From NCBI RefSeq assembly GCF_900129055.1, contig NZ_FQUZ01000029.1, positions 1 through 42,325 of the forward strand: a DNA stretch of 42,325 bases, in the 5' to 3' direction. This document shows, piece by piece, positions 1 through 42,325 of the stretch (the first letter of the stretch is position 1; each line of letters opens with the position of its first letter). Below the pieces are notes generated by a model, which saw nothing but the letters and a program-made list of their open reading frames with translations, was not told the DNA's origin and did not search any database. The DNA is from Lampropedia hyalina DSM 16112. GTDB taxonomy: Bacteria; Pseudomonadota; Gammaproteobacteria; Burkholderiales; Burkholderiaceae_C. The translations under genes were made by a program, and so were the position numbers.

Positions 1-387
1 TCGCCAGCTTCAAGGCCGAGCCGTCCCAGCGAAATGCGCTGGTGGTGTATTCGGCAGACTGTTTACCGTCCTTGCGCCTGAACTGCGGGTAGCGGGCACG
101 CTTGGCGAAGAAATGGCCAAAGGCGGTTTGCAGATGCCGCAAAGCCTGCTGCACCGGCACGCTGGAGACTTCGTTGAGCAAGCGTATTCGGGCTGCTTTT
201 TCAGGGCAGTCAGGGCCGCAGACATGGCGTGATACCCGACACGCTCTTGCCGCTGCATCCAGGCATCGGAGCGCAGGCGCAGCATGTGGTTGTAGGCAAA
301 GCGGGCACAGCCGAACGTGCGGGCAAGCGTCGATGCTTGCTCGGGCGTGGGGTAGAACCGAAATCGGTAGGCGCGTTTGATGTCCAC
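1..387 (-). pseudogene. tnpB: IS200/IS605-type TnpB (OrfB) transposase, 5' part, frameshifted
   Basis: The reading frame begins at a GTG at 387 and encodes the typical TnpB N-terminus: a YRFRFYPT motif, then a helical stretch with FGCARFAYN. TnpB proteins are RNA-guided nucleases carried by IS200/IS605 elements. After about 69 codons the frame is lost near position 180. Restoring one G there lets the next frame continue with LNEVSSVPVQQALRHLQ and YPQFRRKDGK, both characteristic of the family, up to the window edge. The copy is therefore frameshifted, and its catalytic C-terminal half and right end lie outside the window. The identification comes from family motifs. Whether the shift is a real mutation or a sequence error cannot be told from here. 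Confidence 0.8.
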
Positions 388-503
388 GCTGGTATTGTTT
401 CACTAAAAGATAGCTCCCATAGAAAGGAAGCGAGACAGGGGCACTCTGCGAGTGCCGCGCTATCCCTCCCCGCCCTGAACAACGGGGTTTCTCGTGCAAT
501 CGG
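388..503. other. IS-end-like sequence between tnpB and the M48 gene
   Basis: This gap holds a perfect 6-bp hairpin, GCACTC-tgc-GAGTGC, at 441-455. Next to it, read on the minus strand, is a CCCCGTTGTTCAGGGCGGGG hairpin. Subterminal hairpins are usual in IS200/IS605 elements, so this is probably the left end of the tnpB element. The GGGCGGGGAGG-type sequence resembles what is more often seen at right ends of such elements, so a leftover end of another insertion is also possible. Confidence 0.4.
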
Positions 504-1306
504 ATGAATGTGGGGCGGGCTTCGCCATTGCGCGAGTTCGTGTCGCTCAGTCTGGCGTTGGTGCTGGGGGTAGTGGTGTTCGTGGTGGCCGTGTATCTGG
601 GGTCGCGCTGGTTGTTGCCCTGGGTTCCGTTTGCGTGGGAGCACAGCGTCTGGCGCAGCCGGTGGCCAGCCGTCTGGCCGCCGAGGTTCCGGGCGCGCCA
701 CAGCGGTATTTGCAGGAGCTGGCCGATGCGCTGGCGGCGCGGATGGATTTGCCGCCGGGTATGCGTGTGCAGGTGCATTGGAGTGCCGATGCCACGCCGA
801 ATGCCTTTGCCACGCTGGGCGGGCATGTGACGGTGTTTCAGGGGCTGGTGGATGTGCTGGAGAGCGAGAATGCGCTGGCCATGGTGCTGGCGCACGAGAT
901 TGCCCATGTGCAGCACCGCGATCCGCTGGTGTCGGCCGGCAGTGGGCTGCTGGTGTCGTTGAGCTTGCAGGCCTTGCTGGGCAGTGGCAGTGATTCGGTC
1001 ATCAGCCAGACTTCGGCGGCTTTGTCGCGGTTGGAGTTTTCGCGCCAGCAGGAACGCGCGGCCGATGCAGCGGCCTTGCGTGCCCTGCAACGCCATTACG
1101 GCCATGTGCGCGGCGCAGATGGTTTTTTTCGGGCCATGCTGCAACGACCCGGTCTGGCCCATCGTGCGCCTGAGTGGCTGAGCACGCACCCCGATACAGC
1201 CCAACGCCTGCAACGCATCATGGAAGCCAGCGAGGCGGCACCCGCCGATGCGCGACTCACGCCATTGCCGGTTTTCTTGGGAAGGTCTGCAAAACCCTTG
1301 CGGTAA
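504..1306 (+). pseudogene. M48 family membrane metalloprotease, frameshifted
   Basis: From the ATG at 504 the first frame encodes a membrane segment (FVSLSLALVLGVVVFVVAVY) and WLLPWVPFAWEHS. Around 645 the homology moves to the frame that continues RLAQPVASRLAAEVPG and runs to 1306; restoring one missing C joins the two. The second part carries the zinc-protease signature HEIAH (about 894-908), the downstream ERAADAAAL glutamate motif and STHPDTAQR, all standard for M48 (HtpX/Ste24-like) peptidases. The last eight codons and the stop lie inside the repeat element that starts at 1280, so the native C-terminus has been replaced. It is either a pseudogene or a gene with one sequencing error. The tnpB element sits directly upstream. 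Confidence 0.7.
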
Positions 1307-1440
1307 GCCCGCGCCCGCCAGTGGGATGCAGCGCAAGGCGGCTTTTGCGGTCAATAGCGGGGCTATTGACCGCAAAAGCCAACGCGGCGATGCGCCCAGT
1401 GGCGGGATGCGGGCGGCGCAACGGGTTTTGCAGACCTTCC
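1280..1440. mobile_element. 161-bp MITE-like element, copy 1
   Basis: The element is 161 bp with inverted ends GGAAGGTCTGCAAAAC and GTTTTGCAGACCTTCC, flanked by CTTG on both sides (1276-1279 and 1441-1444), which looks like a 4-bp target duplication. Its centre is a strong hairpin, GCGGTCAATAG-cgggg-CTATTGACCGC. It has no transposase gene. The GGAAGGT end resembles the ends of IS5-family elements, so mobilisation in trans by such a transposase is inferred. Near-identical copies lie at 39360-39520 (5 differences) and, with different ends, at 11432-11592. It lies between the convergent M48 gene and nhaA. Confidence 0.8.
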
Positions 1441-1487
1441 CTTGCGTACCGTGAACCAGTCGCCATCGCCATGAATGGCCTCCTGCC

Positions 1488-2843
1488 CTATCCGGCAGCG
1501 CGGCTACGCAAACCACGCACATACCACAGCCCCCAGGCCAGTCCGAGCAGGGCCGAAGCGAGCGAACCCAGCAGCACGCCCAGCTTGGCCGCGTTCTGGT
1601 AGCCCGGATCGGCAAAGGCCAGCATGGCAATGAAAATCGACATGGTGAAGCCCACACCCGCCAGCAGGCCAATCAAGCCGATGCCTGCCCAGGATACGCC
1701 CGGTGGCAATCGGCACCAGCCCAGTCGTACCAGCAACCCGCAGGTGAGCAACACGCCCAGCGGCTTGCCCAGCACCAGCGCGATCAGCACGCCAAGGGTG
1801 ATGCGCAGGGTATCGGTCTGCGAAAGGTCGAGATTCCCCAGCCCCACTCCGGCATTGGCCAGTGCGAACAGCGGCATGATGCCAAACACCACCCAGGGGT
1901 GCAGGCTTTGCGGCACGCGCACGGCAGGCGGCAGAAGTTCGCGCTGTGCCAGCCGCATATCGCGCAGTGGTTGCGACAGGGTTTCGGCCTGGGCTGCCAG
2001 GTTCTGGATGGCCGCGCTGGTCTGGGCCAGCCACAGAGCCGGTGGCTGGCGCGTGGGCAGGGCACGCACGGGGGTGAGCAGACCCAGCAGCACACCGGCC
2101 AATGTGGGGTGTGCCCCGGTGAGCAACATGCCGACCCAGACGATGGCTCCGGGCAGCACATAGGCCCAGGCCGAACCGAAGCCGGTTCGTTGCAGGCCCA
2201 GCGTCAGCAACAGACCGGCACCGACCACGGCAAAGCCTTCCCACGCCAGTCCGCCGGAATAGAACAGCGCGATGATGAGCACGGCGATGAGGTCATCGAT
2301 GATGGCCAATGTGAGCAGAAACACCCGCAAATGGGGCGGTATCGATTTCCCCAGCAAGGCCAGCAGGCCGATGGCAAAGGCAATGTCGGTGGCTGTGGGT
2401 ACGGCCCAGCCCGCCAGCCGGGTGGCATCGGGCAGGTTCAGCAGGGTGTAGATGAGGGCGGGAGCGAGTACGCCACCTACGGCGGCCAGCACGGGCAGGG
2501 CCGCCTGGCGCATCTGGCGCAGTGCGCCATCGTGCATCTCGCGGCGGATTTCCATGCCCACCACCAGAAAGAACAGGGTCATCAGCCCATCGTTGATCCA
2601 GAAATGCAGCGATGGCGCAGCCTGCCACGGCCCCAGCGTGAATCCCACTGGCAGGTGCCAGAGGGCCTGGTAGTGACTGGCCCAGGGAGAATTCGCCCAG
2701 ATCAGGGCCACGGCAGCGGCCCAAAGCAGCAGGCCACCGCCCACGGCTTCGACGTGGGAGAGCCGCCGCAGGGCATCGAGCAGGCGGCGGGTATGTGCGT
2801 GGGCGCGGGGAATGGGAGAATACCCGGTTTGCGGGTGGGTCAT
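1488..2843 (-). CDS. nhaA: Na+/H+ antiporter NhaA
   Basis: This 451-residue inner-membrane protein exchanges external protons for internal sodium or lithium and supports pH and salt tolerance. It shows the NhaA hallmarks: [20 protein letters not shown] near residues 83-102, TATDIAF at about 150-156, and IIDDLIAVL at 181-189 with the paired ion-binding aspartates 183 and 184. Twelve hydrophobic segments are expected. The length is above the roughly 390 residues of the E. coli protein because of an N-terminal extension of about 25 residues and a longer internal loop. The ATG at 2843 gives a typical start. It diverges from gluQRS (110-bp gap) and converges on the M48 remnant. Confidence 0.95.
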
Positions 2844-2953
2844 CAGGGCATGCCTTTCACGCGTGGCGGCCCGACCAGCGCGAAGAACCTGCCCTGCCGC
2901 ACCATGCAGCGGACACCCTGGGGAGGATTCTACAAGATGGAGGATTCCAGCGT

Positions 2954-3898
2954 ATGTCCCTCAGCTACACAGGGCGGTTTGCCCCCTCGCCCACTGGCCC
3001 GATGCACCTGGGGTCAGTGGTGGCGGCATTGGCGAGTTGGCTGGATGCGCGTGCGCACGGGCTGCTGCATGGCAACCACCGCCAGCAGTGGCTGGTGCGC
3101 ATCGAGGATACCGACCGGCACCGCTGCCAGCCCGGAGCCGACCACGAGATTCTGCGCCAGTTGCAGGCACTGGGCTTGCAGCCGGACGCGCCGCCGCTGT
3201 GGCAATCCCACCGCCATGCCGCCTACCAGCAGGCACTGGATGCCTTGCGGGCGCAGGGCATGGCCTATGCGTGCCAGTGCAGCCGCAAGGAGATCGAAGC
3301 CGTCTGGCAGGCGCGGGGGGCGACGCGCTCGCGCTTCACCACCTTGCCGTATCCGGGCACATGCCGCGACCGGGCAGATGTGGAGCCGGTGCGGGCATGG
3401 CGGTTTCGCACCGACCGGCTGCCGTCGGGTGCAACGGCAGGCGTGCTGCATTGGCAGGATCGGCGGCTGGGGCCGCAGCAGCAGGATGTGGCGCAGGAAG
3501 TGGGCGATTTCGCGCTGTGGCGTGGCGATGGCATGTGGAGCTACCAGCTGGCCTGTGTCACCGACGATGCCGCGCAGGGCGTGACGCACATTGTGCGCGG
3601 GGCGGATTTGCTGGACAACACCGCCCGGCAGATTCGCCTGCAACAGGCATTGGGGCATGCCCGGCCACAGTATCTGCACATTCCGCTGGCTCTGGACGCG
3701 CTGGGCGAGAAACTCTCCAAAAGCAACGGCGCGGCCAGCATCGATGTGGGCCAGCCCGCACAGGTGCTGCAACAGGCCGCCAGTGTGCTGGGGCTGTCGC
3801 CGGTGGTATCGCCTGGGCAGGCCATGCCGCCTTCGCAGGCTCTGGCGCAGTGGGTGCAGCAATGGGCAGGGCAGAGATTCTTTGCGGCACAATCGTGA
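2954..3898 (+). CDS. gluQRS: Glutamyl-Q tRNA(Asp) synthetase
   Basis: GluQRS activates glutamate without tRNA and attaches it to queuosine 34 of tRNA-Asp. The 314-residue product has the class I synthetase HIGH-like region ([14 protein letters not shown], residues 8-21), the zinc site C107-x-C109...Y133-x3-C137, and a KLSKS signature at 253-257. It lacks the anticodon-binding domain of GltX, as expected for this paralogue, which is why it is not called GltX. The frame is open further upstream, but the ATG at 2954 places the conserved [11 protein letters not shown] at the N-terminus, and a GGAGG lies about 10 bases upstream. trmB starts 3 bases after its stop, suggesting one transcript. Confidence 0.93.
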
Positions 3899-3900
3899 CC

Positions 3901-4665
3901 ATGCCAAGCTCCACCTCCACTCCCCCCATTTCCCCTGAAAAGCCTGATGCGCCAGCCGACGCACAGCAGCCATCCACCGACACGCCGCACCACCGCCCCA
4001 TCCGCAGTTTTGTGCTGCGCACCGGGCGCGTCACCACTGGCCAGCAGGCCGCGCTGGATGCACTGGGAACCCGCTACATTCTGCCGTTCCAGCCTGCGGT
4101 GCTGAATCTGGCACAAGTCTTTGGCCGCGACGCGCCCACCGTGCTGGAAATCGGCTTCGGCATGGGCGAAGCCACCGCGCACATTGCCCGCCAGCGGCCC
4201 GACGAGAACTTCCTCTGCTGCGAAGTCCACACGCCCGGCGTAGGGGCCTTGCTCAAGCGCATTGGCGAGGAGCAGATCGGCAATATCCGCATCATCCAGC
4301 ACGATGCGGTTCAGGTGCTGGCGCAGATGATCGCGCCCGCATCGCTGGCCGGGGTGCATGTGTTCTTCCCCGACCCCTGGCACAAGAAACGCCACCACAA
4401 ACGCCGCCTGATCCAGCTACCGCTGGTGCACGAGCTGGCCCTGCGCCTTCAGCCCGGCGGCTATCTGCACTGCGCCACCGACTGGCAGGAATATGCCGAG
4501 CAGATGGTGCAGGTGCTCAGTGCCGAAGCCCTGCTGCGCCGCGACCCGGCGGCCGATGCCGATGGCTACGCGCCCCGCCCCTGGTACCGCCCGCTGACCA
4601 AGTTCGAGCAGCGCGGCCTGCGGCTGGGGCACGGGGTCTGGGATGTGCTGCACCAGCGGGCGTAG
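3901..4665 (+). CDS. trmB: tRNA (guanine-N7-)-methyltransferase TrmB
   Basis: TrmB methylates G46 in the variable loop of tRNAs using S-adenosylmethionine. The 254-residue protein contains the SAM motif LEIGFGMGE (82-90), the acidic CCEVH strand end, and the family signature [15 protein letters not shown] (155-169), with [12 protein letters not shown] near the C-terminus. The first 35 residues are a proline- and threonine-rich extension with no recognisable domain. The ATG at 3901 follows the gluQRS stop almost immediately, and the two tRNA-modification genes are probably co-transcribed. A repeat element with IS4-like ends lies just downstream. Confidence 0.95.
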
Positions 4666-4679
4666 ACAGGTTCTAAGCT

Positions 4680-4833
4680 GAATGCCGCTTACTTAACGCC
4701 GTCATTGCGGCGAAGGCCGCAATCCAGTGACGACATGGAGAAAAAACACGTTCATTTATCTTGGCTTGCTTTGTCACTGGATTGCCGGGTCAAGCCCGGA
4801 ATGACGGGAAACAGGCTTAAGTAAGTGCCATTC
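4680..4833. mobile_element. 154-bp MITE-like element with IS4-like ends
   Basis: Imperfect inverted ends GAATGCCGCTTACTTAA (left) and GAATGGCACTTACTTAA (right, reverse complement) bound the element. It is flanked by the direct repeat GTTCTAAGCT at 4670-4679 and 4834-4843, a 10-bp target duplication. The classical IS4 end (TAATGCC...GTTAAG) and its 10-13 bp duplications are similar, so origin from an IS4-group element is inferred. The interior (4700-4806) is a second, nested palindrome of the type CGTCATTGCGGCGAAGGCCG...CCGGAATGACGG, related to the repeat at 6384-6489. There is no coding capacity. It separates trmB from pepP. Confidence 0.7.
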
Positions 4834-4884
4834 GTTCTAAGCTGTGGTTTTTGATTGCGGTCGTATCGCCGTGAAAGTCCCCCA

Positions 4885-6291
4885 ATGCCCCTTTCTTCTT
4901 CTCTCTACAACCCACGCCGCACCCTGGTGGCCGAGCAGATGCGCACCATCGAGCGGCGCGGCAGCAGCGTGGCCATCATCCCCACGGCCGTGGAACGGCT
5001 GCGCAACCGCGACAGCGGTTTTCCGTTCCGCCACGACAGTTATTTCTACTACCTGAGCGGCTTCACCGAGCCCGATGCGCTGCTGGTACTCGACTCCAGC
5101 GGCCACAGCACCCTGTTCTGCCAGCCCAAGCACCTGGAGCGCGAAATCTGGGACGGCTACCGTCTGGGGCCGCAGGAAGCGGTACGCCAGCTGGGGGTGG
5201 ACAGGGCGTATTCCAGCCACGATCTGGACGCGCATCTGCCGCGCCTGCTGGAAAACCATGCTGCCGTCTGGTATCCGTTCGCCACCCACGACGGGCTGGC
5301 CGCACGGGTCGAGGGCTGGCTGGGCAAGGTGCGTGCCCGCAGTCGCTACGGGGTACTGACACCCCCCGCACAGAACGATCTGTGCCAGATTCTGGATGAA
5401 CTGCGACTGGTCAAGGATGCGCATGAAATCGCGCTGATGCGCCGTGCCGGGCAGATCAGCGCGCAAGCCCATGTGCGGGCCATGCAACGGTCGGCGCAGA
5501 TGCTGCGGCAGGGGCAGGATGTGCGCGAGTACCATCTGGAAGCCGAGCTGCTGCACACCTTCCGCGAACATGGGGCACAAGGCCCGGCCTACACCAGCAT
5601 CGTGGCCGCCGGAGCCAATGCCTGCGTGCTGCACTACCGTGCCGATGCCGCGCCGGTACGCGAGGGCGAACTGGTGCTGATCGATGCCGCCTGCGAGCTG
5701 GACGGCTACGCCAGCGACATCACCCGCACGTTCCCGGCCAATGGCCGCTTCACCGGCCCGCAACGCGACCTGTACGATCTGGTGCTGGCCAGCCAGCAGG
5801 CCGCCATTGCCGCCACCCGCCCCGGTGCGCGCTTCAACGATGCCCACGATGCCGCCGTGCGCGTGCTGGCGCAAGGCATGCTGGACCTGGGGCTGCTGGA
5901 TGGCCGCAAGCTCGGCAACGTGGATGAGGTGATTGCCAACCGCGACTACTTCCAGTTCTACATGCACCGCACCGGCCATTGGCTGGGCATGGACGTACAC
6001 GATTGCGGCAGCTACATCGAACCGGGCGAAGCCGATCAGGGACAGCCACGCAAGGACGCGCTGTCTGGCGAGATCGTGCTCGATCGCCCCTCGCGCATCC
6101 TGCGCCCCGGCATGGTCACGACCATCGAACCGGGCATCTATGTGCGTCCTGCCGAAGGCGTGCCCGAAGCCTTCCACCACATTGGCATTCGCATCGAAGA
6201 CGATGCCCTGGTTACCGCCACCGGCTGCGACCTGCTGACCCGCGACGTACCCGTGCAGGCCAATGCCATCGAAGAGCTGATGCGGGGTTGA
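4885..6291 (+). CDS. pepP: Xaa-Pro aminopeptidase (aminopeptidase P)
   Basis: PepP removes the N-terminal residue from peptides with proline in second position and is a cytoplasmic dimetal enzyme. The 468-residue protein has an N-terminal creatinase-like domain (about 1-175, with HDSYFYYLSGF) and a pita-bread catalytic domain. The visible metal ligands are D267 (LIDAAC), D278 (YASDITRTF), H365 (HRTGHWLGMD), E415 (TIEPGIYV) and E438 (GIRIED). The length is normal for the family. The ATG at 4885 is chosen because MPLSSSLYNPRR matches the usual short N-terminus; an upstream in-frame ATG at 4855 adds only ten unconserved residues. Confidence 0.95.
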   Translation: MPLSSSLYNPRRTLVAEQMRTIERRGSSVAIIPTAVERLRNRDSGFPFRHDSYFYYLSGFTEPDALLVLDSSGHSTLFCQPKHLEREIWDGYRLGPQEAVRQLGVDRAYSSHDLDAHLPRLLENHAAVWYPFATHDGLAARVEGWLGKVRARSRYGVLTPPAQNDLCQILDELRLVKDAHEIALMRRAGQISAQAHVRAMQRSAQMLRQGQDVREYHLEAELLHTFREHGAQGPAYTSIVAAGANACVLHYRADAAPVREGELVLIDAACELDGYASDITRTFPANGRFTGPQRDLYDLVLASQQAAIAATRPGARFNDAHDAAVRVLAQGMLDLGLLDGRKLGNVDEVIANRDYFQFYMHRTGHWLGMDVHDCGSYIEPGEADQGQPRKDALSGEIVLDRPSRILRPGMVTTIEPGIYVRPAEGVPEAFHHIGIRIEDDALVTATGCDLLTRDVPVQANAIEELMRG

Positions 6292-6383
6292 ACCCAGGTT
6301 CAGTGCAGCCACTGGATTGCGGCGAAGGCCCATTGAGAGAGCTGCCCATGGGGCCATTTCAACTGCCCTTGACACCCGAACTG

Positions 6384-6489
6384 CCGTCATTCCGGCGAAG
6401 GCCAGAATCCAGTACCCCCATGTGCCATTGGGCAATATCGGTTTTTTTCCAACGTCGTCACTGGATTCCGGCTTTCGCCGGAATTACGG
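6384..6489. repeat. Inverted repeat of the GTCATTCCGGCGAAGGC type
   Basis: Two arms face each other: CCGTCATTCCGGCGAAGGCC at 6384-6403 and, at the other end, CTGGATTCCGGCTTTCGCCG running to an ACGG at 6489. They are separated by about 45 bp of unrelated sequence. The arms match those nested inside the element at 4680-4833. A lone half copy (CACTGGATTGCGGCGAAGGC) lies at about 6311-6330. Repeats of this general kind are common in intergenic DNA of proteobacteria. The rest of the 6292-6560 gap holds nothing else I recognise. Confidence 0.7.
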
Positions 6490-6559
6490 TGCGGGATGTG
6501 ACAAGTAGCGTTAGACAACCGTTGGCGAAAACCGAAACCATCCAGCAAGGCTGTTTCGG

Positions 6560-6605
6560 TTTGCCAAAAGAAAACGCCTTACTGTTCAAAAAACAGTAAG
6601 GCGTT
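6560..6605 (-). terminator. Rho-independent terminator after tRNA-Arg
   Basis: A 14-bp perfect stem, AACGCCTTACTGTT / AACAGTAAGGCGTT (6573-6586 and 6592-6605), has a 5-base loop. On the minus strand it is followed by TTTTCTTTT. It lies 5 bases beyond the 3' end of the tRNA, so it should end that transcript. Confidence 0.85.
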
Positions 6606-6610
6606 CAATA

Positions 6611-6687
6611 TGGTGCGGCTGGCAGGAATCGAACCCACGACCCCTTGGTTCGTAGCCAAGTACTCTATCCAGCTGAGCTACAGCCGC
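6611..6687 (-). tRNA. tRNA-Arg (anticodon ACG)
   Basis: The 77-nt minus-strand sequence folds as a standard cloverleaf. The acceptor stem is GCGGCTG/CAGCCGC, the D arm holds AGCTCAGCTGGATAGAG, and the anticodon stem-loop is CTTGG-CTACGAA-CCAAG with anticodon ACG. The T arm contains GGTTCGATTCC, and the CCA end is encoded. It reads CGU, and CGC/CGA after A34-to-inosine editing. The DUF192 gene ends 55 bp upstream on the same strand, so the two could share a transcript. Confidence 0.95.
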
Positions 6688-6742
6688 GTAAGCTTCGCAT
6701 TGTACACGGAAAATGGCTTGCTTTCCGAAAGCAGCATGTTTT

Positions 6743-7267
6743 TTAATGGGATGGCTGGGGAATGGAGAAAATTTCTCCGCGTATGGCAGTGCCAGCCTGG
6801 ATGTTGCGTTCGCCAAACCATCCCTGGTTCATTTCCAGCACATAACGTACCGGGCGGGTGGAACAGTGCGATTGTTCGCTCAGGGGCTGCATGTTGGCGA
6901 GATTGACGACGGTGCCGTCATCGGCCAGAAAGGCGGCAGTCAGCGGCAGCAAGGTGTTTTTCATCCAGAAGCACTGGATTTCGGCCTGTTCAAAGACGAA
7001 CAGCATGCCTTCGTGCGCGGGCATGGTCTGGCGGTGCATCAGGCCGATCTGCCGCTCTTGCGGGGACTGCGCCACCTGTGCATCGATACGGAACATATTG
7101 GCCGAGAGTGCCACACGCGGCAGGTTCAACTGTGGCGCGTTGCTGGCACGGGCCAATGGCTCGGCCAGTTGCGCCCATGCGGCCATACCGAGCACACCAG
7201 TCATGAACAAGGCGATGCTGCCGCGCCGGGCGTGGGAAAACAGTGTCTGCAAAGTCATGCGGGCCAT
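6743..7267 (-). CDS. DUF192 family exported protein
   Basis: This protein of about 174 residues has an N-terminal hydrophobic signal segment (SIALFMTGVLGMAAWA) followed by one DUF192 domain with the family motifs ERQIGLMHR, GMLFVFE, CFWMKNTLLPLTAAFL and VLEMNQGWF. DUF192 proteins are small secreted or membrane-anchored proteins of unknown biochemical role, often fused to or near unrelated genes. Start choice is between ATGs at 7267 and 7258, both leaving the signal intact. It diverges from the Fur-type regulator across 68 bp, so a shared control region is possible. Confidence 0.85.
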   Translation of the reverse strand: MARMTLQTLFSHARRGSIALFMTGVLGMAAWAQLAEPLARASNAPQLNLPRVALSANMFRIDAQVAQSPQERQIGLMHRQTMPAHEGMLFVFEQAEIQCFWMKNTLLPLTAAFLADDGTVVNLANMQPLSEQSHCSTRPVRYVLEMNQGWFGERNIQAGTAIRGEIFSIPQPSH

Positions 7268-7335
7268 TGTAAGTGCGATTGTGGCAAGGGTGTATTCGGC
7301 TTGGTGTGTGGGCACGGAAATGGCACAATCCGCCC

Positions 7336-7839
7336 ATGACGCATTCCCATGACTGCCACCACGGCCACGCCCATTCGCACCCCGAACCCACCCCGCAGGA
7401 GCCGCCCCGTCTGGCCGGGGAGCGTGCCACGCGCCAGCGTGCGGCCATTCGGGAGGTGCTGGCCTCCGAAGGCCGCCCGATGACTCCACCCGAGATTCTG
7501 GAGATCGCCAAGCGGCATGTGCCCCGCCTCGGCATTGCCACCGTGTACCGCAACCTGAAGGCGATGGTGGATGTGGGCGAAATCACCGCCGTGCCCTTGC
7601 CAGGCGATCGCCTGTACTACGAACTGGCGCACCGGGCGCGTGAGCACCACCACCATTTCCGCTGCAATGAATGCGAGCGGGTTTTCGATATTCCCGGCTG
7701 TGCTGGCGGCTTTGGCGATCTGGCCCCGCAGGGCTTCACCGTGCAGGCGCACGATCTGACCCTGTACGGGGTGTGCGCAGAATGCGGCACGGATGCAACA
7801 TCACCAGAGGGTATCGCTACCGAGGCAGACCTTCCCTAA
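7336..7839 (+). CDS. Fur family metalloregulator, Zur/PerR-like
   Basis: The 167-residue protein has the Fur layout. A winged-helix DNA-binding half (about 28-100) contains GIATVYRNLKAMVDVGEI. A C-terminal metal-binding half has HHHHFRCNEC, with cysteines 110 and 113, and CAEC with cysteines 147 and 150, the structural zinc site. The N-terminus is histidine-rich (HSHDCHHGHAHSH), suggesting zinc binding, and the absence of a long Fur-type tail favours Zur or PerR over Fur. This is inference, and no target operator was recognised nearby. The ATG at 7336 is used because upstream residues are not conserved. Its stop overlaps the convergent nitroreductase gene by 4 bp. Confidence 0.85.
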   Translation: MTHSHDCHHGHAHSHPEPTPQEPPRLAGERATRQRAAIREVLASEGRPMTPPEILEIAKRHVPRLGIATVYRNLKAMVDVGEITAVPLPGDRLYYELAHRAREHHHHFRCNECERVFDIPGCAGGFGDLAPQGFTVQAHDLTLYGVCAECGTDATSPEGIATEADLP

Positions 7840-8438
7840 GCTTGCCAGACCTCGGCATAAGTCTGCCATGAGGGTCTGGCGGCCGGGTCAGGCTGGCTTG
7901 TCGCGGGCGTGCCCAGATTCAGCAATCCAATCATCTGGTCGTGTGGCTCGAACCGCATGACTTCGCGCAGAATGCCGCCCAGCGGCTCGGGGGTGCTGCT
8001 CCAGAAGCCACTGTAGTCCAACAGGTGCGCGGCATGGAGCATGTTCATGACGGCGGCTCCGGCGGCCAGCAGTTGCTCGAACTCCGGGGCCTTGGGGTGT
8101 GGCTGGATGTGTGCGGCCAGCACGATAACAGTGGGTGCAGTGGTGAGCTTGAGCGTGTATTTGCCGTGCAGGCCGCGCACGGCTTCGGTCTGCGCCAGCG
8201 GATGGGCCAGTACCTGCTGGAGCAATGACTGACGGTGTTCGCCCTGCACGACCTTGAAACGCCAGGGGCACAGACCAGCGTGGTCGGGGGCCACGGCAGC
8301 GGCTTGCAGAATGGCGGCGAGTTCATGTGCCTGGGGGCCGGGCTGCTTCAGGGGCCAGGCAGAGCGGCGGCTCAGCAGGTGCTCCAGCTCATCAGTGTGG
8401 GCGGCAGTGGACGGCAATGCAGCGGCGTGGTGTGGCAT
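7836..8438 (-). CDS. Nitroreductase family protein (YdjA-like)
   Basis: The 200-residue FMN-dependent nitroreductase-fold protein contains LLSRRSAWPL, AAAVAPDHAGLCPWRFKVV (the family FMN-binding arginine/proline region), and LAAGAAVMNMLHAAHLLDYSGFWS with the glycine-rich downstream segment IGLLNLGTP. It resembles the small E. coli YdjA type. Such enzymes reduce nitro- or quinone-like compounds with NAD(P)H; the natural substrate is unknown. The barstar-like gene ends 30 bp upstream on the same strand, so they may be co-transcribed. Confidence 0.88.
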   Translation of the reverse strand: MPHHAAALPSTAAHTDELEHLLSRRSAWPLKQPGPQAHELAAILQAAAVAPDHAGLCPWRFKVVQGEHRQSLLQQVLAHPLAQTEAVRGLHGKYTLKLTTAPTVIVLAAHIQPHPKAPEFEQLLAAGAAVMNMLHAAHLLDYSGFWSSTPEPLGGILREVMRFEPHDQMIGLLNLGTPATSQPDPAARPSWQTYAEVWQA

Positions 8439-8468
8439 TCGATGGGTCTCCAGTGGCGGGCAGGCCGG

Positions 8469-8948
8469 TCAGTAGAAAGAATAGAAACAGCGGAACGGGA
8501 TGTTCTTTTCTGCCCAGAATTCTGCGGCATCGCGGAACACGTCCAGCAGTTGTTCGCGCATTTCCTTGTTGAAGCGTTCGCTGGTGGGAATGTGTTCGAG
8601 CACGACGATGAAACCGGGCTGCTCACCGGCATGCAGCAGGGTGTCGGTCAGGCAGTCGTAGAGGGCATCGAGGTTGCGGCCAAAGTGGGCGGGCAGCAGA
8701 AACTGCTGGCCGGTTTCCGTCAGGATTTGCTGCTTGGTGGTGGCCTGAATCAGATTGGCATAGAGAAAGTGCTGTTGCAGCAGTTGTGCCGCCTGTTGCA
8801 GTTCCGGGGCCTTGAGGGCGCGAATGGACTGGACGATGTTGGTCGGGGTGGCATGGGCGATTTGTTCGGCCAACTCCTCGATTCGGGCATCGGGAGCGGA
8901 AGCGATGGGCGCATCGGCATGGCTTTCTGCTGTGCTGATAGGGGTCAT
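8469..8948 (-). CDS. Barstar (barnase inhibitor)-like protein
   Basis: The 159-residue protein has a C-terminal barstar-like domain (about residues 65-159). It includes GRNLDALYDCLTD, the conserved barstar helix and loop, then GFIVVLEHIP and a terminal FWAEKNIPFRCFYSFY. The first 60 residues are an extra helical region. Barstar blocks its cognate extracellular ribonuclease inside the cell. No barnase-type ribonuclease gene is visible next to it, so its partner is unknown. The family call is firm; the inhibitor function is inferred. Confidence 0.8.
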   Translation of the reverse strand: MTPISTAESHADAPIASAPDARIEELAEQIAHATPTNIVQSIRALKAPELQQAAQLLQQHFLYANLIQATTKQQILTETGQQFLLPAHFGRNLDALYDCLTDTLLHAGEQPGFIVVLEHIPTSERFNKEMREQLLDVFRDAAEFWAEKNIPFRCFYSFY

Positions 8949-9076
8949 GGCGGCGTGTATGCAAGGTGGAATGAAACGGCGGGTCTGGAGGCTTTGCCAG
9001 TGTGCCTTGTATAGAGGGTGCTGGCGGCCATTTGTTCAATTGTTTGCACCCAATCGCCTCATCTGCCACACAGCTT

Positions 9077-10471
9077 TCAGTTTGGCGGTGTCGGTTGCAG
9101 CCAAGCCGCCACCGCGTTTTCACCACTGCGCACAGCCCCTTCCAGCGTGCCGGGGTAAGGGCCGTCAATGTAGTCGCCACACACCAGCAGGCTGCCTAGG
9201 CCGGGCAAGGGCTGCATGGCAGGGCGCGCCAGACCCGCCGTGCAGGCAAAGGTGGCACGTTTTTCCACGACCGTGCCCACAGCAGTGAGGCGGTCAGCAG
9301 GCAGGTTCAGCAGTTGCGCGGCCTGTTGCAGACACTGGGCTTCGAGATGCTGGCGACTGCCCCGACTGGTGCTGGTGACCAGTGCCAGCAGCCCGGTATC
9401 GCCCGTCAGTGCCTGCCGGTCGAATGCAAACTGGGCAGGATGCTCGGCGGTGGGATGCAGCATGAGCATGGGGCGCGGCAGCAGCGACGTGTCAGGGGGA
9501 TGCCCCTGTAGCCGCACATACACGGTGGCAATGGGTTCATGTGCCAGTTGCGCGGTGGTGTGCAGCCAGTCTTGCAGTGGGGCCGCCAGTGCAGGTTGCT
9601 CCTGGGTGAGTTGCGAGAGCAGCCGCAGGGCTTCGGCACTGTGCGTGGCCAGCAGTACGGCATCGCACTCGCGCCCGTCCACGCGCCAGCCCGCAATGCT
9701 CTGGCCATCTGCGGCCAGCAGCGGCTCCAGCCGTTGTACCCGGCGGCCACTGGCAAGCCGCACCTGCTGCAAGGCCAGCCAGTGCCACGCCGGTTCTGCC
9801 AGCAGTTCGCCCAACGGGACGCGTGGAATCAACAGGTTGGAGCTGCCTGGGCCGCCCAGCATGCTGTCTTGCAGCACGCGCAGGAACACCTGGGCACTGG
9901 CCTGCTGCACCGGGGTGTTCAGCGCGGCCACACACAGCGGTTCGATGAAGCCATCGAGCAGCGCGGCGGGCAGGTGCTGGCACAGTTGCGCCACGGTCTG
10001 CCGGGGCGGGGCACGAAAGCCCGCCATCTGCCACCGCAGCAGATGGCGCAGCAGTGCCCAGCGTTGCGACCACGTCCAGCCGCTGGCACGCCACACCCCC
10101 AGCAGGCCATCCCAGGGCGCAGGAAGGTTGGCAAACGCCAGCCCCTGACCCTGGCTGTCGCGCAGGTCCAGCGGCAGGCGCAGCAGCATCTGTTCTGGAT
10201 CAACCCCCACCTGCTGCATCAGGCGCAGACTGCGCCCGTACGCGCCGATCAGAATGTGCTGGCCGTTGTCCAGTTGGCAGGGTGCGTCCAGCCCGGTTTC
10301 GAGGGTGACGGTGCGGGCACGGCCACCGGGGTGACGCGCCGCCTCCCACAGCGACACCTGCATGCCCGCCTGGGTGGCCGCCACCGCCGCCGCCAGCCCG
10401 GCCCAGCCCGCTCCGATGATGCCCAGACGGCGGGGTGTTCGCCCCATCGTGCAGTCGCTGGTGGCCTTCAT
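9077..10471 (-). CDS. hpnE: Hydroxysqualene dehydroxylase-type FAD oxidoreductase
   Basis: The 464-residue flavoprotein begins with a Rossmann FAD motif, LGIIGAGWAGLAAAVAATQAG, followed by LWEAARHPGGRA, as in the phytoene desaturase superfamily. In hopanoid/squalene pathways HpnE reduces hydroxysqualene to squalene. The C-terminal LLVCGDYIDGPYPGTLEGA and SGENAVAAWL match the FAD-binding tail of this group. The start at 10471 overlaps the hpnD stop in ATGA, showing translational coupling. A carotenoid desaturase role cannot be excluded, but pairing with hpnD favours squalene. Confidence 0.88.
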   Translation of the reverse strand: MKATSDCTMGRTPRRLGIIGAGWAGLAAAVAATQAGMQVSLWEAARHPGGRARTVTLETGLDAPCQLDNGQHILIGAYGRSLRLMQQVGVDPEQMLLRLPLDLRDSQGQGLAFANLPAPWDGLLGVWRASGWTWSQRWALLRHLLRWQMAGFRAPPRQTVAQLCQHLPAALLDGFIEPLCVAALNTPVQQASAQVFLRVLQDSMLGGPGSSNLLIPRVPLGELLAEPAWHWLALQQVRLASGRRVQRLEPLLAADGQSIAGWRVDGRECDAVLLATHSAEALRLLSQLTQEQPALAAPLQDWLHTTAQLAHEPIATVYVRLQGHPPDTSLLPRPMLMLHPTAEHPAQFAFDRQALTGDTGLLALVTSTSRGSRQHLEAQCLQQAAQLLNLPADRLTAVGTVVEKRATFACTAGLARPAMQPLPGLGSLLVCGDYIDGPYPGTLEGAVRSGENAVAAWLQPTPPN

Positions 10472-11316
10472 CGCGGCATACGCCCCAGGGCCTGCACCTG
10501 CCATGCCAGCCAGAACTTGCGCAGCGGGGTGAGCTTGATGCGCTGGTGCAGCACCTGGAAACGCTCGCGCTCGATCTCGCGCAACAGGGTGCGGTAGATG
10601 TTGGCCATCATCAGCCCCGGCTTCTGGCCGCGCTTGTCGGCCTCGGGCAGCAACTGGAGTGCCTTGTCGTAGAGCTGGTGGGCGCGCTGGGCCTGGAACT
10701 GCATCAGTGCGACGAAGCGGTCGGAATGCTGGCGGTTGGTGATTTCGTGCGCCTTGACATCGAACTGCTGCAATTCATTGACCGGCAAGTAGATGCGCCC
10801 GCGCATGGCATCCTCGCCCACGTCACGGATGATGTTGGTGAGCTGGAATGCCTGCCCCAGCGTGTGGGCATAGGCAGTGGTGCCGTCCTGGGATTGGCCA
10901 AAGATTCGGGCCGACACCTCGCCCACCACGCCAGCGACCAGATGGCAGTATCGTTGCAGGCCCGGATAGTCTAGATAGCGGCTTTGCTGCAAGTCCATCT
11001 CGCAGCCCTCGATGATCGCCAGCAGATGACGGGCCTCGATGCCGTAGCCAGACGCGCAGGGCATGAGTGCCTGCATCACCGGGTGGCTGGGCTGGTCGGC
11101 AAACGACTGCACGACCTCCTTGCGCCACCACGCAAGCTTGGTGGCGGCCACGCCTGCATCATGTACTTCATCGACCACATCATCGATTTCGCGGCAGAAC
11201 GCATAGAACGCCGTGATGGCCGCGCGCCGGTCCTGCGGCAGAAAAAGAAATGCGTAATAGAAGCTGCTGCCAGCTTCGGCGGCCTTTTGTTGTACGTACT
11301 GCTGTGGGGTCGTCAT
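10468..11316 (-). CDS. hpnD: Presqualene diphosphate synthase
   Basis: The 282-residue trans-isoprenyl diphosphate synthase joins two farnesyl diphosphates to presqualene diphosphate. Both aspartate-rich motifs are present: FCREIDDVVDE and QLTNIIRDVGED. YYAFLFLPQDRRAAITAFYAFC and GRIYLPVNEL are typical of HpnD/phytoene synthase proteins. The ATG at 11316 (MTTPQQYVQQKA) fits the family length; an earlier in-frame ATG at 11334 is possible. It is the first gene of the hpnD-hpnE pair. The third squalene-pathway enzyme, HpnC, is not in the window. Confidence 0.9.
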   Translation of the reverse strand: MTTPQQYVQQKAAEAGSSFYYAFLFLPQDRRAAITAFYAFCREIDDVVDEVHDAGVAATKLAWWRKEVVQSFADQPSHPVMQALMPCASGYGIEARHLLAIIEGCEMDLQQSRYLDYPGLQRYCHLVAGVVGEVSARIFGQSQDGTTAYAHTLGQAFQLTNIIRDVGEDAMRGRIYLPVNELQQFDVKAHEITNRQHSDRFVALMQFQAQRAHQLYDKALQLLPEADKRGQKPGLMMANIYRTLLREIERERFQVLHQRIKLTPLRKFWLAWQVQALGRMPR

Positions 11317-11324
11317 GGAGCGTG

Positions 11325-11348
11325 ATTGTCCCATGCCGGGGTGACAAT
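11325..11348. promoter_or_regulatory. Inverted repeat just upstream of hpnD
   Basis: ATTGTC and GACAAT half-sites, separated by 12 bases, lie 9-32 bp before the hpnD start. They could be an operator or simply chance symmetry. Confidence 0.25.
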
Positions 11349-11431
11349 GCCGTGGTGTTTGAGGCCGTGACGATGCCATCTTTTGCCCATGGATTGCGCT
11401 GTGACAGACATTCGCAGAACTTTTCCCCTAT

Positions 11432-11592
11432 GGAAACGCTGATTCATTCCGCCCGAGTCGCCGTGCCCCCTGTCGGGATGGGCGGCAAGGCGGTTTTGGG
11501 GGTCAATAGTGGTGCTATTGACCCCCAAATCCAACGCAGCAGACCGCCCGAGAGGGGGATGCGGGGGCCGGGAGGAATTATTCAGCGTTTCC
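11432..11592. mobile_element. 161-bp MITE-like element, copy 2 (different ends)
   Basis: This copy has exactly the same length as copies 1 and 3. Its ends differ: GGAAACGCTGATTCATTCC at the left and GGAAACGCTGAATAATTCC at the right (reverse complement). It is flanked by CTAT on both sides (11428-11431 and 11593-11596). The central hairpin GGGGGTCAATAG-tggtg-CTATTGACCCCC is homologous to that of the other copies, with paired changes. It lies between the hpnD start and the end of the NAD(P)H oxidoreductase gene, whose stop codon falls in the right-hand duplication. Confidence 0.75.
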
Positions 11593-12171
11593 CTATGCCT
11601 TGCGCCCCAGCCCCCGCACCTGCTCCAGCCAGCGGGCGCGCTTGCTTTCATCGGCATAGCGCACGGGGCTGAAATTGGTGATTTTCATGGGCTTGATGCC
11701 GCAGAAGCCCAGAATGGTGCGGCGCATCTGGTTGTGGCCGGGCATGCGGTTCACCCAGCGGAAATACCACGGTGGTGTGTCCATCGTGGTGAGGAGGTGG
11801 GCACTGCGTCCGGTCAGCAGGCGATCCCAGAATACCGAATTTTCGCGGTATTTGAAGGCAAATCCGGGCAGGAAAATGCGGTCGATCAGTCCCTTGAGCA
11901 ACGCGGGCATGGCCCCCCACCAGATGGGATAGACGAACACCAGATGCTGCGCCCAGAGGATGGACTGCTGCACGGCCAGCAGATCAGGCTCCAGCTCCTG
12001 GATGCGGCGGTAGCCATGGTGCAGGATGGGGTCGAAGTTCAGGGCCGCGACATCGACGAAGCGAACCTCGTGCCCGGCTTCAGTCGCGCCTTGCACATAG
12101 GCCTGCGCCAGTGCCGCGCACAGGCTTTCCCCGTGGGGATGGCCAAGGATGACCAAAATGCGTTTGCTCAT
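11593..12171 (-). CDS. NAD(P)H-dependent quinone oxidoreductase (flavodoxin-like fold)
   Basis: The 192-residue protein belongs to the flavodoxin_2/NQO family that carries out two-electron reduction of quinones with bound FMN or FAD. It starts KRILVILGHPHGESLCAAL and has LVFVYPIWWGAMPALLKGLIDRIFLPGFAF and LLTTMDTPPWYF, all standard landmarks; KefF and MdaB are the nearest named relatives. The ATG at 12171 places the conserved strand at residue 4. The stop codon TAG is formed by the 4-bp duplication next to repeat copy 2, so the original C-terminus may have been altered. A deleted repeat copy lies 30 bp upstream of the start. Confidence 0.88.
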   Translation of the reverse strand: MSKRILVILGHPHGESLCAALAQAYVQGATEAGHEVRFVDVAALNFDPILHHGYRRIQELEPDLLAVQQSILWAQHLVFVYPIWWGAMPALLKGLIDRIFLPGFAFKYRENSVFWDRLLTGRSAHLLTTMDTPPWYFRWVNRMPGHNQMRRTILGFCGIKPMKITNFSPVRYADESKRARWLEQVRGLGRKA

Positions 12172-12201
12172 GGTGGTATGTGGAAATGGGGAAAATACTG
12201 G

Positions 12202-12278
12202 GGAAGGTCTGCAAAACTCTTGCTGTGAGCACGCGCCCGCCAATGGGAGCAGCGCAAGGCGGCTTTTGCAGACCTTCC
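12202..12278. mobile_element. Internally deleted 77-bp copy of the 161-bp element
   Basis: It has the same GGAAGGTCTGCAAAAC left end and TTTTGCAGACCTTCC right end as copies 1 and 3. The sequence jumps from the left arm (GCAAGGCGGCTTTTGC) directly to the right end, losing the central hairpin and the right arm. The join lies at a shared TTTTGC, consistent with short-homology deletion. The flanks (CTGG, CTAT) do not match. It lies in the divergent region between the oxidoreductase and the SGNH hydrolase genes. Confidence 0.75.
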
Positions 12279-12331
12279 CTATGAAAACCTTTTGCTTCGT
12301 TCATCTTAACAGCCTGCACCACACCGCCACC

Positions 12332-13024
12332 ATGCACCCATCCGTTCATTCCACTGCCCCGGCATCCCCCCTGCCCCGCCGTCGCTTTCTTCGTCAGTTG
12401 CTGGCCACTCCGGCGGCCCTGTCGGTCGGGCTGTCGCTGGCGGCCTGTCGCTCCAGTGGCCCTCAAGGTAAAGCGATTGCCGCAGGGGAATCGGTGCTGG
12501 CATTGGGAGATTCGCTCACGCACGGGGTGGGTGCATCGGCAACGCAGGCGTATCCACACCGGCTGGCCGAGGCCACTGGCTGGCATGTGACGAATGCGGG
12601 AGTGTCGGGCGATACATCGGCACAGGCCCTGCAACGCCTGCCGGGCCTGTTGCAGGCACACCAGCCGAGACTGGTGATTGTGGGCATTGGCGGCAACGAT
12701 TTTCTGCGCCGCCAGTCCGCCAGCGTGGCCGAGCAGAACATTCGCGCCATCTGCCAGCAATGCCTGGACACCGGGGCACAGGTGGTGCTGGTGGCCGTGC
12801 CGGCATTGAATCTGCTGGCGGCAGCCGGGGTGCTGAAAGACCACCGCCTGTATGCCGATATTGCCAGCGATCTGCCTGTCGCCCTGCTGGAAGGGACGTG
12901 GTCGCGCATTCTGTCGGACAGCAGTTTGCGCGCCGATCAGGTTCACGCCAACGCGCAGGGCTATGCCGCGTTCACAGAAGCCCTGCTGGGTGCCCTGCGC
13001 GACTGGGGCATGTGGCGGGCGTGA
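12332..13024 (+). CDS. SGNH-family esterase/lipase, predicted lipoprotein
   Basis: The 230-residue GDSL/SGNH hydrolase is similar to TesA-type arylesterases and lysophospholipases. Catalytic blocks are GDSLTHG (Ser61), AGVSGDT, GIGGNDF (Asn122) and ADQVHAN with Asp202 and His205. The N-terminus has PRRRFLRQLL followed by a hydrophobic stretch and the lipobox LAAC (Cys39), so the mature protein is probably a periplasmic or outer-membrane lipoprotein; the arginine pair may permit Tat export. The ATG at 12332 is chosen because it leaves a normal signal length. An ATG at 12281, directly after the repeat element, would add 17 residues. Confidence 0.88.
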   Translation: MHPSVHSTAPASPLPRRRFLRQLLATPAALSVGLSLAACRSSGPQGKAIAAGESVLALGDSLTHGVGASATQAYPHRLAEATGWHVTNAGVSGDTSAQALQRLPGLLQAHQPRLVIVGIGGNDFLRRQSASVAEQNIRAICQQCLDTGAQVVLVAVPALNLLAAAGVLKDHRLYADIASDLPVALLEGTWSRILSDSSLRADQVHANAQGYAAFTEALLGALRDWGMWRA

Positions 13025-13037
13025 TGGGCATGGGAGC

Positions 13038-13520
13038 CTATGGCTGCTCCGCCGGGCGGCTCTTGCGGGGCACTTTCCAGGCCGTGCCGTAGGCCAGCAC
13101 TTCGGCACAGGCAATGCCACGGCCATTCTGTTCGTGCAGGGTCGCGGTTTCCAGTCGCACGGCAAAGATGACATTCGCACCCTTGCGGTGGGCCTGTTCC
13201 TTCATGCGCAGAATGGCTTCGCGGCGACCGCGATCCAGCAGCGATTCCAGGCTAGTCAAACGGCCACCAAACAGGCTTTTCAGCCCGGCGGCCACGGTTT
13301 TGAAGTAGTCGCTGGAGACCACCACCGAGCCTTGCACCAGGTAGAAAGGCTGCCCGGCCAGTTCAATGGGGGTGCGCTTTTCGTTGAAGACCTTGATGTG
13401 CCGAAACGCCTTTTCGCGCTGCACAATCGAGCGGTAGTGCCGCCGCTCCAGCAGCGTGCCGATCACCAGTCCGGCCAGCAGCATGACCAGAAACAAGCCG
13501 ATCTGAAACAGCCATTCCAT
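13038..13520 (-). CDS. YbjQ/UPF0145-like protein with N-terminal membrane anchor
   Basis: The 160-residue protein has an N-terminal membrane helix (LFQIGLFLVMLLAGLVIGTLL). The rest is a YbjQ-like domain with VQGSVVVSSDYFKT, GGRLTSLESLLDRGRREAILRMKEQAHRKGANVIFAVR and EVLAYGTAWKV. The domain forms a small pentameric fold sometimes described as a heavy-metal-binding family, but its role is unknown. It is followed on the same strand by a soluble paralogue that starts 368 bp upstream, making a tandem pair. The anchored form may place the same activity at the membrane (inference). Confidence 0.8.
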   Translation of the reverse strand: MEWLFQIGLFLVMLLAGLVIGTLLERRHYRSIVQREKAFRHIKVFNEKRTPIELAGQPFYLVQGSVVVSSDYFKTVAAGLKSLFGGRLTSLESLLDRGRREAILRMKEQAHRKGANVIFAVRLETATLHEQNGRGIACAEVLAYGTAWKVPRKSRPAEQP

Positions 13521-13543
13521 GCCGGTTTCTCCTGTGGATGCAA

Positions 13544-13888
13544 TCAGTGCCCGGCAGGCACGGGCGGCACGCGCTGCTCCAGCACCACGGCCGTGCCATA
13601 GGCCAGAATTTCAGATGCCCCAGCGGCAATGTTGGAGGTGCTGAAGCGGATGTTGATGACGGCATTCGCGCCCATGTGCCGGGCCTGTTCCTGCATGCGA
13701 TCCAGTGCCTCCTGGCGCGATTCATTCAGCAACTCGGTGTAGCCCTTGAGTTCGCCACCCACAATGTTCTTCAGGCTGGCCATGATGTCACGCCCGGCGT
13801 GCTTGGCCCGCACGGTACTGCCCTGCACCAGCCCGAGATGGCGGGAGATGGCATGGCCGGGGATGTATTCGGTATTGCTCAACAGCAT
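13544..13888 (-). CDS. YbjQ/UPF0145 family protein
   Basis: The 114-residue soluble protein has the complete YbjQ pattern: MLLSNTEYIPGHAISRHLGLVQGSTVRAK, a central GGELKGYTELLNESRQEALDRM, GANAVINIRFSTS and EILAYGTAVVLE. The function is unknown. It precedes the membrane-anchored paralogue by 23 bp on the same strand and was probably duplicated. pdxY ends 41 bp upstream. The start at 13888 gives the usual family length. Confidence 0.88.
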   Translation of the reverse strand: MLLSNTEYIPGHAISRHLGLVQGSTVRAKHAGRDIMASLKNIVGGELKGYTELLNESRQEALDRMQEQARHMGANAVINIRFSTSNIAAGASEILAYGTAVVLEQRVPPVPAGH

Positions 13889-13929
13889 GTCGGCTCGTTT
13901 TCGGTAAGGTGATGGAATGTCAGAGCGGC

Positions 13930-14787
13930 TCAGACCTCGACGGCCTCGAACCGCTCGGCTGGCTCGACGATCTGCTGCTGCGCCTCGATCAGCGGCAGGT
14001 CGCGCGATCCGGCCTGGGTGTGCTTGACCAGGGCATACAGGCTGGCCGTGGCCAGCTCCAGTGCCTGCGGCAGGGCGACACGCCGCAGCAGATGCCCCAG
14101 CAGAATGGCCGAGAACGCATCGCCCATGCCATTGGGCAAGGGCGTGAGCTGGATTTGCGGCGTTCTGACCAGCCAGGCGCGTTCGGGCGTGACGGCCAGC
14201 GTGCCCAGTTGGGTATCGCCCACATCGGGGGTGGTGAGGCTGGTAACCACGACGGTTTTGTGCGTGGCCTGCGCCAGTTGCCGCGCCTGTGCCACGGCCT
14301 GCTCCACCGAGGTGATGGTGCTGTCGCAAATCTGCTCGAACTCGAACTGGTTGGGCGTGATGATGTCTGCCGCCTTGACGGTGTGGCTGCGGTGGTATTC
14401 GGGAATGCCTGGGCGCACGAACACACCGCGTCCCACATCGCCAAACACGGGGTCGCACAGGTAGAGCGCGGCCGGGTTCGCAGCCTTGATGCGGGCCACG
14501 GCTTCCAGAATCACATCGCCAATGCTGCTGTCGCCCATGTAGCCGGAAAGCACCGCGCCGATGCGCGGCAGAATGCCTCGATCATCCAGCCCGGCCAGCA
14601 CGTCGCGAATGTGGGCGGCATCGAACACCTGCCCCCGGAAGGCTCCATAGCCCGTGTGGTTGGAAAACTGCACGGTGTGGACGGGCAAGACTTCATGCCC
14701 CAGGCGTTGCAACGGAAATACCGCTGCGGAATTGCCCGCATGGCCGTAGGCCACATGGGACTGGATGGAAAGAACGAATTCGGTCAC
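13930..14787 (-). CDS. pdxY: Pyridoxal kinase PdxY
   Basis: PdxY phosphorylates pyridoxal in vitamin B6 salvage. The 285-residue ribokinase-fold protein shows SIQSHVAYGHAGNSAAVFPLQRLG at the N-terminus, VQFSNHTGYGAFRG, the substrate region LSGYMGDSS, CDPVFGDVGRGVFV, and the ATP/anion-hole motif PNGMGDAFSA with the catalytic aspartate. The length is normal. The start codon is GTG at 14787, the only start that leaves the N-terminal strand complete. Confidence 0.93.
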   Translation of the reverse strand: MTEFVLSIQSHVAYGHAGNSAAVFPLQRLGHEVLPVHTVQFSNHTGYGAFRGQVFDAAHIRDVLAGLDDRGILPRIGAVLSGYMGDSSIGDVILEAVARIKAANPAALYLCDPVFGDVGRGVFVRPGIPEYHRSHTVKAADIITPNQFEFEQICDSTITSVEQAVAQARQLAQATHKTVVVTSLTTPDVGDTQLGTLAVTPERAWLVRTPQIQLTPLPNGMGDAFSAILLGHLLRRVALPQALELATASLYALVKHTQAGSRDLPLIEAQQQIVEPAERFEAVEV

Positions 14788-14881
14788 GTTGGAATACCCG
14801 GAAAATCAGAAACGGTGCGGTATTTTGACCGATTCGCACTCTGCATGGCCGCTGACAGTGAGCGGCAGGCTCTTTTTGCCG

Positions 14882-14907
14882 AAAAAAAGCCTCCCGAAGG
14901 AGGCTTT
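14882..14907 (-). terminator. Rho-independent terminator of the YccA-like gene
   Basis: The stem AAAGCCTCC / GGAGGCTTT (14886-14894 and 14899-14907) has a CGAA loop and is followed on the minus strand by seven T residues. It lies 26 bp beyond the stop of the Bax-inhibitor-1 gene. Confidence 0.85.
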
Positions 14908-14932
14908 GCATCCATCAGGAAACTCGGATCAA

Positions 14933-15634
14933 TCAGTCATCGCCACCGAAAATGCCCAGCAGTGCAAGCAGGTTGCTGAAGATGTTGTAGAGGCTGAGGT
15001 ACACGCCCAGGGTGGCACTGATGTAGTTGGTCTCGCCACCATCAATGATGCGCTTGAGGTCATACAGCAGCCAGAACGAGAACAGCGCGATCACGGCCGT
15101 GGAGAGGGCGGCCATCAATGCGGTGGATTCGATCAGGAAGGCGTTGATGAGCGAGGCCACGATCAGCACCAGCGCGCCGACGAACAGCCATTTGCCTGCG
15201 CCCGACAGATCGCGCTTGATGACGGTGGCCAGCGAAGACATCACCGCCAGCACCCCGGCGGTTCCGGCAAAGGCGATCATGACGAGTTGCGTGCCATTGC
15301 CCATGCCCAGCACCCAGCCCAACATGCGCGAAAGCATCACGCCCATGAAGAAGGTGAAGGCCAGCAGCACGGCCACGCCTGCGCTGGAATGCTTGGTGCG
15401 CTCGATGGCGTACATGAAGCCAAATGCTCCGGCAAAGAACACCACCAGGCCCATCCAACCACTCAGGGAGGCGGAAATGCCGGTCTTCAGGCCCACCCAG
15501 GCCCCCAGCACGGTGGGAACCATGGAAATGGCCAGCAGCAGGTAGGTGTTGCGCAGCACGCGATTGCGCGTGCCAACGGTCGCGCCGTAATGCGCACCGC
15601 CCGCAGCGGGAAAATCAAAACGTGGGTTACTCAT
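14933..15634 (-). CDS. Bax inhibitor-1/YccA family membrane protein
   Basis: The 233-residue protein is predicted to have seven membrane segments. It has the family landmarks RNTYLLLAISM, FGFMYAIERTKHSSAGV, FTFFMGVMLSRMLG, FSFWLLYDLKRIIDGGETNYI and the C-terminal acidic FGGDD. E. coli YccA binds and slows the FtsH membrane protease, and BI-1 relatives act as pH-sensitive calcium leaks; which applies here is not known. It is a monocistronic gene bounded by terminators on both sides. Confidence 0.92.
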   Translation of the reverse strand: MSNPRFDFPAAGGAHYGATVGTRNRVLRNTYLLLAISMVPTVLGAWVGLKTGISASLSGWMGLVVFFAGAFGFMYAIERTKHSSAGVAVLLAFTFFMGVMLSRMLGWVLGMGNGTQLVMIAFAGTAGVLAVMSSLATVIKRDLSGAGKWLFVGALVLIVASLINAFLIESTALMAALSTAVIALFSFWLLYDLKRIIDGGETNYISATLGVYLSLYNIFSNLLALLGIFGGDD

Positions 15635-15774
15635 GGGGAAATCCTTCCGGTTGGGTTGAAAACAATGCCTGGATTTTATTCAGGTCTGCTTTTCCCTGAA
15701 AAATTCCGTTGAATTTGAAGGACTTTCGCATGCTGACATGGACAAGCCCGCACGATTCACGCTGGCTACACATC

Positions 15775-15802
15775 AAAAGAGGCTCCTGAAGGAGCCTCTT
15801 TT
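15775..15802 (-). terminator. Terminator hairpin after the Tim44-domain gene
   Basis: A 12-bp stem, AAAAGAGGCTCC / GGAGCCTCTTTT, with a TGAA loop lies 50 bp beyond the stop of the gene ending at 15853. The U tract is short (TTTT), and the hairpin is nearly symmetrical, so it could work in either direction. Confidence 0.75.
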
Positions 15803-15852
15803 GCGTAGCAAAATCGCCTGTCATCCGATCCGGAGGAACAGGCCCGCCATGT

Positions 15853-16890
15853 TTATTGCAGTGCCTGCAAGCCTGCCACCAGCCAGCCGGAGCCACCGTT
15901 GCGGGGCTTGGTCATGTTCCAGACCTCGCGGAATGCGGTGGGGCCTTCGGCTGGGTCTTCCTGAATCAGGCCGGAAAACTCGACGCTGGCCATGTACACA
16001 TCATTGAGTTCCTCGATGCCCAGCAAATGGGCATCCAGGGTAATGACTTCGGTGTGATTGGGCTGGCCGTTGCTGCTGGCATCCCGTTCCGCCAGTTGCT
16101 GGCGGATTTCGGACAGCATTTCGTCGGTCATCATGGCTCGCAGCGTGATGAGGTCGCTGGTATCCCAGGCTTTTTGCAAGCTGGTGAAATGGTGCTTGGC
16201 TGCCGTCAGGAAGCCGGCAGTGTCAAAGTCTGCCGGAATGCCCCAGCCCTGATTGCCCACCAGTGCCGAGCCAATGCCAGAGCCGATCATCGAGCCGCCC
16301 GCTGCGGGAGCTGCTGCCGTATAGCCTTGCTGATCGAACGGACGGGCAGAGGCATCGTTTCCGACGTTCTTGGGGTTGTAGGTGTGGCTTTCACGGTAGG
16401 CAGTAGGATCAGTGCCTCGTCCGGGTGCAGCCCCTGCCGATGCGCCGGCCAGTCCCAGGCCCGCACCTTGTGCGGCCGTGCGATTGCGCGAACGCAGGAA
16501 CATGCCCACGGCTGCCGCCACCACCAGGCCCAGCAGAATCATGAGCATGATGGCCCCAAACTCCTCACCGAATCCGAGGCTGCTGGCCAGCCATGCCAGT
16601 CCCAGGCCAGCGGCCAGACCACCGAGCATGCCCATCATCGGGCTGCGTGGTCGTGCATTGGCGGCATTGGCCGCCGCATTGGGCTGCTGGCGGGTGGCAT
16701 TGTTGGTGGCCGCATTCTGGCCGGGCGCGGCCGGGGGAGTGGCTTCGCGCTGGGTGACATTGCTGGATTGGCGACCTGCCGATTTGCCACCGCCCATGCG
16801 GCGGGCATCGGCATCCATGTGCACCACCATCAGCAAAACCATCAACATGGCGGAAAACAAAGCCGTCCATTTTTTCATCGTCAATTGCAT
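15853..16890 (-). CDS. Tim44-like domain membrane protein
   Basis: The 345-residue protein has an N-terminal membrane/signal segment (LFSAMLMVLLMVVHMDADA), a low-complexity Ala/Asn/Pro/Gln stretch to about residue 85, two further hydrophobic segments (MLGGLAAGLGLAWLASSLGF and FGAIMLMILLGLVVAAAVGMFL), and a C-terminal Tim44-like domain from about 225. That domain contains FLTAAKHHFTSLQKAWDTSDL, MMTDEMLSEI, EVWNMTKP and GWLVAGLQ. This architecture is widespread in betaproteobacteria, where its function is uncharacterised. It lies downstream of ubiE on the same strand with a 133-bp gap. Confidence 0.85.
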   Translation of the reverse strand: MQLTMKKWTALFSAMLMVLLMVVHMDADARRMGGGKSAGRQSSNVTQREATPPAAPGQNAATNNATRQQPNAAANAANARPRSPMMGMLGGLAAGLGLAWLASSLGFGEEFGAIMLMILLGLVVAAAVGMFLRSRNRTAAQGAGLGLAGASAGAAPGRGTDPTAYRESHTYNPKNVGNDASARPFDQQGYTAAAPAAGGSMIGSGIGSALVGNQGWGIPADFDTAGFLTAAKHHFTSLQKAWDTSDLITLRAMMTDEMLSEIRQQLAERDASSNGQPNHTEVITLDAHLLGIEELNDVYMASVEFSGLIQEDPAEGPTAFREVWNMTKPRNGGSGWLVAGLQALQ

Positions 16891-17023
16891 TTTCTTCTCC
16901 TGTTCAATCTGTATCCGTACTGCATTCCATCATCAAGCGATAAGCGGTCTTTGCTCTGCTACAGTCGCAAACGCTGGGCATGCCGAAAGACACGATGGAT
17001 GGAGGGGCAGCAGATACAAAGGT

Positions 17024-17755
17024 TCAGCATTTGATGCCCACATGCAAGGCCGCCACACCGGCGGTCAGGTTGTGGTAATCCACATGCCCAAAGCCAGCTT
17101 CGTGCATCATCTTCTTCAGTTCTGCCTGCCCAGGGTGCATACGGATGGATTCGGCCAGATAGCGGTAGCTGTCGGCGTCGTTGGCAATGGCTTTGCCCAG
17201 ACGCGGCAGGATATTGAACGAGTACCAGTCGTAGGCTTTTTCCAGGGGCTTGGCCACCTTGGAGAATTCCAGCACCAGCAGTTTGCCGCCTGGCCGGAGC
17301 ACCCGGTTCATTTCGGCCAGGGCCTTGTCCTTGTGCGTCATGTTGCGCAAGCCAAACGCCACGCTGACGAGATCGAATGTCCCATCCTCGAATGGCAAAT
17401 GCTCGGCATCGCACACGGTGGTAGGCAGAACCACGCCCTTGTTGATGAGCCGTTCGCGCCCGGTGTGGAGCATGGCAAAGTTGATGTCGGTATGCACGAC
17501 CGTGCCGGTACGCCCTACTTTCCTGGCAAAGGCCAGTGCCAGATCGCCGGTTCCACCGGCAATGTCCAGTGCCTTGTCGCCTTCGCGCAGATTGGCCACC
17601 AGCACGGCATAGGCCTTCCAGGCGCGGTGCAAGCCCCCGGACATCAGGTCGTTCATCAGGTCATACTTTGGAGCCACGGAGTCAAAGACCTGGCGCACCT
17701 TGCCTGCCTTGTCTTTTTCGTCCACCGATTCAAAGCCAAAATGTGTTGTATTCAT
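17024..17755 (-). CDS. ubiE: Ubiquinone/menaquinone C-methyltransferase UbiE
   Basis: UbiE performs the SAM-dependent C-methylation step in ubiquinone (and menaquinone) biosynthesis. The 243-residue protein has the signature segment [20 protein letters not shown], the SAM motif [42 protein letters not shown] and [15 protein letters not shown], with PYHN-like C-terminal [18 protein letters not shown]. Length and start are typical. It is divergent from the PlsC-GNAT gene. Confidence 0.96.
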
Positions 17756-17814
17756 AGCTGTTATCGTAGCACCTCAACCTTTGCACACACACAACAACCC
17801 CCGACGGACAAGGA

Positions 17815-17828
17815 GTTTGCAAACCTTC
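17815..17828. repeat. Solo end of the 161-bp repeat family
   Basis: TTTGCAAACCTTCC matches the right end of copies 1 and 3 (TTTTGCAGACCTTCC) and is followed by CTGG. No left end is present. It lies in the 219-bp divergent gap between ubiE and the acyltransferase gene, which holds nothing else I recognise. Confidence 0.35.
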
Positions 17829-17974
17829 CCTGGGTCGTCAAACTGTCACACGCAGCACATAGAGTGCGCAAGGCTGGTGAAAGCACGGCCTGGCATTCTG
17901 TCCGCCTGCGCGGCGCGGAACCAGAGCGGGCTGCCAGCGCACTTTTTCGCAAAGTCCGACAGGAGTTGTCCGCC

Positions 17975-19744
17975 ATGATCTCGATTGAAAACGTCATCCA
18001 CACGCGTTTTCCCGATCTGCCACGCAAGAATCCCAAAGCCTATCGCTCCCTGCTGGCATTGCTGCAAATGCTGTTCAAGGAAGCAGAGTTCAAGACATTC
18101 GCCCAACGCTACCCGCACCTGAAGGGCTTTGAATTTGTGGAACAGGTGCTGGAGCATTTCGATTTCGGTGTGGCGGTGAGCGACCGCGAACGCGAACGCA
18201 TTCCGACATGGGGCAAGGTGGTGATTGTGGCCAACCACCCCATTGGCAGTCTGGATGGGCTGGCCCTGCTGAAAATGGTGGGGCAAGTGCGCCGGGATGT
18301 GAAGGTGGTAGCCAACGATATGCTCAGCTACCTGGAGCCATTGCAGAACCTGCTGCTGCCCGTGGACAATATGGGCAACCAGACCGTGCGCGGCAATCTC
18401 CGTGCCATCGAACAGCACTTGCAGCAGGAAGGGGCTGTCATTATCTTTCCCGCCGGCGAGGTCTCGCGCATCAGCCCCAAGGGAGTGCGTGACGGCCCAT
18501 GGCAGCAGGGGTTTCTGCGGTTCGCCACCAAGACTCAGGCCCCCATCCTGCCCATCTTCATTCACGCCCGCAACTCGGTGTTTTTCTATGGGCTGTCGGT
18601 GCTGTCCAAGCCGATGTCCACCTGGTGGCTGGTACGCGAGATGTTCAAGCACAGCCACAACACGGTTCGCATCCACATTGGCCATGCCATTGCCTTCGAG
18701 ACCTACGACAAGCTGCCATTGCAGGGGCGCGCACGCATCAAGCTGTTCAAGCGGCATGTCTACAAGATCGGCAAGAAAAAAGGAGAGGCCCTGTTCCGGG
18801 ATGGCGCGCGCAGCATTGCCCCTCCAGAAGATCGCCAGCTCCTGCGCAAGGCCATCCGCCAGTGCGAACGTCTGGGCAAGACCCGCGAAGGTCTGCACAT
18901 CATGCTGTACCAATACAGCGAGGATTCTCCCGTCATGCGGGAAATTGGCCGACTGCGGGAAGTGAGCTTTCGGGCCGTGGGTGAAGGCAGCGGCAAACGC
19001 CGTGACATCGACACCTTCGACAAACACTACGATCACATTGTGCTGTGGGACGATGATGCGCTGGAACTGGTGGGAGCCTACCGCCTGCGCCGCGTGCTGG
19101 GCTGCGCCGACCACAGCGACGCGGTGCCAGCGAACTTCGACCTGTCTGCCAGTGTGCAGCCCCTCTACAGCCATACCCTGTTCGAATACCACGCCAGTGC
19201 CCAGGAGTATCTGAGCCAGGGCGTCGAGCTGGGGCGCAGCTTCGTCCAGCCCCGTTACTGGCGACAGAACGGACTGGATATGTTGTGGCGCGGCATCGGA
19301 GCCTACCTGCAGAAATACCCGCAAGTGCGCTATTTGTTTGGCCCGGTCAGCATCAGCAACCGCTATCCGCCACAGGCACAGGCACTGCTGGTGGGCTTTT
19401 ATCAGCACTATTTTCCCAGTCCGTTCACCTGGGCCAACGCACGCACACCTTTCGGCAGCCACACCACACAGGCCCCTACCCCATGGGAATCACTCGATTA
19501 CAAGGCAGGCTTGGCCCATCTCAAGGCCGAACTGGCGCAATCGGGATGCTCCATTCCGCCACTCTACAAACAGTATGTGGAATTGTGCGAGGCAGGTGGG
19601 GTGCAGTTTGGTGCATTCCACGTGGATCGGGAATTTTCTGACTGCATCGACGGCCTGGCGGCCATCGACCTGCACCATCTCAAGCCCAACAAGCGCAAAC
19701 GTTACCTATCCAGTGAATCAGCAGAAAACACCTCTCAGGGTTGA
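17975..19744 (+). CDS. Bifunctional acyltransferase: PlsC-like domain plus hemolysin-type GNAT domain
   Basis: The 589-residue protein has two parts. Residues about 60-310 form a PlsC/LPLAT acyltransferase domain with VANHPIGSLDG (86-95), the HPxGxxDG form of the HX4D motif, and the FPAGEVSR block (158-165). Residues about 330-510 form a GNAT-like acetyltransferase domain of the hemolysin/OlsB type, with REVSFRAVGEGSGKRRDIDTFD and YRLRRVLG. The same pairing of activities occurs in OlsF, which makes ornithine lipids with O- and N-acyltransferase halves; that role is a reasonable but unproven inference. The ATG at 17975 has an AGGAG 8 bases upstream. It overlaps the convergent lptC by 10 bp. 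Confidence 0.85.
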   Translation: MISIENVIHTRFPDLPRKNPKAYRSLLALLQMLFKEAEFKTFAQRYPHLKGFEFVEQVLEHFDFGVAVSDRERERIPTWGKVVIVANHPIGSLDGLALLKMVGQVRRDVKVVANDMLSYLEPLQNLLLPVDNMGNQTVRGNLRAIEQHLQQEGAVIIFPAGEVSRISPKGVRDGPWQQGFLRFATKTQAPILPIFIHARNSVFFYGLSVLSKPMSTWWLVREMFKHSHNTVRIHIGHAIAFETYDKLPLQGRARIKLFKRHVYKIGKKKGEALFRDGARSIAPPEDRQLLRKAIRQCERLGKTREGLHIMLYQYSEDSPVMREIGRLREVSFRAVGEGSGKRRDIDTFDKHYDHIVLWDDDALELVGAYRLRRVLGCADHSDAVPANFDLSASVQPLYSHTLFEYHASAQEYLSQGVELGRSFVQPRYWRQNGLDMLWRGIGAYLQKYPQVRYLFGPVSISNRYPPQAQALLVGFYQHYFPSPFTWANARTPFGSHTTQAPTPWESLDYKAGLAHLKAELAQSGCSIPPLYKQYVELCEAGGVQFGAFHVDREFSDCIDGLAAIDLHHLKPNKRKRYLSSESAENTSQG

Positions 19745-20334
19745 AGTGTGGTGCGTACACGCCCCTTGATCTCGATCTGCTGTCGATTCTTGTCGTAATA
19801 CAAAGTGTCGCCACTCATGCGGTCGGCACCACGCAGCAGGGTCACTGGCAGATTCGATTGCACCCGGCTTTCCTCGGGCCACAACAGCAGCTCCTCCCCC
19901 TGAAACTCCAATCGGGGCGACTGGGCCAATGGCTCCTGAACCACCACGGCATTGCCCCTCAGGCTCATTTCCGTTCCCTTGCCATTGCTGGTGCCAGTCT
20001 GGGCACTCGCAGTGGTGACACGCCCGTTATCGGCCACGAAACGGACACGGATGCGGTGCACTTCCAGCAAATCTCTCACTGGGTAATGCTGCCCACTTTC
20101 TCCGTGGATTTGTACCATCAGATTTCCCGATCCGGCATAGGTACGCACTGCAAAATCCCGCATCGCATAGTCAGGATCGGTACTGGTCAGATCAACCTGT
20201 GCTTCCTGTACGAAAGTCGGGGCATTGCGGGCCAGCCAGAAGGTGGCCAACGCCAACAGTGCCATGACAAACAGGGGCAGATAGACGGAGAATTTGTCCA
20301 TCCCATAGTTCAGACTGCGCGGGGAAAACTTCAT
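19735..20334 (-). CDS. lptC: LPS export ABC transporter periplasmic protein LptC
   Basis: LptC is a bitopic inner-membrane protein that passes lipopolysaccharide from LptB2FG to LptA. The 199-residue product has one N-terminal membrane helix (VYLPLFVMALLALATFWLA), PDYAMRDFAVRTY, and a beta-jellyroll with SRVQSNLPVTLLRG and GDTLYYDKNRQQIEIKGRVRT, typical of the fold. The ATG at 20334 starts 11 bp after the kdsC stop; a TTG at 20349 would overlap it. lptA and lptB, which usually follow in betaproteobacteria, are absent here, and the gene ends facing the acyltransferase gene. Confidence 0.9.
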   Translation of the reverse strand: MKFSPRSLNYGMDKFSVYLPLFVMALLALATFWLARNAPTFVQEAQVDLTSTDPDYAMRDFAVRTYAGSGNLMVQIHGESGQHYPVRDLLEVHRIRVRFVADNGRVTTASAQTGTSNGKGTEMSLRGNAVVVQEPLAQSPRLEFQGEELLLWPEESRVQSNLPVTLLRGADRMSGDTLYYDKNRQQIEIKGRVRTTLQP

Positions 20335-20345
20335 GGTATGCCGGA

Positions 20346-20906
20346 TCAAGAGGAAAACTGGGCCTGCTGCAAGAATGCACCATAGTGGCCAGTGGCCATG
20401 AGCAACAGATCACAAAATTCACGCACCGCACCCTGCCCTCCACCTGCCCGGGTGACGTAATGGGCGACATGGTGCACTTCTGCATGGGCCAGCGGCGGGG
20501 CCACGGCCAAACGACAACGCTGCAATACCGGCAAGTCGGGCCAATCATCGCCCATGCCGGCGGCCTGCTCCCAGTCCAGCCCCAATACCTGCAACATCTG
20601 TACAGCAGCAGGCAATTTCTGCTCCGTACCATAAACTGCATGCCGTATGCCCAATGCTGCGAGACGATGGCGCAAAGCCGCACTGTCCCGCCCCGTAATC
20701 ACCACTGGCTCGATGCCTGCCTGGCGCAACAGTTTCAATCCATGGCCATCCAAAGTGTGAAAACGCTTGAAGCCCTCACCATCGGCACCAATATAGAGAC
20801 CACCATCGGTCAATACACCGTCCACATCCAGAAAAGCCACCTTGATGGACTGGGCCTGCTGGAGCAACTCATGGCAAAAACGCTCGGCAATGGGTATGGC
20901 AGGCAT
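20346..20906 (-). CDS. kdsC: 3-deoxy-D-manno-octulosonate 8-phosphate phosphatase KdsC
   Basis: KdsC releases phosphate from Kdo 8-phosphate in LPS core synthesis. The 186-residue HAD-superfamily protein has the catalytic DVDGVLTDGG (Asp27, Asp29), VVITGRDS, and MGDDWPDLPVL as the metal-binding motif. It has no cap insertion, as expected for this tetrameric type. It begins one base after the kdsD stop, giving a tight kdsD-kdsC-lptC operon. Confidence 0.95.
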   Translation of the reverse strand: MPAIPIAERFCHELLQQAQSIKVAFLDVDGVLTDGGLYIGADGEGFKRFHTLDGHGLKLLRQAGIEPVVITGRDSAALRHRLAALGIRHAVYGTEQKLPAAVQMLQVLGLDWEQAAGMGDDWPDLPVLQRCRLAVAPPLAHAEVHHVAHYVTRAGGGQGAVREFCDLLLMATGHYGAFLQQAQFSS

Positions 20907-20907
20907 G

Positions 20908-21909
20908 TCAGATCACCTTTGCACGCATCAGATCACCCACATGGAGGGCCCCAATCAACACATTGCTGCTATCGGTAATCAACAGGCTGGTGATACGGTA
21001 GCGTTCCATCAACTCGGCTGCCTGGGTAGCCATGGCATCGGCCTGAACCGTCTTGGGATACGGATGCATCAAATCCTGTGCCCGCAACTGGCGCAAGTCA
21101 CGCCCAAGCTCCAGATGCCGACGCAGATCACCGTCCGTGAAAATTCCCAGCAAGTGCCGCTGCGCATCCACCACCGCCGTTGCTCCAATTCCCTTGCTGC
21201 TCATCTGTGCCATCAATTCGGCAAAACCGGCATCCGCTGTCACCTGGGGTACCGCATCCCCCGTGCGCATCACATCCCGGACATGCGTCAGTAAACGCCT
21301 CCCCAGTGCCCCTCCTGGATGGGAGCGGGCAAAATCAGCGGGCTGAAAACCCTTGGCATCCAATAGTGCCACCGCCAAGGCATCACCCAATGCCAGTTGC
21401 ACCGTAGTGCTTGCCGTAGGAGCCAGGTTGAGCGGATCAGCCTCCTTGCTGACGCGGCTGTCAAGCACGATATCCGCATACCGGGCCAACGTGGAAGTGG
21501 CTTTTCCGGTCAGCGCAATCAACGGACTGCCCAACCGCTTGAGCACCGGCAAAATATCAATCAACTCCTGCGTCTCACCACTGTTGGAAATAGCCAGCAC
21601 TACATCTTCACGCGTCACCATACCCAGATCACCATGACTGGCTTCTGCCGGATGCACGAACATGGCCGGTGTTCCCGTGGAAGAAAGGGTGGCTGCAATC
21701 TTGCGGCCAATGTGCCCGCTTTTGCCCATACCCATGACCACCACCCTGCCAGTGGATTGCCACAGCAGATGAACGGCCTGGGCAAAGCCATCATCCAGAC
21801 GCGACAACACCGCTTCCAGTTCCTGAATTTCAGTCTGCACGGCCTGCCTTCCCAAGCGACAGGCACGGGCAGCATCAAAACCATCCAAAGGGGTGTTCAC
21901 ATGTTTCAT
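20908..21909 (-). CDS. kdsD: Arabinose-5-phosphate isomerase KdsD
   Basis: KdsD converts ribulose 5-phosphate to arabinose 5-phosphate, the first committed step to Kdo. The 333-residue protein has a SIS sugar-isomerase domain (about 40-170) with VVMGMGKSGHIGRKIAATLSSTGTPA, HPAEASHGDLGM and AISNSGETQE, followed by two CBS domains (about 210-333). It is the first gene of kdsD-kdsC-lptC. Its promoter must lie in or beside the AT-rich DnaA-box region immediately upstream. Confidence 0.95.
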   Translation of the reverse strand: MKHVNTPLDGFDAARACRLGRQAVQTEIQELEAVLSRLDDGFAQAVHLLWQSTGRVVVMGMGKSGHIGRKIAATLSSTGTPAMFVHPAEASHGDLGMVTREDVVLAISNSGETQELIDILPVLKRLGSPLIALTGKATSTLARYADIVLDSRVSKEADPLNLAPTASTTVQLALGDALAVALLDAKGFQPADFARSHPGGALGRRLLTHVRDVMRTGDAVPQVTADAGFAELMAQMSSKGIGATAVVDAQRHLLGIFTDGDLRRHLELGRDLRQLRAQDLMHPYPKTVQADAMATQAAELMERYRITSLLITDSSNVLIGALHVGDLMRAKVI

Positions 21910-21960
21910 CCCGCCATTTTACCGTTGGCAATCTCTTCGCCTCATCACCCATGTGCGCAA

Positions 21961-22195
21961 GCCTGTTGATAACATAAAGAAAAAATGCAATTTATACACA
22001 ACAACAAGTCAAATGCAAAAGTTATGCACATTTCCAGCAAGACCAAAAGCACACTTATTCATGAGTTTTCAAAATCATAAGTAGATGTTTTTTAACAAAA
22101 AAAACTTCTTATTCACAATTCATGCGAGACTCTACTATGACTACTATATTTTTAAATAAACTATAAGATTAAAATAAAGGCAAATTTTTTGTCTG
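21961..22195. other. oriC: Candidate replication origin (oriC-like): DnaA boxes, DnaA-trio, AT-rich unwinding region
   Basis: In an otherwise gene-free 336-bp gap, three exact TTATNCACA DnaA boxes lie in one orientation: TTATACACA (21992-22000), TTATGCACA (22022-22030) and TTATTCACA (22109-22117). TGTTGATAA (21964-21972) is a one-mismatch box in the other orientation. Fourteen bases after the last box comes CTACTATGACTACTAT (22132-22147). Its complement read 3' to 5' is GAT-GAT-ACT-GAT-GAT, the form of the DnaA-trio element that loads DnaA on single strands. Then follow about 45 bp of nearly pure A/T (22145-22190). Box, spacer, trio and AT-rich region in this order match the known basal origin unwinding layout. 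Flanking genes diverge. No dnaA, dnaN or gidA gene is in the window. Confidence 0.72.
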
Positions 22196-22245
22196 TGTAA
22201 AACGTCACTTTGCGGCACAATAAGCGGCTTTTCAAGGAGGCACGA

Positions 22246-22812
22246 ATGGGAAATCGATTGTCCAAAATCACCACCCGCACTGGGGACGATGGCACGACCG
22301 GCTTAGGCAACAACACACGCGTGGCAAAAAATTCCTTGCGTATCCAAGCAATTGGTGATGTGGACGAACTCAACTCTCACATAGGCCTCTTGCTGACGGA
22401 ACCCTTGCCAGAAAACACCCAGTTGCTTTTGCAGCAGATACAACATCAATTGTTCAATCTGGGCGGGGAGTTATCCATGCCCGGATATCAATTGATACAG
22501 GAGGAAGCCCTGCTGGATCTGGAAACAGCGGTGCAGGCACTCAATGCAGACTTGCCCAGCCTGAGGGAATTCATTCTTCCTGCTGGCACGCGTGCAGCGT
22601 CACAGGCTCATGTGTGCCGTACTGTGGCGCGGCGAGCAGAACGCAGTGTGGTCGCAGTCGAGCAGTTGGAAAGCATGCATGGCGTGCCCCGCAAATACCT
22701 CAATCGTTTGTCTGATCTGCTCTTCGTATTGGCGCGTTACCTCAATCTGCACCATGGTGCAGGAGAGGTGTACTGGAAGAGCAAACGCCTGGAAAACGAA
22801 GAAAATTCGTGA
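22246..22812 (+). CDS. pduO: Cob(I)yrinic acid a,c-diamide / cobalamin adenosyltransferase, PduO type
   Basis: This enzyme transfers the adenosyl group of ATP to cob(I)alamin, making coenzyme B12. The 188-residue helical protein has the ATP-binding N-terminus TRTGDDGTTGLGNNTRVAK, GDVDELNSHIGLL, and the C-terminal RRAERSVVAVEQL and YLNRLSDLLFVLARYLN landmarks of the PduO/MMAB type. A strong ribosome-binding site (AGGAGG, 22235-22240) sits 5 bases before the ATG at 22246. No cobalamin riboswitch is seen upstream; the DNA there is the AT-rich origin-like region. Confidence 0.93.
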   Translation: MGNRLSKITTRTGDDGTTGLGNNTRVAKNSLRIQAIGDVDELNSHIGLLLTEPLPENTQLLLQQIQHQLFNLGGELSMPGYQLIQEEALLDLETAVQALNADLPSLREFILPAGTRAASQAHVCRTVARRAERSVVAVEQLESMHGVPRKYLNRLSDLLFVLARYLNLHHGAGEVYWKSKRLENEENS

Positions 22813-22821
22813 AAATGCAGA

Positions 22822-22846
22822 GAATTGCATGTCTTACGTGCAATTC
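22822..22846 (+). other. Hairpin after the adenosyltransferase gene
   Basis: A perfect 8-bp stem, GAATTGCA / TGCAATTC, with a 9-base loop lies 10 bp past the stop. No T run follows, so it is at most a weak terminator or a processing signal. A second arm pair, TTGAGGC (22875-22881) and GCCTCAA (22918-22924), lies ahead of the FKBP gene. Confidence 0.4.
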
Positions 22847-22980
22847 AGATGCTGATGATCGACCTCGTTCTTGATTGAGGCTGACTCCGTATTGGTCGGT
22901 TGTGCATACTGGTCTTTGCCTCAACGCGGCAAGTATCTGGCATTCCCTTTTTACATACTCCACAAGAAAGCTTGTGTTTC

Positions 22981-23439
22981 ATGTCTGCATCTTCTCTTCC
23001 TGTTGTCCAACCAGGTTCATTCTTGACATTGCATTACCGACTCGCAGGCCCTGCGGGGGAGATCGTCAGTACATTTGGAGGTCAGCCTTCCACATTGTCG
23101 CTTGGGGGAGGCCAGCTTTCCCCCGCTCTGGAAGATCGTTTAATCGGATTGCCAGAAGGCACTCACACCACCATCGAACTGGCCCAAAGCGAGGCATTTG
23201 GTGAAAAAAAACCGGAACTGCTGCAATGGGTGGCCCGTACATTGCTGGATGAGATGGGCGATCCTGATCAGGAATACGTCTTGGGTGATGTAGTGCAGTT
23301 CCCGGTGTCCGAGGGCCAGCGTGGCTTCACTGGTGTCGCCTTGCAAGTGCGTGAAGATGGCGCAGTCTTGTTCGATTTCAATCATCCTCTGGCAGGACAT
23401 CCCGTCATATTTGAAGTGAAGTTGATCGGCATCCTCTGA
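22981..23439 (+). CDS. FKBP-type peptidyl-prolyl cis-trans isomerase (SlpA/FkpB-like)
   Basis: The 152-residue protein resembles the SlyD/FkpB class of FK506-binding isomerases, which speed proline isomerisation and act as chaperones. It contains LTLHYRLAGPAGEIVSTFGG, LSLGGGQLSPALEDRLIGLPEGTHTTIEL, EAFGEKKPEL and DFNHPLAGHPVIFEVKLIGI, with the insert-in-flap arrangement. It lacks the histidine-rich tail of SlyD. The ATG at 22981 gives the standard N-terminus. It follows the adenosyltransferase gene on the same strand after 168 bp of leader with possible stem-loops. Confidence 0.9.
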   Translation: MSASSLPVVQPGSFLTLHYRLAGPAGEIVSTFGGQPSTLSLGGGQLSPALEDRLIGLPEGTHTTIELAQSEAFGEKKPELLQWVARTLLDEMGDPDQEYVLGDVVQFPVSEGQRGFTGVALQVREDGAVLFDFNHPLAGHPVIFEVKLIGIL

Positions 23440-23486
23440 AATACAGCCTTCATTGTTGGATGAAGACCGTATCAGGATCGCCATTT

Positions 23487-24146
23487 TCATGATTTGAAGG
23501 GGATTTGAAAGCGTTGCGTCAAGCATGCAATCGCAGATTGGACAGCTGCTTCCAGCGAAGCCAATGTCACAGTCTCGCCATTGTCAATGACCACATCGGC
23601 CATTGCCAAACGCTGTTCCCGGGTGGCCTGGGCCGCAATAATGGCTTCAATTGCTTCTATGCTGAGTTGGTTCCGGGCCTGGACTCGCTGAATCTGGGTG
23701 GCGACTGAACAATCCACCACAATCACGGCATCCAGCTGATGTTGCCAGAAACCGGATTCAACCAATAATGGAATATCCAGCAAAGCAGCATCGTAACCAT
23801 GTTGGGCTGAATCGGTCACCGCTTGCTGGACTTTCTGATGAATCAAGGGATGAATAATCGATTCCAGCTTCTGACGTGCTTCAGAATTTCCAAAAACATA
23901 TTGTCGCATTTTGGTGCGATTCAATGAATGGGTATCCTGTTCTATGAACTCGCAGCCGAAATTTTTCGCAATCGCATCGATGGCATCCCCTCCCGGGGCT
24001 GTTAAGGAATGGGATATGGAGTCAATATCAATTAATGATATATTTTGAAGCTTTATCCATATCTTGGCGACGGTGCTTTTGCCACTGCCAATTCCACCTG
24101 TCAAACCCCAGCAGGGTAGATTGTTTTTTTCAAGAAAAAAGGACAT
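23487..24146 (-). CDS. coaE: Dephospho-CoA kinase
   Basis: CoaE phosphorylates the 3'-hydroxyl of dephospho-CoA, the last step of coenzyme A synthesis. The 219-residue protein has the P-loop GLTGGIGSGKST (14-25), DIDSISH, HPLIHQKV, and LLDIPLLVESG with the family's conserved acidic and aromatic residues. It follows pilD by 3 bp as the last gene of pilB-pilC-pilD-coaE, a common betaproteobacterial and gammaproteobacterial order. The DNA is AT-richer than genes outside this block. Confidence 0.95.
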   Translation of the reverse strand: MSFFLEKNNLPCWGLTGGIGSGKSTVAKIWIKLQNISLIDIDSISHSLTAPGGDAIDAIAKNFGCEFIEQDTHSLNRTKMRQYVFGNSEARQKLESIIHPLIHQKVQQAVTDSAQHGYDAALLDIPLLVESGFWQHQLDAVIVVDCSVATQIQRVQARNQLSIEAIEAIIAAQATREQRLAMADVVIDNGETVTLASLEAAVQSAIACLTQRFQIPFKS

Positions 24147-24149
24147 CTG

Positions 24150-25022
24150 TTATGGAAATTGGTAGAACCATTGGGTTCCTGTTACTGTCACGAATATCCC
24201 TGCTCCACCAAGAAATGGGCCATAAGGCATATAACCCCCTTCACGAAGGTGATTGCGGATTTTCAGAAAAATACCAAATCCGGCACCAATCACTGAGGAT
24301 GCCAGCAATATGGGCAAGATGGCCTGGAATCCAAGCCATGCTCCCAAGGCTGCCAAAAACTTGAAATCCCCATGGCCCATACCTTCTTTCTTGGTGAGTA
24401 GTTTGAAAACCCAGTAGACAGACCATAACGAAAGATAGCCAAACATTGCACCCCATAAAGCATCTTCCAGCCTGGTGTCAATTATCCCCGTCAATGAAAG
24501 CAATAAACCAGCCCATAACAATGGAAGCGTAATATTGTCGGGAAGCAGTGTGGTATCCCAGTCGATCATGATGAGAGTAATCAAGCAGGAAAAAAAGAAG
24601 CACCATGCAATTGCTTCCAGTCCGATGCCCCATTGGTAGCCACAGAACATGAAACTGATTGCAGTTGTGAGTTCAATCAAAGGATAACGTATGCTTATTT
24701 TAGCTTTACAGGAAGAGCACTTCCCTCCCAATAGCAGATAGCTGAAAACCGGTATGTTTTCCCATGGAGAAATAGCATGGCCACAATTCTGACACCGTGA
24801 ACGTGGCGTCATCAGATTGAATGGCTGTTTATGAGATATTTTTATAGAGTTATCGTCTGGAGATTGAACGGCGATGCCTTCGCTTTTCAGAAAATGGATG
24901 CTTTCTTCCTGCCAGTTGCGATGCAGCATAACAGGAAGTCTGTAAATGACCACGTTGAGAAAACTGCCAATCAGTAAGCCAAAAAAACCAAAAACCAATG
25001 GTTCAGCCAGAATTTGTGACAC
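24150..25022 (-). CDS. pilD: Prepilin peptidase / N-methyltransferase PilD
   Basis: PilD cleaves type IV prepilin leader peptides and methylates the new N-terminus at the inner membrane. The 290-residue polytopic protein starts with FGFFGLLIGSFLNVVIYRLP and has the zinc-binding cysteine pairs CQNC and CSSC in the cytoplasmic loop. The two catalytic aspartate regions are MIDWDTTLLPD and GMGHGDFKFLAALGAW. The start is taken as GTG at 25022, one base after the pilC stop, with AGGTGG in the end of pilC as ribosome-binding site; an earlier in-frame ATG at 25082 would overlap pilC. Confidence 0.94.
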   Translation of the reverse strand: MSQILAEPLVFGFFGLLIGSFLNVVIYRLPVMLHRNWQEESIHFLKSEGIAVQSPDDNSIKISHKQPFNLMTPRSRCQNCGHAISPWENIPVFSYLLLGGKCSSCKAKISIRYPLIELTTAISFMFCGYQWGIGLEAIAWCFFFSCLITLIMIDWDTTLLPDNITLPLLWAGLLLSLTGIIDTRLEDALWGAMFGYLSLWSVYWVFKLLTKKEGMGHGDFKFLAALGAWLGFQAILPILLASSVIGAGFGIFLKIRNHLREGGYMPYGPFLGGAGIFVTVTGTQWFYQFP

Positions 25023-25023
25023 G

Positions 25024-26250
25024 TTAAACCACCTGACCGAGCTTGAAGATAGGGAGATACATGGCAACCACAAGGCCACCAATCAACGTACCAAGCACCA
25101 CGATGATGATGGGTTCCAGCAAAGAAGAAAGTCCTTCCACCTTGGTATCCACTTCTGCCTCATAAAAGTCAGCGGCTTTTCCAAGCATATGGTCCAGTGC
25201 ACCAGACTCCTCGCCAATTGCGGCCATCTGTATCACCATCATTGGAAATACATTGGCATTGGTCATGGCGGTTGTGAGACTGATACCTGTTGCTACTTCC
25301 TTCTGGATTGTCTCCGTCGCAGTTTGATAAACATAGTTTCCAGATGCTCCACCGACGGCATCCAGTGATTCAACCAAAGGCACACCTGCTGCAAACATGG
25401 TGGACATGGTACGAGTCCAGCGTGCCACACTGGACATATTGACGAGTTCACCAAAAACGGGTAATCTCAACATGGCTCTATCAACCATATTTTGAATCTT
25501 CTCGCTTCTGCGCCATGCCTGAAAGATAAAGTATCCACCAGCTCCCAAAATAATCGCAATCAACCAGAACCATTTGACAATAAAGTCACTCATATTAATG
25601 ACCAATGTGGTTGGAGCAGGGAGATCAGAGCCAAAACTACTGAAAACTTCTTTGAAGGCAGGAATCACAAACAACATAATAACGGTCAAAACCAGAGCAG
25701 CCACAATCATGACTGCTACTGGATACATCAAGGCTGATTTGATTTTTGACTTGATGGCTTCCATTTTTTCCATATATGTAGCAAGACGATCCAATAAGTC
25801 TTCCAGAATACCTGCCGCTTCTCCTGCTTCCACCAAATTACAATATAGATTGTCAAAATAAAGAGGATATTTTCGAAAGGCGGCACTCAAGGAGCTGCCG
25901 GTTTCCACATCTGCCTTGATATTGTTAAGCAAACGGGTCACACTTGGGTTTGGGTTGCCTTTTGCAACAATATCGAATGCTTGTAGCAGTGGAACGCCGG
26001 CACGCATCATGGTGGAAAGTTGCCGTGTGAATATGGCAATGTCTCGGCCTTTTATTTTTTTTCCGGTTTTCAGTCGTTGGCGTTTGATTTTGTTTGCCAA
26101 GATTCCTTGACGGCGTAAACTAGAGCGAACCTGGTTTTCTCCAGCAGCATTCATTTCTCCTCTTATCGTGCGGCCATTGCGGTCTTTTCCTTCCCATTGA
26201 TAAAGATAGTCTTTGACTTTATTGGATGTTTTTGAACTGAGGGTGGCCAT
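25024..26250 (-). CDS. pilC: Type IV pilus inner-membrane platform protein PilC
   Basis: PilC is the inner-membrane platform that couples the PilB and PilT motors to pilin assembly. The 408-residue GspF-family protein contains WEGKDRNGRTIRGEM, FTRQLSTMMRAGVPLLQAFD, two homologous cytoplasmic domains (about 75-190 and 280-390), and membrane segments VAVMIVAALVLTVIMLFVIPAF, FWLIAIILGAGGYFIF and IIIVVLGTLIGGLVVAMYLPIF. It lies 29 bp after pilB and one base before the pilD start, so the genes are co-transcribed. Confidence 0.95.
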   Translation of the reverse strand: MATLSSKTSNKVKDYLYQWEGKDRNGRTIRGEMNAAGENQVRSSLRRQGILANKIKRQRLKTGKKIKGRDIAIFTRQLSTMMRAGVPLLQAFDIVAKGNPNPSVTRLLNNIKADVETGSSLSAAFRKYPLYFDNLYCNLVEAGEAAGILEDLLDRLATYMEKMEAIKSKIKSALMYPVAVMIVAALVLTVIMLFVIPAFKEVFSSFGSDLPAPTTLVINMSDFIVKWFWLIAIILGAGGYFIFQAWRRSEKIQNMVDRAMLRLPVFGELVNMSSVARWTRTMSTMFAAGVPLVESLDAVGGASGNYVYQTATETIQKEVATGISLTTAMTNANVFPMMVIQMAAIGEESGALDHMLGKAADFYEAEVDTKVEGLSSLLEPIIIVVLGTLIGGLVVAMYLPIFKLGQVV

Positions 26251-26279
26251 GGTATGGGGTCCTGGGATTTAAATGGTAT

Positions 26280-28007
26280 TTATGCGTTGGTAACAGCCAG
26301 AACTTCTTCCAATGAAGTAGTGCCAGCCTTTATTTTTTGCAAGCCTGATTGCCGCAAGGTACGTACCCCTTCCTTGATGGCTTGTTTTTCGATTTCGATT
26401 GAAGATCCATCGCGTAAGATGATACGCTGTATTTCTTCACTGATGGGCATGACCTGATAGATACCGACGCGCCCTTTATAGCCGTTGTTACAGGCTGAGC
26501 AGCCTACTGCTTTATATGGAGCCCAGCTGCCATCCAGATCTTCGTAATCAAACCCTGCATCAATCAATGCTTCCATTGGAATATCTGCGACTTCTTTGCA
26601 TTCTTTGCAAAGTCTACGGGCCAACCGTTGTGCTGTGATCAGAATGACACTGGATGCAATATTGAATGGTGCGATTCCCATATTTCGTAGACGGGTCAGT
26701 GTGGTTGGTGCATCATTGGTGTGTAGAGTAGATAGAACCATGTGACCTGTTTGTGCAGCTTTGATCGCAATGTCGGCTGTTTCAAGGTCTCGAATTTCAC
26801 CAACCATGATGATGTCGGGATCCTGACGTAAAAAAGATTTCAATGCTGCTGCAAAGGTCAATCCCGATTTTTCATTGACATTCACTTGATTGACACCAGG
26901 GAGATTGATTTCAGACGGATCTTCTGCTGTGGAAATATTGACCCCAGGTTTATTCAAAATATTCAAGCATGTGTATAGAGATACGGTTTTGCCTGAGCCT
27001 GTGGGTCCGGTAACCAGGACCATTCCATAAGGGCGTTCGATGGCAGTGAGCAAACGATTTTTTTCGATGGGTTCATATCCTAGCGCATCAATTCCGACTT
27101 TGGCACTGCTGGAGTCCAATATACGAATAACAATTTTTTCTCCGAATAAGGTGGGTAGTGTACTGACACGAAAATCAATCGATTTTCCACCGATTTTCAT
27201 TTTCATTCTTCCATCTTGAGGAATTCTTTTTTCAGAAATATCAAGGCGTGAAATAACTTTGATGCGTGAAGCCAGTTTCTCTTTGATGGCTACAGGAGGA
27301 TTGGCATGTTCCTGTAGCTCCCCGTCTATCCGAAACCTGATGCGGTAATTGAATTCGTAAGGTTCGAAGTGAAGGTCGGATGCTCCCATTTTGTAGGCAT
27401 CGACAATCATTTTTTGTAGAAACCGTACCACCGGGGCATCATCCGCATCGACTTGGTCCGAATCTTCCTCTTCCTGGTTGGATGTTGCTATAGCAAGCTC
27501 ACCGAATTCAAAGTCATCCGATGGTGCATCCTGCGCATAGGATTTCCCGATACTGTCTAGGATGGCTGTGATTTTCGGAAGCTCGACCACGACCCATTCC
27601 ACAGGTGTCTGGGTAGCAAATTTTATTTTTTCAGCTACATCCCGGTTGGTGGGGTCTGCTGAAGCCACAATCAGGCGATTGGGACGCTTTCCCAGTACCA
27701 CGACTCGATAGGAAAGACAGAGTTTATGTTCAAGTAAATTTTGTGGGAGTCGCAGGGCATCGACGGCAGAGAGGTCAAGGTAAGGGACATCAAAAACTTC
27801 TGAAATGGTTTGCGCCAAGTCGCCTGCACTGAGAAATTTTTCTTCTAGGGCGATATCAATGAACTCTTTTTTTTCTTTCTGCATTTGTTGCAGAATTTGC
27901 AGAACCTGTTGTTCCGTGAGTTTCTGTGCCGCAATCAATGCACGCGCAATGCTGGGTACGATGGGAGTCGGAACTGATTTTTTTTTGCTGATATCTTCGC
28001 TTGCCAT
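26280..28007 (-). CDS. pilB: Type IV pilus assembly ATPase PilB
   Basis: PilB is the hexameric ATPase that drives pilus extension. The 575-residue protein has an N-terminal MshEN/GSPII_E-N region, ASDLHFEPY with arginine-rich RIRFRIDGEL, Walker A GPTGSGKT, an Asp box (NISTAEDP), Walker B DPDIIMVGEIRD, a His box, and a C-terminal zinc motif CKECKE...CSACNN. The true start is the ATG at 28007. It heads the pilB-pilC-pilD-coaE operon. No pilin gene is in the window. The GC content counted by hand over 26701-26940 is about 43%, well below the flanking genes. Confidence 0.96.
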   Translation of the reverse strand: MASEDISKKKSVPTPIVPSIARALIAAQKLTEQQVLQILQQMQKEKKEFIDIALEEKFLSAGDLAQTISEVFDVPYLDLSAVDALRLPQNLLEHKLCLSYRVVVLGKRPNRLIVASADPTNRDVAEKIKFATQTPVEWVVVELPKITAILDSIGKSYAQDAPSDDFEFGELAIATSNQEEEDSDQVDADDAPVVRFLQKMIVDAYKMGASDLHFEPYEFNYRIRFRIDGELQEHANPPVAIKEKLASRIKVISRLDISEKRIPQDGRMKMKIGGKSIDFRVSTLPTLFGEKIVIRILDSSSAKVGIDALGYEPIEKNRLLTAIERPYGMVLVTGPTGSGKTVSLYTCLNILNKPGVNISTAEDPSEINLPGVNQVNVNEKSGLTFAAALKSFLRQDPDIIMVGEIRDLETADIAIKAAQTGHMVLSTLHTNDAPTTLTRLRNMGIAPFNIASSVILITAQRLARRLCKECKEVADIPMEALIDAGFDYEDLDGSWAPYKAVGCSACNNGYKGRVGIYQVMPISEEIQRIILRDGSSIEIEKQAIKEGVRTLRQSGLQKIKAGTTSLEEVLAVTNA

Positions 28008-28157
28008 CAATATTTCCTTCAGGATGTTTGCAAAATAGCTGGTTTTGCAGAGAGCGAGAGAACGAATGGAGTTGTGGTGAAATTTAACTTCATATTGAAT
28101 GGATGTTTTGCTCGTTGTTTTTAATAAATGATGTAAAGTTGGTTGAAATAGTGTTTT

Positions 28158-28889
28158 TTAGGCTGTGACAGATGCGATACAGGGTTTATGATGCAATTGA
28201 GATAATCCAAGAATTTTAGAGCCATGTACATGTTTGGTTGCCACTAAAAAATAAATTCCTCCCCATACACACCACCTGGATGTAACAAAATGATCTATCC
28301 ATTGTAAGTGCCTAATCCAGCTGGCCCGTTGAAAACCTGGCAGGCAGCATCCTGTATGCAGGCGGTTGATTTCGTAGCCCAATGGGCGCAGCCAATTGCG
28401 AACCTGCAAGGGGCTAACGGATGATCCCCAATGCAATTCATGATGGCCAGGACGAACTCCCCAGATTCGAAGCGGATTGAAGCCACTGATGATCAGGCGG
28501 CCTTCAGGGCGAAGTATGCGGTTCGCTTCCTGCAAGGTGTAGTGAGGTCGCTTGTTGGCCTCCAGTGTGTGGGGTAACAGAACCAGATCGAATTGCTCTG
28601 TGGCAAATGGCAGTGCTTCTGTATGCGCGACCAGTGCCGGAAAAGATGTCGATGTGCCAGGGGGATCAGGTGGCTTGGTGGTGGCGTCAGGATTCTGGCT
28701 TGTCACCCAGGCGTGGAGGATGCGGCTGTGGTGCAAGCCCCCAATGCTGGGTGTGCCAAGTTGCAGGGCACACTGACCGAAGATGTTCGGCACGACTTCA
28801 TCATATTGCTGTTGTTGCCAAGCCAAGGCATAGCGTCCTGCTGGGGTATTGGTGAACCAGTCATCCAAATTTATAATCGCAGAGGTCAT
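28158..28889 (-). CDS. SAM-dependent methyltransferase, class I
   Basis: The 243-residue protein resembles the short methyltransferases found next to gloB in many proteobacteria. It has DDWFTNTPAGRYALAWQQQQYD at the N-terminus, ALPFATEQFDLVLLPHTLE (motif after the SAM site) and RILRPEGRLIISGFNPLRIWG. The usual glycine-rich SAM motif I is poorly conserved (FGQCALQLGTPSIGG). The substrate is unknown. The ATG at 28889, with GGAG about 9 bases upstream, shares bases with the start of gloB on the other strand. The C-terminal 40 residues are not recognised. Confidence 0.8.
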   Translation of the reverse strand: MTSAIINLDDWFTNTPAGRYALAWQQQQYDEVVPNIFGQCALQLGTPSIGGLHHSRILHAWVTSQNPDATTKPPDPPGTSTSFPALVAHTEALPFATEQFDLVLLPHTLEANKRPHYTLQEANRILRPEGRLIISGFNPLRIWGVRPGHHELHWGSSVSPLQVRNWLRPLGYEINRLHTGCCLPGFQRASWIRHLQWIDHFVTSRWCVWGGIYFLVATKHVHGSKILGLSQLHHKPCIASVTA

Positions 28890-29694
28890 GAATGCCAAAC
28901 TCCAAATTCAGGCCGTTGCTGCACTCCATGATAACTACATCTGGCTTTTGCACGATGGGCAAAATGCACTGGTCATTGATCCTGGTGAAGCCAGGCCGGT
29001 TTTGCATGCGCTGGAGCAGCAGAATCTGGCGTTGCAGGCTGTGCTGGTGACTCACCACCACCACGATCATACCGGGGGCATTGCTGCATTGCAGCAGGTG
29101 TTCAGGAATTTGGCAGTGTATGGTCCATCACGGGAGCGTCTTCCGGTGCCGTTCGAGGGCTTGGCCGAGGGCGATGTGCTGGATGTGTTGGGAGTGCATT
29201 TTGCTGTGTTGGATGTGCCTGGCCATACCCAGGGACACATTGCGTTCCATGCGGATTGCACGGGTTCCAATCGGGAGCGTCTGGACGCTCCGCTGTTGTT
29301 TTGTGGAGATACCCTTTTTTCGGCAGGTTGTGGCCGCTTGCTTGAAGGCTCTGCAGAGCAAATGCTGCACTCGTTGCAGAAATTGATGAGACTTGCACCG
29401 GAAACGCTGGTGTATGGTGGTCATGAGTACACGCTGGAGAATCTGCGTTTTGCCCTCGTGGTGGAGCCGGACAATGATGCGTCAAGCAACTATTTGTTGC
29501 ATTGTCGATCTCTGCGTGATCGGGGCTTGCCCACATTGCCTTCCTCGCTGGAACGGGAATTGCAGGTGAATCCTTTTTTGCGAATCCATTGGCCTTCGGT
29601 GCGGGATCGTGTATCAGAGCGTTTCAGTAGCTCCATGCCATACGATGATATGGCTGTTTTTGCCGCCCTGCGTGAATGGAAAAACAATTTTTAG
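28888..29694 (+). CDS. gloB: Hydroxyacylglutathione hydrolase (glyoxalase II)
   Basis: GloB hydrolyses S-lactoylglutathione to lactate and glutathione, the second step of methylglyoxal detoxification. The 268-residue metallo-beta-lactamase-fold enzyme has THHHHDHTGG (55-64), VPGHTQGH, FCGDTLFSAGCGRLLEG and YGGHEYTLENLRFA, which supply the dinuclear metal ligands. The length is typical. Its ATG at 28888 overlaps the divergent methyltransferase start within a single CATG. Confidence 0.96.
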   Translation: MNAKLQIQAVAALHDNYIWLLHDGQNALVIDPGEARPVLHALEQQNLALQAVLVTHHHHDHTGGIAALQQVFRNLAVYGPSRERLPVPFEGLAEGDVLDVLGVHFAVLDVPGHTQGHIAFHADCTGSNRERLDAPLLFCGDTLFSAGCGRLLEGSAEQMLHSLQKLMRLAPETLVYGGHEYTLENLRFALVVEPDNDASSNYLLHCRSLRDRGLPTLPSSLERELQVNPFLRIHWPSVRDRVSERFSSSMPYDDMAVFAALREWKNNF

Positions 29695-29710
29695 TAACCT
29701 GGATTTTTGT

Positions 29711-31087
29711 ATGTCGGATTCCTTTTTGCGTCGGCCTGCCAGGCTGTTTTCATGCCTGCTGGCCGTCTCGGTGCTGTCTGCCTGCCAGACTGTGTCTACG
29801 CCTGAGGAGAAAAGCAGCACTACGGATCGGGCTGCTCCCGTGCGGGCCGATGCGGTGTCGCAGCCGGCTTCACTGACCTTGGCGACGACGATTTCCACTG
29901 GCAAGGTCAGTCGTGCACCTGCCCATCCAGCTTCGACTGCCCAGCGGCAGAGGGCGGGACTGGAGGCACAGTCTGCACGGACAGGATTGAGCCCGATTGC
30001 ATCGGTTCGTTTGGAGTCTTCGTTGGTGCCTGGATTGCAACCGCCGGAAGATTTGTGGGGGCGTATTCGGCAGGGCTTTGCCATGTCTGACTTGCAGACC
30101 CAGCAGGTGGAAGATCGCATTCGTTGGTACGTGCGCAGCCCTGGATACCTCCAGCGCATGACTGCGCGTTCCAGCAAGTATCTGTTTCACATTGTTGAAG
30201 AGCTGGAGCGGCGCAATATGCCCACGGAGTTGGCCTTGCTGCCTTTTGTGGAGAGTGCCTTCAATCCTGAAGCGGTTTCCCATGCGAAGGCGGCTGGCAT
30301 GTGGCAGTTCATGCCAGCCACTGGCGCATCGCTGGATTTGAGGCAGAACGTGTTCCGGGATGACCGACGTGACGTATTGGCATCGACCCGTGCAGCACTG
30401 GATTATCTGGAGCAACTTCACAATCGTTTTGGCGACTGGCATCTTGCGTTGGCTGCTTACAACTGGGGGCAAGGCAATGTGTCGCGTGCCCGCACCAGCA
30501 ATCAGGACAAGGGGCTGGGTACGCAATACCTGGATTTGTCCATGCCTGAAGAAACCCGCATGTACATCCCCAAACTGCAAGCATTGAAGGAGATTGTGAG
30601 CAATCCCAGCAAGTATGGGGTTGATCTGGCGGAAATCGGAAACCATCCCTATTTTGAAACTGTGGATGTTCAGCGCGACATGGATGTCGATCTGGTGGCG
30701 CGGCTGGCAGGCATTTCCGTACAGGATTTTCGTTCATTGAATCCTGCACACAACGGGCCGGTGATTTTTGCGGCAGCAACCAAGGAGGTGTTATTGCCTT
30801 GGGACAATGCGCAAACCTACAAAAACAATCTGCGTCGCCACCGCAATGGCAAGCTGGCGAGCTGGACGGTGTGGCAGACCCCTCGCACAATGAACGCCAC
30901 AGAGATTGCACAGCACTTCGGTATCCACGAGGATGTATTGCGCAGCGTGAACCGCATTCCATCGGACATGCTGGTGGCCACAGGGTCTGCGGTACTGGTT
31001 CCGCGTGCGCAATCCGTGCAGCGCGATGTCAGTGCCGAATTGGCCCATTCAGGGCAACTGCGATTGCAACCTGCCGGGTCGCGCTGA
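29711..31087 (+). CDS. mltD: Membrane-bound lytic murein transglycosylase, MltD-like lipoprotein
   Basis: MltD-type enzymes cut the glycan strands of peptidoglycan. The 458-residue protein has a signal peptide ending in the lipobox LSAC (Cys25), a low-complexity linker to about residue 105, and a lysozyme-like SLT domain. The SLT domain contains LPFVESAFNPEAVSHAKAAGMWQFMPATG with its catalytic glutamate, and LALAAYNWGQGNV. A C-terminal region has one clear LysM-like repeat (about 400-445: SWTVWQTPRTMNATEIAQHF...). E. coli MltD has two LysM repeats. The start at 29711 is chosen for the lipoprotein signal. A MITE-like element begins 5 bp after the stop. Confidence 0.92.
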   Translation: MSDSFLRRPARLFSCLLAVSVLSACQTVSTPEEKSSTTDRAAPVRADAVSQPASLTLATTISTGKVSRAPAHPASTAQRQRAGLEAQSARTGLSPIASVRLESSLVPGLQPPEDLWGRIRQGFAMSDLQTQQVEDRIRWYVRSPGYLQRMTARSSKYLFHIVEELERRNMPTELALLPFVESAFNPEAVSHAKAAGMWQFMPATGASLDLRQNVFRDDRRDVLASTRAALDYLEQLHNRFGDWHLALAAYNWGQGNVSRARTSNQDKGLGTQYLDLSMPEETRMYIPKLQALKEIVSNPSKYGVDLAEIGNHPYFETVDVQRDMDVDLVARLAGISVQDFRSLNPAHNGPVIFAAATKEVLLPWDNAQTYKNNLRRHRNGKLASWTVWQTPRTMNATEIAQHFGIHEDVLRSVNRIPSDMLVATGSAVLVPRAQSVQRDVSAELAHSGQLRLQPAGSR

Positions 31088-31091
31088 CTTG

Positions 31092-31274
31092 GAACGTGTT
31101 TACGATCTCTGCGCGAAGCTGTATGGCTACGCCATACCCTATGGGTTGCCCCTCAAGAGGCGCATCTGCGGCGTTGAAAATCCTCGCCGGGCCACCAGCC
31201 CGACTGCGGTTTTCGCCTTGCAGCTATGGTTCTTGAGGTACAACAGCACTCGCGCCGAGATCGTAAACACGTTC
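31092..31274. mobile_element. 183-bp MITE-like element with long inverted ends
   Basis: The left end GAACGTGTTTACGATCTC and the reverse complement of the right end (31257-31274) are identical over 18 bases, and the similarity continues with (T/G)GCGCGA to about 26 bp. TTG flanks both sides (31089-31091 and 31275-31277), a possible 3-bp duplication. There is no complete coding frame, so it is a non-autonomous element. It fills most of the gap after mltD. The parent insertion sequence is not recognised. Confidence 0.7.
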
Positions 31275-31285
31275 TTGGATGATGA

Positions 31286-31337
31286 GAAAAGGCCTGCAAA
31301 AACGGTCAATCACACGAGGTTTGTGCAGGTCTTTCCT
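31286..31337. repeat. Degenerate short copy of the 161-bp repeat family
   Basis: A GGCCTGCAAAAA arm, a GGTCAAT core and a TTTGTGCAGGTCTTTCC arm lie within 52 bp. This resembles the ends and centre of the 161-bp elements with mutations and a large internal deletion. It directly follows the 183-bp element. Confidence 0.4.
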
Positions 31338-31366
31338 TCATGCTTGATGTGCAGTCCGCTGCATCA

Positions 31367-31720
31367 TCATTTCTTTGGGTTTGTGGTATTGCTTGCAGCA
31401 GATGGGGCTGTTTCCGCCGCAGGGGTGGCGGGAGCAGGGGCTGGTGCAGCAGCTGGAGCATAAGCTTGTCCTTGCACGGTCAAACCTGATGCCGACAGCG
31501 TGGTGGCTTTGCTGACTCCCACGCCTTTGACGCGTTGAATGAAATCATCCCAATTCTGAAAGGGGGCTTTCTCTCTTTCGTCGATGATGCGTTCCGCCGT
31601 GGCGGGGCCGATGCCTTTGATGCGGGTCAGTTCTTCTGCGCTGGCTTGGTTGGCATCGGTGGCAGCAAAAAGTGCAGTGGCAAACAATGCCAGAAAAAAG
31701 CTCACAATCGTTTTCAGCAT
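31367..31720 (-). CDS. ComEA-like helix-hairpin-helix DNA-binding protein, exported
   Basis: The 117-residue protein has a signal peptide (IVSFFLALFATALFA) followed by a helix-hairpin-helix domain, AEELTRIKGIGPATAERIIDEREKAPFQNWDDFIQRVKGVG, as in ComEA. ComEA binds incoming DNA in the periplasm during natural transformation. The C-terminal 35 residues are an Ala/Pro-rich tail. Together with the nearby type IV pilus genes it fits a DNA-uptake role, though no other competence gene is present, so that is inference. Confidence 0.88.
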   Translation of the reverse strand: MLKTIVSFFLALFATALFAATDANQASAEELTRIKGIGPATAERIIDEREKAPFQNWDDFIQRVKGVGVSKATTLSASGLTVQGQAYAPAAAPAPAPATPAAETAPSAASNTTNPKK

Positions 31721-31810
31721 GGACGAATCCTTTCAGTGATACAGAGTAGAAATGGCGAAGTCCTATATTAATGAGCCTCAATTGCATTGGTGTAGGGGTT
31801 TTTACGATGT

Positions 31811-31828
31811 TCTGCCAAATTTGGCAGA
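31811..31828. promoter_or_regulatory. Perfect 18-bp palindrome, candidate operator
   Basis: TCTGCCAAATTTGGCAGA is a perfect palindrome, about 90 bp upstream of the comEA-like start and about 170 bp upstream of rpsF. Its TGCCAA/TTGGCA halves recur at 31908-31923 in the rpsF promoter. It lacks a U tract, so an operator is more likely than a terminator. Confidence 0.45.
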
Positions 31829-31902
31829 GAGTGGACTGGAAATGTGGTCTGTAACCATCAGACCTGGGAAGAGCTGGGGTGATGGGTCTATCGATAATGT
31901 GC

Positions 31903-31932
31903 TTGTTTGCCAAGCAGTTGGCAGGATATAAT
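31903..31932 (+). promoter_or_regulatory. rpsF promoter with embedded inverted repeat
   Basis: TTGTTT (31903-31908) and a perfect -10 TATAAT (31927-31932) are separated by 18 bases, about 67 bp before the rpsF ATG. The spacer contains TGCCAAGCAGTTGGCA (31908-31923), so a protein bound there would cover the promoter. Confidence 0.65.
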
Positions 31933-31944
31933 TGCTGGTTTCCT

Positions 31945-31975
31945 TGCCACAAGGGCTGTTGACGCGGCCGTGGCA
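31945..31975 (+). promoter_or_regulatory. Possible S6:S18-binding leader hairpin
   Basis: In the rpsF 5' leader TGCCAC (31945-31950) pairs with GTGGCA (31970-31975) next to a CCG. rpsF leaders in many bacteria carry a hairpin with a CCG-containing bulge bound by the S6:S18 complex for autoregulation. Position and CCG fit; the detailed fold was not verified. Confidence 0.4.
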
Positions 31976-31998
31976 TTTCATTCCACAAGGGAGTATTC

Positions 31999-32382
31999 AT
32001 GCGTCACTATGAAATCATCCTGCTCATCCACCCGGATCAAAGCGAGCAGGTTCCAGCCATGCTGGATCGCTACAAGACCCTCATCACCGAGGGCGGCGGT
32101 GCCATCCACCGTGAAGAAGACTGGGGTCGTCGCCAATTGGCCTACCCTATCAACAAACTGGTGAAGGCACATTATCTGCTGCTGAACATCGAAGCCAGCC
32201 AGACCGTCATGGACGAACTGGAGCACGCTTTCCGTTTCAACGATGCCGTGCTGCGCCAACTGACCGTGAAGAAAGACAAGGCGGAAACCACTCCTTCGCT
32301 GATGCTCAAGGCTGTTGAGCGCGAAGAAGCCCGCAAGTCCGCCCAGGCTGCCGAGCAGACCCAGACCCAGGATCGGGCCTGA
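31999..32382 (+). CDS. rpsF: 30S ribosomal protein S6
   Basis: S6 binds S18 on the platform of the small ribosomal subunit. The 127-residue protein starts [22 protein letters not shown] and includes [27 protein letters not shown] and the basic/acidic C-terminal tail typical of proteobacterial S6. GGGAG lies 5 bases before the ATG. It heads rpsF-rpsR-rplI. The gene priB, usually between rpsF and rpsR in betaproteobacteria, is missing. Confidence 0.97.
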
Positions 32383-32400
32383 CGCTCTTTCACTTTCTTG

Positions 32401-32449
32401 GCTTGCCCGAGCCTGCGTTGTGCCTTGTGAACAAGGTGCAGGCCCAAGC
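32401..32449 (+). other. Long stem-loop between rpsF and rpsR
   Basis: The 105-bp gap contains nested arms GCTTG/CAAGC, GCCTGC/GCAGGC and CCTTGT/ACAAGG, giving a hairpin of about 49 nt centred on CCTTGTGAACAAGG. It could stabilise or process the transcript between the two cistrons. There is no T run, so it is not an obvious terminator. Confidence 0.55.
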
Positions 32450-32487
32450 AAGTTGGTCGTTTTTTATTTCGATTTCAGGAGCCAATC

Positions 32488-32769
32488 ATGGCTGGACCCA
32501 AACGTTTCAACAAAGACCGTCGCCCCAAGCGCAACAACCAGAACCTGCTGTTCAAGCGCAAGCGTTTCTGCCGCTTCACGGTGGCAGGCGTGGAAGAGAT
32601 CGACTACAAGGATGTCGATACCCTGCGTGATTTCATTGCCGAAAACGGCAAGATCATCCCCGCACGCCTGACCGGCACTCGCGCCATTTACCAACGCCAG
32701 TTGAACACGGCCATCAAGCGTGCGCGTTTCCTGGCTCTGCTGCCTTACACAGACCAGCACAAAATCTGA
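32488..32769 (+). CDS. rpsR: 30S ribosomal protein S18
   Basis: S18 is the partner of S6 on the 30S platform. The 93-residue protein begins with [20 protein letters not shown] and has [62 protein letters not shown], fully typical. AGGAG precedes the start. rplI follows after 14 bp. Confidence 0.97.
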
Positions 32770-32783
32770 CAGGGAGCCATCAC

Positions 32784-33236
32784 ATGCAAATCATTCTTCT
32801 GGATAAAGTCGTCAATCTGGGCAACCTGGGCGATATCGTGACCGTCAAGGACGGTTATGCCCGTAACTTCCTGATTCCTACAGGCCGTGCCCGTCGCGCC
32901 ACGGTGCAGGCCAAGGCCGAGTTCGAGGCCCGTCGTGCCGAGCTGGAAAAGGCTGCTGCCGAGAAGCTGGCCCAGGCCCAGGCTGCTGGCGAGAAGCTCA
33001 ATGGCGCAGTGGTGCGCATCTCCCAGAAAGCCGGTGTCGATGGCCGTCTGTTTGGTTCCGTGACCAACCACGACATCGCTGCCGAGCTGGTCAAGCAAGG
33101 CTTTGAAGTTCACAAGTCGCAAGTGCGTTTGCCCAATGGCCCGATCAAGACCGTGGGCGACACCACAGTGGTTGTGGCGTTGCATACCGATGTGGACGTG
33201 GAAATTCAGGTGGCTGTGTTCGGCGAAACTGCCTGA
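32784..33236 (+). CDS. rplI: 50S ribosomal protein L9
   Basis: L9 is a 23S rRNA-binding protein with two domains joined by a long helix. The 150-residue product has [36 protein letters not shown], the connecting helix rich in Ala/Glu/Lys, and a C-terminal domain with [32 protein letters not shown]. It is the last gene before a strong terminator. Confidence 0.97.
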
Positions 33237-33322
33237 TGCCATTGGCCTGAATGGTGTGGATGGTGGGTCTTTCCGATATGGTTCCGTATGGTGTCTGATC
33301 GGCCATCCTCGCTGATTCCCTG

Positions 33323-33353
33323 AAAAAACCGCCTTTTGACAGGCGGTTTTTTT
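33323..33353 (+). terminator. Rho-independent terminator of rpsF-rpsR-rplI
   Basis: AAAAAACCGCC and GGCGGTTTTTTT flank a TTTTGACA loop, ending in a run of seven T residues 87 bp after rplI. dnaB therefore probably has its own promoter in the 116 bp that follow, though no clear -35/-10 pair is seen. Confidence 0.9.
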
Positions 33354-33469
33354 CTTTCCCGTGTTCCTGCCGTTGGGGCAGTCCGGTGATAACCTTGAAC
33401 GTTTCTGCACCGTATCCCAGATGGCTTGCGGGTGTGGCCTGAAATCCTCTCTACATTGGCTCACTTTCC

Positions 33470-34909
33470 ATGAACCCCGATACCTTGCATCCCGCTTTTG
33501 AAGCAACCGAGGCTGTGGCAGGTCACTTTGCCCCCAGCAGTGACCCACAGATTGCCGATCTGCGCCTGCCGCCGCAATCCGTCGAGGCCGAGCAGAGCGT
33601 GCTGGGCGGCCTGTTGCTGGACAACCAGGGCTGGGAGCGGGTGTCCGATCTGGTGCGTCAGTCCGATTTCTACCGCAGCGAACACCAGCACATTTTCACG
33701 GCGATGATGACTCTCATCGATGCGGGCAAGCCCGCCGATGTCATCACCGTGTTCGAGCAACTGCGCAGCATTGGCAAGGCCGAGGAAGTGGGGGGCGTTG
33801 CCTACCTGAACATGCTGGCCCAGTATGTGCCCAGCGCGGCCAACATCCGCCGCTATGCCGAGATCATCCGGGAGCGGGCGGTACTGCGCAAGCTCATCAC
33901 GGCCAGCGATGAAATCGCGGCTTCTGCCTTCAGTCCGCGTGGTCGTGAGGTTGGGCAGATTCTGGATGAAGCCGAACAGAAGGTCTTTGCGATTGCCCAG
34001 GAGAGTGCCCGCATGAAGCAGGGCTTCCAGCCGATGGAGCGGCTGGTGGTGGACTTGCTCGATCGCGTCGAGGAGATGGCGGGCAACCCCAACGACATCA
34101 CTGGCGTGCCCACCGGCTTCATCGATCTGGATCGCATGACCTCGGGCTTGCAGGGCGGCGATCTGATCGTGCTGGCGGCACGCCCTTCCATGGGGAAAAC
34201 GGCCTTTGCCATCAACATCGCCGAGCATGTGGCCCTGCATGAGCAGATGCCGGTGGCCATCTTCTCGATGGAAATGGGCGCGGCGCAACTGGCGGTGCGG
34301 ATTGTGGGTTCGATTGGCCGCATCGACCAGACCCGTCTGCGCACCGGCAAGCTCACCGATGAGGAATGGCCGCGCCTGACCGAGGCCATCGAACGCCTGC
34401 GCACGGTGAACCTGCACATTGATGAAACCCCAGGGCTGACTCCCACCGAACTGCGGGCCAATGCCCGGCGGCTGGCGCGGCAGTGCGGCAAGCTGGGGCT
34501 GATTGTGGTGGATTACCTGCAACTGATGAGTGGCTCCGGTTCGGGGGCGGAAGAAAACCGGGCCACCACGCTGGGGGAGATTTCGCGCGGCTTGAAGATG
34601 CTGGCCAAGGAGCTGGCCTGCCCGGTGATCGCCCTGTCGCAGCTCAACCGCAGTGTGGAGACCCGCACGGACAAGCGTCCGATGATGAGCGACCTGCGTG
34701 AATCGGGGGCCATCGAGCAGGATGCCGACCTCATCATGTTCATTTACCGCGACGATTACTACAACCGCGAGAACAGCAAGTACCCGAACCAGGCCGAGAT
34801 CATCATCGGCAAGCAGCGCAATGGCCCCACCGGAGCCATCAACCTGTATTTTCAGAAGAATCAGACGCGCTTCGAGAATCTGGCGCGGGGGGATATGGAT
34901 GCTTATTGA
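33470..34909 (+). CDS. dnaB: Replicative DNA helicase DnaB
   Basis: DnaB is the hexameric helicase of the replication fork. The 479-residue protein has the N-terminal domain (about 38-140: PPQSVEAEQSVLGGLLLDN), a linker, and a RecA-like motor domain with Walker A AARPSMGKTAFAINIA, GLIVVDYLQLM (Walker B), AKELACPVIALSQLNRSVETR and GAIEQDADLIMFIYRD. The first 30 residues are a variable extension. It converges on pyrC with a 19-bp gap. Confidence 0.97.
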   Translation: MNPDTLHPAFEATEAVAGHFAPSSDPQIADLRLPPQSVEAEQSVLGGLLLDNQGWERVSDLVRQSDFYRSEHQHIFTAMMTLIDAGKPADVITVFEQLRSIGKAEEVGGVAYLNMLAQYVPSAANIRRYAEIIRERAVLRKLITASDEIAASAFSPRGREVGQILDEAEQKVFAIAQESARMKQGFQPMERLVVDLLDRVEEMAGNPNDITGVPTGFIDLDRMTSGLQGGDLIVLAARPSMGKTAFAINIAEHVALHEQMPVAIFSMEMGAAQLAVRIVGSIGRIDQTRLRTGKLTDEEWPRLTEAIERLRTVNLHIDETPGLTPTELRANARRLARQCGKLGLIVVDYLQLMSGSGSGAEENRATTLGEISRGLKMLAKELACPVIALSQLNRSVETRTDKRPMMSDLRESGAIEQDADLIMFIYRDDYYNRENSKYPNQAEIIIGKQRNGPTGAINLYFQKNQTRFENLARGDMDAY

Positions 34910-34928
34910 AGTGCAGATGCTGGCAAGG

Positions 34929-35960
34929 TCAGGAAACCAGCTTCCATGACAATGTTTCCCCGGCGCACAGCGGTTTGAGCTGGGCTTCGCCGTAGGAGTA
35001 GCTTTCTGGTACGACCCAGGGCTGTTTTTCCAGGTGCACGGTGTTGGTGTTGCGTGGCAGGTTGTAGAAGTCCGGGCCGTTGAAGCTGGCAAAGGCTTCG
35101 AGTTGTTCCAGCGCATTCGCCGCTTCAAATGCCTGGGCATACAGTTCCAGCGCAGCATGGGCGGTGTAGCAGCCTGCGCAACCGCTGGCATGTTCCTTCA
35201 GGTGGGCGGCATGGGGCGCGCTGTCGGTGCCCAGAAAGAACTTGGCGTTGCCGGATGTGGCGGCCTCCACCAAAGCCTGGCGGTGGGTTTCGCGTTTGAG
35301 TACCGGCAGGCAGTAGTAATGGGGTCGGATGCCGCCGGTGAAGATGGCATTGCGGTTGTAGAGCAGATGGTGGGCGGTGATGGTGGCAGCCAGTCGGTCA
35401 TCGGCCTGGGTGACGTATTGGGCGGCTTCGCGGGTGGTGATGTGCTCCATCACGATTTTCAGTTCCGGGAAGTCGCGCCGCAGTGGTATCAGTTGCTGAT
35501 CGATGAAGACGGCTTCACGGTCGAACAGGTCGATGGCCGGATCGGTGACTTCGCCGTGTACCAGCAAAATCATGCCCTGGGCCTGCATGGCTTCGAGCAC
35601 CGGATGAATTTTTTGCAGGCTGGTGACCCCGGCATCGCTGTTGGTGGTGGCTCCAGCGGGGTAAAGCTTGCAGGCCAGAATACCTGCCTGGCGCGCCTTG
35701 ACGATTTCGGCTGGGGCCAGGTTGTCGGTGAGGTACAGCGTCGGCAGTGGCTCGAACTGCATGCCTGCGGGAATGGCGGCCAGAATCCGTTCCTTGTATG
35801 CCAGTGCCTGCTCCACAGTGGTGACAGGTGGGCGCAGGTTGGGCATGACGATGGCACGGCCAAACTGCTGTGCGGCATGGGCTACCGTGGTTTGCAGGAA
35901 GACACCATCGCGCAAGTGCAGGTGCCAGTCATCGGGGCGGGTGAGGGTCAGTGTATTCAT
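34929..35960 (-). CDS. pyrC: Dihydroorotase PyrC
   Basis: PyrC closes carbamoyl aspartate to dihydroorotate in pyrimidine synthesis. The 343-residue class II enzyme has [12 protein letters not shown] (zinc-binding His pair), [15 protein letters not shown], a carbamylated-lysine region [27 protein letters not shown], and [13 protein letters not shown]. The ATG at 35960 is used because [13 protein letters not shown] matches the usual N-terminus. It lies 29 bp after gltL on the same strand and may be read from the glt operon. Confidence 0.96.
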
Positions 35961-35989
35961 GGCAGCCGATTGTCGCAGACACGCCCTCA

Positions 35990-36727
35990 TCAGTGCTGCA
36001 AGATTTTGTGCAGGAATTCCTTGGTGCGGGGCTGGCGGCCATCGGGGTGGCCGAAGAATTCCTCGGTGGAGCAGTCCTCCAGAATCTTGCCGCCTACATC
36101 CATGAAAATGACCCGGCTGCCAACCTTGCGGGCAAAGCCCATTTCGTGCGTCACAACCATCATGGTCATGCCTTCGTTGGCCAGGCCCACCATGACATCC
36201 AGCACTTCGCCCACCATTTCGGGGTCGAGTGCGGAGGTGGGCTCGTCGAACAGCATGACGATGGGGTCCATGCTCAGGGCGCGGGCAATGGCCACGCGCT
36301 GTTGCTGGCCACCCGAGAGCTGGCCGGGGAACTTGTCCTTGTGTGCCAGCAGACCTACGCGCTCCAGGTATTTCAGGCCGTGCGCCAGGGCGTCGCTTTT
36401 GCTGCGGCCCAGCACCTTGATTTGCGCAATCGTCAGGTTTTCGGTGACGGTCAGGTGTGGGAACAACTCAAAGTGCTGAAACACCATGCCCACGCGACTG
36501 CGCAGCTTGGGCAGGTTGGTCTTGGGGTCGTGGACGGGCACACCATCGACCCAGATTTCCCCCTTCTGGAATGGCTCCAGCGCGTTGATGGTTTTGATGA
36601 GTGTGGATTTGCCCGAACCCGAGGGGCCAGCCACCACCACCACTTCACCTTTTTCGATGCGGGTGCTGCAATTGTTGAGCACTTGTACCTGGCCATACCA
36701 TTTGGAGACATTCTTCAGTTCGATCAT
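35990..36727 (-). CDS. gltL: Glutamate/aspartate ABC transporter ATPase GltL
   Basis: This is the ATP-binding subunit of a polar amino acid importer. The 245-residue protein has Walker [27 protein letters not shown] (Q loop), the signature [15 protein letters not shown], Walker [16 protein letters not shown] and VTHEMGFAR (switch His). It is last in gltI-gltJ-gltK-gltL, 21 bp after gltK. Substrate is assigned from the operon's binding protein and gene order. Confidence 0.92.
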
Positions 36728-36748
36728 GATGTTTTCCTTCCATTGCGT

Positions 36749-37414
36749 TCAGCGGATGATGGCAATTTTGCGATGCAGCCGCTTGACCAGCCACGATAGA
36801 CCAAAGCAGATGACGAAGTAGATGGCCGCAGCCGCCACATAGGCCTCCATCGGGCGGCCAAAGTTCTTGCCGGCAGTCTCGAAGCCTTTGAGCATGTCAT
36901 ACGCACCGATGGCATACACCAGCGAGGTGTCCTGAAACAGGATGATGGTCTGTGTCAGCAACACGGGTAGCATATTGCGCAAAGCCTGCGGCAAGATCAC
37001 CAAGCGCATGTTCTGGCTGTAGCTCATGCCGAGTGCATTGCCCGCGAAAACCTGGCCACGCGGAATGGACTGAATGCCTGCCCGCATGATTTCGCTGAAG
37101 TATGCTGCTTCGAATGCAATGAAGGTGATGATGGCCGACAGTTCTGCGCCCACCGGTCGCCCGGTGATGATGGGAGCCAGCAAGAAGAACCACAGCAGCA
37201 CCATCACCAGTGGAATGCTGCGCATGCCGTTCACATAGATGGTGGCAGGAACGGCCAGCCATTTCTGCCCGGAAAGCCGCATCAGGGCCAGCAAGGTGCC
37301 GAAGAATATGCCGCCCGCCGTGGCGATGACGGTCAGCCAGACACTGAACACCAGTCCTTTCCAGACGTAATCACTGATCAGGCTCCAGGTGTAGAAGGAG
37401 AAGTCGAAATCCAT
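36749..37414 (-). CDS. gltK: Glutamate/aspartate ABC transporter permease GltK
   Basis: The 221-residue inner-membrane permease belongs to the HisM/GltK type, with about five membrane segments. It has the EAA loop EIMRAGIQSIPRGQVFAGNALGMS, preceded by VNGMRSIPLVMVLLWFFLLAPI and followed by ILPQALRNMLPVLLTQTI. The ATG at 37414 follows the gltJ stop after one base, indicating coupled translation. It should pair with GltJ in the transporter. Confidence 0.92.
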   Translation of the reverse strand: MDFDFSFYTWSLISDYVWKGLVFSVWLTVIATAGGIFFGTLLALMRLSGQKWLAVPATIYVNGMRSIPLVMVLLWFFLLAPIITGRPVGAELSAIITFIAFEAAYFSEIMRAGIQSIPRGQVFAGNALGMSYSQNMRLVILPQALRNMLPVLLTQTIILFQDTSLVYAIGAYDMLKGFETAGKNFGRPMEAYVAAAAIYFVICFGLSWLVKRLHRKIAIIR

Positions 37415-37415
37415 G

Positions 37416-38168
37416 TCAATGCCCTCCCGATGCACCCGCGATGAAGCCCGGCACCCGGGTGCGCTTCTCGATCAGGGCCATGATGCGGTTGATGACGAAT
37501 GCCGACAGGATGTAGAGTGCGGTCACTGCCAGATAGACTTCCACGCCACGCGCGGTCTCTTCCTGTGCCTGCATGGCGAACATGGTCAGTTCCGCCACCG
37601 AAACGGCAAAAGCCACAGAAGAATTCTTGAACACGTTCATCGATTCGCTGGTCAGCGGCGGAATGATGATGCGGTAGGCCATGGGCAACAGCACATAGCG
37701 GTAATACTGTGCCGTGGTAAAGCCCAGTGCCATGCCTGCATACCGCTGGCCACGCGGTAGTGCCTCGATGCCGGAGCGCACCTGTTCGGCAATGCGGGCG
37801 GAGGTGAAGAAGCCCAGTGCCAGCACCACCAGCACAAACCCCGGCAGTCCCTGCAACACGGGGATGAAGGCAGGCAGAACGTGGTACCAGAGAAAAATCT
37901 GTACCAACAGCGGAATGTTGCGGAACACTTCCACCCAGGTTGTGCCGAAGGTCGCCCAGAAGCGGCTGCCGGGCAGGGTGCGCAGAATGCCAATCACCGA
38001 CCCGACCACCAGGGCCAGCACCAGGGCCAGCAGGGCCACCGATACCGTCCAGCCCCAGGCCGACAGCATCCAGTCCAGATAGGTGATCTCGCCATCTTTG
38101 CCAAAACAGCCTTGCACGACGTGCATGTCCAGCGTGTCCTGGCAGAAAAACTGCCAATCCCAGTTCAT
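37416..38168 (-). CDS. gltJ: Glutamate/aspartate ABC transporter permease GltJ
   Basis: The 250-residue permease has an extra N-terminal region of about 45 residues before the first membrane segment (WMLSAWGWTVSVALLALVLALVVGSVIGIL), as usual for GltJ. It also has VEVFRNIPLLVQIFLWYHVLPAF and the EAA loop EQVRSGIEALPRGQRYAGMALGFT. The ATG at 38168 (MNWDWQFFCQ) is typical. A 184-bp gap separates it from gltI and contains a small hairpin, perhaps lowering downstream expression relative to gltI. Confidence 0.92.
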   Translation of the reverse strand: MNWDWQFFCQDTLDMHVVQGCFGKDGEITYLDWMLSAWGWTVSVALLALVLALVVGSVIGILRTLPGSRFWATFGTTWVEVFRNIPLLVQIFLWYHVLPAFIPVLQGLPGFVLVVLALGFFTSARIAEQVRSGIEALPRGQRYAGMALGFTTAQYYRYVLLPMAYRIIIPPLTSESMNVFKNSSVAFAVSVAELTMFAMQAQEETARGVEVYLAVTALYILSAFVINRIMALIEKRTRVPGFIAGASGGH

Positions 38169-38238
38169 TTTGGAGTCCTTTCCGTGTGCGAGTCTGAAGG
38201 CTTGTGGATGTTGCCAGTGGGCCTTTGAGTGTGCCAGC

Positions 38239-38259
38239 GCATGAAAGCATGCTTCATGC
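38239..38259 (-). other. Hairpin in the gltI-gltJ intercistronic gap
   Basis: The near-perfect palindrome GCATGAAAGCATGCTTCATG(C) lies between the binding-protein gene and the permease genes. Such stem-loops often stabilise the upstream message, giving more binding protein than permease. The role is inferred from position. Confidence 0.45.
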
Positions 38260-38352
38260 CAATGACTGCCGCAGGGACTGGCATGGGCTGTGGAGGACAT
38301 GGCTTGCACGAGGGCAATGCCACGCCCTCCACGGTGAATGCCGGTGATGCAC

Positions 38353-39249
38353 TCAGTCGATCACATAGGCTTCCATGGGCTTGTCATTCGGGTTGGCCCA
38401 TGCGGCTTTGGTGGCTTCCGAAAGCGGCAGGCCAATGACGGTATTGGCCGGTGGAGTGGGTTTCAGGAACCATTTGTCCCACAGCACTTCCAGTGTGCCA
38501 TCGGCAATCTGACGCTTGATGCTCTCGTTCACAGCAGCTTTGAATGCTCCGTCATTCTTGCGCAACATACAGGCAATCGGCTCCACATTCAGCACTTCGC
38601 CGACGATCTTGAAGTCGGCTGGATTGCGAGACTTCGAGATATTCGCCGCCAGAATCGAGCCGTCCATCACGAATACATCGGCCCGTCCAGTCTCCAGCAG
38701 CAGGAAACTGTCCGCATGATCCTTGCCCATGACTTCACGGAAGTTGATGTTTTCCGCCCGTTTGTTGCGGCGCAGTGTCTGCACCGAAGTGGTGCCGGTG
38801 GTCACGGCCACGTTTTTGCCATTCAGATCGGCCACAGAGGCAATGCCCGAGTTGGCTTTGGCGGCCATGCGCACTTCTTCCACATAGGTGGTGTAGGCGA
38901 AGTCCACTTCACGCTGGCGTGCGGTGTTGTTGGTGGTGGAGCCGCATTCCAGATCGACACTGCCATTGGTCACCAGTGGAATGCGGTTTTGGGATGTCAC
39001 GGGCTGGTACTTGATCTTCAGGGGGCGGCCCACGGTCTTTTCGAGGTCCTTGATGATGTTTTCGCCCATCTCGGTGTGGAAGCCCACATACACGCCGTTG
39101 CCCAGTGTGTAGCCCAGACCTGAAGACTCCCGAACGCCGAGTGTGACTTCTCCGCTGTTCTTGATCTTTGCCAGTGTGTCACCACTCTGTGCATAGGCGG
39201 CACCGCCGGCCAGAATGGTGATGCTCAATGCCAAAATGTGTTTTTTCAT
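38353..39249 (-). CDS. gltI: Glutamate/aspartate periplasmic binding protein GltI
   Basis: The 298-residue periplasmic solute-binding protein has a signal peptide (MKKHILALSITILAGGAAYA|Q) and a family 3 binding domain: GEVTLGVRESSGLGYT, VDLECGSTTNNTARQREVDFAYTTYVEEVRM and VTTGTTSVQTLRR. It captures glutamate/aspartate for GltJKL. AAGGAG precedes the ATG. A 161-bp repeat element lies in the region between it and the divergent thioesterase gene, close to the probable promoter. Confidence 0.93.
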   Translation of the reverse strand: MKKHILALSITILAGGAAYAQSGDTLAKIKNSGEVTLGVRESSGLGYTLGNGVYVGFHTEMGENIIKDLEKTVGRPLKIKYQPVTSQNRIPLVTNGSVDLECGSTTNNTARQREVDFAYTTYVEEVRMAAKANSGIASVADLNGKNVAVTTGTTSVQTLRRNKRAENINFREVMGKDHADSFLLLETGRADVFVMDGSILAANISKSRNPADFKIVGEVLNVEPIACMLRKNDGAFKAAVNESIKRQIADGTLEVLWDKWFLKPTPPANTVIGLPLSEATKAAWANPNDKPMEAYVID

Positions 39250-39359
39250 TGCAAGCTCCTTGGTCGTGAGAATGCCCGCTCAGTGTGCTGTGAGCCACAC
39301 ACCAAGTGCGGGCGGGCACACTGGACAAAAGCCTGGGGCGAAACTGCATTTTCTACTAG

Positions 39360-39520
39360 GGAAGGTCTGCAAAACTCTTGCGGTAAGCCCGCGCCCGCCA
39401 ATGGGATGCAGCGCAAGGCGGATTTTGCGGTCAATAGCGGGGCTATTGACCGCAAAATCCAACGCGGCGATGCGCCCAGTGGCGGGATGTGGGCGGCGCA
39501 ACGGGTTTTGCAGACCTTCC
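39360..39520. mobile_element. 161-bp MITE-like element, copy 3
   Basis: This copy has the same ends as copy 1 and differs from it at five positions. It is flanked by CTAG on both sides (39356-39359 and 39521-39524). Two of the five differences are the paired bases flanking the central hairpin (C-G in copy 1, A-T here), a compensatory change. It lies between the divergent gltI and thioesterase genes, 110 bp upstream of gltI and 68 bp upstream of the thioesterase ATG. Confidence 0.8.
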
Positions 39521-39588
39521 CTAGGGTGTGAAATATGCAAGACAAAGAATAACACTATATTCATCAGTGCGTACAACTGCCTGTCGAT

Positions 39589-39978
39589 ATGGAACTGGTG
39601 CTCAAAGTCATGCCCATGCCCAAGGATCAAAATTTCAATGGTGACATCTTTGGTGGTTGGGTCATGGCACAAGTCGATATTGCTGCTTCCGTGCTGCCCA
39701 CTCGTTATGCTGGCGGACGTATGTCCACGGTAGCTGTCAATGAATTCGTATTCAAACAGCCGGTGCATGTTGGTGACGTGCTTTCTTTCTACTCGAAGAT
39801 CACCAGAATCGGCCGCACATCCATTCAGGTGCTGGTGGAAGTTTTTGCAGAACACATCCACCGCCAACAGGAATATGTCAAGGTCACTGAGGCACTGGTC
39901 ACTTATGTGGCGATTGACGAAAACGGCCGCCCTCGTCTACTGCCCCCACAGGGCGATGCTGGAAAAACCACTTCATGA
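39589..39978 (+). CDS. yciA: Acyl-CoA thioesterase, YciA/hotdog type
   Basis: The 129-residue hotdog-fold thioesterase has DQNFNGDIFGGWVMAQVDIAAS, the active-site helix with its aspartate, followed by VNEFVFKQPVHVGDVLSFYSKITRIGRTSIQV. It hydrolyses short- and medium-chain acyl-CoA. No clear ribosome-binding site precedes the ATG; a TATATT at 39556-39561 may be the -10. The PHP phosphatase gene follows after 57 bp. Confidence 0.9.
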   Translation: MELVLKVMPMPKDQNFNGDIFGGWVMAQVDIAASVLPTRYAGGRMSTVAVNEFVFKQPVHVGDVLSFYSKITRIGRTSIQVLVEVFAEHIHRQQEYVKVTEALVTYVAIDENGRPRLLPPQGDAGKTTS

Positions 39979-40035
39979 TGCTTTTTCTACGGGAGGATTG
40001 CCGGTATGTCCATGTAGAACAGGGATTGTGCTCAC

Positions 40036-40857
40036 ATGAATGCTGACCTGCATTCCCATTCGGTGTTTTCGGACGGCACATTGACTCCCGAAGCCTTGGC
40101 GAGTCGTGCCCATCGAAACGGTGTCACCCTTTGGTCGCTGACCGACCATGACACCCTCGATGGTCAGGTCAGCGCACAAAATGCAGCCGTGGCCCTGGGT
40201 TTGTCCTACCTCACAGGCGTGGAAATATCAGCATCCTTTCTTGGCAAAAGCATCCATATCGTGGGCTTGGGGGTGGATATTCAAAACCTGCCCTTGCAAC
40301 AAGGCCTGGAGCACATTCGCCGGGGCCGTTGGCAACGAGGCCAGGCGATGGCATCCGCGCTGGAAGTGGCAGGAATTCCTGATGCTTGGCAAGGAGCCAT
40401 GCGGTTTGCCAGCCACCCGGAAACCGTCTCGCGCGCCCACTTTGCCCGTTACCTCGTGCAGCAGGGCATCTGCCCCACCATCCACGCGGTATTTCAGAAA
40501 TACCTTGTGCCAGGCCGTCCCGGTTATGTGCCCCACCAATGGGCCAGTCTGCAAGACGCAGTAGGTTGGATTGCTGGTGCAGGCGGTCTGGCAGTGATTG
40601 CCCACCCTGCCCGCTATCGGCTGACCGATATGCAGGAATACGCATTGCTTTGCGTATTCAAGGAGTGTGGCGGAACGGCCATTGAAGTAGTTACCGGCAG
40701 TCAGCAACCATCCGAGTACAGTCACTATGCTGCCCAGGCCACATACTTTGGCCTGAAAGCCTCCCGAGGCAGTGATTTTCACTGCCCAAAGGAATCGCGC
40801 GTGGACGTTGGAAGCCTACCTGCATTGCCGCCGGAATGTGTAGCAGTTTGGGAGTGA
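40036..40857 (+). CDS. rnm: PHP-domain 3',5'-nucleoside bisphosphate phosphatase / 5'-3' exoribonuclease
   Basis: The 273-residue protein has the PHP domain ligands DLHSHSVFSDG, SLTDHDTLDG, GVEISASF, VIAHPARY and GSDFHCP, which hold three metals. The E. coli counterpart (YciV, RNase AM) cleaves 3',5'-bisphosphonucleotides and trims RNA 5' ends. The match is to the whole family, so the specific substrate is inferred. It lies between yciA and the DMT permease in a same-strand series. Confidence 0.9.
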   Translation: MNADLHSHSVFSDGTLTPEALASRAHRNGVTLWSLTDHDTLDGQVSAQNAAVALGLSYLTGVEISASFLGKSIHIVGLGVDIQNLPLQQGLEHIRRGRWQRGQAMASALEVAGIPDAWQGAMRFASHPETVSRAHFARYLVQQGICPTIHAVFQKYLVPGRPGYVPHQWASLQDAVGWIAGAGGLAVIAHPARYRLTDMQEYALLCVFKECGGTAIEVVTGSQQPSEYSHYAAQATYFGLKASRGSDFHCPKESRVDVGSLPALPPECVAVWE

Positions 40858-40937
40858 TTGACTGCGCATGAGTGCGCCGCAGAAACTTTTGGATGAGAAT
40901 TCACCTGCGGCATCTGCCCGCTTCTCCCTCCAAATAT

Positions 40938-41840
40938 ATGCCCCCAATCCTTGCTGCCAATCCCTCTCTCAGAGGCATTGGCATGACTGTTCTGGCAACT
41001 GCATTCTTTGCCATGCTGGATACCAGCATGCAGTATGTCGCTACTGCCATTCCTGTGGTCATGGCCCTCTGGGTACGCTATTGCATCCAGACCGCCTTCA
41101 GCGCAGTGGCCGTATACCGGCTGGAAGGGCGATTGCTGCCCAAAGCCAAAGAACCGGGATTGCAGATATTTCGTGGCCTGCTGTTTGTCCTGACCAGCAT
41201 TTTTGCATTCCTCAGTCTGCGCCATGTGTCGGTAGGTGAATTTGCTGCCGTCATGATGATGACCCCCGTCGTCGTCTCCGTACTGGTCGCCTTCCTGTCC
41301 CGTGAAGCAGTTCGCCCACTTCGCTGGGTTTTGCTGGCGGTTTCTGTGGCCGGAACGATCACCGTCATCCGGCCCGGAAGCCACACCATTTCATGGATGC
41401 TGTTGTATCCGCTGGGCGCATTGGTCAGCAACACCTTTTTTCTGATCGTCACTTCCCGACTGGCATCCAAGGACACCCCTTTGAGCACTCATTTCTACAG
41501 CGGGCTTCTGGGGGTTATCGTCTTGAGCATCCTGTTGCCCCGTTATTGGAGTGTGGACGCATCTGCTCTCATGTGGAGCGTCCTGGCACTGGGGGCCGTT
41601 GCAGCCAGCTGCGGTCATATCCTGCTGGTCAGTGCCTACCAGTACGCACCTGCCAGCGTGCTGACCCCTTATCTGTACATCCAACTACCCTTTGCCACTT
41701 TCGCGGGCTGGCTGGTATTTGCCAAGGCGGTTGATATTTTCACGTTCATTGGCATAGGGCTCATCATTGCTGCGGGTACAATCGGCACCCTGCTGACGCA
41801 CAGGGAGAGAAGAAATTTTCAAAATTTGAAAAATTTCTGA
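40938..41840 (+). CDS. EamA/DMT-family permease
   Basis: The 300-residue protein has ten membrane segments in two EamA repeats (about 15-145 and 160-290). Examples are GMTVLATAFFAMLDTSMQYVA, GEFAAVMMMTPVVVSVLVAFLSRE, VLLAVSVAGTITVIRPG and VLTPYLYIQLPFATFAGWLVF. Such exporters move amino acids or other metabolites; no substrate can be named. The ATG at 40938 lacks a ribosome-binding site. An ATG at 40868 in another frame encodes a plausible cytoplasmic leader (MSAPQKLLDENSPAASARFS), so the real N-terminus may be longer. The last codons form an AT-rich hairpin (about 41811-41841). Confidence 0.85.
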   Translation: MPPILAANPSLRGIGMTVLATAFFAMLDTSMQYVATAIPVVMALWVRYCIQTAFSAVAVYRLEGRLLPKAKEPGLQIFRGLLFVLTSIFAFLSLRHVSVGEFAAVMMMTPVVVSVLVAFLSREAVRPLRWVLLAVSVAGTITVIRPGSHTISWMLLYPLGALVSNTFFLIVTSRLASKDTPLSTHFYSGLLGVIVLSILLPRYWSVDASALMWSVLALGAVAASCGHILLVSAYQYAPASVLTPYLYIQLPFATFAGWLVFAKAVDIFTFIGIGLIIAAGTIGTLLTHRERRNFQNLKNF

Positions 41841-41861
41841 TCTACTACCGAAAACCCGTGG

Positions 41862-42026
41862 TATAGTATCGATCTTTCGCGGGACAGAAGAAGTGTGAAG
41901 ACGCTTCGAAGTCTTGTTTGGCAGTTTGGCTTTAAGCTGATGTGCCGAGGGGTTGAGAGTTGATTTGAAGAGCTTGCAAAAATTCTTCAAATTATTTTCA
42001 AAAGCTTCTGAAAGTTGTGTTATAGT
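41862..42026 (+). promoter_or_regulatory. rRNA operon promoter region with two TATAGT -10 boxes
   Basis: TATAGT occurs at 41862-41867 and at 42021-42026. The second has TTCAAA (41997-42002) with an 18-bp spacer; the first has no clear -35. Two promoters in tandem are usual for rRNA operons. The intervening DNA is A/T-rich and could act as an upstream element for the second promoter. Confidence 0.6.
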
Positions 42027-42094
42027 AGAGGGCTTCACTGATCGCGGTGAGGTTCTTAAAAAAGAAGACGGATTAGATAGTTTGTTTTCTTTGG

Positions 42095-42285
42095 TGTTCG
42101 TTAAAAACATACAGCCGATAAGCGTGGGCGTTTGGTAATTGCTCAAGTTCTTAGGAACAAAGGCAGAGATGCCTGGCAACCATTATATATGGAAAGCCAA
42201 ACGCTCATGAACAGAACATGAAGTGTGTAAGTCTTATGATTTACAAATCCACTTCAATTCCGTTTTGAGTGAGTTTAACAAGATC
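42095..42285 (+). other. 16S rRNA leader with boxA-like antitermination site
   Basis: TGTTCGTTAAAAA (42095-42107) resembles boxA (TGCTCTTTAACA), followed by ACAGCCGATAAGCGTGGGCG, as in rRNA leaders of Burkholderiales. GCGTTTGG (42128-42135) can pair with CCAAACGC (42197-42204), forming a leader stem that may serve in processing. Confidence 0.6.
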
Positions 42286-42325
42286 GAACTATAGAGTTTG
42301 ATCCTGGCTCAGATTGAACGCTGGC
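42286..42325 (+). rRNA. rrs: 16S ribosomal RNA, first 40 nt
   Basis: AGAGTTTGATCCTGGCTCAG begins at 42293, followed by ATTGAACGCTGGC, the universal 5' end of bacterial 16S rRNA. The mature end is set 7 bases before AGAGTTTG by comparison with E. coli. The gene continues beyond the window. Confidence 0.97.

Follow-up and report, generated by a model that had tools for sequence, protein, structure and literature searches.

The window analysed here is a stretch of 42,325 nucleotides, positions 1-42325 of contig C21 in a draft genome (G000) of 3,184,472 bases in 58 contigs. It contains two divergent genes, kdsD and a pduO-type cobalamin adenosyltransferase gene, which are separated by a gap of 336 bp with a GC content of 0.35 overall and of 0.14 in its AT-rich stretch (Table 1). 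The kdsD of the window is 63-69% identical to those of the 80 kdsD loci compared. Three exact DnaA boxes, a near match, a DnaA-trio-like array and AT-rich DNA had been described in this gap by an initial annotation of the sequence, and all were confirmed where it had placed them.

Table 1 Features of the kdsD/pduO gap and its flanking genes (positions in the window).
Feature	Position	Strand	Remarks
kdsD (arabinose-5-phosphate isomerase)	20908-21909	-	Directed away from the element; TIGR00393 (KpsF/GutQ) above cut-off
R3-like weak DnaA box TTGCGCACA, two mismatches	21952-21960	-	R2 lies 70 bp further, a spacing as in six same-genus modules
Near-match DnaA box TTATCAACA, one mismatch	21964-21972	-	
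Exact DnaA box TTATACACA	21992-22000	+	Extra box, absent from the module pattern of relatives
Model R1 match	22015-22157	+	40.5 bits; sole match reported in the genome
R2, exact DnaA box TTATGCACA	22022-22030	+	TTATCCCCA in six same-genus modules
Two-mismatch DnaA box TTATTCATG	22055		
R1, exact DnaA box TTATTCACA	22109-22117	+	Box adjoining the trios
Spacer between R1 and trios, 14 nt	22118-22131	+	Equal length in the nine relative modules printed
DnaA-trio-like array CTACTATGACTACTAT	22132-22147	+	CTA CTA TGA CTA CTA T; opposite strand 3'-GAT GAT ACT GAT GAT
AT-rich stretch, putative DNA unwinding element	22140-22189		14% GC; assigned from sequence only
Near-match DnaA box TTTTACACA, one mismatch	22194	-	
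pduO-type cobalamin adenosyltransferase gene	22246-22812	+	Directed away from the element; TIGR00636 above cut-off, PF01923

Elsewhere in the window, GC content falls from 0.64 to 0.44 over 22000-29000, across coaE and pilD-pilC-pilB-like genes, and then rises again. An nhaA-I riboswitch (Rfam RF03057) was found at 2862-2918 on the - strand, with a Na+/H+ antiporter gene (1488-2843, -) directly downstream, matching the name of the riboswitch family. A gene with a Barstar domain (PF01337) lies at 8469-8948 (-).

The three boxes TTATACACA, TTATGCACA and TTATTCACA are the sole exact matches to TTATNCACA in the window, all on the + strand and inside 126 bp. Three exact boxes compare with 0.70 expected in the window, and 3 of 100 whole-window shuffles also had three. 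When a stretch of 346 bp was shuffled 20,000 times with dinucleotides preserved, two exact boxes occurred in five shuffles and three in none. The initial annotation had expected one exact box per 33 kb per strand by chance. This figure needs correction, as a motif with eight fixed bases is expected once in 65.5 kb on each strand of random DNA and 33 kb is the value for both strands together; the actual density is one per about 110 kb (29 exact TTATNCACA in the genome). Same-strand exact pairs with a gap of 5-80 bp are formed in this genome only by the three window boxes, and an inverted exact pair, 14 bp apart, lies at C25:97444/97458. The DnaA-box cluster in the gap exceeds chance.

A second AT-rich group of DnaA boxes, with two exact and three one-mismatch sites, was observed at C48:35917-36125 (L220 7918-8126), where it precedes a response-regulator gene assigned through Pfam; this group is possibly a DnaA-control site. 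Same-strand exact pairs within 80 bp were found in 21 of 60 genomes. Because of the C48 group and these pairs, box counting alone fails to single out the window. In a relative, G007, three exact boxes in AT-rich DNA lie at C8:220617-220727, on another contig than the origin module of that genome; the skew around them remains mostly negative, and they are probably no origin.

Homology to a module of related genomes, unlike box counting, does single out the window. Acidovorax, Polaromonas, Ramlibacter, Rhodoferax, Variovorax and Comamonas, all genera of the Comamonadaceae, are among the titled records closest in kdsD, and we therefore take the host to be a member of this family. In same-genus relatives the module runs from R3 (-) over 70 bp to R2 TTATCCCCA (+), over 88-89 bp to R1 TTATCCACA (+) and over 14 nt to TTACTACTAC or CTACTACTAC, which contain the CTA trios, followed by AT-rich DNA. 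The complete spacing was found in six same-genus modules (two in G002, two in G006, one each in G005 and G007), the R3 position of G005 and G007 being TTGTGCACA. In G003 and G004 the R1 box, the spacer and the trios are all present and R2 is weaker, and G003 has TTACTACTATGACTACTT where the window has CTACTATGACTACTAT.

The window follows this order of parts, with 70 bp from the R3-like box at 21952 to TTATGCACA, 87 bp (88-89 in the six same-genus modules) to TTATTCACA and 14 nt to CTACTATGACTACTAT. The 14-nt spacer, the trios, the AT-rich flank and an R3 70 bp before R2 are common to the window and the family module (G002-G009, G012, G013, G027 and others). The window differs in the boxes themselves, with R1 TTATTCACA and R2 TTATGCACA in place of TTATCCACA and TTATCCCCA. 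It also has an additional exact box, its trio run breaks one trio earlier, its neighbouring genes are different, and it is present as a single copy. Similarity was weak in plain nucleotide comparison: blastn of G005 against the window gave 53 bp at 74% (E 3e-4), and a search of 100 genomes with the gap DNA returned its own genome and short matches only, with E <= 1 in 51 of the 100 and a best match outside G000 of 23 bp (E 2e-4).

A sequence-only model, model R1, was built from an alignment of 10 relative modules with the window excluded; the modules came from G002 (two), G003, G004, G005, G006 (two), G007 and G027 (two), and those of G008 (cut by N) and G009 did not enter the alignment. Model R1 gave one match in the 3.18-Mb genome, at C21:22015-22157, with an E-value of 5.2e-10. 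In this whole-genome search 50 of 542 first-look candidates were scored under strict filters, and a second, weaker copy could therefore have been overlooked. Across 14 pieces of the genome (292,378 bases, window included, with some overlap) both matches lay in the gap, at E 4.7e-11 and 4.9. A profile of the same alignment scored the gap at 29.2 bits, compared with 8.7 bits for the best of 5000 gap shuffles; elsewhere in the genome it gave 2.8 bits for the C48 group and 0.9 bits upstream of dnaA, with no hit in the C34 group or the dnaA-dnaN gap.

The gene neighbourhood itself is not conserved. No kdsD was found in 29 pduO loci of relatives (flanks of about 1.5 kb or less), no pduO in 80 kdsD loci (flanks of up to 6 kb), and no module at E <= 0.1 by model R1 in these 109 loci, so that the kdsD/pduO junction was seen only in G000. 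The assembly is a draft and may contain a wrong join. A reading in which relatives lack the boxes, which had considered exact boxes at the same locus only, was dropped when the module was found at other loci. Conservation of the boxes in relatives, which the initial annotation had proposed as a check, holds for the boxes, spacing and trios as a module and fails for the kdsD/pduO locus.

The arrangement resembles the basal unwinding system (BUS) of the Bacillus subtilis type, described in PMC8287927 as a DnaA box, a spacer and DnaA-trios; the search rule of that paper calls for three or more 3'-NAN trios in succession, no further than 16 nt from a DnaA box. Likewise, the window has a box, a spacer of 14 nt (16 or less in the rule), 3'-GAT trios and then AT-rich DNA. 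It differs from this system in lying outside the dnaA region and in its broken trio run, with two GAT, one ACT and two GAT after the spacer of 14, so that three consecutive trios are not present. At least three uninterrupted trios were counted in all nine relative modules printed with the window, a list to which G007 does not belong.

Turning to dnaA, the gene lies on contig C55 (L115 6618-12183), preceded by a DsbD-type gene and followed by dnaN and a gyrB-like gene; rpmH is on C32 and gidA on C34. Among 30 rpmH loci read in relatives dnaA adjoins rpmH in 24, and in G000 the two genes are separate. The other six loci reach the end of the record (G013, G024 and G042) or have dnaA on another contig (G025 and G032) or 90 kb off (G050); in G004, outside these 30, dnaA and rpmH are on different contigs. 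Of the 24 dnaA-rpmH gaps that could be read in relatives, 22 contain an exact box, and such a box upstream of dnaA is expected for dnaA self-control. An oriC at dnaA was rejected for G000, where the intergenic stretch before dnaA contains one exact box and one near match and the dnaA-dnaN gap has no box at up to one mismatch. The box groups on C48 and C34 were rejected as origins since neither matches model R1.

Cumulative GC skew, another check proposed in the initial annotation, agreed with an origin in the gap on one side only. Right of the element, 12 of 16 genes had the expected positive skew at fourfold sites, so the right arm fits. On the left arm this skew was negative in only 6 of 16 genes, and the window skew was positive over most of 1-15 kb. 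The cumulative minimum of the window, in the bin of 24-27 kb instead of at 22 kb, was displaced rightward from the element by 2-5 kb, in a draft of 58 contigs. A recently moved left arm would explain this ragged skew.

In G027 (main contig 5.45 Mb) cumulative GC skew over 400 kb was lowest in the bin 2505-2510 kb, with modules at 2495813 and 2507272 and dnaA at about 2627-2629 kb, 120-130 kb off. Mean skew in this genome was -0.036 over 100 kb leftward, -0.033 between the modules, +0.028 from the modules to dnaA and +0.003 past dnaA. Its modules are flanked by pduO (left) and kdsD (right), pointing outward as they do at much shorter range in the window, and their orientation relative to the two genes is the reverse of that in the window. 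In G003 the module, near 971.5 kb, marks a turn in skew from -0.013 to +0.043, and the skew is negative on both sides of dnaA. None of six same-genus relatives showed a minus-to-plus turn across dnaA within the 4-9 kb read on each side. The remaining genomes varied: a shallow minimum lay close to the module in G005 and a minimum some 6-11 kb off the module in G007, the stretch right of the modules was skew-positive throughout in G002, no turn was seen in 20 kb around the modules of G006, and G024 had no clear minimum at either dnaA or its weak module.

Taken together, we assign a probability of about 0.9 to the 336-bp kdsD/pduO gap being the chromosomal replication origin (oriC) of this genome, a reading strongly supported by its homology to the origin module of relatives. 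The gap has the R2-R1-trio-AT-rich homology of a Comamonadaceae-type module with spacings of 87 and 14, a box cluster beyond chance and, judged on sequence, an AT-rich element beside the boxes.

Among the alternatives, the one that survives best is a DnaA-titrating or DnaA-reactivating site (datA/DARS) or a DnaA-controlled divergent promoter, with the true origin elsewhere, either near gidA and parS on C34 or on C48; we consider it unlikely. The boxes do sit between two divergent genes, and the AT-rich box group on C48 offers another candidate. In 8 of 9 same-genus relatives no more than about 13 kb separates gidA from the best module; in G001 the two are on different contigs. In G000 five perfect parS sites, TGTTTCACGTGAAACA, surround gidA at C34:36349-39804, with none on the contig of the window, and would be at least some 43 kb from the element even with C34 and C21 as neighbours. 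The skew of C34 turns positive near 15 kb, and three box-like sites lie at C34:20843-20999. Against this, model R1 matches the window and neither C34 nor C48, and the window has the unwinding half of an origin (spacer, trios and AT-rich DNA). A titration site would not need this half, datA/DARS-type sites being defined by DnaA boxes without an unwinding element. Since it is also conserved in relatives, a pure titration site, which the initial annotation had offered as an alternative, is improbable.

There is a still smaller chance that the gap is a second or former copy of the origin, either duplicated or relic, and that replication starts from another copy that has diverged. At least two matches to model R1 at E <= 1e-5 were found in 15 of the 36 genomes of the family set (G000-G035), and the trio run of the window is imperfect; the single match among the candidates scored in G000 and the presence of all core parts argue against this. 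An integrated plasmid- or phage-type origin, the former also suggested initially, is highly improbable and was rejected: GC content does drop to 0.44 just right of the element, but neither the 72,556 plasmid records nor the 50,697 phage records gave a match at E <= 0.01, and the nearby genes with family hits are of ordinary chromosomal kinds and include neither a replication gene nor an integrase gene (several open reading frames had no hit).

If the gap is oriC, DnaA would bind R1, R2 and the further boxes, and from R1 a DnaA filament would cross the 14-nt spacer to reach the trios, which read CTA on the + strand and 3'-GAT on the opposite one. This filament would open the adjacent AT-rich DNA, in which the helicase would be loaded, and two forks would depart, one along kdsD and one along pduO. 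The module probably reached the kdsD/pduO gap by rearrangement or transfer, because the modules of the relatives examined lie elsewhere and the junction was seen only here.

The oriC of Escherichia coli lies beside gidA/mioC. An origin distant from dnaA is already known in principle: PMC4285127 places the E. coli oriC outside the dnaA gene cluster, a likeness to the window in position. For chromosome 1 of Cupriavidus metallidurans CH34, part of PMC2864759 describes a skew switch about 90 kb from dnaA that adjoins 213 nt with three perfect DnaA boxes, and mentions no trios; this is another genus and another gene context. According to PMC4285127, members of a genus or species keep the same genes around oriC, and an origin of Acidovorax citrulli M6 was predicted with OriFinder (PMC6595937).

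To place the origin of G000 in its family, model R1 was searched in the 36 family genomes and matched 35 of them at E <= 1. At E <= 1e-3 it matched 33; as seven genomes among these supplied the model, independent matches at this level remain in 26 of 29. Over 60 genomes (G000-G059) it matched 47 at E <= 1. Among 23 titled genomes taken from the 80 kdsD loci, all had a match at E <= 0.01 and 22 at E <= 1e-4.

The module starts within about 150 bp downstream of dnaA in 8 of the 36 family genomes (G010, G011, G014, G015, G020, G023, G026 and G028); six of these loci were read and have the flanks of a dnaA-dnaN group, with dnaN confirmed through Pfam in G026. It lies elsewhere in 25, on the same contig as dnaA at about 20 to 630 kb in 10 and on another contig in 15, which in draft genomes gives no distance from dnaA. 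The remaining three gave no match (G017) or weak ones (G030 and G033). Neither these counts nor C. metallidurans CH34 bear out the initial view that betaproteobacteria with a dnaA-distant origin are unusual. Five order-level genomes (G038, G048, G051, G052 and G056) have a match just downstream of dnaA, at E 1e-5 to 1.4e-3, which suggests that this place is probably the ancestral address of the origin. When the best 30 loci (28 from the family, with G038 and G042 from outside it) were linked by any common flanking protein, they fell into 15 gene contexts; seven loci have dnaA and dnaN in common, and the context of G000 stands alone.

Multiple modules lie 0.3-35 kb apart if on one contig, often in the same direction. 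Examples are G027 at 2495813 and 2507272, G002 at C25:546 and 1061, Acidovorax temperans at C4:16106 and 16589, and G012 with three copies. Two matches were found in 8 of the 23 titled genomes, 0.43-0.53 kb apart in five and 0.76, 4.4 and 23.5 kb apart in the rest. This raises the question of whether such modules are paired or bipartite origins.

We give roughly even odds to a wider picture of oriC in this family, in which a compact module has left the dnaA-dnaN gap, has moved repeatedly over tens to hundreds of kb and has often been duplicated, so that related bacteria differ in the address of their origin and many may have two. G000 would then have a single copy at an address that none of the relatives examined shares, and its dnaA, rpmH and gidA are dispersed over other contigs. 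A search of mostly open-access literature brought up no paper in which oriC is repeatedly relocated or duplicated within the Comamonadaceae, which is weak evidence of novelty. The relocation and duplication across the family is a more interesting result than the element alone, and one for specialists to test. One module can be traced through 15 contexts among 30 loci; several of these contexts occur in one genus, and two or three copies of the module are frequent. Such variation is a natural experiment for asking which surroundings an origin requires, what happens to gene dosage in its vicinity, and whether a pair of modules represents two origins or a single bipartite one. Model R1 is also a practical aid for placing origins in draft genomes where dnaA misleads.
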